From contig NC_064767.1 in assembly GCF_011397635.1 (NCBI RefSeq), forward strand, positions 20,944,537 to 21,008,536: a stretch of DNA of 64,000 nucleotides, given 5' to 3'. This DNA comes from Epinephelus fuscoguttatus (lineage: Eukaryota; Chordata; Actinopteri; Perciformes; Serranidae). The number at the start of each line of letters is the position of its first letter. The first letter of the stretch is position 1. Positions 1 through 64,000 of this stretch are shown in pieces. Both the position numbers and the translations under genes were made by a program. The notes beneath the pieces are model-generated. The model was not told the DNA's origin, ran no database searches, and was given only the letters and a program-made list of their open reading frames with translations.

Positions 1-1600
1 CACCACTGTCGGTACATTACATGACAAATTCTGTCATAAAAAATACTTTAAATTGACAGAAACTCCGCCTAATAAAAATAGTGTGTCTTGCTGCTGCAGT
101 GACAGGTTTGAAACAAAATCAGCATGAAGTATTTTCCTAAAATTAATCTGAAGATGCCTGTAAACTCACTCAGTCTTAAAAAAAGATGCTCCTCTCCATG
201 CTGAGGTGCATTTATCTGCCAGGAGAGACTAAGCAGTATTTCAGCAGTATATGCTGCACAGCCCAATTATCTTGGATCAAAGCCAGACAACATGGAGGAA
301 AGTGAAGATAAAAACGCAGAGACGTGACTCAGGTCCAGGTTTGTCTGTTGCACAGAAACAGCATCCAAAGTGAAGGCAGAATGTATAATGGGCAGCACCT
401 CCACTTTCCATTTGAACCTCTCCACTACTCAGTGACTCACCAGCAAAGAAAGACCACGTATTTATGTGTCTGATTACTCAAAGTGTTCTCATATTTACTG
501 ATTGCAACATTATCTGCACTCCACTCTAACGGATTAATTTGTGTTATACATGTGTGCATGTAAACAAACTATAGCTTTGAAGTGCTCTCCCTGACAAAAT
601 TATTAATATGCAGACATTGCATTCGAAAATGAACTACGGTGGCAGAAGGCCCAGTGGGATCCGTCCATCTGTGGATCAGGAGCAGATCTGAGAGGTTGAC
701 CACTTGCACTCTAATCTTTTTCTAGTTTGTTTTCTTGTTTTGGCACTTACACAGCATGTTTACAGATATCAGACACTCATCAGACATTTAACATTTTAAG
801 ACCTTTTTAAGATCATTTTTAACCAAACTGAAGACTGATTTTCAGAGAAATCATCTTGGTTCTTATTCAAATACAACTTTAACTCTTCATAGCCTATTGA
901 AAATAGTTAAATCAACTGCTTTTTTCAGTCCACTTGATACAGTTTGCTGCCATAAAAATGATTGAAGTGAGATGAACAGACTGGAAGAGTAATCTTATTA
1001 AATAAAACAGATGTTGACAAAGTTTGCCTTTGGGGACATGACTTACCATATTGTAAAACGTTCATAATTGCAATAATATTCTATCGTGACTTGAGTATCG
1101 TGATCATATCACATCGTTGGGCCTCAGGCGACTCTCATCTCTTCCAGTAGCCCAGTAAGAGGATCACAGAGTTGTCCTGTGACGGTGACACAGCACTAAT
1201 GAAGTAAGATCTAACAAGATATTTGTCCCAATTTTGGCTAGAAATCAAGAGAATTGGGGGTGGGGGTGGGGTGGCTAATGTTCAACAGGTGCAAATTAAT
1301 TTCTGCTTGTTGCTTAGGAACTGGCCGAGGGTCTGCGTCAGGAGGACAGGGTAGTTAATGTGACAAGAATTAGTCAGTGATAACAAACACAAACTGTTTC
1401 TCATCTCCTTCACAGTAATATGAGAAGTATTAAAGGCGAGCAGCAGGAAAGGTCAAACATTCAACGTGCAAATAATGAGGAAGCGAAACAGCCAGGCTTG
1501 AGGACACTGCAAAGAAACGAGGAAATTACAAACCATCTGTACCTGTGAAAAAATAATCAGTCAATTGGAAACATAATTAGAGAGGCGTTGGATCTAAACA
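1..1600. other. Gene-free flank downstream of zfand4
   Basis: No coding frame with family resemblance was seen. A G-rich stretch (GGGGGTGGGGGTGGGGTGG) lies at about 1256-1274, and a possible DNA-element end near 1070-1135. Confidence 0.5.
1070..1135. repeat. Possible DNA-element end
   Basis: ATCGTGAC...ATATCACATCGTTGGGCCTC followed by a CTCTCATCTC stretch resembles a degraded end of a common fish non-autonomous DNA element. Weak. Confidence 0.3.
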
Positions 1601-1619
1601 CACAGGAGTCGGCGGTGTA

Positions 1620-2573
1620 TGTATGTATGGAAAGAAACTTTATTAGATCAAACCCCTGTAGATACTATAACAGCATTTAAAGTTTTTGCAACAGCTGAGC
1701 AATAAAAAAGACTTACAAAAGATTTTTTATGGCAACCACCTTACTTGTAGACACATCATAAATACCATAAACACCCCCCACCCCCACCCCAAATCCTAAT
1801 ACAGTTTACTTAATAGGATTACAGATTACAACTGACATTCACACCTACACACGTCGCATACTTGCTATTTCAAAACCAACCTTGAATTTAAATATTCATT
1901 AATAAATATTAAGTATTTCATCAATAAGTGAGTGAAATGTTCTGCTTTAAGAAAGATTTCATTAGTGATGTCGGTATGCATGTGCCCATGTAAGAAAGAT
2001 GTGTAGAGGTGAGGAATATAAAAATCTGGATGACGACAACATAAGCACTTCATAAGACAAACACAGAAATTTAAGTATCCTTCCCCCCATAAGGAAAGTC
2101 AAATGTATAAACATGATAGTTCTAAAGTGCATCTTTCAAAGACTTGTCGAATGAAAAGTCATCAGCGGTCCTATTTAAAAAAGGAAACCAAAAAAGGCCG
2201 ACAAAACTAAAAATAGATATGTCTGAACGTGCAGCAGATATATTTAGCAAAAAACTACCTACATACAAGCACAGTTTTTTTTGTTTTGTTTTGTTTATAC
2301 ACAATGAAAAAAGCACAAGGTAACAGATAAAAAGGATAAACATCTTCACATTGTCAAGAAGTGATAATTAGTTCTTTGCCATTTCAGTCCACACCTGTTT
2401 GTTCACACTTGGCTTTGCAGAATATTTTATTTAAATTTTTAAGCAAACTTGGCTGATAAAAAAAGCACACAGTGGTGAATAAGTTCCTTCTCTCTGCTAG
2501 AGATGACTCTGCAGAATCTCTTGTGTTCAGTCAGTCTAACCTGTAGTTCTTCAGGTCGTCCCTGGTTTAGGGT
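1620..2573 (-). other. zfand4: zfand4 3' untranslated region with AATAAA signal
   Basis: Downstream of the TAG stop (2574-2576) the minus strand runs about 950 bases to an AATAAA hexamer (plus-strand TTTATT at 1639-1644), so cleavage is predicted near 1620. The span is AT-rich and contains a G-run tract (plus-strand C runs at 1773-1790). Confidence 0.6.
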
Positions 2574-5500
2574 CTAGATCTTAGGCAGCTTGGGAGCACT
2601 GATGAGAGGGTTGGTCTCTTGCAGAAATCTCCGTCCGGCACTCTTGTAGTCATATGTGCAGTCGTGGGTCTCTGCGTAGCGGTGGGTGGCACAGAAGTTG
2701 TGACCACACCTGCAGGTTTCAAATAAACAGATATTTTGGTACAGTTGCAAAAACACAGACACAGTATTTTTAAAAAAGGTTTTAAGAGACCTTGCAGTCG
2801 GGAAATAAAAACATTCAGTGTCACCTATGGCTGACACCTTGTGGACAGGCAGTTGGTCGATATGCTCTTGTCCAAGGAAACTCATTGGCCAACAATCACT
2901 GGTGTTACTTTCATAAGACTGTGTCCACCAAGGCTATTCAGTTAAGGCTGGGACATGGCTGGAGGATTAAAACAGACAGCACTAGAAATAAAGGGATGCT
3001 GTCTGCTTAGGTGCTCTTTGGGTGCACTCGGCCTGACAGAACTTTGTGGGTAACTTGGCACTCGAAGCATTTGTTTGTGTGCTTTTATTAAACACCTTGT
3101 CAGTGATTGCGGATTTGTAATTCTCACACCTTTATTTTTGGTATAAAATTCATTCCAACCCAAGGCTGACTGTGTCGCCTCGGTGAAATGAATCAATCGT
3201 CCCCATGCTCTGTGATAGTGCGCCAGGTATTGAGCCTTTCGCAAGTGCAGACCAGGGGTCCGTTTCACAAAGCAGGTTCAACAAACTCTGAGTCTAATCC
3301 TGAACTCCGAGTTGATCTACTCTGAGATAGGAAACTCTGAGTTTCCGGTTCCAGAACAGCTGATTTGAATCAGTTTAATCAACTCGGAGTAGTTTCACCT
3401 GGAGTTAAACGCGTGCACCACAACTATAAAAAGCCAGCATCAATGGAGCCCCGATTCAACGAGTCACCATAGCAACGGGGAAGAGGAGGGCTGCGCTAGA
3501 ATTAGAAATCTTAATGCGCTCATACGGCGAGTTTGCGCACGTTTTCAAAAAGAAGTGCAACACTGCTGCAGCTGCAAAAGAGAGGGAGACAGCATGGGAG
3601 AACATTGCTGCTCCATTCAATGCAAAGTTTAAATGTAGACCTTTGCAATCACAATAATATTACAGGGGAAAACTGCTTATTAATAGGCAGCCTATTAATT
3701 TATTTCATTTAGGTGCAATCCCGCGGGGGAGAAGCGCACTTGGCAGCAGTTTAGGATGAAGTATAAAAACATTGTTCAAACAGGTAAGACCTCGGCATAA
3801 TCTCATGGGGGTACCTCATTTTGATCATGTTTTACATTGTAAAGTAAATATTAAGTGGCTGTTTGACTGTGCAGTTGTTTTATCCCCAACATAATGCTGT
3901 TTTCACACACATAAATGTCTTCTCATCTATATCATGTTCTGTTAAATAATTAAGCCTATTTAAACTAACACAGACCTCTACTCAGCCAACAGAAAGAAGG
4001 CAGATGCCGTAAAACCAGCACACTTTTCTGACCGCCCTGCATACAGTTGCCTTACTCAAGTGCTCAGCATCTCCGACATTGTACAAAAAACTAGGTTGTG
4101 TATGTAGATGATGGACTGTGACGTGAAACGGTACAGCTCAAAAAGATAATTGTATGGAAATGCTAGAACATCTATGCGCGGTCTGATAACCATCTCCCGA
4201 CGAATATTTAATTCTCTGCGCAGTAATGCTGCACCTTCATCCACAGGATCGTTATCAAAAGGACATGCCATTTTAGTGAAAAAAGTCTCCACCTACTGTG
4301 CTTAATGGACTTCTAATATACTGACTCTGATTTCTTAAATGATTTTTTTAAATGACAGACGGCAGAACTAGGCTACGCCAAAACTCGCCTGCTGACTGAA
4401 TGAATGAGGAAATCAAATGGAGTGTGTGGCTCTGAAAGAGGGCGGAGACAGAGAGAAACTCGAGGTTCATTGAGAAAAACCTGGTCCCGACCAGGTTAGG
4501 TTCATAGAGTCTGTTACTACGGTAACTGACCGAGAGCTTAAGTTACCTCTCTCTGAAACAGGCTAGAGTTACCCCTCTTTCTCTGGTTTGAGTTACCTCC
4601 CTTTTTGAAACGGAAAACTCAGAGTTTCCCTCATTTCAGGGTTAACAGACTCTGAGTTTTCACTAAACCTGCTTTGTGAAACGGACCCCAGATTTTACTG
4701 CAAATTTGTTGTACCTAATTGACATGACGCGATATGATGCCATGAAGTCTCCTCTTTTTAGCTTCCTTGGTGTCCACTTAAGTGTTTCTACCCTGTTGAA
4801 ACCACCCAGCTGGGAGCGATAGAGTGCTTTGGAGGCGCAGCATCTTTTCAGCTGAGACGCTGTATTTGTGTTTGTTTGCTACGATTCAGAATATTCATGG
4901 AAGTAAAAGATGTCGGCACAAGGTCGAATACTTTGGATGAAGGGAAGGCTGAAGCACGTAGGGACAGGACGGACCGGCCGGCCTATGTGGCCAGCAGTAT
5001 TAATTCTCCTGCATTGTTGTTATTCAGCGCGTGTACATGTAACCTTAAGGTATGACAGTTTGTCTTTGTGGTATTTGTCCCACCCTTCCACCACTGTGAT
5101 TGGACAGCTGAGGAACAGTGACAAGCGGCTACAGCATTTATATGAGTGCTCAGGAAAGAATACACTCTTAGTGTCTCGCCATGCTGCTGCATTTGTAGTA
5201 TGGTGTAAATACACGGTGCTTCCATTGCAAAGAATTGACCAAACAAATGGTTGAACAGTAGGTAGAATTTCAGTCAACCAAGATTTTCTTTGGTTGCCCT
5301 GCAGCTCTAGTTTCTCCATTAGCTAAGATCATCTGCTAAATCATCAGGTTGTTCTGCTGAATATAAATGCAGTCACATTACTGCCTCCTTATTCTAACTC
5401 CTCCAGAGCAGTTCTCTTAGACTAAAAGCTTCCTTTGTGGGCTTTAATCTCTCTATGCATATCAGTCTGTTAGTGAAAAGAGCAACACTCTTTCTACTAT

Positions 5501-8500
5501 GTACTATCTGTAATTCATTTCATTTATGAGCGCTAATATTGAGTAAATTATATGACTCATTTAATTGCCGTAGCATCAGTTAGTCTTTTGAACACAGTCG
5601 GGGGCTTTACATTACACACTGTTGCATCAGACTCAGGATGTACGCCGGACAAGCCCCGAGAGAGGGAAGTGATCCAGATTGATGTCGTGGTGATAACTTT
5701 GATAATGCTAATAACTTGTGGCAGAACAAGCAGTGAACAGAGACGTGTTTTCACTGAAGAGATGGCTGCGAGACAAAATGAACTAGGAAAAGACCACTTT
5801 CTACTAAAACGGCTGCTTCAAGGACAAGAATGACAAATAGGAGGAGATTTGATTTAGAGTCAAGCGGCGAGTGGGTGAGTGAGTGAGTGCAGGTTGAAAG
5901 GCTGAAGGCACCTGTACCTGCACTCGTAGCTGGTGGCCAGGCCAGTCTTCTTGCCACAGAGGAAGCAGTGCTTTGAGCTCTTCTTCTTGCTGCCTGTGGG
6001 AGCTTTGACTGGAGGTAGGTGGTATGTTGGAGTGCCTGCGAAAAGAGTAAACATTTTTTATTGTTTGCTTTGCAGGAGCCAGTGGGGAGCAGCTGATGGC
6101 GTATTGGAAAGGTTTGTATTAATCCACACACAGCCCAGTCACGTAGCTTGGCTCTCTTCTGTAAATGATACCATTTCAAGTGCCCCCGGTGTCTGCACAT
6201 GGCATAACTGGAGATTTAGGAACATTTGACAGCCTTCGCTTTAATTTGTGCTTTCTTTAACATTTCAGACTTCAGATCATCACAGCAATCATGAAGCCAT
6301 AAAAAGGTTACATCAACACAGAAAACCTTAGGGAGGAAAATTGCACATCTTTCTCTATTTAGTACTTTGAGGCATGTTGTACTTCTTACTGAACCCCAGC
6401 GATGATGTCAAAGCAGCCGTTTTCACCAGATGTCAAAGGCAAAACACCTGCTGTGAAATCACACACTGGAGTATGGCCAGAAATGCAATATGCTTTTAAG
6501 TCTTGCTGCACATTTCTAAAAACCTGTCAGTCTTCACCGTTTTACTTTGTTTTGTCTAAGTTTTTATCTTATTGCCATTTCATTGAGCACAAGGAGAGCG
6601 CTTTCATATTATGCAATATGTCTGCTTAATGTCTGTCACCTGATACCCACAGGAATAAACTGCCAGAAAAGAATCTCTCAAAAACACACAGACACATTCA
6701 TGTCTTTTTATCTCTGGTTTCTTTGTTAGTCCTGACAATTCATTTCGAGGTTTATGATGTCGTTAGATTAGATTGCAGACAATTAAACTTGATGTAAACA
6801 GTGGTGAATGCAGTTGTGACACTGCTGTTCTTGGAATGCTGCAGATAATTGTCTGAAAGGGGTTTCGGGGCATTTTCAGGCTTTGCCATTTGAACCATTT
6901 CCTTGTCGCAATTTTAGGAAATGTCAGAAAACAAACTGTTCATTTCCTAAGTCAGGGAACACCAGTTTGTGTCAGCTGGTACCGGTGATAATCGTGTCTG
7001 TGGAAGCATGCGGCACGGCAGGGTTTGTGAGCCGTGGGGATATGGGAACGTACAGATAAAACTGACAGCTCTGTGATGAAGGTAGAGGAAGCTCGCTGTC
7101 AAGCAGCTGGGCGTGGGATTGGATTTTTATTTGTTTTGTGCACTTTAATCTGCTGCCACACAGACATACAGTGGGTTCAAACATATTCAGACCCAAGCAC
7201 ATTTTCCACAGTCTCTTGTTTTGTAGACCAAACTTGAATTTGATTATCATTTAATTAAGGGTTGTCCCAATGAGGTTTTCTTTGCCAGTCCTGATCAGGC
7301 TCATTTAATACGGAGGATATGACGTATTCTCAGCACACGGAGCACCGAGAGACACAAAGGTACCTTTTTTGTAACTTAAAAGTATCTCAGCTTGTGTCAC
7401 ATGCTGTCAGTGTTGATATCTTCATTGAAACTCCTGACTGTGTTTTGTTTGTGTTGCTCTGCAGATCAGTCACTGATGACAGATAAAAACTTCCAATGTT
7501 TTAATGGCGTACAAAGAGATTTTTGTCAAAGCTGGTGTTCATGGCACACAATGGGTTTTTCATGAACAATGAATCTGCATTCCAGCCCAATCAAAATATC
7601 GTATCTTGTACGGATCTGGATTTTCCTACTAATTACCAAGGAAGTTTCCTTGAAAGAACAAGGTAATATTTTTCTAGGCAAAACTTCCTCCTTGAAATAG
7701 CTCCACGTAAGCCCGAGTAAATAATAATTTCTCATTACTTTACTACTGGAAACTCCATGCAACTGAATGCTGTCTCTGTTATCCCTATAATTAGTACCAA
7801 ATTGCACAGTTCCTTCCAAGAAACCTCTGGGAAATTATTAGGAAATTATGGACTTGTAAAATAAAGCATTAACAACTAGACTTTGCAGAGCAGTTAGAGA
7901 CATTTTCATCAATGGCAACAAAGTGAGAAGTAGTTGATTTTTTCATACATATTGATACTGAATATTCGAAACAATTTCAACATGCTTTTTCTGCAAAATC
8001 AATACAACGCTGCGCTCCCTTGTTCTCTCTTATTGCTAATGTTTACTACATAACTACATACTACTGGCATAATGAATGGATATTACATACATTGAAAAGT
8101 ATTGTATTTCATGTCTCCAACTGCTGGTGGGCCATCACAATAAGAGTGTGCATGCATATGATGTTTATTCTACTACAGAAAAGACTTGATGATCACTAAA
8201 ATTAGGTAGGGAAAAAAGTGGATATATTGATACCAATATCGGTCAAATGCATTGTTACATATCGGCATATTGGATATAGGCAAAAAATCCAATGTTGTGC
8301 ATCCCTGGTATTAATGTTAGAAATTCCAGTATAGTGGCAACTCTAGTGAGAACCCATTTTTAACAACAAAACCAAAAATACTACAATTACTTATGTATAT
8401 ACTGTGTGCATTCAGATTGTTATGAACAGATTGATCCACCTCCTTTTATTTAACTTATCCTAAATAAGTCACTAAGAACACCTTGAAAAGCTGTACTAAA

Positions 8501-11500
8501 GAACTAGACGGATGAGAGGAAAGTTTCTCTGCTCTGCCCTGAATGCCAAATGCTCCTATATCCACAGCTTACACCTGGCCAACACATCCATATGGTAAAG
8601 CAGTAAAGCAGGGGAATATGTCCTGATTGATGAAACTATGAATGATGTCAAATATAGACAGACATTTGGGAAAAAAACATAGCGAAGAGCACACTCAATC
8701 TCACAGTGGAGGGATGACTCACTTTTCAGCACAACGACTACAACAACATAGTCAAGACAATAACAGAGAGTCAGAATGTCCTTGAATGGCCTCTTCAGAG
8801 TCCAGACTGGAATTCTGCTAAATTATATATGGAGAGTTTTCCAAGAATTCCCATATATCCTGACAGCACTAGTGGGTATTTATGTGGAAGAATGAACAAA
8901 ACACTACAGTGTAGGTGTGTAAAGCCGGTTAAGGCGACTCCAGGAAGACCTGAAGCTGTAATTACTGCCAAGGGTGTCTCTAAAATTAATCTTTTGAGAA
9001 CAAAATTAATCTTTTTTGAAAGACTCGTGGAGGAGTGAACACCAGAGTCAGCATTCTTAGTGTCTCTGATAGATGGAATATATTTTGGAGGCCCACTCAA
9101 ATACTGAAATAATTTCTAGGCTGTGATTTATTTATTTATGATTTAGTCCTTTCACAACTCTGTAGAAATGCAGTCGAAAGTACAAACTGACTTAAAAATC
9201 ATTCGTGTGCAGCTGTTGGGCTGCTGAATGTTGTTTGCAGTCGATTCATTGACCACCATCAATAAGTTCTCAGCCCGTGATAAACAAAAGTTCAGCAATA
9301 CAGGAAAATAGGAGTACCTTGACTCACTATCTGCAGCACTATATTTACCCTGTATAGCCCCTCTTTGTAGGTAGTCTGAGCATATCAGTGGTCGACATAA
9401 ATAAGTGAGTGTGCTTGTGTGTAGGCCTGGCGCCTTATGTTGTTTGTGCTGCTTCTGCAGTTGAAGCAATAATGAATATTTAAAACCCTTGCGGGGCTTT
9501 GTTGTAGCGCTCACACAACATATACTGAAGACTTTCACAGAGCAACTTCCTCTCTGTATGCGCCCGCACCTCTCAAGAACTGCATCTCCGCTCAGAGCCG
9601 TTTGCCTACGACACACGCTGGTACAGCAAGTGGCTGTAAAGTCCACAACTCAAATGTGCAATCTCACCACCACAGTGCAGCACTTCTCTTTATATGCTGG
9701 TGCTTTTATGAAAACATGAAGGTGTTTGTGTGTCTCTCTTACCTATTCTCCCGAATGATGTCATGACTCCCCCAGCTGATGCAAGAGTGTTGGTGGCCTG
9801 AGAACAGCAACATGAAATATTTTTAGTCCAAAATTAATAAAACAATAAACAAAGAAAGGAACAAAGCGTCAAAAAGTAAGTTGTGTATATATTTCCTTAT
9901 ATATATATAAGTGTTTAAGTTCACGCAGCAGGACACAAATAGCAAAAATGACATTCAAAAAACTGATGTTCTTTTCACAAGGGGGACCATCAGATTATCA
10001 CAGATCTCCGATTTCTTACATTCAGCTGTTTTCCATCAATCATGACTAATATTTGCATTTCGTCTTGTGCATCTAACTTACAAAGCAGTGAATTTTGCTT
10101 TTATGATGCTGCAAATAGGATACACTTTGATATTCTATTGGAAACCATTTCACATTGTATTAATTGAACCTTACACACATTATACCACACTGGAACTCAT
10201 TTGGGTTAATGTCTTATTTCTGCATTTTAATAAAATGTTTCAACTGAGAAGCAACGTGTGGGTATTCTCTTTATCATCATTATATTGTGTGCTTTGCTCT
10301 AAGGCTGGGAGATACTATTATCACCCCATCTCATGGCAAAACTCATATCTTGATATCACAAGTGACAATTCTCATCTCTAAATGACTGATCTGTGAATGC
10401 TTGCTATGCTGCATGACATCTAAAATACTTGACAGTACAATGTATGCAACTTTCAACAACTAAAAAATAACAAATACAACTGAATCAATGTGATGAACCT
10501 GATTGAGACAGTATATTATTTTTAACAATTCAGTGAATGTGATATCAAGATTACGCTGTGACTATTATAGCAAAAAACAATACTTTACTTTAAAGCATCT
10601 GCTACCTTTGTGGGTTGGGATGAGCACAGACAAAGTTCTGGCAGTCACTATTACTCAAATTTAAGTGGGAGCAATTTACAGAACACATTGTTTGAAAACC
10701 TACAAACACTTAAAAACACTGACGTTCTCTGGAGAATAAAATACAAATGAGGACTGAAAAAAATTCCACGGATCTAATCTGAGCAGCAAACACTGACGCC
10801 TCTCTGTACTCACCATGTAAGAGGCTGCTGCCCGGTGCAACGGTGACATTTGTCTTATCAGATCACCCTGAAGTAGCCTGTTAGTTGGGATGGATGGCAG
10901 TCTGGAGCCAAAGCTGCCCGGCCCTGAGGCAGTGGCAGGGGGTAATGCTAGTGCAAGTCCTAGACCATCACCAAGGCCGTCCCTACTGTCTGGAGCCCTT
11001 GTGGAAAGAGAAGCCAGAAGTTCAGAGTTGTTCAGGGACCCCAGTGGCTCCTTACAGGCTTGGTTGGCCATCTTAGTGATGCCTCTTGCTTCCCTCTTGG
11101 AGATAAGCTCTGGCCTCTTGCCTGGTGACTCCACTTTAACGCCACGGAGTCGTGGTGGATGAGTTGACGAGGTGGTGGAGGGGTGAGGGGATGTGCTGCC
11201 TGGCTTCACTTGTGCTGAGGATTGTGCTTGAAGGTTGGGCTGTAAACAGGACAGAGTGGAATCAAAAGCCTGAGGCAGCGGTCTGGTAGAAGTGGATGGT
11301 GAGGTGGGGACGGGCAATGGAGAGGGGGGGCTGATATGAAATGCTGTGCCGTGCTGCGTCCTATCACCTCTGCTGGTGAAAGTATCACTTGTCCCAAGTG
11401 TCCAGGTACTGAGTGGGGAGGGGGAGAGCGGCAACTGGTGCTGAGCCCCGACCTCGAGGGACCGACAACCTCCCTCTGGTTGGGTGGACACATCTAGACT

Positions 11501-14500
11501 AAGAGGGTCTAACAATTCCCCAAATGGAGCTCCAGGCTGTGCTGGCACCACCAGTCCAGCAGGTTCCTCCAACAAACTCAGCCCGACTGCCTCCCCTGCA
11601 GGCTCAGCTGGGTCAAAGGTGGCTTCAGGTGGCCCCCTGATACACAGCGGAGGGAGCTGAGGGTACACACAGTCCCTCATCAACCTGGTGTTGCCAATGT
11701 CCAACCGGGACACTTTGGGAGGAGGCCTGATCTTTGCAAATGGTGGGCACGTCTCCCATGGCTCCTCCTCCTGAAGCATATAACAAGAAGGCGAGGAGAA
11801 AGAAGGAGGGGGTCGTCTGGGGATAGAAAAGTGGGCAGAGGTTGCAGCAGCAGAAGGTGGGGAGGGGTCTATGGATTCATGGTCTGCAATTGGAGGTAGT
11901 TGTGCATTTGACTGCCAAGGCTGGTTAATATGGGGGAGTGAACGAAAGAGGCGATGATGGTGACGTGTGCTTGAAGGTCCTAGAGAGCCACCGCAGGGAT
12001 GTGGGCTGACAGGGGGCCGTGGTTTCACTTTTGCAGACTTCTTCGGCTGGAAGACAGACACAGACACAGACACAGACACTCAGATTTTACCACATCATCC
12101 TCTCCAATGTACTCTATATATTCAGTATTTTTCCCCATTCTGTAAAATGATAAAATCATAGTGGTTATCTCATCACTTGATTTCAGCTGCTTGTATAAAT
12201 TAATTATAAGTATAAAAAATCTTTAAAGCGCCAGTGCAGTTTAATGTAATGAAAAGCTCTATCCTCTTACAAACACATGCAAATTAGTGTTTGGCGCAGT
12301 ACATCTGCAATATGCAAAATAGTCGCAGGCTACCATTTTTAGTCTATGATTATGACAAGCAGGATTCTATGTGACAGCAATATTAGACATAATTTGGTAT
12401 CATTATTATATTGATGAAACATTTAGAAGAATAGCTTTAACAGAGACACAGACAATGCCTGCTTTTTATAGCACATCTATATTTAAATGGTGTGAAAATG
12501 AATAATGTGTGAAGGCCACATTAGCACTAGGCGGTACAATTCTAATTTTTGTAATCCCAGTAGCTTCCAACCTTCTTGTTGAGGTTCATGTCTTCCATCT
12601 TGGCTTTGAGGAGCTTCATTTTGTTCATGGTGATGGAGTTCTCAAGGCTTTGCTGTGCAGCTGCAGAACTCTCTCCATCCTCCTCCTCCTCAGCACACAC
12701 ATTGTACACCGAGCCACCGCTGGAAAATATGAGAGGCAAAAACACTCTTTCTATTAGTGATCTAACAAAGCTGTTGGCCCTCTCTCCTGGGTGGCCCTGC
12801 TCACTGAACTCAGCTGCCGCAACTACCACTGAAAAATCAATGTTAAGTACTCAGCACCGGCTGTGTAATTAGATAATTATACTTATTTATCTTGTTTGTT
12901 CCTCATTTGTTCCTCTTCTTCTCCTTTTAACATTCTTAATAGTCAATATAATTGTCTCCGATTATTTCTGATGATTCTGTTTGTGACTAAACCCTTGGCA
13001 CATTCCTTTTATGTGAATAGTTTTAATATTTGAACGGACAATAATACAATGATATCATAATGGTGCTCAAAAACAACAAGGACATCATGACAATATCCTA
13101 ACCTCAGGGATTCAGACAGAGGGGTGAGGGTGCCATCTCCTCTGTCGACCACTCGGAAGAAGTTGAGCTGGTCACCCTCACGATAGACCACAAACGTAAC
13201 CTGCTTGTTAGCCAAGGTTTTCTCCCAACCCTCCTCCTTTGTGGTCTCCATCAGGTCAGTCACCTCTTTGATAGGATCCTCCATGGTTACTGACAGAACA
13301 ACAATGAGGGTTCTGTGGTTAAAACGAGTAACTGCATTTTTAAATTCCCTAATGTGTGAGGGAATTACTTTGAAAATCTTTATATAATATAAAACTTCAG
13401 ATGCCCAGCTGTCATGTGGATATTAGATCTTTTTCTTACCTCTCCTGGTGTTAATTGGGCCTCCCCTCATAGCTAAGACCAGTTTCAAAGTGCAGCCTTC
13501 TGCAATGCTACAAACACAAACAGACTGATGATCAATACAGCCAATAAGTTAAAAGCAAAATTTGCCACTCTTTATGTGAATGTCCAAGTAGCGCTGAAAG
13601 TAAATGTAGTCGACTAAGGCACTTAACGCCTCAGTGTGGGCTATATTGACTGAGAAAGCTGCAAAATCTGTTGTTCTTCCTGCATCCAGAGCCGTCATTT
13701 GATGTGACATCAATATAGTTGGAGGCAAGGAAAAACTCCAGCCTGATTTTCCGCCTCTGGGTAGCCGAGGGGGCTCTAGATGCCGCTTGTTGTCTTTGCT
13801 CATATGGCAAAGTACCTTTGTTACCAACAACAAAAATGGAATCCCAAAATATGAGTGCAGAGGATGTTATGGACAAGGGTACATATCAAAGCTACAGTGG
13901 GTTGGCTGACTTAGACATTCAGTTGTATTTATTCGAGCCAGAGTATATGAACAAACAAATGCAGCGGAGAGAAACCAAGACTGTGGCTGCCGTGCAGAGG
14001 ATACAGCCAGCGGGGACGCTCCAGATCCGGAGCTGCCGTGAGCAAACACCAGCTGGTCGAGCCTTTGCTCAAATTGTCCTCCGATGCCAACAGAAACTGA
14101 ATCATTCTGCTGCAATTAATGTCAACGTGGGCAGATTTTTGTTGGACGTTGCCGATGCTGGGAGAGCCCAAGAGAGCCCGTGTGTGCGTTACTAATGAAA
14201 GCGAAAGTGAAAAGCATGAAAATCTTACTCCTGAGGTGGACGGAGGTGTGCTGGACAATTCCTCAGGATCCTGAAGATAAACTGGGAAAACAAATAAGAC
14301 CAGCAGGGCCGAGAGGGTAGATGACCATTGAGGGAGGTTTTTTAGTCACCCGGGGCTATGTCTGTGTTTTATTTGGGCATCAAAAGCTCTCGCACAATGC
14401 ATCCTGGTACTTGTAGGCACTGCCATCACAGCTCCGCGGGCAAGAGAACTCAGTTTCCCTGCTCAATACAACACGCACTAAGGAATTTATTGCTTTAATC

Positions 14501-17500
14501 CACCACATTTACCATCAACACTGATTGGACATCCACAGAAAAGGTGGCAAATTTTTCCTTTAAGAGTACTGTAACAAACTCCCCAGTGTGTGTAACTGTA
14601 ATGGGAGAGAAGGAAATAACATAAAGCAACATATTTACATTTAGAGTAAAATGCTTTACATCTGAGGCAGATGGGAGATGCTCTGATATAAAGTAAACAG
14701 CACTTCAAGGGTCAGGATGTTTTCCAGATGAACTCAAGTGCACGACTGGGAATTCCACTGGAACATTTGTTTCTGATGAGCAGATGTTTCATTGCCTGCT
14801 CTACCCCTCCGCTTCTAAAACTTCAAAACTGTGCTACAGTGCGATAGGCAAGCCGAGCAACATCTCACCAGGGGCTGTTCATGTGGAAAATTAAGTGACA
14901 AGCATTCATAACAATACCACCATCTGCAGCCAGCGGAGCACTGGAGGGTGAGGACTGCATCTCATAAACTGACAAGAGTGGAGGGGCAAGCTCTCTAAAT
15001 ATGACCAGTATGTCACTTGTCTCATCCGCCTCTACATCTCTGGCTCATTTACGATATGTTGAACTGAAGACTGAGTCACCGCCACAGCAGGGGGACTTTT
15101 AAAGTGCACATGCAAATGACTCTAAACGTACGCAGGGTGTTTTCAAACATACTGCTAATAATTGGTCCAACAAACTTCGCCTGTGTGATTTGCCTCAGTG
15201 TTAGTGCTCTGAAGGACAGAAAGGCTCTGCAGGAATAGACTTACCCATAGTCATGTAGACAATGTTCATCATCCAGCTCCAGATTGTTCCAGATAAGGTG
15301 TTGCTGGGCAACAGGGATACCTTTACAGACAGTCAGACAGAGAGAGGGTAGGAGAGAAAACAAGCAAAGTTGACATGGACCTGTTCATATTTCATAGACT
15401 AAGTTCACTAATCTGACAGTCAGACAAGATGGGAATGCTGCCAACAGAAGCATCTATACTGCTCTAAAGATGATTCATGCCTGCCCCCTAAAGACAGAAT
15501 GATGTAACTGCTGAAAGGGGGTAAATCCCAGATGCATTGTTTAATTAAAATAGTGCACATTTAAAAAAACTTGTTGAGATGCTACAGTGGTACCTCAACA
15601 CAGCTTACCCTACAGCTAAAGCTGTCAGATGCATGAGGTTGACTGGGCTACAACCTAATATTACTGCAAATGAGACCAAAATAATAAGACTCCACTTGAA
15701 GGATGACAGCCTAATGAATACAAAGGCTCACTAGAGCTACTCCTTGAAATGAGATGCATAGTCAGGAAGCGCCCTGTGCCCACAATGAGTGAACTCGCTG
15801 ACCCGGAGCTGGAGGTGAGCCAGTGTTAGCGAGTGAGCAGTGGTCCTTTCATTGCAGAGTAGTTTGCCCCATCACAAACACACTTGGCTTGGCTGACACA
15901 CCTCCTCACACACAGAGAGCACAGAGAGGCCTTTCTGACCAAAAATGAGAACAGCGGCAAAGAATGTAGATGTGAAAGGTCATCCTGGTCTACAAAAAAA
16001 AATACCTTAGAGGACAGACAAGGTCAAAATAAATGAGAGCTAACAGATGATTAATTCAGATTAATTCAAACACAACCTACGAGGCCTTATCCTTGACTAC
16101 TCTGTAGAATGGACTTTGCTGGGTTCATTCATGCTGCCTCTACTGCCAGACTCAAAAACCAAGCCAACAGGTAAGTCCTTGGATTTTCTGTAGTAATATT
16201 ATCAAGGCAGTTGCATTTTACAAAGTCAACAAAGAACCTGACTTCTTTACACATTTTTGTTCCTTCAATTTTGTATAAATGAGAGGAACAACAATAGCAA
16301 TGCATATGGTGGGTCTGAGTGACAGTACATTTTACAAGTACCCACTGCTGGAGAAAAAGGCACTGCCTGTAGTAGTATACACTGAATTTTACATTAGGAC
16401 TACATTATCGGTCGAATATTTAATATTTTTCCAACACACAGTAGTTTGAATTTCAAATAAAACCTGACAACCCTACTCAACGCTGATCAAGGTGTAAAGC
16501 AGTCTCACATAGCCAGACCCATCTTGCACTGTGCCAACACTGGAAAAAAGTCTGGTTAAACAAATCATAATTCCACAGTAAGGGAAAAAGCACTCTGGGT
16601 TGTTTGCACTTCTTTAAACAGATCACAATCGTCTTCAGTGGCACTAAGCCCAGAATTCAGTGATGGTGCCTTTGCAAAATAGCGTCGAGAGGGTACACTT
16701 TTTGGTAAAGAGGCAAACGACTGCATTAAAATGGCTAAAGCCCACAAAAGAAAACGCCACATGAAGATGTTTAGCTTGTAGGTTCCTCGGTTGGAGGTTG
16801 CTGTTGTTCCATGCAGAGCCCTAAAACAAAGTGTGGAGATATGTCTTGCTGTGTGCGAGTAGTTTCACGTAGTGATGGGAATTTTAAAATGGTAACAGAA
16901 CGCATGTTGCCGTCTTAGAAAGGCGGCCAAAGACATGCTTTATACCTACACTTTAAATCCTGTGAGTCAGACTACATGTACAGTGACTAAGTCTAAATGC
17001 TCTAAATTTAAGTGTAACCATGCGGTTTCTGCCTATTTTTTTTTATTTTGGCATCTGTTTTTTTTACAAACAAAAAAAACAACACAAACAACAAAAACAA
17101 CTTTGAGCAACTCACTATAGAAGCCTGAATAGACCATACAAAGTGGTCAAACAAATGACAGTATGTAAACATGCAATATACCAGAGGAGCCATTCCTGTA
17201 GCCTTTATTTTACCTGTCAATCAACTAATTGGCACAACTTGCTGGCTCAATAAGTGCAATAAAACTTCTAGGGTATGAATACTATTCCCTCACAGTGGAC
17301 TTAAACATGCAAACAACACAGTTGTGTGCATCCTACCTTCCAGCCTGTGGATCTTTGCCTTGACTGAAATGACAGCCTCAAAGGGCAACACGCGCAGCTC
17401 AAAGCAGGTCCCTGTCAGGGTCTCTATGAAGAGCTCCATAGTGTCATAGAAAGGGAGCTTATAGTGAAAAGCTCCCACGCTGTCGTCATTAAAGAAGGGT

Positions 17501-17520
17501 GGCTCCTTCCTGTCGGTCAT
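2574..17520 (-). CDS. zfand4: AN1-type zinc finger and ubiquitin domain protein 4 (ZFAND4), 9 coding exons
   Basis: Coding exons (minus strand, first to last): 17520-17337, 15320-15245, 13507-13440, 13289-13103, 12719-12572, 12046-10814, 9797-9743, 6035-5918, 2709-2574. All introns are GT-AG and phases agree, giving 734 aa; human ZFAND4 is about 727. Residues ~27-102 (first three exons) form a ubiquitin-like domain, with the family signature YDTMELFIETLTGTCFELRV and an LAMRGGPINTRR end. The large exon is Pro/Ser-rich and low complexity apart from a conserved GVKVESPGKR block near its end. The C terminus is an AN1 zinc finger split over the last two exons, with all six Cys and two His present, followed by the conserved end SAPKLPKI. 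The family's biochemical role is poorly known; AN1 fingers are linked to ubiquitin and proteasome pathways. Identification is very secure from motif order, length and ending. Confidence 0.96.
3469..4040 (+). pseudogene. Harbinger Myb/SANT-like gene remnant, three exons
   Basis: Exon ~3469-3635 reads KRRAALELEILMRSYGEF, then an AKERETAWENIAAPFNAKF stretch. Exon 3713-3783 reads CNPAGEKRTWQQFRMKYKN and ends at a good donor (CAG|GTAAGA). Exon ~3986 on reads ANRKKADAV. This is the usual layout of the Myb/SANT DNA-binding accessory protein of Harbinger elements. The expected start codon reads ATA and the last exon is cut short, so it is not functional. Confidence 0.7.
4056..4292 (-). pseudogene. 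Harbinger transposase (HARBI1-like) N-terminal fragment
   Basis: The frame carries MACPFDNDPVDEGAALLRRE and the following NIRREMVIRPRIDVLAF segment, typical of the N terminus of fish Harbinger nucleases. It then stops. The DDE nuclease domain is absent, so it is a deletion remnant. Confidence 0.8.
6036..9742 (-). other. zfand4: zfand4 intron, 3.7 kb
   Basis: AT-rich and without a recognisable exon. It contains one hAT-type end (8222-8311). Open frames here (for example 9152-9646) show no conserved motif. Confidence 0.6.
8222..8311. mobile_element. hAT-type element end
   Basis: On the minus strand this reads CAGGGATGCACAACATTGGA and continues with repeated CCGATAT-type motifs, the usual end of a fish hAT MITE. 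Only one end is recognisable. Confidence 0.45.
13508..15244 (-). other. zfand4: zfand4 intron, 1.7 kb
   Basis: A plus-strand open frame at 13719-14195 (158 codons) has no recognisable domain or splice context and is treated as chance. An AATGCATCCTGGTACTTGTAG segment near 14397 resembles a ZNF143-type site. Confidence 0.5.
15321..17336 (-). other. zfand4: zfand4 intron, 2.0 kb
   Basis: No exon or complete transposon was recognised. The sequence is simple AT-rich intronic DNA. Confidence 0.5.
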
Positions 17521-18986
17521 CTTGGCAGGGTGGGAGAGAGACTTTAGGGATATAGTTAAATGGGAGGGCTGGCCCAAGATGAGGGAGAGAGGGACAGGCA
17601 CTGCTCACTCTCCTCACGACCCTCACACATCATGCAGGACGACCACAGCTGTGAGAAGAGACAAAAACTCTGCGTGATTATCATAACTTTTCAGAAGGTT
17701 TGATTAGTTTAACCATTCCCTGCAACCTAGTGTCTCAAACATATTACATGTCCTTTCCACAGGTTCAGAAAACATTTGTGATAGCCTACACTTTGAAATT
17801 CAAAACCTAACCTGTGATAGCCAAGTCCAGTTGACTGCACGTGGATGCAACATTTAGACAGACTTTTCAATCAATTCATGTACTCAACTGCATTTTTGTT
17901 CAGACATGATGGACCAGTGGTAGAAGACAAAAACATGCTCCTGTGTGGAATAAAAATGTCCTCAAAACTTTTTTTGTAGTATTTTCAAATTTCAGAGCAA
18001 ATGTTTTAGATTAAGGACATGTATCTGTGGCAGCAGACATGTGCAACCCTCTCATGAAAAATTCAGTGCAGCATTTAAGGCCCTGGCCAAAATTCAAGAG
18101 GATCAGGTGTGTTACATAAGCCCATCAGTGGTATGAGGTGTCCTGTGCCTGACCGCTTGCTGTCTTTGACAGATCACCTCTTGGGCCAACCAATATTAAC
18201 CAAAATTGAATCTGCATGACAGACAGATAGCTTAAGTCCAATCATGCTTGTATTTATTAGGGGAAAAAATGAAGACAAGCTGAATTCAACATCTGATATA
18301 ACGGTATGTCATGACACTTTGATATATGTGTACATGATCTTCTATCACTTAAAATGCAAAATAACAAAAGAATATAAGACCAGTCTTTCCTGCTTGGAAC
18401 CAAGACATCAGTATCTAGCTTTCATTGTACATTGTCCTTTGTGTTTTGGACTATATTTGTCCACCAGCTGCTATCCAGAGCACATACTACACACAATGGC
18501 CCTTTAAATTTAACTGTTTTACCTTACTGGAGACGCTCAAGTAACAATTGATGCCCACAGCGAGGTGTAAAACACCAAAGATGAACTGACTCTCTGGCTG
18601 TCGGCTCTGTAATGTTAGTATGCGATGCCTGAGGCGTACTCAATCAGGTTGTCATAACAGGCCATTCTCTGAAGAAAACGGTCTGTTTTCAAGTCACTAG
18701 CGACATTATAGTCAAACTGCCTCTGGTTACATTAAACCTTTTATAATAGAGTGGTTGACGGCACAACCAAAGCAAGAGCCACAGGGCAGGTCGGCGAAAA
18801 GAGATAAACTAGGTTAGCTAGCTACCAGCTGCCTGACAACAGAGATGAATGGAGTTGATGTCGCCCAACGGCTAACGTTAGCATAGAAAGGTCGCACAAA
18901 CAGTACTCAAACCTCACAGTTTTCACATTATAGTTTAAAGCTTTGGTTGACGTTCGTATTTTATTAACAAAACCCGTTTGACTTAC

Positions 18987-19250
18987 CAGTATCTTCCGCA
19001 ATAGCGCGATAGTGGAGCCCACATTAGCCGACGTTGCTAATGTTAGCTTTCGTTGCCATGTTAGCCAACAACTCAAACAATGGCTGCCTTTCTCAGTGGT
19101 TAGCTAGCAGGCTGCTAGGCTACATCCATGGGCTCCAGTCCGTCGCCGTCCAGTGTAGCTATCGGGGGGTAATGTTGCGCTTGAACCCATCAGCATAGCA
19201 TCTTGTTTAACCCTAAAAACTACACACAGAACACAGAAGACTGTCGGCCG
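18987..19250 (-). promoter_or_regulatory. zfand4: zfand4 first non-coding exon and promoter region
   Basis: A consensus donor (CTG|GTAAGT on the minus strand, exon end 18987) fits a non-coding first exon. It would splice to an acceptor at 17648, giving a 5' UTR stretch before the ATG at 17520. Upstream there is a CCAAT box (inverted on the minus strand) at 19351-19355. The transcription start is inferred, not seen; roughly 19130-19260 is likely. Confidence 0.55.
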
Positions 19251-19359
19251 TTGTCGGTCGCCGTGGCCCCCTTGGAGGCGACATCATTATACCTGTCAAA
19301 GGCAGCTGAACAACACCTTTGTGACTACGATTGATTGACAGGCAAAGGAACCAATCGGC

Positions 19360-20530
19360 GCCACGCATTGTAAGGTAGGCGGGGCAATACATTGTTTGTT
19401 GTCAAAGGCACTTTCACATCCTTCTGAGTTTGGACCCAATTATTGTATTTGTAAAGACTGTAATTATTACAGTCCTAAACAAAAAAATCACACATGGTGA
19501 CATAATTGGTACAAATCACTGTCTGTCATCAGTTTGTATGAAACTTTGGGCATCTTTTTTGGACATTAATGGTGAATTTAAAAACACACCATTATGAAAA
19601 CACCTATTGAAACAAAGTTCAACAGTTTCCAATACACTCACATGATGTAAAAATACTAATATTTTAATAAAATTATAGATCCTTGTGTTTTTAAGTGCAT
19701 GCCAGTTTGTGGCTTCATTCCAGCAAACACGTCCCAATCTCATATGTGAGGCAAATAAGCTTTCACTGCCATGTTCAAGCCAAAAAAAAGCAAGAACCTC
19801 ACCTTGAGACACTACAAATTATGCTTTCATAGTTTTCTGGAGCTTTTACTTACTACTTACTATGGGAAAGGTTATATAACTTATAGCAGCCACATGGGTT
19901 TCTATTTAAATGCTAATAAAGGAGCAGCCTCAATTCTTCCTCCTTTTTTAACTTTAATAATACTGACCTCAGCCAAAAAACTAAACCCCGATCATCAAAA
20001 AATGAAACAGAAGCAGTGTTAATAATCACAGATCTAAAGTTCCCCTCCTTCTCATATCAGACACCGATCTATATCTGAGTTTAGACGGACATGACGCACA
20101 TGAAAATAAGAGACTTGAAATAATCACACTCATTTCAGATAGCATAAAATATGTTTCTGTTTAGTTATTAAAAATGAATTTCCTTTTTCATCACAGCCAA
20201 AGTTAGGAAATTGATGAATTTCTTATTAATAAAAACATTGTCAAAATGCCTAAGACAGTAAGTAAACACATTGATTTCTCATAAGCATGATATGGCACAA
20301 ACCCAAAGGCATGGAATCTCAACATGAAAAAGCCAAAAGGATAAACATCTTCAAAACAAACAAAACAATTAACTGTTAATTTCTGCAGGCTTTGAGGCTA
20401 AGCATATGGTATGCTTATAAAGTGCTATCATGTATAATAAAGATTAACAGTACTGTTACATAATATGATCTGATACCGAGATGATTCAGGAAGTGCTGCC
20501 GGAAGATGGCTGGAATAATTGTCTTATGAG
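19360..20530. other. Spacer between washc2 3' end and zfand4 promoter
   Basis: AT-rich. It may contain the distal part of the washc2 3' UTR. No independent gene was seen. Confidence 0.5.
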
Positions 20531-20532
20531 TT

Positions 20533-20538
20533 TTTAAT
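20533..20538 (-). other. washc2: Candidate ATTAAA polyadenylation signal of washc2
   Basis: Plus-strand TTTAAT reads ATTAAA on the minus strand, about 150 bases past the washc2 stop. No canonical AATAAA was found nearby on that strand. Other ATTAAA copies lie further on (near 19953), so the true 3' end is uncertain. Confidence 0.3.
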
Positions 20539-20685
20539 CTGCCAAAAATAAGCCCCAGTATTTATATGAATTCATATGAATAAATACTCTATCAACAGTG
20601 TATCCGATCTCCAAACTTTCAGCGATCCAAATGACAAAAGACTTAATCCACAATTGTACAAATCTGGCTACTCAGAAACAACAGT

Positions 20686-23600
20686 TCAGTTCCCACCAAG
20701 AGCGTTAAGTGGATCGTCAAATATGTTGCTTGAATCTGCTGCCGTACTGGTCTCCTGAGACGGTGGGGTTTTCTTTGATTTATGGGGTGCCTTCGTGACT
20801 GGTTTTACTGTGCTTGGTGAAAAGATGTCATCTTTACAGAACAGAGAGATGGAAAACATATTTGGTTAAATATGGCAATTAAAAAAAGGGTAGACAACAG
20901 TACAGACCAAAAGTGTGAATTAATAACATTAATGCCTTCATGCCTTATTTTGCTTCTTACCCATGTCATCATCAAATATTGACTTGGTCTCTCCCTTTGT
21001 CTTGGACTTCTGTTTTGGTTTTAAAGTGTCCGTCAGGTCAGCAAAAATGTCTATGTTGTCATCGAACAAGCTGGCATCGAGGGTCTTCTCTTTGTGCTTC
21101 TTGTGAACTTTAGGCACAGCGGCTACTTCATCCTGAGAACACAGAAATTCAGCCAATAAGAAAGGAAATGATGGCACAGAACACCTTGACAGTTTTACCA
21201 TCAATGTAAAATAAAGGTACCTGGAAGATGTCCTGCTTTGAAAAACTACTGCCAATTACTTTACTACTTGTGGATGTGGGAGTGGAGCTGTTGCTCACTC
21301 CAAAGATGTCCTCATCATCGTCATCGTCTTCCAAAAACGACGAGGGCTTGGCTTTCTTAGTAGATGCTCTTGGTTTGACCTTTTGGAAAAGGTCATCAGT
21401 GTTGTCATCAAAGATGGATGGGAGAGTGCTTTTGTCTTTCTTCAGTCCTACCCCACTACTGGCCTGAGGTTGTGCAGTCTTGGTAGTTTGTCTGGTGGAG
21501 GCTGTTTTAGTGACTGAGGTAACCCCGAACAGACTGTCGGAGCCAAAAAGGTCATCCTCATCAGGAGACAGCAGCACCTTGGTACTGCTGCTGTTACTTT
21601 TACTAGAGTCTTTCTTTACAGCGTCTGTGGATACTGGCAGTGTCAGTACAGAGGGTCTGGGGGTGCTTTCAGGGAGAGAGGATTGAGAAGGTGAGGAGGC
21701 GGGCAGGGTTGCAGGTGCAGCTGAGTTAGTTAGTATTGGACTGGGACTCGTCTTGCTGGGCTTCTCTGGTGGAGGTAAGACTGAACCAGACAGACTGGGG
21801 TTTGGCCCAGTATCATCTCCACCCATGGTCTCATCTCTGTCCTTCACAGATCTTTGGGCTGCTTGCTGCCTCGCTGCTCTGGACTGGGGTCTCCGTTGTA
21901 CAGAACCTTTGGCACGACTCTGCATGACAGAAGATTTGCATTTATAATATCAGAGGCTGAGTACACCAACTGGGTGTATGCCTGGGTTTAACATTATGTC
22001 AGACTTAGGGGCCGTACACATGCTGCGTTTGTTGCACCCTCAAATTCATTGTTTTCAATGTAGACGTGCAACAGGTGTGCTCAAACGCAAGAGTGATGCT
22101 CATTTTTCAGGGTGCGACAGCTGCACCCTGAGATGAACCAAGTTCAACTTTTGGAACGCAGCAGCGTGCACTGCATGTCATGTGACAAGGAACATCCAAT
22201 CACAGCCGACAGATATCTTTATCTTCTTCCCTAAATATCAGTCTGCAGTAGTAAATATGGAAAAGTTGATGATTTTGGCGCAGGGCCGCCAGAGCTTTAT
22301 ATCTGTCCCATGGACAATAGGCCCACACCCTTATTACCAGCACCAGGAAAAAGATCAGCTCTGTACTCAGGATTTCAGGCAAACAGGCTATGGTACAGTG
22401 CTTGTTAAGGTTGCTTAGCAACCTCAGATGCAACCTGCTGCTGCGCTCTTAAAAGCTGGCACAAAAAAGGCACAGACATAGAGCCCTGTGCCCGACCTCA
22501 CATTTTCCAGGTGGTTAAGGATGCAGCATGCGTACGGCCCCTTAAAGCTGAAAGTTACGACCGACTTGAGGATATGAGTGTTGCACCATCTAGACTTGCG
22601 CCTGGGTGTAACTTTTACGTCTAGCACGGAGCAGGCATAAGTTGGAAAAACAGTCTAGTATTCGTGGTAATAATTACAGAAAAAATGATAATCACACAAT
22701 CAGAAAACAAAACAGATGATGGCGGTTCATCACGTTTACAGACTAAATAAATAATTAAAGGGCATTAGTTGAGCAAGGGTTGCATGTGATCGCACAAACC
22801 CACTGGACATCTATTAAGACAGCGAGCTGACTGAGAGTTGCGCTTTCGATGACAAGCCCTGTTGAGTTTATTCAAGAGCTCTCCCCTCAACATTTCTGTC
22901 TTGATAGTTTTTGTATGTTTATGTTTAATTTTAACTAATTTAGCTACATTTTTTTGATGCACTGCACACAATTCTGTAAGTTATCTTATGAAAAACTTAT
23001 CGATAAAATTTGTTTCCTTTTTTTAGTTCCATATCTTCCATGGGATGTTTAAAGGCAGAAGTTAAAGTGTGCTTTGTATAGAAAGTTTTGTTTGCAACAT
23101 AATCACTTTGCATATATTCATGTGGATGCGCATCATGCGACCGAGCACAGCTACGACTGTGGTTAGTCAGGCTTGTTGACCTTGGTGTGAATGCAAATCA
23201 CAAAGGCGGACGTGGCTAAGACCAAGCTAAGAGTTGAGACCTACTTTTTTACATCCAGCTGGTGCACTCAGTCCATGAAATCCAATTTTAAGACTTAGAG
23301 ATAACCAATATAATACTCCAGGGATCAAAACCTTACCTTGTGTGCACTCTGCAGTGTCGTAACCTGAACTGGGGAGTCAAAGCTCACTCCTTCCTGGGAT
23401 CCTACAGGAGTTGTGACGGGGCTGGGGCTCAGACTGGAGCTGGACACCCCAGAAGAGGAACTAGGGGCCATACCAGGGAGTACACTTATGGCCCCTGGCA
23501 TACTGGGGGCAGCTCCAGGGAGCAACGCGGCAGGGTTGATCATCAGATTGGCCTGAATATGATAAGATCAGACACACCAATACAATCATTTATCAAGAGT

Positions 23601-26600
23601 GAAAAAAGTTTTAACAGACTTTCTAGTTAACCACACATTTAACCCTTTTCGTGAGGTTTGCCAGAGTGGTTCCATGCAGCCAATCATTCAGAGAAAAATG
23701 AAAAAAGCAGGACTGCAGATGGAAATGAGGCAACAGCAAGATGCAATAACATCTTGTGAAACTGAAAGACACGAGTGAGCAGCTTCTTCCAGTTCAGCAA
23801 AATGAAATCAAGACAGATAATTATATCTTCATTTTGGTAGTCATGCTGCTACATCGCAGTCAAGCTTTGAAGTTGAAACATGGAGAAAGCCCAGACAGAA
23901 GACACCTTGAAAGAGAAAAACGTGTAACTGGGAGGAGAAAAGTATTTCCTCAGGAGGAATCAGAGTGAAATGCCAGGAATGAAGACTTCTGATTCAATAA
24001 AAACAAAAATAATTACTTGAAGTTTCCCAATCCTTGATGAGGAATCTTTAGGTTTTACAGGGCTTGGTGCAGGTTTCTGTGTGGTTAGATTACAGCAGGT
24101 TCAGAATTTAATGTTTCTGTGTTCATCTAGAAAAAATACTGTGTGACTATTACAACATGTCAAAAAGTATTAAAAAAGGAAGCTAATACAAGCAAAAATA
24201 AACCCTTTATCAAACTCCCATGGACACACAGATATGCGTGTTTATGGTTCAAAGAAAACAGCCCATGATATTATTGCATTGTGTGTTTACAGTAGACTCA
24301 CCTGAATCTCTGATACAGGTTCTGGACTTGCTAGAGGTGCTTTGTCAGTGGGTTTACTGGGCTTCTCTGCTACTTTCTGACAATGACAACAAAGAGGAAA
24401 AACAAGAGCTGCTGAATTACAATTTCAATTTCAGTTCAATAACTATTTACAAATATTATTCAAATGGGGTTACAGGAATCCAGCATGAGGCACAAGGAGA
24501 AGCAAGAACAGGAATCCAGAATAATTCTAATCATTGGAGAAATGATCAATTTGCTACCGGAGGAGGAGCTTTTGGCTTGACAGAGCTGAAGAGGTCATCC
24601 TCGTCATCATCTGCGAATAGACTTTGCGATGCTGGCTTCGCTGAGCTGAGCTTGGAGCTCTGAAAAGCACACAGAGTCATGTATCCTTACAATCTAGTGA
24701 AAGACCATCTACATTCAGACACAGTAGAGAGAAAAGAAACAGATCTACAAGCAGATAAGAATATCTAAGGCCCTGTTTAGACCTGATATTAACATGCATT
24801 TTGGTGGACAGCGCTAAATACAAGTGTAACCGACCACCAAGATGCACTGGGATGTCAATACCAGGTCACTTATTTACTGACCGCAGCTTTCCCTGAGGTG
24901 GCAAACAGATCAACATCCGGGTCATTGTCCCTCTGCTGCGTCTGACTGAACAGCAGCTCCTCATCCTGGAAAACACCTGTGCTCTTTGCCTGCGATCGCT
25001 CCTCTGAAGTCTGTGAACACAAAATGATAGAAACATTTCAGTACACTGGCTGCAGCAGAAGAAGCATACCAGTGCAGCTAAATCATTTGCTTACACTATT
25101 CTTCGTTTTACTGAAAATCATACCAACCTTTACCGCATTGCTTGCTGCAGGTTTACTGGGGGTGAATATCGGATCACTCCAGTCTGATTCATCTTCCTCC
25201 TCATCATCAAACAGACTAACAGTGTTTGTTTTGACTTTGTCATCCTTCTTCTCCTCCTTCTTGACATTTGGTGGTGGGCTGTCGTCATTGCCAGTTTCAT
25301 CCAACGGGCTCTTTGTCTCCTTGTTGGCAAGAACATTGATGCCTCCAAAAAGGCTGACTGCTCCGGCAGGCTTCTTTTTACTTTCGCTGATGTCTGGCGA
25401 GGTCGCTGATGGGAGCGGCACAGGAGTCTTTGCTGCTGGCTTCTCCTGCTCTGAAGGCTTGTCCTCTGCTGCTGTTCTAGATACCACAACCTCCTCTGGT
25501 TTCTCAAACAGGGAGGATGACTGAGAGAAGACAGGTATTGAAAAAATTAATCACAGTGTGACAAACTCATAGAGCCAAGTTTTTAATTTGGTGTTTTTGT
25601 GTATTTGAAAAAAAAATCCTTCACCCCTTGAGCTTATTAAACCTTTTTAGAGCCCGCTGGAGGCCATCTTCAAAAAAAGCTTTAGTTGGTGCACTCACTT
25701 TAGTAGCTGGGGCTGCAGTGTTTGTGTTGACAGCAGGTTTGATGCCAAAGAGGGATCCTTTATCTTCATCATCATCACCCTCATCTTCAAACAAAAGAGC
25801 GACTCTTTGAGGCTTCTTCTGACTATATGAAGCGACAGAACAAGAGGTAGGTAAGAATTCATGCCAATACAATATTTTTAAAAACTGATCATCTGTAAAG
25901 TATAATGAAAGTGATTTTAATGCAATAATAATATTTTTTTTTGTATAGCACTTATCTAAGCAAGGTTACAAAGTGCTTCACAAAGTGCATGAAAATAAAA
26001 CAGTAACAGAATACAATATTTTAAAAAAAATGTTAAGAGCGAAGAAAAGGGAAGGGAATAAAACAAACAGGAAATAAAACACAAACATTACAAATCAACA
26101 AGTACATATCAGGAATTACAAAGGGAAAGCTTTCCTATAAAAATATGTTTCAAGCAATGATTTAAAAATGGGTAATGTGCTAGCCAGCTTAATCTCCTCA
26201 GGCAGAGAATTCCAGAGCCTCGGGACCTTGATGGCAAAGGCCAGATCACCTTGCGGTACCAACCTTGATCTAGGGACAACTAGCGAGGGTAGGCTTGAGG
26301 ATCTCAGGTCACGACTTACAGCATAGGTTGTCAGAAGCTCAGCTATATACAGTATCTCACATGAGTACACCCCTCCCATTTTTGGAAATGTTTTATTATA
26401 TCTTTTCATGGGACAACACTATAGAAATGACACTTTGATATAACCTAAAGTAGTCAGTGTACAGCTTGTATAGTAGTATAGATTTACCTTCCTCTGAAAA
26501 TTACTCAAAACACAGCCATCAACATCTAAACAGCTGGCAACATAAGTGAGTACACCCCACAGTGAACATGTCCAAATTGTGCCTAAAGTGTCAATATTTT

Positions 26601-27118
26601 GTGAGCCAACCATTAATATTTAGCACTACCTTAACCCTTTTGGGCATGGAATTCACCAGAGCTCACAGGTTGCTTCAGGAATCCTCTCCCACTCCTCCAT
26701 GATGACATTATGGAGCAGATGGATGTGAAGACACCTTGCGCTACCCCACCTTCAGCTTGAGGATGGTCCACAGGTGCACAGGTGAGTTTAGGGCTGGATA
26801 CATACTTGGCCAGTCCATCACCTTCACCTTCATCTTCCTCAGCAAGGCAGTTGTCATCTACTAGGTGTGTTTTGGGTCCAAGACAACTGTCCCTTGCTTA
26901 CAGTCAAGTATAGTAGTGGCAGCACTCATGGCAACCAATGGCGGTAGGCAAAAATTTGGGTGATTTGTAACCTATGATTTGTCCCAGTTAAAATATGAGC
27001 TGCAGCATTCTGTACTAGTTGAAGCTGATCTACTGATGAGTTACTGAGGCGTGTAAACAGTGCATTATGGTGCAACACAATTGCGACAGTGCGCAGACAT
27101 GTTTTGGCACGGTTTCTA

Positions 27119-27150
<32 letters not shown>

Positions 27151-30100
27151 AACTTAAATTGTAAATACCTTGACGTTGTTGTTGGAGCAAACAGGTCATC
27201 ATCATCCTCATCATCGTTATCAAAGAGGCTGCTTTTGTTAGATATTTTGGCACTGGGGAGACTGGAGGGAGCACTGGCACTGGGCTTCATCCCTGGGGTC
27301 TTGACCTCTGGCTTCCCCGCACTGCTATTAGAACTCAACCACTGATCCTGTCATTCAGATATGCAAGAAAATAATGCATCATATTGTGCGCTCTATTAAA
27401 TGTTAGTATGCAGCAGTGAAATATGCAGTGTTGCAAACTTGACAATTTTCTCGCCAAAGTTAGCAGCTTTTCAGACCCTCTTGTGGCTACCTACTAATTT
27501 AAAAAGACTTATTCAATCCATCAGGGAAAATGCGAGAAGTACACTGTATTGTAATTTATTCCCATGCATGCTGCTTAGGCTAATAGCAGTCCACAGCTCC
27601 TCCACCATCAGCAAGGAGTCTCTCCCCCTCTTTCCTCTCAGAGAGGAGACCTTGGTTGCTGCAAAGGTGGGAGTTCAGCTGGCTTTGGAGGATTTTTCTC
27701 TATTCAATCTAATTCAGCATCCTATATTCAAATGAATGCATGGTGGCGTCACCAATATGCAAAAGACTGGATTGATTTTGCTCACTACTTCCATTGGAAA
27801 AGAGTTAGCAACACTAAAATATGACTTGTCATATTGACTTACCTCATCATCACTGAAGAGCGAGCTGGACACAGTCTTACTGGGCTGCGGTTTGGAGGCT
27901 TTAGCTGTATTAGGTTTTGCTGTAGATTTAGCTGCAGATGCAAACAGATCCTGCAAAGGTGAAGAACCAGATTATTGTAACAGACTCACAGCAATAACAA
28001 GCCAAACCTAATTCCGTTTTGACGAGTGTGTGAAATATTAGTTCATCATTCCCACCTCTTCTTCCTCATCACTAAATAATGACAAAGGAGCCTTGCTGGT
28101 TTTGCCCTGGCTTGTAGGTTCAGGCTTAGAGTGGCTCTTAGGGATGGTTGGAGATTCCTTTGGATGGCAAAAACATACATATGTATAGAGTAATCAAAAT
28201 GTGATATTACTGTTGGCACTTTTTCTCCAGTGAAGTTTGAGAGCCTTACCTGTATGTCTTCATCATCAGAGAAGAGGCCTCTGGTCTGGGGTTTCTGAGG
28301 CTGCTTGACAACAGTCTTCACAGCATCTGGAGCTGGCCCGTTCTGAAATGCACATCACAAAGATAAAAATTTAACAAAGATAGCTTTGTAAATTCTAACT
28401 CCCTTAAGTATGTTGTTTTAGTCTTGAAAGAAAAATCTGACAGAGAGCAAAGAGAACTGAACTGTGTCAACAGGAGTAAAAGCCAGCAGTGCACTCCAAA
28501 CTGAATCGAATTTGGCCTTTTCTCAGACTGCACTTGAATATGGCACTTTGAGCAAACATCAATATACTGACTGCAGCTAGGTCTTTTCATTTAATAGCTT
28601 CCATGAAAGATAAACAAGCTTATGGGTCAATGTGGGAGTGGCCATGACCTCAAAACAAAAAGTTACATTAAAGCTGGTAGAACTCTGAAGGTAATAATAA
28701 AAATGCACTGTGGTCTTGACGGTGTATTAGGAGGCAGTGCAAAACCTTTTGCTCCTTTCTGGTCGATAAACTGACATTTTGCATGTGAAAACACAACAAA
28801 TTAGATTTTGCCAGGAGTATTTTTGTTAGACAAAGATCCATTCAGACCTCCTCAGATTTCTCAGACTCCTCGCTGGTAGACGGCTGGCGTTTTTTCAAGC
28901 CCTCACTGAGCAAGCTTTGAGTCCCAGGTCCAAACATGGAGATGGCGCCTGCCGGCATCTAAACAAAACAATGAATCATCAACAGGGGAACTCGCCACCA
29001 AAGTGTTCAACTTTTGAGACACTTAAAAGGTTGATCTTTACCTTTTTCTCAGGTTGTTTAACCTGCTCTTCGGCTACCTCCTTCTTGCTCTGAGCTGGAG
29101 CCGGTGCACTGTACTTCTCACTGAATATGTCTCCATCCTCATCGTCTTCATCGAAAAGGTCGATAGCTTTCTTGGGTTTCTGCTGTCCAGCTGAAAAGGA
29201 GGGTAAAACAACCAATAATGGAGGGTTTTGTGGGTGTGAATCCCACCTGAACCTGGACTGTAGCACTGAAATGCCAATTCTTACACATTTACCTGAGTCA
29301 GACTTTTTCAAGCTTTTATTACTGAAGAAATCATCATCCTCATCTTCATCATCAAACAGCCCACCGCCTCCTCCGCCAACACTAGCTCCTGAAGGAACCT
29401 GTTTGGTCTTAGGGGCTGGAGTCCCGTTCTCCTTGCTCCCCACTGAATCAGAGTCATTCCCTGAACTGAACAGGCTATTATCTGTGGGCAGAAAGGGTTT
29501 TTGGTTTGGTTAAGGACAATGAAGCAGACAAGGACTTGATATCAGCTGTCATACAAATAAATGCTGCTACCTGGAAATATTGAAACGGCCCCTGCTGGAA
29601 TCTTCTTTCCCGGTTTGTCAGACTCTTGAATGGCAAAGAAAAGTTATGTGTCAATCTGCCAGTTCACTTTCTTCTGTGTGTACCCATTTTATTTACATGT
29701 CTTTGCACATATAAATAAAAACATTGAAAGTTCGTCTTACCTGCAGATTGAGCTGTGCTTTTAGTGCTTTCATTTCGCACCTTCTTCTCTTCGGACACAG
29801 GAGGTTTTGGCGCCTCAGAGAAAAGATCGCCCTGAATAGCACAACATAATAGAGCACAAATCAAATTCTGGCCGAAGTCCAGAGTTTATGGGACTGAATA
29901 GGAGGCAGCTCTGAAAATCATTTAGTTTACTGTACCTCATCATCATCGTCAAACAGGCCTCTCCCTCCACTGAAGAGGCCACTTTTCCCTCCAAATGGGG
30001 AGAAGTCATCATCATCATCCATCTTCGGTGGCTTAAACATGTCATCACTGTCCTCTTCAGCTGCTGTAACAATGTACAGAAACATTATTGAGGAGCATAC

Positions 30101-32722
30101 TGGGAACAATGGGCCCACTGTAGAAATAACGAACTCATAACAAAATAAAAAAGTTTGATGATGAATGAAAGTCTTACCCTGTGGCTTTGCAGGCTTTGGT
30201 TCTTTCCTGCTTTTACTTTTCTTCTTAGATGCCAATGCTTCCAAGACATGACATGGTAGAAACACAAAAGCCATGAACATGAACATGCACATGCGACGAT
30301 GTTGTTGCTTAAATCTCAAATGTAAAACGTGATGCTTTCTTTTCCTTAAATTAAATGTGAAGAGTGGGAGTAACAAAGTGAGATGATATACTGCCAGTTG
30401 GTTGATAATGACAGTGACTTACATGCGCGATCTCCTTCTGGTTTGTTGACTGGTTCGCCTTTGATTCGGGCTGCCAGCTCATCAGCAAAAGACGATGAGC
30501 CTGTGTTCTGTATGTGATGTGAAAACAACCAGATTAACAAATATTATATCTCAGGGCTTGCAATAATGGTTGCCAGGTTGCAACTGGCAACCATTTTGAT
30601 AAAAACTGTCAATCACAGCAAACAGCAAAAAGTGCACCCCCAAAGTAATTCAGTCACTGCATTAAAGCTTTTAAACATTCTTTCATCTCACATTTTCATT
30701 ACTAATCCTAATGACTCAAAATACTATATAAAGGTGACTAAAATAGGCAACCATATTTTTAGTCTCTGCTATCAAAAGCTGATGCCTGGTTTCCAGCCAC
30801 TTTTAAAAGTTAATGCTAAGTGCTGTATCTGAATGATTTTACACTGAAATTACTAATAACTCTCAAAATATCCTTTAAGTACTCGAACAGAGTTATAACA
30901 GACATACCTTTGTGTCCTCATCATCGTCATCCCTGTCTGATTCTCCAAATATGTCAGAATCCTCATCCTCCTCCTCTTCATCATCATCATAACTCAACAT
31001 GGATGACTTCTAGGTGAGTGCGGGAAGGAAATCCAAAATGTTAAAGTTGTCTGCGTCAATGCTCTTCAATCTCTTGATTTGTTTTGGCAGGCATGTGGCC
31101 AAGCTTACCTTCCTGATATTATTGTGACCTTCATCCTCCTCCTGATTAAAGTCGTCATCTGAATGCTGTTAAATACAACAACACATACAATGAGGTTTTA
31201 TATTTCCTGTGCAAGATGTAAAAATACAAGTCCTTGAAAAATACTGTGAAAGAAAAGGGAAAAAAGGTCTTACAACTTCTTCTTTGCCATCTTCACTCTC
31301 AATGACGCTGTCTCTGTCACTGTCGACTGACATTTCTGCAAAGACAATCATAGAGATACATGAGGGAAAATAAGGAGAATAATGAGGGAGTGCCTGAAGA
31401 CATGCCGTGAGTATATTACCATCGCTTGAGAGGTCACCGAGTCCAACGTCCTCTTGTTCCATGAAGGCCTGGGAACCAATCAGATACGGAAGCGGCCTGT
31501 CCACATAAAGATCCTAAAAGACAAGGACAAAAAGAGACACAAAGGGTAAAGTATATTCATGTAAAGATGTGCTATCACATGCACTTCTGCAGTAATTATT
31601 AAGTACTGCTCCAAGATTAGGAGCACACCTTGGGCTCCAGGATGGCCTCCACTCTGTCTGTGACCTCTTCGTCCTCTGAGTCAGAGTTTCCCGCTTTGAT
31701 GTCCAAATGCTCAAAGGCCGACTCCAGCACTCTCAGACCGTGGTTTACAGCTTCCTGCATCTTAGGGATTAACTCTGCCTCTTTCTGCTCACGAGTCTTC
31801 TCCTTTAACGAAAACAAAAATAACTTTCCCAGGGCAATACAAGACTTGTTTATAATGTGTGCCGTGTATTGCAGCTGTACTACCCCTGAATTAATAATAC
31901 TGAAAAGCATTTTTCAGTTTTATATTTGTTGGTCACTCAGGGTTGCACACCATGTCATCAAATGTTAGGAGCAGAAATGATGAAATTCTTTATACCTCAG
32001 GCTGCTTATCCAAAGCATCAGCCTTGGGAATAGCATCTTCTACCTCTTCATCATACACTCTCTGTAACAGGACAAAAAGTTTGTTACCAGACTGACATCA
32101 TATAAACCGAAACATTTTTGTTTCAAAAGTACACAAACAAGTAGACTAAATTGTGCAAGGTGTAGCAGAAAATGCAAAATTGAAGTAGAACAAAAAAGTT
32201 TCAATTATATACATTACATTTTCTATGAACTGTGTATTGGAAAGCATGAGGAAGTCATTGAAGACAGAGTGCAAGCAGCTATCTGTGGCCTTGGTGTCAC
32301 GGATCAGACTGTCCAACTGCTTTTCAATATCGTGTGTCTTTGACAGCATTCTCTGGGAGAAGTCTTGGAGAAACAGGAAGAGCTGTGAAGAAAAAAAAAA
32401 CGGTTATGTTATGGCGACAGCATCAGTTGCAAAGTTCCTTCCATTACAGCAAAGTAGAACACATTTCACAATCTCCTCCACTACTTAAATTGGGGCAACA
32501 TTTTTCTGACTTTTAAAGAAAATATGATGATGAATTACTTGGCCTTTTTCAGAGCTGGGGACAAACTTTCCGACTTACCCCAGAGTCGGCTGCCAAGGAC
32601 CAGTTGGCACTGCTCTGCCGCATCTCTTCAAGAGTCCAGGGTCTCTCCCAAACCTGAGCATCTTTGTCTAAGTGTTCACCTCTGCTTGGGCCATTTGCTA
32701 TTCCCTCCGGCAACCCGCTCAT
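20686..32722 (-). CDS. washc2: WASH complex subunit 2 (FAM21), 30 coding exons
   Basis: Coding exons: 32722-32579, 32382-32218, 32061-31996, 31802-31629, 31513-31420, 31335-31274, 31165-31109, 31009-30908, 30507-30423, 30237-30178, 30063-29936, 29831-29741, 29624-29571, 29481-29293, 29190-29042, 28958-28848, 28342-28250, 28157-28056, 27950-27843, 27347-27169, 25822-25699, 25520-25134, 25010-24882, 24659-24558, 24376-24302, 24076-24017, 23552-23337, 21919-21221, 21132-20961, 20831-20686. They total 1440 aa; human FAM21 is about 1320-1340. The N-terminal ~220 residues are the conserved head that binds the WASH complex ([30 protein letters not shown]). The tail is a long acidic disordered region with some 20 LF-acidic-LF motifs, which bind retromer VPS35. 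The end, [12 protein letters not shown], is diagnostic. The product acts on endosomes, linking WASH/Arp2/3 actin nucleation to retromer. The second exon begins exactly at the ATG. Confidence 0.97.
21221..23552 (-). other. washc2: Capping-protein-interaction region of FAM21
   Basis: Exon 23552-23337 carries [11 protein letters not shown] and ends in LQSAHK. Exon 21919-21221 opens with [17 protein letters not shown]. Joined, around residues 1095-1120, this aligns with the human block LHSANKSR..RRPQTRAARR. It fits the CPI-type motif through which FAM21 binds actin capping protein. The match is from memory of the human protein. Confidence 0.65.
22008..22541. mobile_element. 534-bp Harbinger/ISL2EU-like MITE with TTA target duplication
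   Basis: The terminal inverted repeat is GGGGCCGTAC[A/G]CATGCTGC, flanked by TTA on both sides (22005-22007 and 22542-22544). It lies in the washc2 intron between exons 23552-23337 and 21919-21221. A short internal frame near 22257 ([12 protein letters not shown], then [12 protein letters not shown]) faintly resembles a MADF/Myb-like domain start. Confidence 0.75.
24770..24866. mobile_element. MITE-like fragment next to a washc2 splice donor
   Basis: The sequence GGCCCTGTTTAGACCTGATA through GGACAGCGCTAAATACAAG resembles a common fish non-autonomous DNA element. It stops about 15 bases from the donor of exon 25010-24882. Confidence 0.45.
25930..27115 (-). mobile_element. L2-type LINE 3' fragment, interrupted by Tc1
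   Basis: On the minus strand, 27115-26940 encodes [16 protein letters not shown] and HWLP, and 26340-26116 encodes [16 protein letters not shown] and YFYRKAF. These are consecutive parts of the ORF2 C-terminal tail of L2/Rex-like LINEs. A 3' tail resembling GTAACCTTGCTTAGA...GTGCTATAC (25940-26000) ends it. It is 5'-truncated and inactive, within a washc2 intron. Confidence 0.75.
26345..26940. mobile_element. Tc1/mariner-like fragment nested in the LINE
   Basis: It begins TACAGTATCTCACATGAGTA, a known terminal sequence of a widespread fish Tc1 family. The body follows that family, with a heavily mutated [12 protein letters not shown] transposase remnant on the minus strand and internal deletion. 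It splits the LINE reading between HWLP and AELLTTY. The right end is not cleanly defined. Confidence 0.65.
27118..27155. repeat. (AAAAC)n microsatellite
   Basis: Several AAAAC copies lie at the 5' edge of the LINE fragment, about 15 bases from the donor of washc2 exon 27347-27169. Confidence 0.8.
30565..30595. repeat. Perfect 12-bp inverted repeat with 7-base loop
   Basis: AATGGTTGCCAG, loop GTTGCAA, CTGGCAACCATT, in the washc2 intron between exons 31009-30908 and 30507-30423. The preceding CAGGGCTTGC could be a hAT-like end. Confidence 0.85.
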
Positions 32723-33988
32723 CTGCAATCAGATCACGTGTTGTTATTATTGGAATTAATAATGCAGAAGGGCTTTTAAACACCTTACATTCATAAATCA
32801 TTAAGGGATAAACCCAGCTTAAAAGAAAACTATTCTTCTGGTGTAATAACACAGATCATATCTGTTTTACTTTGTATATTTTAATCAGTCTCCACTTGAT
32901 GTACAGAGCAGAGCAGCAGCAGAGAGACTGTTTGAGTAGAAAAGCTTGTTGGAGGAAATAACACTGAGGTGACTTTAAATACCAACAACAAGAGTGTTTT
33001 CTGCCAAGTTGTAACAACATAGCCAAAGCCCAAACCATAAACTGTTGTAGTGATATCATCTAGAAACAAGTAATGGGGTTGCTCTACAGACAATCAAGTT
33101 TTAAACAACTCCTTGGATACTGTAGCAGTACAGATGGTGACATATATCCTTAAAATACTTAAGAAACACTACAAACAGCAAAAATACTGAAAGTAGCACA
33201 TACTGAAAACACTCTAAGGCTGAGTTTTCCTGGCTGATTTTGCTGACAACCCGTATTTAGCTCTAATATTGCAAGTGTGACATAGAAAAAGTGAAGTCTG
33301 TGACAGGACTGTGGCATTCCTCCACAGGGTCAGGGTTATCAGTGAGCCCAAATAAATCAGCCACACACTGAACAAGCAGTATATAGTGCTGCCCTCTGGT
33401 CAAAGGTTTATACCTCCCCTCTGTAAAGTAAACCAGATACAGAAATCACTCATCTCAATGTTTTTTTTTATGTGTGGTGAGTTTAAGCCCTTACTATTGG
33501 AGGACATTTCCCACAGAGTCCAGTCACATTCATGTCATTAGACCACGTCTACAAACCAACCAATGACACAGGAAATTCAACGTGTTAAAGCTCGTCTCTG
33601 TGTTTGTAGATATTGACTTTAGTTTAACGAGTCAATGAAATACCACACGATAAATTACACATTAACGTAACTTGACGCTGTATTTCCTTTAGCGACTGTA
33701 GTTTCACTGCTACACTTCCGTTACAACAACCAAGAGTTATGGCTTTGGCAATGCAATAAAGTTGCTAATTTGCGGAAGGAGGACATGTTGCGTCCGTATA
33801 AAGTTGCCTAAATGTTATTTTCTCCTGCTAGCTTTCACATTCAAACAGAAGTGGAAGAGAAAGCGGGGACTGTTTGGCTAGCAGCTAGGTTAGCTCAACT
33901 TAGCTAGCCAACAGCAACGTTAGCTACAGCTGCTCCAAGCAACGCGGAGGAACAAACGTACCCACAATTTGAGCGCTCTCGTGCTTAC

Positions 33989-34160
33989 CTTGAGTATCTC
34001 TGGTCAATAGCTGCCCACGACGGTCAACTGTGGTCAGAAAGGACGTAAAAAATAAGATCGATTATGCTAAATTTGGCCTTTCCCTCATTGGTCTTCTGAC
34101 AGGTCAGCCATATTCTGTCTGCAGACAGTCACCTGACTACTGTCGCCTAGCAACCCGATG
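33989..34160 (-). promoter_or_regulatory. washc2: washc2 non-coding first exon and promoter
   Basis: A donor (CTCAAG|GTAAGC on the minus strand) closes a non-coding exon at 33989. It would splice directly to the ATG exon at 32722. An inverted CCAAT box lies at 34087-34091, and a CCTAGCAAC X-box-like half site lies near 34144-34153. The exact transcription start is not visible. Confidence 0.55.
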
Positions 34161-34846
34161 AAAGTGGGGCGGAGTGGAAAAGAGGCGAAGCTAACTGCTC
34201 TCTGTGGTTTCTTCCCAAAATCAACATGCTGCTGTGGTAAACAGTGGTGTTAATTTCAGTTTCAGGCGGTGATGACCTTTGACTATACTGTGCCGAGTTG
34301 TGCCTGCCAACGAGACTTGCATACACCTCAAAAACCACCAGACATGGTAAAGATTTGTACTGTAAAGTAGCCCACTGTTTAAAAACAATATAATCTTTGT
34401 GGGGTCAATCAGAGGTGATGAATGAGCCATCAATCTTTTATTTGACTCAGTGGAAGTAGTATTTCATTGAAAGGCCAAAAAAATTGTAAGATTTCCTTGA
34501 TTAATTTTGCAATTACAATTACAATTTCTGAAGACAAACTCTTTTTAGGTTATTTTTCTCTGTTTTTAAGCATCTCAGACAGTTACTACACTAAACTGTT
34601 ACTCAAACATGAGGGTTTTAAAGGGGAGCACCACCTAAGATAAGAAGTAAAATTCAGTCAATATTCATGAACATAACCAAGGGAAATAAGTCTCAAACTT
34701 GTGATGTCATAGAGTATAAAGTCTGGAGCTGATCCATGGACAGTGAATGGCAACAGATTTAGTGTGCCCATAGTATGTTTAGTAGGTTTTCTTTTTTATA
34801 TCCAAATGAGCTTTATTCTGTTGGAGTGTTATCAGATCGTAAACAT

Positions 34847-35998
34847 GGGTTCCCACACATTTGAAGGACAATATGTCAAAACTTTTCCATGACTTTTCAA
34901 CAACCCATAATAAAATTTCCATGACCATAACATGTAACATGACCAGAACTTTACACCAAATGTTAAATATTGTATGAAAGTTAAACAGCATCCTTCGCCA
35001 ACCTCTAAAAGTTACGTTCATGGTCACTTCAGCTACTTCAAACTACAGGCACAGGCAATACATTGCCCTTTAAATAATCATTTTTAAAAAGCTTTATAAG
35101 CACATACATCAGTCTGGCACAGGCTTTCAAGCATTATGGAAAACTGAACCAACTGTGCTGTCAGTGTATACTCAGTGCATTAGATTCTAAACTCATTTTT
35201 GCAAGCTGAAAAAAATGTAGGCATGCACTTCTTAAGCCTGTCAGTATAGCCAATCAATATACTTTGAATTAATCTATCCAATAAGCCTTTAAATACAAGT
35301 TATCAATAGTCTACTTTTGGGGCGTCAGTGGCTTAGTGGTGGAGCACGTGCCCCATGTACAAGGCTGTTGCCGCAGCAGCCCGGGTTCAACTCCAGCCCG
35401 TGGCCCTTTGCTGCACGTCACTCCCTCTCTCTCTCCCCCCTTCACGCTTGTCTGTCCTATCAAATAAAGGCCAAAAATGCCCCAAAAAATATATATAAAA
35501 AAAAAAATAATAATAATTAGTCTACTTTCAATGCATGCACTTTGCTGTCCAACACAATGCTGACTGCAGCGGACACTGAACTTTTAACTAATATTGTTTA
35601 AATGCATTTATTGTGAACTGTCTCTGTGCAAATCAACATATGGACTCATTTAACATGTGGGTTACCATTAGGATAATGGGAGTGCATTGCCACTCCAAGC
35701 ACCAAGTGCACTCTGGTTTCATTTTAACAAAACGTGATGGTAAACAACACCTCACACAATAATGCATATTAACCTACAGAAAATACATTTGCTGTTTTGT
35801 TATATCACATGGATGTTTAACCACAGAGAGATCACTGCTCACAAGATTACTGTTAAAATTAATTTCATTGTACACAATACAATTCTATGACTTATCCAAA
35901 ACTTTCAGTAAATTTTTACTAATTTAATGTCTTTTCCGGGTCTGGAAAAGGAATTAAATTCCATGGCTTTCCAAGATTTTTCATGACTGTGGGAACCC
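34847..35998. mobile_element. hAT-like non-autonomous transposon hosting a SINE
   Basis: The ends are inverted GGGTTCCCACA (34847-34857) and TGTGGGAACCC (35988-35998). The characteristic internal phrases TTTCCATGACTTTTCAA and AAATTTCCATGACCAT recur inversely near the right end. Target duplications are imperfect. It lies between washc2 and slf2. No transposase frame was seen. Confidence 0.65.
35318..35517 (+). mobile_element. tRNA-derived SINE with 11-bp target duplication
   Basis: The head has Pol III A-box-like (GTGGCTTAGTGGTGGAGCA) and B-box-like (GGGTTCAACTCC) sequences. It is followed by a body common in percomorph fish (TGGCCCTTTGCTGCACGTCA) and an A/TAA-rich tail. TAGTCTACTTT flanks it on both sides (35307-35317 and 35518-35528). 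Confidence 0.88.
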
Positions 35999-35999
35999 T

Positions 36000-36950
36000 G
36001 TGAAACAGAAAATGTAACCATATACTGCTCTGTCACAAATTTGTGTTTTAGCACTTTAGCTTTTTGGATTTGCACGAGTTGTTCAGGTTAACTTCTATTT
36101 TTTGTACTGTCTTAGACCCTAGGTATATAACATGTATGAATTCTGAGATGGCCATAGTTCCCCTTTAAATGTGGAAAGGAATGTCAAATTCACTGACAAA
36201 GCATGGATGTATGCAGTGTCAAAGTCAATCAAATGAAAGTATGTGCTGATAACTACCTTTCAGCTATAGAGCTGTAGGGAAAAAAGTTACATGTGGATGT
36301 ATTATTATTATCCTGCAGAGGTAGGCTGATATTTCTATTACCTGCAATGCATCCCTTCCTTTCTCAGACCAAGTTAGGGTTATACAGGGGGTGCAATTTT
36401 CAGCAGGTATTGTACATCTGTGAAATAATGCATCAACACTGTAACTTTATTTAGAGAGCTCTATTAATCTAATGCAGTTATCTGAACATATTTTGGTTGA
36501 CAGCTTAATATACCTGTCTAAAGTGCTTCCATTTAAAAAACAGTAAAAAAGAACACTGACAAGTGTCCATAAAAATGTACCCAATAATGACTCACTTTAA
36601 AATAAATCAGGACAAATTCTATTGCTTTTTTGACAAGTATTTGATGCTATCACAAATATATTAGTTGTGTTATTATGAATATATTTATCTTGCTAATATC
36701 GGCAGGAGTGGATTACATTTTTACCCAACATATTTTTACAAAAACAACATTTTTTGAACACGTAAACAAAGTTTATTTTACTCCACTTGGCAACAGCTGT
36801 AAAAAAAAAAGAAAAAAAAAAGTATTTTTTAATCAATAAAAAAATATTTTATCAAAGGGTAATTCAACAAAACACCCACAAACACAACAGTGAAATTATG
36901 ACGGAATCAACAAGTTAATGTGTATCTGGAAATTATTTACAAAGTAAATT
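36000..36950. other. AT-rich spacer between washc2 and slf2
   Basis: Nothing coding was recognised. It lies between the hAT-like element and a MITE. Confidence 0.5.
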
Positions 36951-36953
36951 TAA

Positions 36954-37174
36954 CAGGCCTTTTTCACAGAAAACATTTTCGACGTGCGACAGCGACAAAA
37001 GCAAAGGGTTTAAACAGTCAAATTAATTATGGCTGAACTCCATTTAGCTCTTTCAGTTTCAGTCTCACTGTCACAACTTACTGAGACGTGAATACAACAG
37101 AGCCATTTCTAATGTTATTAGCACATATGATTTTCCTATTTTGACAGGTCAGTGTCTGCTGTGAAAAAGGCCTG
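36954..37174. mobile_element. MITE with 16-bp terminal inverted repeats
   Basis: CAGGCCTTTTTCACAG at 36954-36969 is exactly inverted as CTGTGAAAAAGGCCTG at 37159-37174. The 221-bp interior is non-coding. No clear target duplication was found. Confidence 0.6.
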
Positions 37175-37668
37175 TCGCATTTTTATGAATGAAACAATAA
37201 CGGCTGAGAAACCTCAGTATAAGATGCTGTTTCTAAACTGATTACTAGTGAACATGTTGCATAGTCAAGTAGATTTTAAATGTGTCACGTTGTAACTCGA
37301 GGCTGATTTGCAGCATATCACACATAACAATAAATCAGTATTTCAGTTACTAAAGCAAATGTGACACTGAACTATTTTCTTGAGAAATTATTTTCCACAA
37401 ATGAACACAGTTGACAAGGATGTAAAAAACCCCTCCAATTAAACATAGGTTTTTGTGGGCCAACAGTTACAGCAATGTATATGTAACATCTGTGACCCAC
37501 ATTTTACAAATTGCACACAACTGAATAAGTGAAGAGGTATAGCGAGAAGTCATTTACATAAGATTTTAACATCAAGTTATTTTAAAAAAAGACATACAAT
37601 AAAACAACGTTTTGTTGGTTGTGCAGTACTAACCAAAAATATGATCTCTGCGATCTCTCCTAAAATGG

Positions 37669-37674
37669 TTTATT
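37669..37674 (-). other. slf2: AATAAA polyadenylation signal of slf2
   Basis: Plus-strand TTTATT (AATAAA on the minus strand) lies about 130 bases past the slf2 stop codon. Confidence 0.5.
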
Positions 37675-37800
37675 CATAAATAAACAATTTGTATTTGTAT
37701 ACACAATGAAACTTTGGGGTTAATTAAAGAGGATGGGTAGACAAATAGTGCAAAATGCGCTTCATATTAAGGCAACAGCTGAACACAAATAAAACTGACA

Positions 37801-38562
37801 CTACAGTAGATCACATGCTGCCACCTGGTTGTGGTGAGATGTTTTTCTTGCCTCAACCAGATTTTCAGTTTCTACCTCAGTATGCTCTGCATTTCTAGCC
37901 TCCACTTGCTCGTGTACGTAAGGCTCCATCTCTGGCATCTCGTGGTTCAACTCCCTTAGTATTGTTTGTGTTGCTTCCTCAGTTTCCTTTGTGTCATCCA
38001 TTGCATTATCTCCCTCCATTCCTTCTGGCTTTACGTCGCCCCCAGTCTCATTTGTGTCCATTATATTGTCTGCCTCTGTTTCATCTGGCTTTATGTCGCC
38101 CCCAGTCTCATTTGTGTCCACTGTATCATCTCCCTCCGTTTCTTCTGGCTTTATGTCGCCCCTCATCTTGTTTGTGTCGATTGTACCGTCTGCCTCTGTT
38201 TCGTCTGGCTTTACATCGTCCCCAGTCTCGTTTGTGTCCACTGTATCATCTCCCACCGTTTCTTCTGGCTTTACGTCACCCCTCATCTTGTCTGTGTCCA
38301 TTGTATCGTCTGCCTCTGTTTCATCTGGCTTTATGTAATCCTCTGTTTTATCCGTGTCATCCGTTGTATCGTCTCGCTCTTCCTTGTCCTCGTCCTCAGA
38401 TATCATTGCAACCTCTTCAGTTCCAGTTTCATTGGGTTCCTCTTCTTCACTCTCCTCCATCACCGGCCCCTCTTCATCATCACTGTTGACCACCTCCTCC
38501 TCTTCTTGGCTGCTTGTCAATGTATCCACAGACAAAGGCTGCCAATAATCATACAGCTTACC
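37801..38562 (-). other. slf2: slf2 terminal exon: acidic C-terminal extension with tandem repeats
   Basis: The exon opens with GKLYDYWQP, which aligns to the last residues of human SLF2, then stays open for 762 bases to a TAG at 37801-37803. It runs through an Asp/Glu-rich stretch (EEEEVVNSDDEE), six 20-aa repeats (plus-strand 37981-38340), a seventh degenerate unit (38341-38400) and a non-repeated acidic tail. If the preceding 154-base intron (38563-38716) were retained, translation would stop two codons past the donor. Confidence 0.85.
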
Positions 38563-41500
38563 CTACAGGAGGACAATATAGAATTGTACATCAGAATTAT
38601 ACAATCGTTTGACATAATTAGAGGACTCCTTATTTTAACTGCTTTTATCTTTTAGATAGACGAAGAATTTGTTAAAAGTAATTATTTATATAAGAGTAAG
38701 TATAAGACTACTGTACATGGAGGGGCCTGGTCCTCTGAAGGAGCATCGACCACTTGGTGTAGATCCTGGCCACCAGGTCCTTGACCTGGAGGAAGAAGGA
38801 GGAGGTAGACATTGTCAAACACACTTCTTCAAGAGAGAGCAGCCTGCTTTTAATGATTGGCTTGCATGACTGCATCTTGAAACAACGACAGCAATGATTG
38901 ATTAAGGTATCATCAAAAATTAAGATAATTGTTTGCTGACGTCAAAACTTCATCTGTTCCAACTCCTTAATTGTGGATTTTTGTTGACAGTAAGATGGAA
39001 AGATCAATCAAGACCAATTCTCAACATTATGATCACCTGTAACAATTTTGTAAGATCAGGCTGTACGTCCCTTACAGCTGAACCAACCAGATAGTGAAAC
39101 GGAACAGATATAAACATGCGTGATGTGTTTGTGTTCTAAGTGAGGCTACTTCTTGAGTTTTAGCCATCAAAATGCATCAGTAATCATTTGTAATTGCATT
39201 GTAGCCCTTTGAATCAGAATCAAATTGGGAGGTGCCGAGAGATTCCCACCCCTACCAAATTCAGCGGGCTAGTGTTTAATGTAACAGTCCTCAAACAAAT
39301 TAGTTAACCTGACTGGTGTTGTCATGGGCTACACTTGATGTACTTTTGAATGTAAATTGTGCACCTCTTGTGTCTTCTGTATTTGTGTCTACTGGGTTGC
39401 TATGAATTTTAACTCTGTCTTTTGTCGCTGCTGTTTCACTACATTTTTTACATCAACCTGCCTATAGGGATAACAGATGGAAATTAGCTATGGGCTACAA
39501 TCTGGCGTATTTACATATACTCATGTATTTGTTCATTAATATGCATTGTCCCTTTAGACTACTACAAACTACTGGCTACTGTATCGGTGTGATCCTCCCT
39601 GCCTTCTGAGGAACTTCCCCTTAATATTCCTGACTGTACAGATATTCTGCACCTCTGCCAGGGGTGCTTTGATTGTACAAACTGATCTATCTTTCAGAAC
39701 TCACTTAAAAGCATTGATTAACTAAATGTTGTGGTGTGCAGCAATGGGATAGTGGATTCCTATGAAGGTGCTTTTCTCTTACCAAAATACTAAGCCCTAC
39801 AAAGTTTCTCTGGAGAGGGGACAAAATTGCTTCTGCTATTACTAGAAGGGATGTTAGCATGGAACAGCATGAATGTGATGGCATGTCTACACAGTAAGTG
39901 CAGTATAGTCTCTCTGCATGGGGTTAGTTCTGATGAGCAGCTAGTGGATAACTCAAGCAGCTTTTAGTTTAGATTTGCCAGCTATGATTTCTGTGATAAA
40001 ACTAGTGTCAGGGACAGTGCTGCCACTGACATCAACATAGCATTCAAAGGGTTTTTATTTGAATGAGACTCGTTAGTAATGGAAAGTTTTGAGAGACTGG
40101 TTAAACAAGAGATACTGAGGCAGGTGGAACATCAGGTATGTCCACTTCAGCATGTTTAACAAAGTTAGAGGTGTTTCAGATGCCAGACTTAATACAATTG
40201 GAGGATTCTGAGAGCAACACTAAGCTCTTACTCACTGACTTTCCCCCAGTCAGTCGCACAATCCAGCCAGTTATTTCTTTGTTACTTCTAATTGCAAATC
40301 TCATTTATTAACAGACTCTCCACAGGGTTGTATTTTGTCTGCTATTTTTCTTCTCTTGTACACAAATTTAGCAAAAACAACATGGGTGTGTTATATCATA
40401 TCATTCATGATAGTGCTGCTTTAATTTCATATCATCCGACTTGTTGACATACTGTTACGCATAGCAACAACATAGCTGAAAGTGAGACTGCTACCGGCCC
40501 ATGCTGAGTGGCGTTGTTAGAACTGGGCAGTCTGAATGTTTTATTAACAGCCCCAGACTTTTTAGACTCTTTAATCAACTTGCTTCTCAGAGTAAACTCA
40601 GTTAACAGCTCCTCTGGCAGCAGCACAGCACCCCTCTCTTCTTCTCCTCTTTCACTGTACACATACAGAAACAGGTGCTGCCAAGTCATTTTGTCATAAG
40701 CCTGTCATAATGTAAGCTTACATGATGCCTGACAAGAAACTTTATATGTGTGAATGTGGGAAAGTCATCGTAACATAACAGCCTGTCAATAAATGCAGGT
40801 CTTTGTGTGTGTGTGTGTGTGTGAGTGTACTATGGGGGAATTCTGATTGTCGGCACTGAGAGAGTTACAGCAGAGTAGCAGACAAAGGGCTGAGCGTACA
40901 GGTCCAAAATCTCTTCCAGGATAGAAGTGTGTCTATTGCCATCTTAATTTCTAATACATGTTTTTATTACTGATGAATATTTCTAAATTTTTAATATTCC
41001 TAATATTTCAATTTTTTATATTCTATACTGCTTCGTGCTTTTGACTTAAGTTTTTTTGTGTATTGCCTCTGTATTCCTGTGATTTATGTATATAATGCAC
41101 AGCTGCAAACCAAATGTCCTTCAGGATAATAACAACGATGACGTTCAAACTTGAAAGCATTCAGAAACGACAAACCTCTGTCAAGGCTGCACTTTTTTTT
41201 AAAAAATTTGTTGGAGGAAAAAGTAGAAAAATGTTCTGCGTGTGGGCTCAAAATATACACCAATACACACACAAATACTCAAAGATCTTTTTGAAATCAA
41301 ACTCACCTTGCTCCGGTAGAGACATTTCTCGCTTTCTCTAATGTCACACTTAACATGCGTTTCTAGCTCATAGCATAAAACCAGCAGCTGCTTCTGTAAA
41401 TCAGAAGAAAAAGGCAAAAAAACATTAACACACCTCTCACAGGAAGAAGGATATCACCATCTTCAAACATTAAATGATGTAAGTCGCACCTTTTGATGAG

Positions 41501-44500
41501 CTGGGAAGAACTGAAAATTGGAAGCTTCATTTGCCAAGGTCAGAAGGCTGTAGCAGAGATAGTAAGACTGAGACAAAGAATACATGGGAAGAAAGTTGCA
41601 TTAGAAACATCTGTAAATTATGTTTGATCCATTCACATTAACATTCAGTTCAGGATTCTTTTACTTACATATTAAAAAAAAATCACTAGACATGACAAAG
41701 AAGTGGAGAATTCGAGACAGAGTTTTAGGCTGGAACATTTTAAGGTTTCAGGCATATGCTCACCTGTTGGTCTAAGGTGTTCATGTCGTCTTCTTTCTCT
41801 TTCTGACTCCTGCTGGAGGAGCTCAGCATGCATCGGAGAAGGGTGGAGGGTTGCATACGAGGCAGGTATGGCCTCAGTTTAGAGAGCTGAGCATACAAGA
41901 GCAGGAGGATGGGAGAACTATAGATTATTAACTATAGATTACTGAAGTGCACATATTTCATCTGTTGGGCTCTACAGCACACTGTGTAGGTTTAGGTTAC
42001 ACACTGAAACAAATTACCTGAAACTCCTTTTCTGTAGGTCTGTAAGTGCAATTTCCATCCAGCAGTTTTGAGATCATGGACAGACTCAGATGTCTCCGCA
42101 GTTGCCTATACAAACAAAAGTGAACAGCTTTTAATGTGAAATACAATAAAATCAATTATCAAAATTAAAAGATTCATTGTTTGGATAAAGAAGAGACAAG
42201 CAGAGAAAAACAGATTAAAAGACTTACTTTCCACGTGTGTTGTCAGGCAGCAGTTGAACAAGCAGGCACATGTTGTGGTGGTCATCTGTCAGATCAGTCA
42301 GGGCTCGACAGATTCTGGGCAGCTGAAGACATTTCAGATAAATAATCAATAATTAACTATATTAAAAAATTATCATTTATTTTATGAAAAGGTGAAAAGG
42401 GTTCATAAACACTTTGGTCAGTTGATTTCCATGCTTTAAAAAAAATCCCAACCAAACATGTATGCATATAAGGACATACAATATTAATCACAATAGTTCC
42501 AAACATGTATTAAACACTTCTTTCTTTTTGACACCTTTAAAGATTTTCATCTGATGTTAAAAGGTGCAAAGTGTAAAATATGGGCAGAATTTTAGTCTGA
42601 AACATTGATAAAATGAACAGGATGTAAAAGTAACAGTTCTGATATTATGTCAAAGACATCTATTTGTGTTGTTACAACTACTATTAGATATCTGAAATGA
42701 GCATGCTAACTAGCTAGCCCCGGCCGGTCCTGTCTTGTCTTGGCTTTAGCTCTTGGTAAGTGACCTTTATCACCAACCCAACCACCAGCTTGCTGCAGGA
42801 AACCACATTTGGCGGAAAAGAAAATAGGTGACATAAAAAGAAGCAAAACAAGAGTAAACATTGGTGTGGCTTTTGATCGTTGGAGACAGTTATGTAAGGG
42901 ATAATGTATAGTGAGCCGGTGACTAACTGATTTTGATGCTCCTCAGTCTAAGGCCGTTGCTATGGCGTCCCTAGCAACGGAGCAGCAGAGCAACGGTGAT
43001 ACCTCAAGAAATAAACACTGCAGAATTTTGTTGATTGACTAATCAGAATCAAGCATTTAAGAGTGCCATCTTGTAATGCCAAGTAAAGAGGTGAGGTTTG
43101 ATGCAGAACTCACAACCTTTCTTTTAGACTGGTAAGTAACATCTAATGTTGGCTATTCAGTGAAACATTTCTTTAGTGCAACTAATGACACTGAAAAAAC
43201 ATTACAAATGGCATTGATACATGGCTTTGATGTGGCTGTTTTCTTGCTTATATGGTCTTGCTTAAACTGAGCCAAGCAAGCTATAATATAAACTATAGGG
43301 TGACCCAGTCTTTCAGTAGTTTGGTAGAGTTTTGCATATTTTTGCCCTGCTGTTTGGAGGGCAAAGAGGTGAAAAGCTGTCCCACTTTAGTTCTGTCCCC
43401 ATGTGGTCAGGCATTACACATTGCACCTTTAACCATGCCAGCTGCCCACAGTGATTAACATTTTATTCGTCATGTAATGGTAAATATTCAGATTAATGTA
43501 ATATTTTTCAAAAACTTTTCCAAGCCTGGAAAAAGCACATCAGTGATTTTCATGGAATCGGAGGTATGCATGAACTAACCATGGTGTCCCAGTCCTTGAT
43601 GTTGTTGACAACTTTGTACTGTAAAGGGTACAGTTCCACACTGGACTGGAGGATGAGCCGTGTGTCCAGGCCCACCCTTCCCACCACGGTAAGCAACAAC
43701 AGCAGCTCATCGTCACTGTACGCCTTTGGACAGAGGCCCATACAGTAAGACAGGTACTGCAGATGAGAACACAGAGGAAACAACGAAGAGGTGAATGATC
43801 TGAATGGTGAAGCTGTGCTCTTTTTGCCAAACTCTCTTTCTCACAGACATGACAGCAAACTGCTCCTATCAGACATCTGTTTGCATTTGCATCTCACCTT
43901 CAGGATGTTGTTGCAGTTGTGCTCGGGGAAAATGGTCTGCTCCTTGTTACTAGAGGGACTCTCACTTTTGATACAGATGTCCTCCCTACATAAACAGACA
44001 GATATTCAACTGCATGAAATAAAAAATAACAACTTTCAGCTCACGCTCTAAGCTCTTACATAAGAAACAAGGAAATGTATGAAACAGGAACACTACTCAC
44101 AGCAAATCTCCCTCTGTGAATGGAGGCTGCAGGTTCTCAAAAGGGAAGAGAGTGACAAACGCAATTCCCATATTCATCAGGACCAAGGCCACATCAGCCA
44201 AACTGGGCACCCACACTTTAAACTGTTGATTTCCATTTTTCACTGAGGAAGCACACACAGGAAAAAAAAACATGGTTACATGTCTTAACAATAGAAGGAA
44301 ATACCAAAATACCAAAAGCTTGAGTGAAGGGAACTGACCTATCTGATAAGCAGCTGTGCAAGCGATGTCACAGAGGGCCTGAAGAATCTTTTCAGATACT
44401 ATCCTTTCATTGTGGACTGACATCATCTGACAGAATCAACAAACAATTACTTCCAAAGCTCAGACATTTGGACAGAAATCATTAGTGGCATGCTACAGGT

Positions 44501-47500
44501 GTGCGTGGGGCCTACCTTGAATAGGAAACGGGTAACCTGAGCTGGACAGGGCGAGTGACAGTCGAAAGCTTCCTGGAACAATCCAATATTTAAATGCAGT
44601 CTCAGCTGAGCAGGGCTGGACCTGGGGAACATAAGTTGAGAGAAAAGGTATTCATTAAATCAGACAGTAAGATGAAAAACGGCCTTAATATATGGGGCAC
44701 AGACTTGTCACGTAGGCGGGGTGGCTCAGGGTTTATTTTATTATGTGCTACACAGACTCCGTCTTTGTAGCGTTTGTGGTTGTGTGCCAGCTTCACTGTG
44801 TGCATACTGAGTTTTACCAAGTGAAAATGGCAATATTAACTGGTGCTACATGAATTAACTGGATCATTTAGCTACAGGATGCACTGTTATGATTGATTTT
44901 AATTTTTTTTTTTTTTTTTTTTTTTTACACAGTTCAGAGTAGTTTTTACATTTTTTAAGGGCAGCAGAGGCATGTGTAGGAAAAATAATGGACACATTAA
45001 CTGTTATGCCATGTTTGTGCCCCATGTATTTCAGATGTAAAGCTTTGGTATTTGTCAATATAGGCTGCAATGTTCACTACAGAGGTTAAAAATTTAATTT
45101 GTCCTCTGGGTGGCCTTAAGGAAATGCCATGGTGTCATTAAAATCAAAAGGTCCATCCCCTTGTAAGCAGTAATGAGCCATCATGCAAGATACAAGATTA
45201 ACTTTATTGTCTCACAAAGTGAGAAATTTGTTCTGGGCTGTTGGCCCATGCTGCAGCCACAACACAGAACATACAATACGATACAACACAATACCAAACA
45301 TACAATAGATATGCACATTCCATATCATACAAGGTGCCGAAAAGTGCAAGAAACATGTTCAATTAAAAAATGAATAAATAAAAGAATGAATAAATAACAC
45401 CTAATAGGGCTAATAAAATGCTAAAATTATAATAAGTAAAAATACTAACCTGTGCAAAACAAACAAAAGCAAGTCATCTGAGTTCTGGTCTTATCTGACC
45501 TTGTTTACCAGTTTTATTGACACAGGAACAAATGAGTTTTTAAATCTGTTCAGTCTGCAGTGAGGAACTCTAAACCTTCTACCAGATGGTAGAAGATGTC
45601 TTGTGTGCAGATAAGTTCACATATTGGCCTTAGGGATATGCAAAAGGAGCTGTTGTCAAAGACAACAACGATTCATCCTCTGGGAAGCATGAATGTGCTG
45701 TGCTGATCTGACCATCATATAATGATGTTATACAGTATTTATATGAGTATTACACTTGACATGGACAGGATGGTAGGTCAAAATGATCAACAGCTCTGGG
45801 GCAAATGATCAATCTCGTCAATGGCAAGACATGTTGCTCTGAACCTCCCATATGTCCACACAATAAAACAACTTACCAAAGAAGCGTTTTCTGTGCTGCC
45901 CCCTGTGGACTGACCATGCATTGTCTGAGCTGCAGTGTATCTTGGCTGAAGATCTGGCCAAATTTCTCCAGGTTGAACACGACTTCTCCTGGAGGCACTT
46001 CCCTGATTGCATTGGACATCAAAGAGTAGCGCTGCAAGAATTCCCTAAAAGACAAATAACATAAAAATACAGTTAACAGTTAAATGCTGTGAAAGGCATG
46101 GTTGCCAGTGACAAGGTATAATGCACCAGTGTTTTTGTATGCTTTACTGTTGTTCGGTGGAGACACCCTCCTCTCGGTTCTCCTCAGCCTCCTCGTATTC
46201 AGCTATTCTCAACAGGTCCTCTTCACATGCAGTTAGAAGTTGTGCCTCGAGCTCTTTGGCTCTGATGGATAAACAGAGAGTGGAAAAAGTTAACTCCTCT
46301 CATGTGCAGCTTTGTAGCTCAAATTAAAAAGGTAGTTGGAGTGACATTTTCTGTATAATATACCTTTTAGTGGAGTTAATTTCCTTCAGCATCTGGTCGA
46401 GGTTGTTCTTGTAGGTACCACACTTTGTCGTGGATGGCAATGGCTGCTGTGGAAACACAACCAACAACACTTAGTGGTTTTATTGGTCCTTTAGCTTAGC
46501 AAGTTCATGCTCATTCATAACTTTATGTACAGCAAAGACAAGCCATGCGAAGCTTACAGTTTTTGACTGGCTGCTGCGATGTCCAGGTGTACTGGGCTCT
46601 GAGAAGGCTCCCTTCTCCGGCGTATCTGGAGGCTTGGTAACACGCTCCATCATCTCCTGCAGGGAAATCAGCTGTTCGTCCTCACTGCTCTGGGAGCTCT
46701 GGGTTAGATCCACATCTACTGCAAAGCTCAAGTCCAGATCCAGCTCCACATCTATAGGATCCTCTTCACTCACCATCTTTCTACGCCCTTCACTTACCTG
46801 CCTCTCCAGCAGTGGAGACAGAGAATGATGAGATGTAGCAGTTGTGGTCACAGTCTCACTCTCTAAAGCGCATGTTCCCACATTGTTGGGGAGGAGAGAT
46901 GTGTGTTTCTCATCAGATTTAACACTCTCATCCTTAAGCTGCCTGCCCGAAGAACTGGTGGGGCTCTTTTTGAGTTTACTGTTTTTGGAGCAAATGGGTT
47001 TTAAGTTCTCAAGTTTTACCCGCTCTAATGCCACAGTTGGCATGTAGACTTGTGGGAGAGGAGCTGATGATGAGTCTTGGGTGTCCACTGCATGAAAAGA
47101 ACCAGTTTTGCGACACAAGGATGCAGTAACAGAAGTACTGGAGCTGGTCACAGTGCTGGATGGACATCCTTTCTCTGAGGATGGGGATTTGATCCCATCT
47201 GTCCTGAGCTTTACAGTCTTATGGCCAGTGCTGAATACATAGGTCAAGGGATCAGGGGTGAACAGCTCATCTATATCATTAGGGATTGCAACAGATCTTT
47301 TTGGACGGGGGTTTTTGGTCCGTTCTGCTGTGCGACAACTCAGAGAACCTGAATTCGTCTTTGAGGCTGGTTTTGGAGTGCTGTTGTCCGACTTTCTGCT
47401 CTCCTCCACATGATTTCCTCTGCTCAGGGTCCTGACTGGCAAGACTGAAGTATTACGGTGAGTATGACCAGAGAGGTGGTTGCCTAACTGAGCATGAGGT

Positions 47501-50500
47501 GAGCTACCAGTGTCCTTCTGGGGAACCTCGGAGGATAACAAAGGGTCTGACCTATCCCTTTTATCGTTTTCCACGCTTCTTTTCCTCAAACTCTCTTCAT
47601 CTGGTTTTGGAGGTGACCTTAACTCTATTAACAAAGTATGATTCTGGGTGAAATTTAAATAGGCTTGCTGCGCCCCTGTTGATGGTTGTCTCTTTACACA
47701 AGTTTTGGGTGTCAGTGATGCACAGGATGACTGGGTGGGTTTAAACGTGGATGACAGTTCCAGGCATGCTGACTGACCACGTGCTGGTTCTGGTTCTGAG
47801 CACAGATGGCGATCGATGGTTTTGGGTGACAGTTCCAAGACTGAAGAATGCATCGATGATGGCTGAGACATCAGTGAAGTGTTGAGTGAGTTGCCAACAG
47901 TAGGCTTTGGTGTCTGTGCTTTGCCTGTGTTTATAGCTGGAAGACACAGTTTCTTGGCACTGTCGTCACAGTCCTCAAACTCCCTGCACCTCTTCTGAGA
48001 TGAGCAATTATAGTCCACGACTGGGGACAAAAAAAGACATCAAAATATACCTTTTTTAAGAATGTAAAAATTCAAATAATTATACATATACTGCAATTTG
48101 TGGCATGTAAAAGTAACAGCTTCTTACGAAACTACCAACAGTTCAAGCTCATGTTTATGTTTCCAGGTTTTTAGCAACTTGTTAAAAACACAAGTGCAAA
48201 AGCCAAGTAATTCCTATGAACACTGTAGTACAGAAAACATGAATATCGATGATAAAGAGGGGAAGTTTCTGGATGATTAAAGCTGATATTTTTTACATTA
48301 TTTTTTTAATCTGTTATGGTGGACTGTAGTGAAACATTAAAAATAGTACTGTAGCTGAGGATGACAATTATACTCTGCGACTGAGGAAATGTCAACCCAA
48401 TTATTTATGACATGCCAGACTAGTTGACTTTCCCAACGCCATCTCTGTTTATCACTGAGGTAAATCAAATTCACATTACACACAGGTCAATAACAATTTC
48501 AGTGCAGTCATGCTATAAGATGGAAAAATCTTGTTCTGCAAACTCAAAAGCCTGTTGTCACTTACTGCAAGATAACATGCAAACAAGGTTAAAGATTGCA
48601 GCTTTATGAGTAACAGGTGGAAAGTGAAAAATGGGCAGATTTACTTTGACATTATTACCTGGAATTAAGTTTTCTCTTGAAGGTGTTCGTTTATGTTGTT
48701 GGTCCTACAAAAGAAAAGAACAGAACAATGTGACTATTTAAGAAGCAGGCTTCTTTTAGTAAAAAAAACACAGCAACATTAGCGTTGCTATGCAGAACTC
48801 CAAACTAACTTTTTCCACTGGTAGCACTGGTACTAGCTGTGGACAATTTTAGTAGCACCACCTACATCAACATGTAACACAACAGTTAAAGTTTGCTGGT
48901 GTTTGCTGGGAACATAGATGAAATCACCAATGTTCACACCTCAAGTATTTATATATATATAAAGCTATCTCAAGTTGCAAAATGTTGGACTTTAATTCTG
49001 GCAATCCTCCAAACTGACACCAACAATCCTGTATAGTAGACTTTTACATAAATATCAGTAAATTAAACTAAATACAGCCCTGTGATAGTCTGGTGACCTG
49101 TTTTAGGTGTACCCCACCTCTGGCCAAATGTCAGCTGGGATAAGCTGTAGCCCCCTCGCAACCCTCGTCAAGATAAGCGGTTATGGATAATAAATTAATG
49201 AATAAATGAATGAATTAACTTAACACTTAACACCTGGCAAATGCTCTTTAACTTATCAAAGGTATATCACCTGAATTTTTGTTTTAAAAAGTCTTATTAA
49301 AAAGACTGAGAACCCAGCATCATGCTCTCTTCAACGCCACAAGCCTGATTTGAGGTTCGACTTCCAGATTATCAAAACCCCCGACCTGAACTTGATGTTT
49401 GATGGAGCATGACAAATGTTACCTGGCAAGGAGCTACAGGACTGTGCATGTTGGGTAAACTGGAACCACTACTGCTGACAGAAGACTGGGGACTCGGAGA
49501 AGGCTGGTAGACAAGCGGGGGCACCTGGCTGTCAGAGGGACCACTGGCAGGACTCCAGTGTTCTGAGCCTGAGGGGGCCAGTGTGCAAACTCCTTGAACT
49601 GCTCTGGTGTTGAATGATGAGGTAATAGGGGGTCGATGGAGCTGGATAGTTTGTATGGACCCTCTCACCTCGCTTGATTGAGCCTAACAGACAGAGTAAA
49701 CATTAATAGCCACAACAATTTAGCACCACATACTGCTATACTGTAGTACAGGTTATAAACAAGACAGTTTTTTAAACAAGCCCTGGTTTCACTGATGGCT
49801 ATATTGAAAAAAAGAAAACAATACCTTGTTTGATTCTTGTCTTTGTGCAGTTACATTTTTGCTTCCTGAGTAAGACCAGTTGTCCTTGGATTCAGTCCCT
49901 TGATCTCTCCTGATGTGGGAAGATGGGGAGTGGTTGCTTAAATCCTTCATGAATTGAGGGGGTGCAGGGTAAAAGACGCCCGGTGGCCTATTAGCTGTAG
50001 TACTACTACTAGTTGGTGTGACTGGAGCATACCCAGATGGGCAGAAAGACCCTGGGGGTTGACGCTGTTGGTGGGGCTGAGGACCCAGTCTGCCTCTTGG
50101 CATGGTTTGGAACCTATTCACGGAGGCACCAATGTTAGTTGGGCTGCTTGGAACAAACCCTGATGAATGGACTGGTCCCGGAGGATAAGGGGGGTGCCAT
50201 GGTGGACCCAGTCTGTCCCTGTAGCATGGCTCAGGGCTTTGAAATGGCAACATTCTCCTAGAAGATGGGTGAGAGAGCCAGTTAGGGACCTGAGAGGGCT
50301 TCACTGGAGTCTCCTGGAGAAAAGGTGTGAAATGGGATCTGAAGTGCTGCTGGATTACGAGGTCCTTCACTAAAACAGAGAAGACACACATGTGGATCAT
50401 GGCCTAACATACCCTAAAATATGGGGTGCCACTGAATGCTCAAGTTTAAACAGGTCTACCTGTTGTCATTTGTCAGCCAGCAAGGGCCCATGATGCTTAT

Positions 50501-53452
50501 AGCTGTGGCTGAAACTGTTCCATATAAATCAAGTGCCGTTCAATTGATTTTGCTTTTGTTGTACACTGTTGTTAAATTAAGCTGCTGCAAGTGTGACAAT
50601 TTTTTCAATAAATTAAAAAAGCAACAACAAGATTTTGCCAACTACCAAACCTTCAAACATTTGTTATGTCAGGGAGAAAAGGTCCCGAAAATACAGCATG
50701 TTATATAAGGCGCCAGGAAAATCTAAGGACCTGTTCACTTGCTAGTTTAACACTGTTCAAACAAGCCTAAGTTTGGGAGGGTAAGCCCTCACTGCCTTGC
50801 CTGGGAAAAAAGACAAATGACTCATGTTTTATTTGCTCGGGGCAGATGCAGATTCACATTTGTGATACGGTCAGGTGATGTCAGGCTACTCACTGCCACC
50901 AAAACCCTAAAAAAAATTAGTACAAGATTAGTAACAAAGACTATGACAATTACATGATTATAACAATTACAATCACAACATATCACATCACATTGATAGC
51001 TGTCCTCTTCATAGGGGCTTTTAATGTATTTTAAAAACTGAATGGATAGACTGTTGAGTCAACATTGTGTGCACTGCATGGCTCTCGTTATATGTACTTC
51101 CATGAAAACACCATACAGCACACCAAATATTAATTACACCACCACATAGCTATAACTGCATATACACTGACAGGAGTGTGTTTTAGCAGTGCAGAATAAA
51201 TATGTCCACTCACCCCTGGCCACAAAGACAACTGGCTGACATATTCAAATTATCTAGATTTAACTTCCTCAGAATCCGTCAGACAAAAGACTATGTTCAG
51301 AAGTTCATACCATCTTATGAGACTGTAACTGACTCTACACTTAGATCCATTGTCAAGCTCCCACCATATACTCTTTGCCTGGTATATATCCTTTAAACAG
51401 CTCTGCAGGGGGAAAAGGTGAACTCGTCTCAATAAGAGAGAAATGGGAAAAAGCTTTATATATCCAGATTGCAAAGTAACAATTGAATGAATGAACGCTC
51501 TATTAATGTCAAACACTGCCTAATGTAACTGAAAATAGCACGTAGACTGCATATGCACAAATATAAGATCAGTAAATGGTTCCCCCACTATATCCATTCT
51601 GTACTTTAAGTGGCAATCTAATGAAGCCAGTCTAATAAATTGTTTTATAATGTGTCCTAAGATTCAGAAGAACTGGTGCACCATTTGTCATAAAACTTCA
51701 AATAATTCTCGATTCAAGAATTGAGCTTGAACCATACACAATTATTTTTAACATTTACCAACCTCACACTGGCTCAAAAATGACTTTTAACCTATTTTCT
51801 TATCTTGAGTGAGTTGCTTGCTATTGTTGTAGAAGGGTAAAAACATCCCTAATGTTAAAATGTGGTTTGATGACCTTTTCAGTACTTCTGAGGCAGAGAG
51901 GATCAGATATATTAGAAATGAGCAGGTGAACTAATTTCATGCCAGCTAGCAACATTTTATTCAACATTTGGAGAGGATAACAGTGTAATGTCATTCGTGT
52001 CACCAATTTAATGTGGGAGTTTTAGGGATCGTTTAAGTTGGGCGTTTTGTCTCCTTTTTTGTTTTTTGTTTGTCTCTTCTTTTTTCTATTTTCTTATTTT
52101 CTATAAATCCTACAAAGAACACTGTGTTTGCATTAGTTTTGTAAATGCTCCAGTTATCTTCATATCGCATGTCCCTCATTTGCAACATCTCAACATGTAA
52201 ATATGCAGTACAATACTCTCATTCACAAAGGTGGGGTGGACAAAATACAGGAACCACCTTCAAAGGGAAACAAACGCACTGCTCCAAAACTACTACAAAA
52301 CTGAATCAACTGAAACCTCTTTAAAACATCCATTTATTATTTCTATTTTTATTTATAGCTGGGTTGTTGAATGAACTGCATTTTATTTATTAGTTTTGGG
52401 TAGGTATACCCAGTAAAAACAACTCTGAATGCCTACTAAGGTTGACCAGGCTGCTCTACAGGAACTTAAAGTTCACCATAATAAACAGTTGTGTTATGAC
52501 CAGCATCACGGTGTAAATCTAATTAATACTCTGTTATTTTCAGCAGACAGCAGCACCTGACGGTGCAGGATGCGACACTCCGACCCACCTTTATTCCTCG
52601 GGGATAAATTTTCAGTATGTTTTCTGCAAGAAAGCCAGAGAGGAGGAACTGATCATGTTTGGATTATCAAAGTCACCAAGCCGACAGTCAAGCAGTTTAG
52701 CAGCGTAGTTTTCAAGTAAAATGATACAGAAGTCCAGTTAGTGGGAAACATTATCGAGAGAGCTGGCTGAAGTTAGCACTCCTAAATATTATTAGATATA
52801 ATTAACGGTTTGACGGTTGGTTTCACCGTTGATTAACTGCACGTACAGTACTACCTACTGTGCACGCGCTACAAGTGACGTAACGTCCCGTGCTTCTTTC
52901 TTCCCTTGGCCATTACCAACAAGACACCTGCTAGTCAGCTCGCCAATCACATTACGCTAGTGACAACAACACGAGAAAATATCATAACTTTATCCTGCGG
53001 CTGTGTCGCTTTGACATTATATTATTTATCCACAGTACCCCTTCAAAACCCCAAACACAAACACACGTTATCAAAGTAACGTTAACACAAAGATAAATGT
53101 TAGTAAAGTTAGTGTTTATGTTAACAACTAAATGAAGTAGGTAGCTAACGCTAGCTAGATAACTGACATGAAGGTGTGAACATGGCGGCAGTGTGTTGGT
53201 TACCGTTAAGTCTTTATATTGTGACAAACACGAACAGCCCTCTTTACAGTAAGTACGTAGTCGAGCAGACATAACGGACTCACTCACAGTGCCTGCCTAA
53301 CTACATACAACTGAATATTAGCAAGTTCCTATTTCAGGAAGTGTTCTGTTTAGCTAGCTTGCTAACGCGCTGTCAACTTAGCTATGGAGTGCAAATAAAG
53401 TCCGCAGGTTTTCTTACCGAGTGTTTCCTTGGTTTTCTGTTGCTTTTCTCAT
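37801..53452 (-). CDS. slf2: SMC5-SMC6 complex localization factor 2 (SLF2/FAM178A), 21 coding exons, extended C terminus
   Basis: Coding exons: 53452-53418, 52623-52589, 50369-49825, 49683-49423, 48704-48659, 48020-46558, 46446-46364, 46261-46148, 46044-45877, 44621-44516, 44426-44339, 44242-44101, 43985-43898, 43756-43580, 42322-42228, 42105-42018, 41886-41764, 41567-41490, 41393-41307, 38785-38717, 38562-37801. Phases agree throughout, giving 1550 aa. The N-terminal half is disordered and Ser/Pro-rich, with a conserved IPNDIDELFTPDPLTYVF block near residues 550-570. From about residue 800 comes the conserved helical domain (MMSVHNERIVS, LADVALVLMNMGI, LFPFENLQPPF, VKCDIRESEKCLYRSK, KDLVARIYTKW). 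SLF2, with SLF1 or SIMC1, brings SMC5/6 to damaged or foreign DNA in the nucleus. The human protein ends at a DFWVP-like motif (here YDYWQP); this one continues for ~244 acidic residues. Confidence 0.95.
37981..38340 (-). repeat. slf2: Six 60-bp tandem repeats coding 20-aa units
   Basis: The period is exactly 60 bases: blocks starting at 37981, 38041, 38101, 38161, 38221 and 38281 align without gaps. Alternate units are more alike: units ending KPEET.G match each other and units ending KPDETEA match each other, giving a 120-bp higher-order period. Each unit holds one [V/I]KP[D/E] motif. Confidence 0.95.
38786..41306 (-). other. slf2: slf2 intron, 2.5 kb
   Basis: It separates the last two short domain exons. 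A short (GT)n run lies near 40804-40823. No other coding sequence was recognised. Confidence 0.6.
44899..44927. repeat. Poly-T run
   Basis: A homopolymer of close to 30 T in an slf2 intron. No retrocopy was recognised beside it. Confidence 0.9.
45182..45650. repeat. Dispersed LINE-derived repeat
   Basis: GATTAACTTTATTGTCTCAC...GAGAAATTTG and, further on, CTTCTACCAGATGGTAGAAG are phrases seen in a common teleost interspersed repeat. On the minus strand it ends in an AATAAAGTTAATCTTG tail like a LINE 3' end. It lies in the slf2 intron 44622-45876. Confidence 0.5.
49079..49222 (+). repeat. LINE/SINE 3'-end fragment
   Basis: GTGATAGTCTGGTGACCTG through GGGATAAGCTGTAGCCCCC and AGATAAGCGGTTATGG, with a GAATGAAT tail, is a well-known fish retroelement 3' end. 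It lies in an slf2 intron. Confidence 0.6.
50370..52588 (-). other. slf2: slf2 intron, 2.2 kb
   Basis: AT-rich with many short open frames lacking similarity. No exon is needed here, because the flanking exon phases already match. Confidence 0.6.
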
Positions 53453-53610
53453 TTTGAGGACGAGACCGGCTGACAATATGCACAGACATTGACAAAACCC
53501 AGAGCTCCAATGCTACAAACATCTCATCGTCTGCTTCACTCCCGCCTGCAGCCGCTGAAGCCGAATCGCTTCACTATGCGAAATGCATTGTGGAGCTTGG
53601 AGTCCAACAT
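53453..53610 (-). promoter_or_regulatory. slf2: slf2 5' UTR and promoter
   Basis: The short first coding exon (ATG at 53452, 12 codons before the donor) is preceded by a more GC-rich stretch. An ATGCATTGTGGAGCTTGG segment at about 53583-53600 resembles the ZNF143/SBS promoter element. No TATA box is evident. The start site is inferred. Confidence 0.4.
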
Positions 53611-54144
53611 AAAGGTATAGTCCACCAAAATCGACTGAAGTTCATCTTCTTTCAGAGGAATTTTTATTTTATTTTTTCAACTTTTGATTGATAAGTATTT
53701 TTCATGGCTTTTTTCCTTTATGGATCATTTTATGTAGTGGTTATTGTTCACTTCTATTGACCAGAGTCTTTCCCTAAAATCCTTCTTTATAATGGGCATC
53801 TGTGTGAGTTGGATGAAAAACAAAGTAAATTGTAAATAAACAAAGAAAATTAATTTGATAGACATTCATGTTGGTCAGGTTCCCATGTTTGGTCTGGGAG
53901 AGATGATAAACACATCTTTAAAAAATGATTTTCCAATTTTAATGTTACTTTAAATAGGCTGCTGATATAAGTGAGTTTGGCCACCAATACTTGTATTTTC
54001 ATAATAAAAATGAACTGACCAGCTAACCTGAGGTTAGCATGTAACTCCTATAACTACTACTATAACTATACTATACTATAACTACTATACTACGTGGAAA
54101 ATATATATATATATTTATGTAAAACAGGACAAGCAGACACAACA

Positions 54145-55056
54145 GCATTAGATGTGTACATTTATTACCATCAGAGGTTCGGGGTACATTTAATCAGCAC
54201 AGAGGGATTTACATTTAACAAAGAAAATGGCAGTACTGTAAGACACAATGGGACATTTCAAACCAAATCTTAGCAGACTGTTTTCTTAAAACCACCACTG
54301 CTTCCTCATTAGGCAGTGAGGCCAGCCTAGGCATTTACGGTAGGAAGAGGAGGTGGAGGCACGTAAATACTATGACACCAAGAGGCAGAGACAGACTTAT
54401 GGCAGTCAAACAGAGAAAATTTAGACCGTATCTTCGGTTAAAGTACTGTGAAGCTGGCTGGCTTTAATCAAAATAATGGGTTTATCACTTATACAGTGCA
54501 ATACTGCAGTGTTAGGCACCATTAAAATTGGACTCAACTTGATGAAACACAGAGAAAAATACAAATGGTCAGACACTGCACAAACAACATACAAGGACAC
54601 GACACAAATACTATTTAAAGTAAGAGAAAAGGACTGAGGTCCTAACTGTCCCATCCTGCTCTCAAGAGACTGCAGAATTGCATCCCTTCATCAGTGGAAT
54701 GCATCAATTAAATGCTTTGAAATGTGAGATAGAAAATATTCTGTCTATCCTTAACAGTGGTCCCTTTCATGTTAAAAAAAATCTCATACAAACTCTAAAA
54801 ATTGCCATAGAGCGTAAATAAAATTAAGTATTTTTTAAATTACATTACATTAGACTACAATATCCCACTGCCTAAATCATCTGATAAATAATACTGTTGT
54901 CCCAGGCAGGTAATGATGAAGTCAGTATAATCAGACAATAACTTTCTTAAGACCATAAGTGCATTTGTAAAACAGTATCTCAAAGAAACATACAGTATAC
55001 ACATGGGCAAACAGATGCTTATTCTCCTCTGTTTGTCTTAATTGTGTTGTCAACCT

Positions 55057-55104
<48 letters not shown>

Positions 55105-55579
55105 ATCAAAACTCTCATCAGTTCTGACATTCAACATCCCAGCCTTGGGCACCACAGCATTAGACACTTGTCTTTTTCAAACTATGTTGTGTGTTTTGAT
55201 GGCAATGTTTTAATCATTAAAAGGGCTACTACTTAAATATTCAAGTAAACAGATTAGAAACTGTCTTTATCAGCAATGCTATTAATTTCATTTCAGTGCT
55301 ACATTCTCAGAGGTTGTCATATTAATGGACCATTTTAGCAAAATTCTTTACAATCTCTTGAGAGCTATGGCTCCCCTGGCCCTAATATATCCCAATCTTT
55401 CACCATCTACTATCCCTGCAGTGTGCAAGTAGAGTGAGGTTGCCTTTGACAACAATCTGCAGTGTACTCTTCATGTATTACAATCCAAAATAAATTAGGA
55501 TTTAGGAAAAACACTAATCTGAGGTCAGGTGTTAGGGACAACCCACTCTGTCATACACAGAGCCGGCTTTTCTCTGTCT
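54145..55579 (-). other. pgam1: pgam1 3' untranslated region
   Basis: No other gene lies between the TAA stop (55580-55582) and an AATAAA on the minus strand (plus TTTATT at 54161-54166). This predicts a ~1.4-kb 3' UTR, which contains a (CA)20 run in the transcript sense. Confidence 0.55.
55063..55103. repeat. (TG)20 microsatellite
   Basis: An uninterrupted TG dinucleotide run on the plus strand, reading (CA)n in the predicted pgam1 3' UTR. Confidence 0.97.
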
Positions 55580-58372
<2,793 letters not shown>

Positions 58373-58479
58373 GATTTATGATAATAAACCTAAATAAAAG
58401 TTAGTCTATTAAATAATCTTTTTAAAATGATGCAGAAGATGTTGTACTCTCCACTCCAGAGAAGAGAACGGGTCCACTC

Positions 58480-58620
58480 GTTGGCTGCCGAACCGGTGAG
58501 GACTTTTAATCCGTGCTCTTATCCCGTGGATTGGTTACTCCCCTACTTCCGGGTTTCCACATCCAATGAGATCCCGCTAAAATACCCCTCTGTTATCTCT
58601 CGACCAATCACAGCGGTGGG
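58480..58620 (-). promoter_or_regulatory. pgam1: pgam1 promoter
   Basis: Two inverted CCAAT boxes (58563-58567 and 58604-58608) flank a TATTTTA box-like sequence (plus strand 58578-58584), upstream of the 5' UTR of the ATG at 58372. The spacing suggests transcription starts near 58540-58555. This is inferred from motifs only. Confidence 0.5.
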
Positions 58621-58875
58621 CGTTCTGTTCCCTGACCTTCATACTGTACATTGTACCGTATTGACTTTTCATTGTGTTTTTCTCTTAACCCCACATTTAT
58701 CCATTTATTATGTATATTATATTATTTAATGTGATTATAACCTCCTGTTTACATTATCAAAATGATGTTACAATGTTTTTTTTTATGTTTTTATAAAAAT
58801 ATAAAGGGGTAGGACTAGAAAAGTTTTTTTTTTACTTCTTGTTTATTATTTGATTCTGCTTTGTCTGTTTCGTTT

Positions 58876-59382
58876 TGTTAGGACTGCACCTGGTCCCCCC
58901 CCCCCTTTCTGTGTGAGTGTGAGCAGGTGAGGCAGGCTGCAGCAATCATCTCCACACCTGCAATCATTCAGCAATCTACTTGGAGTATTTGAGACCGGCT
59001 CTTCTCTGCAGTCGTCGCCAATTTGTTGTCAACCTTTGTATGGTAAAGCTCTTGGCACCTGTTTTGCACCAGGTTTTGTGCATGTTTGTTTTTTTGGCCA
59101 TTTACCTCATTCCTAACTCTGATCTCCTCGGTTTCCAGTTTGCATCTCCGGAACTTCAGCTGCTGACCTGCCTCACCTGCTACTGTCTGTGCCCGCTGCA
59201 GTCCAGCCTCAAGCTGCATCCTCCTCAGCCTGCTCTGCTCCACTGCCTGCCCCACTCCTCTGACACCCAATCCTGGATCTACAACTAGTATAATTCTCTT
59301 GGTGGAGCAAATAAATCCTTTTTGAACTGAGCTCTGTGGTTGTCTGCATTATTGAGTCCACCTGTCGTTCTTTAACTCAACA
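58876..59382. mobile_element. Probable solo LTR of a retrotransposon
   Basis: A 507-bp block starts TGTTAGG and ends AACTCAACA (TG...CA), flanked by a GTTT duplication (58872-58875 and 59383-59386). An AATAAA lies in its 3' third (near 59309). No coding region or second LTR is present. The family was not identified. Confidence 0.6.
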
Positions 59383-59722
59383 GTTTTATGTCGTATGCTT
59401 TATTTTTGTTTGACTTTTTGTTTCTTTTAACATGTTCAATAAAATCGTTCAATTCAAATTCAACGATGTAAAATGTAATTTCAATGTTAACTTAGTTGCA
59501 AAAACACACATTAAAGCAAAAAAAAGCAGTTGGCAGCAGAACTCAGCCTGTTCTCTATTTCACAAGGAGGTACATGGACATAGTTATACATTTAAGTAGA
59601 CAAAAGTATGCAGAAAGGGGCATTTTAAGCAAGAAGGCCTACGGACTGCTGAACCAATTGTTGATTTTCCTCTTCATCTGTAGGTGGTGAACTTGGTCGG
59701 TAAAACATACAGCTCAGTTCAA

Positions 59723-59960
59723 TTTTTTATTTATGAAGCCCAATATCACAAATCACACTTTGCCTCACAGGGTGTTACAGCATACAACATCCCTGTGTCC
59801 TTGGACCCTCACAGCAGATAAGGGAAAAACCCTTTAACGGGTAACAAAAAATGGTAGAAACCTTGGGAAGAGCAGCTGAGGAGACAGTAATCAGTAATCC
59901 ATATGATAAAATAAAGCTGAAGTTACTTCTGCCCAATAACTGCCCATGGCATCATGCCAC
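59723..59960. repeat. Teleost interspersed repeat
   Basis: TTTATTTATGAAGCCCAATATC through TTTGCCTCACAGGGTGTTACA and ATGGTAGAAACCTTGGGAAG matches a repeat seen widely in fish genomes. The class is uncertain (retroelement 3' region likely). Confidence 0.5.
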
Positions 59961-60084
59961 CAGTGCAACAGTCATGGTATATATCTTTTGAGAGGTACTA
60001 AAACAGATTTGAGGAGAAACAGCATATTAGGAATAAGATACTGATGTGAAATGGGACCAAGCCAAGATTTGCATGTGAGGCCCA

Positions 60085-60345
60085 TGTGGGTAGTAAATAG
60101 GCCCTGTATGGGATTGTTCACAGGTTCCATATTGGCCCCCATGTGGGTGGGTTTACCCAAGTGGGCCCCAGATAAGATGAACATTTTGGGCCCATACCTA
60201 CTTGGTAGCCAAGTAGCGCAAGCATAACCCATGTGTGGACCACTTGGGTAAACCCACCCATGTGGGCAATGGGCATGGGGCCAATATGGAACCCACAGAC
60301 AGTCCTTTATAGGGTGCATTCTTCAGCCTATTTCCTACTCACATG
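60085..60345. repeat. Long imperfect inverted repeat (hairpin element)
   Basis: GGTTCCATATTGGCCCC at about 60122-60138 is inverted near 60277-60293. GTGGGTGGGTTTACCCAAGTGG (22 bases) is inverted as CCACTTGGGTAAACCCACCC...; further matching sequence extends the arms on both sides of a ~60-base loop. No coding frame is conserved. Confidence 0.8.
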
Positions 60346-62294
60346 CGCCCCACATACAATAGGTAAAATATTACAGAGCACTAAAGATACAGTTTAATGA
60401 GCAGATATCAGTGTTGAAAGGAAAGAACAGCTCTCAGATGTATGGATGCATTTTGAGCCAGTATGGAGGATGTTTTTTTGGAGTATTAAGTACTGCATTT
60501 AAATTGCATATTGGCAAACAAAACCTTTGACCAGTTTATAAAAATAAGATTTGTGATTGTGCATGCACAGTATATTTGCACATTTGCAGTGCTATTATTA
60601 TAATCTGCTGGACACTCAAAACATGTCTAATAGAAGAAGACATTCTCTATCCCAAAACGTCTAGTAAAAGTTGTACGTTTTTACCATGACAGTGGAGTTT
60701 TCCAGTTGTTGTTTTTGTCTGGTGATGTTGTCAGCATGATGTCAGCATTTTACTCTGTTTCCCCCCCCTCGGCCAAACACGGATTCCCAGACTGTGAAAG
60801 GAATAATTCTTAACTTCAGGGCAGGATGGCAGTCACATGCATTTGTGAGAGGACAACTCAACAATAGAATATTATATGATAAACCAGACTGAACTCCAGG
60901 AGAGGGTAGAAGAGTTACATGGGGACATTCTCAGCCAATTCTGTAGTCACTCAGATGTAATTTAAAGGGGGTTTTAGGGACTTAAGAACCCAGGTATGTT
61001 TTTTTGTCAGGCATTAAACTTCATTCTTGACAGTGGAAAGACTGGTTTGACAAAACTAACTTGACTCAAGTCTAACACTAGCCTTTTCTTGACTGTTCAA
61101 CGAAACTTTATTACCTCCACGCTTAAACTAAACTAGACTGAGATAAATCAGCTAATTAACAAGGATAGTTGAAGGAAAATTGAGAAAACACACAGTTAAT
61201 CAACCACATTAGTGCCTCTTAAGGTTAAATGAATCGCAAAAAATGTCTCAGTTGGCCTCTGCGTGAACTCCAGTCATTCTGATGTTGCAAGCTGACATTA
61301 AATCACTTTAGTGTTTGGCTTCTCACCATGTCTGAGATTAATTATCTCACTTCTATTGACACATTACCAAATTCTTTTCAAGCCATTGCACAGTAGCTGT
61401 TCTATTACGTGGCATAGCATTATAACACTGTGCAGAATATGAACTGCTACATACTTTTATTTAACACTAACTTATAATTTGTGCTGCTGCCTTCATCTGA
61501 CATAATGGCCTTATAGTGGCTACTCATACGCTGTGGCTAAAACAGACGGTTTTGGCCTCTGTTGTGTGTTTGCAGTAATTCTGCTTGTGGATTTCCACTG
61601 TTTGGCTGCTGTCTAAAAGATGCAGCTTTGGTTTTGAAAAGCTGATCTTGATCATACAGGTCAAGTGAGAGGACTTCACTGCACTCTTTTGTTTACTGTA
61701 GCAAACTGTGATTAAGCTGCATCAAGCTATTAGAAGAGCACCTTATAGTTGTTATTTATTAAAACCACTAAACTTAAATGTGACATTCCTGTCTTTTCTA
61801 CAAGCTTGTGAAGGATAGTAAAGTTCAAAGAATTACATGTCTACTGTCAGGGGACGTGTTCAGGGGGCACCAGGATAAATAAACTTAGAACTTTATAAGG
61901 CAAGTTGGAAATTCATGCTTTGTGAAGCCCTATAACACCTCCTAGTGGGTAGATGAAATCATTGTTTATAGTTTTAAGCAGTCAGATTTGATCACAGTGA
62001 CATTTTATGCCTTGACAGTTGCGCAATAATGAGCTAGACTTTGAATATATAGTGATTTCATGTTTTTTAGTTGTACTACATTCTTCTATATGAAATTGGA
62101 CATTGTTATTTTGATCTAATTTGGGTGTTGCTACTGGACTTCTATGCAGAATTTTGACATTGCAGCGTAAGAACACCAAGATATCAAATAACGCAAACAT
62201 CTGTTATTATTTTTAAAATATCAGGGTCTTAGACACATTTCCATATTATTGACCAGAATAAATTGAGTGCATATGGTTTTAAAAAATATGTTTT

Positions 62295-62420
62295 TTAGGC
62301 AAGTAAAATGTATTTATATAGCACATTTTACACCAAAAGGCAACCCTAATTGTTTTATAGCTTACACAGGTGAAAGCAAGAAACACACACACATAGCACA
62401 TAGAGTAAAAACTATAAAAG
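62295..62420. repeat. L2-like 3' tail fragment
   Basis: AAATGTATTTATATAGCACATTTTA on plus is the inverse of the usual L2 tail (GTGCTATATAAATA). It is followed by a short CA-rich run. Fragmentary. Confidence 0.45.
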
Positions 62421-63678
62421 TGACAAAAATGACAAATCAGTGAAATGCAATGGTAAACAGGTCTTTAGCTTGTAGTCAACATTGTCTTCTTCAAGTCTTC
62501 TTGCAATTAGTTCTTCTTTCGACCAGCATAGCAGCTACAGGCATCTTCATGTTTAGTCTTTATTCTGGGAACAACCAATAATCCAGAGCTAGCGAGGTTC
62601 ATTCTGGGTCAGGAGATCTGATCAGTATCTTGGACTTAAACTGCTCAGTGAAGTTTTAAACGCCCTGCTTTTTTTTCCCAACAGCAGTATGATGCAACAG
62701 AGAGAACTGGGGCTTCTGTGTGTGAAATCTGTGGGAAAAGTAGTGCTAGGAAGCAGTTCTGAGCCATGTGAGCTATTATCAGGAACTCCATGATCCACGC
62801 TTGGAAGGAATGTTTGTTTTACTTCCCAGTGTGTGTCCACTTACGCTGCTCTAGAGATGCAAAGTTCGCAAAGAGTTTTCCTTCTTGGGAGAGCCTCACC
62901 TTAGATAGTACTCATGGGAAAATTAATCATCACTCTTTAACACTATGTTTTATTGAGGTAAAACTTACAGGTGGTTAATGTCAGAGGTGTTGCTAAGTCT
63001 GCATGAATCAGTGCCTAAGGATTAGTTAGTTAATGTCTCTCTCTAAGTTTCTCCAACCCTTTCACTCTCTTAAACACTCTCAACATCTTGGCTGACAACT
63101 GGCAGAGTGACGGAAGCTGTGGTATTTTCAAGGCTCTATAAATAGCTATCATCATTTCCCACCACTAGCTGCCATTGCTCTCACACACGCAGCACATGAA
63201 CACTGTGCCCATTCAGAAGCATTGTGTGGGCAAAAGCTGCTGCAACAGATGTGGAATCAGTAATCCCAGTCACCATGTTAGGAAACTATAAACGGGCGAG
63301 TGTTGGAAGCAAACTACAAGGCCTGCACGGCTGGAACACTGTGCCCATTCATGCCTGACACAGACAGGAAATGTCAATCTCAGATTGCATCTTAGATCTT
63401 TACGTAAGGCATATTTGCAAATCGCTATTTGCTTCTTTTTTTCTGCTTATTCACTTGTCCTGTCTGTCTCCATCTGTTTTCTCATCTCTCCCTCTCCTCT
63501 GCAGTGGAATGTGCATCTCAGCAGTATCTGATGAAAGTGTGGTTAACAGGGCGCTGCTGTGTGCATGTGTCTGTGTTTTCATGTTTCGTGTGCGTACATG
63601 TGAGACAGGAGAAGAGTACTGTCAGCAGGGAAAAAAATGTAGACATGCTCGGATAGGATAGAGCACATCCACTGGGAA

Positions 63679-63705
63679 TTACCCACCCAAAATTTGGGTG
63701 GGTAA
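63679..63705. repeat. 27-bp palindrome
   Basis: TTACCCACCCAAA, one base, TTTGGGTGGGTAA: 13-bp perfect arms in gene-free DNA. It may be part of a degraded MITE. Confidence 0.9.
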
Positions 63706-64000
63706 GAAAGAGCCTGGAGATCTGCTGAGTGGGTTTAAACCAGCCAAATGTACCTGGTTCAGTGAACACTGTGTAACACCAGGCTCTGGTCTGTCAGAAA
63801 GTCAGGACTGTGCACAGTACAAAGGGCTGGTTATAGTCCTTCTTTGTAGGTATTTTTAGACATTAAAATTGACAGCTGAATAATACTAAACATACACAAA
63901 ATCCAGAAATATTTAATGGGTAGCCAGGTAATTTTTCAAGTCTGTCTTGAGATAATACTGACTTTACCATATGTGCATTGAAAGGGTTTTAAAAGTTATT

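Follow-up and report, generated by a model that had tools for sequence, protein, structure and literature searches.

Does the DNA-repair protein SLF2 of Epinephelus fuscoguttatus carry SUMO-acceptor sites of its own, or do the SUMO-like motifs at the end of its gene only reflect the repeated copying of one short piece of DNA? The question is raised by the terminal coding exon of slf2 (37801-38562), which lies in a window of 64,000 nucleotides; this is the whole stretch of DNA that was analysed, and all features described in it lie on the minus strand. The exon consists of a single open frame of 253 aa followed by the stop codon TAG, and an AATAAA polyadenylation-like signal is located at 37669-37674, about 127 nt downstream of the stop codon. 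The splice acceptor reads ...TTGTCCTCCTGTAG followed by GGTAAG, also given as TCCTGTAG followed by GG. The penultimate exon (38717-38785, limits set by eye) encodes the 23 aa VKDLVARIYTKWSMLLQRTRPLH, ends at the donor CAT/GTACAG and can be aligned with its human counterpart as far as the splice junction: it closes with RPLH and the terminal exon opens with GKLYDYWQP, in parallel to human RPTQGQLHDFWVP. GKLYDYWQP pairs with GQLHDFWVP of human SLF2 (7t5p_B), and it is inside the conserved C-terminal peptide GKLYDYWQPLSVD (38524-38562) that the human protein ends. The joined slf2 exons matched 7t5p_B with an E value of 6.7e-72 in four stretches that are spread over chain residues 70-537 (of 539), i. 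e. the human chain ends two residues past the aligned proline. Further upstream, the exons at 42045-46431 matched the CANIN domain (PF14816) in a profile search, with the two outermost N-terminal matches being weak alone, and hmmscan found CANIN in two slf2 exons. A preliminary description of the sequence had assigned the terminal exon to slf2, and both the CANIN exons upstream and the in-frame human SLF2 end bear this out. In the 1.05-Gb genome, nine of the ten CANIN matches fall in slf2, the remaining one being weak (E 9); thus a single slf2 copy is seen, the counts being lower bounds. Eight of the nine slf2 matches were marked as over the cut-off, three of these only jointly with their neighbours.

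Several other genes were recognised in the window. The gene adjoining slf2 at 21152-31913, which we take to be the WASH-complex gene FAM21/WASHC2, contains a CAP-ZIP_m domain (PF15255) in 21152-21949 and many acidic LFDDE-like repeats; its exons at 25086-25550 and 31620-31913 matched no family. On the other flank, at 56159-57351, there are two exons of the histidine phosphatase superfamily (PF00300), of which one passed the cut-off and the other narrowly missed it, presumably of a phosphoglycerate mutase gene. An AN1-type zinc-finger exon (PF01428) at 2577-2933 could, as we assume, belong to ZFAND4.

Comparison of the sequences indicates that a C-terminal tail of about 240 aa is missing in human SLF2, because the human chain stops two residues after the shared GQLHDFWVP end. 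The human construct comprises residues 635-1173 (PMC9708086), and residues 1161-1173 are described as the most C-terminal ones of human SLF2 (PMC12656486); by the relevant passages of these two papers, the human protein therefore stops where the tail starts. The exon is made up of 13 first residues, a 63-aa linker (38335-38523), a 113-aa repeat part and 64 C-terminal residues (37804-37995), and as a whole it has a net charge of -70 and a pI of 4.05. The net charge per residue is -0.43 in the linker, -0.27 in the repeat part and -0.17 in the C-terminal 64 residues. An AlphaFold2 single-sequence model of the exon, in which confidence is low except for about the last 64 residues (mean pLDDT 54, pTM 0.17), leaves the acidic linker without regular structure (predicted disordered, block pLDDT about 43-53) and the repeats almost without. 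For residues 189-252 it predicts helices (189-208 and 212-252) with moderate confidence, the block pLDDT of the C-terminal part being 67-81. By this model, the tail is probably mostly disordered. The very end of the exon, past the repeats, could form a coiled coil in the same prediction.

The searches for relatives of the tail brought little. Pfam gave no family in the tail, nor in three N-terminal frames. The terminal exon alone had no match in the PDB up to an E value of 1, a search that says little since it also missed human SLF2, with which the exon shares an end of only nine residues. Two further hits, to the 40S ribosomal protein S0 (E 0.18), concern an acidic tail and were judged to be chance matches. 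We also rejected EF-hand- or dockerin-like loops (DTNETGGDVKPE), a motif compared from recall: the DTNETG stretch is missing in units 1, 3 and 6, and no Pfam family supports such loops. A DNA search of the genome, by a tool that skips simple repeats, returned the locus itself only, and in viral_contigs none of the 27 candidate stretches was a relative. Finally, none of the paper titles listed dealt with a tail of fish SLF2 or with a tandem array of SUMO sites in SLF2.

What distinguishes the tail is its repeat array. Six tandem units of 20 aa with one [V/I]KP[D/E] motif apiece had been proposed, and these are indeed encoded in the translation of 37801-38562: the motifs are, in protein order, IKPD, VKPE, VKPD, IKPE, IKPD and VKPE, and their hydrophobic residues occupy positions 77, 97, 117, 137, 157 and 177 of the exon, at a spacing of exactly 20 aa. 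The reported identity of the Lys-Pro codons was found as well, with AAG CCA in all six units. The units follow each other as types A and B: unit 1 (IKPDETEADDTMDTDKMRGD, 38275-38334) and unit 3 (VKPDETEADGTIDTNKMRGD, 38155-38214) are of type A, unit 2 (VKPEETVGDDTVDTNETGDD, 38215-38274) and unit 4 (IKPEETEGDDTVDTNETGGD, 38095-38154) of type B. Unit 5 (IKPDETEADNIMDTNETGGD, 38035-38094) is a mosaic of both, as its codons 4-9 equal those of unit 1 and its codons 13-20 those of unit 4, and unit 6 (VKPEGMEGDNAMDDTKETEE, 37975-38034) is of type B and becomes ragged past codon 13. KPDETEAD is common to units 1, 3 and 5, and KPE and GD stand at matching places in units 2, 4 and 6. Tandem Repeats Finder detected a period of 60 (38024-38333, score 406) and, with the higher score of 524, a period of 120 with 2.8 copies (37997-38336), the 120-bp array thus ending at 37997 within unit 6. 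The array therefore is three copies of a 40-aa (120-bp) A/B dimer. Six units are present as described, but the higher-order unit is 120 bp long, and the sixth unit is recognisable for only about 13 codons; its nucleotide identity to the others is 58-65%, as compared to 75-92% among units 1-5. The dimer alone explains why Asp and Glu alternate in the motifs. In GAN codons, third-position changes swap only Asp and Glu. Six independent motifs can be ruled out, since with three A/B dimers the sites are not independent of each other and descend from one or two. Moreover, the mosaic unit 5 is a sign of unequal exchange, so that the length of the array may vary between individuals. The preliminary description had cautioned that recent duplication alone could account for the constant codons. 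It was right to raise duplication, but recency is only part of the matter: the pairwise dS among units 1-5 is 0.17-0.53, and these units are not very recent.

How good are the motifs as SUMO sites? That all six agree with the SUMO consensus was confirmed, psi-K-x-[D/E] being found in 6/6 units. The Glu form (KxE) is present in three sites and KxD in the other three; in a survey of reported sites, [IVL]KxE is given as the most frequent SUMO consensus (PMC3395311). The inverted SUMO consensus was absent. The tetrads that follow x1-x2 in units 1 to 6 are EADD, VGDD, EADG, EGDD, EADN and EGDN, so two or three of the four residues are acidic, and it is these four positions that were replaced in the NDSM mutant peptides of PMC5727262. 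Judged by sequence against this published description, each of the six sites agrees with the acidic sub-class of SUMO motifs known as NDSM. In the same work, the constants for UBC9 binding were 56-70 uM with NDSM peptides as compared to 13 uM with the RanGAP1 site, and the NDSM pattern therefore is no guarantee of strong UBC9 binding. With this qualification, it is plausible that the sites of the tail could serve as SUMO acceptors.

The number of motifs has to be viewed in the light of the repetition. Shuffling the residues of the whole exon, which ignores repetition, gave a mean of 0.74 motifs and never six in 5000 shuffles. When the 20 unit columns were shuffled jointly in 50,000 trials, six motifs were obtained in 2.6% (psi = VILMF) or 0.9% (psi = VIL) of the trials, and the count of six thus mainly reflects the repetition of one motif. 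Four control frames of the window, hand-picked rather than sampled, contain three (519 aa, the long exon of slf2), two (266 aa), one (155 aa) and no (176 aa) psi-K-x-[D/E] motifs. In this long exon (46483-48039), the motifs are VKLE, LKDE and VKSD, and there are seven SIM-like matches including FAVDVDLTQSSQSSED, all as raw counts. The linker of the tail also contains a SIM-like peptide, VAMISEDED (38386-38412); it was rejected as evidence for a SIM, as shuffling yields 0.99 matches on average and the single match found is not above chance.

Since the motifs were copied together with the units, the relevant issue is whether they are better preserved than the rest of the array. In the motif codons 1-4, 2 of the 12 columns are variable as compared to 29 of 48 elsewhere (Fisher one-sided 0.007); if unit 6 is trimmed, 22 of 48 non-motif columns vary (Fisher one-sided 0.06). 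The longest invariant run covers ten columns, with a permutation P of 0.011 for the full array and 0.096 with unit 6 trimmed. All six nucleotides of Lys-Pro are invariant while 31 of 60 columns vary (24 of 60 with unit 6 trimmed), and Lys and Pro are the only two codon columns without any change. The Asp columns 9, an NDSM slot, and 13 show silent changes only. For the array as a whole, pN/pS over the unit pairs is 0.75 as compared to 0.68, 0.72 and 0.77 in the three open frames of the opposite strand, and the variable columns are spread 9/11/11 over the codon positions. Thus, the array as a whole is without clear frame-specific coding constraint. We also simulated neutral evolution along a neighbour-joining tree of the non-motif columns (20,000 runs, two ancestors), a tree that ignores the exchange between copies to which the mosaic unit 5 points. 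Six psi-K-x-[D/E] motifs were kept in 2.8% and 2.7% of the runs for the two ancestors, and six strict [VI]KP[DE] motifs in 0.6% and 0.4%; at half the branch lengths, these values rose to 16% and 7%, respectively. Taken at face value, the sequence data are suggestive of selection on the SUMO motif beyond copying, at a borderline level.

A connection of SLF2 to SUMO is not without precedent. Human SLF2 is drawn among the candidate targets of the SUMO protease SENP6 (PMC6965010), which makes a SUMO role for SLF2 plausible. SIMC1 localises through its SUMO-binding SIMs and pairs with SLF2 as an Nse5/6-like dimer (PMC9708086). SUMO inhibition raised plasmid expression, which did not increase significantly further when SIMC1 or SLF2 was knocked out, the effect of SUMO inhibition being larger than that of the loss of SIMC1-SLF2, and in a supported model residues of SLF2 near the C-terminus contact the SMC6 neck (PMC12656486). 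In yeast, depletion of Nse6 resulted in less sumoylation of Smc5 and Smc6 (PMC13142630, a preprint). The genome of E. fuscoguttatus had at least five zf-Nse (PF11789) matches over the cut-off with 150 of 185 candidates scored; the best match among those scored (E 2.9e-5, C8:30534566-30534670) is a candidate NSE2, and the other four, which occupy a stretch of about 450 kb on C1, could represent different genes of the RING type.

Two observations limit what the tail can be expected to do. Human mRNA rescued the phenotypes of a zebrafish slf2 knock-down (PMC9636423). This rescue by a tail-less protein argues against an essential role of the tail, provided that zebrafish Slf2 itself has one. Moreover, residues 1161-1173 of human SLF2 are reported as conserved and unstructured, and their deletion left SMC6 binding unchanged (PMC12656486); this also argues, less directly, against an essential role, as it is there that the tail joins. 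Judging from the rescue, the tail probably has no more than an accessory part in what SLF2 does in development. The GxLxDxW motif (38524-38562) that is common to the human and the E. fuscoguttatus proteins lies in this human stretch that is dispensable for SMC6 binding.

We consider an accessory role of the acidic repeat tail as SUMO acceptor as the leading explanation, tentatively and at somewhat less than an even chance. Several of the findings speak against it: the array lacks clear coding constraint, six motifs survive neutral evolution in 16% of the runs at half the branch lengths, three sites have the less common KxD form, UBC9 binds NDSM peptides less tightly than the RanGAP1 site, SUMO inhibition affects plasmids more than the loss of SIMC1-SLF2 does, and human mRNA rescued zebrafish. 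Hardly less probable is that the tail is just an acidic spacer which is tolerated. In this view, a 60-bp repeat of the minisatellite kind expanded within a disordered extension, a chance motif of the founding unit was copied along with it, and the lysines are without any role. The 120-bp dimers and the mosaic unit 5, which point to exchange among copies, agree with such a spacer, and so do the lack of a codon-position signature with a pN/pS of 0.75 and the absence of the tail from human SLF2. The chance of 1-3% in the column shuffles is unremarkable, too, given the many classes of motifs that might have been noticed. A mere spacer accounts less well for the invariance of Lys-Pro at six nucleotides amid 24 (trimmed) or 31 of 60 variable columns, and for the two Asp columns that change only silently.

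These Asp columns (9 and 13) also bear on another view: the function might lie in the acidity itself, the tail being a polyanion open to phosphorylation that acts as a competitor of DNA or as a ligand of basic partners such as histones or the DNA surfaces of SMC5/6 by the SMC6 neck, with the lysines being incidental. The charge and pI of the exon, its 16 CK2-like [ST]xx[DE] sites and the retention of Asp through silent changes would suit this idea. Yet Lys and Pro rather than the acidic residues are the only columns without any change, and the CK2-like sites were rejected as evidence, as they are not above the shuffles (mean 13.6, P 0.24); a purely polyanionic function thus seems unlikely to us. 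The least probable view is that the exon is mis-modelled and that the main transcript does not translate the array in this frame. On the opposite strand, too, three frames have no stop codon in the array. However, the exon opens with the conserved SLF2 end known from human, in frame with the preceding exon over the splice junction, its 253 codons are open up to the stop codon with AATAAA following about 127 nt on, and its own strand has nine and ten stop codons in the two alternative frames of the array.

For the accessory SUMO-acceptor role, the following scenario can be envisaged. It starts from what is directly seen: how the tail is built, where the human protein stops, the arrangement in dimers and the mosaic nature of unit 5. 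The extension of about 240 aa would have been gained in the lineage of E. fuscoguttatus or lost on the way to human, and its core may have grown by unequal exchange, from a 60-bp unit to the A/B dimer of 120 bp and from there to three dimers. Copied from a single ancestral NDSM-type site (psi-K-P-[D/E] plus acidic residues), the six sites would act as accessory SUMO acceptors. The tail would exit the Nse5/6-like module, which docks on the SMC6 neck, and could thus become a substrate of UBC9 and NSE2 in cis, provided that the presumed geometry allows it to reach the SUMO ligase. Proteases of the SENP6 type could trim SUMO from the tail. The attached SUMO might tune the residence time of SMC5/6 at SUMO-rich sites, with the six sites being redundant rather than a core requirement. 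The preliminary description had suggested a multivalent SUMO platform by which the tail might strengthen the recruitment of SMC5/6 or SIMC1, and this is hypothetical. It is possible to go further, to a built-in SUMO-acceptor array of variable length that was gained in this fish lineage: as many as six NDSM sites would be charged in cis by NSE2/UBC9, the SIMs of SIMC1 in neighbouring complexes would read the chains, and the repeat number would set the accumulation of SMC5/6 on foreign or damaged DNA. This bolder version is improbable at present; if it were true, the recruiter would carry its own SUMO scaffold, and silencing by SMC5/6 could be adjusted heritably through the number of repeats.

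In the human SIMC1-SLF2 branch of SMC5/6, SUMO recognition is ascribed to SIMC1. An SLF2 with SUMO sites of its own would put the acceptor into the recruiter, and the six lysines would provide a handle on how SUMO valency controls the residence of SMC5/6; a possible repeat-number polymorphism could be used to compare individuals. If the motif is incidental, the locus is a warning that tandem duplication can make one chance motif look like a striking array.

Human SLF2 (FAM178A, Nse6-like; 7t5p chain B, 635-1173) shares with the E. fuscoguttatus protein the CANIN domain and the VKDLVARI..RP..GxLxDxW end; the human protein ends two residues past the aligned proline, whereas SLF2 of E. fuscoguttatus runs about 240 aa further. 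The NDSM sites of the Elk1, CBP and Calpain2 peptides (PMC5727262) resemble those of the tail in having psi-K-x-E/D followed by acidic residues. Unlike in these peptides, the putative sites of the tail are present six-fold in a region predicted to be disordered, and half of them have Asp instead of Glu. Finally, the human SIMC1-SLF2 and SLF1/2 complexes (PMC9708086, PMC12656486) contain the same SLF2 subunit and have a function that is linked to SUMO. In the relevant passages of these papers, nothing is said of a tail with SUMO-acceptor sites on SLF2, and it is the SIMs of SIMC1 that read SUMO in the human SIMC1-SLF2 complex, whereas in E. fuscoguttatus SLF2 itself may offer sites to which SUMO could be attached.
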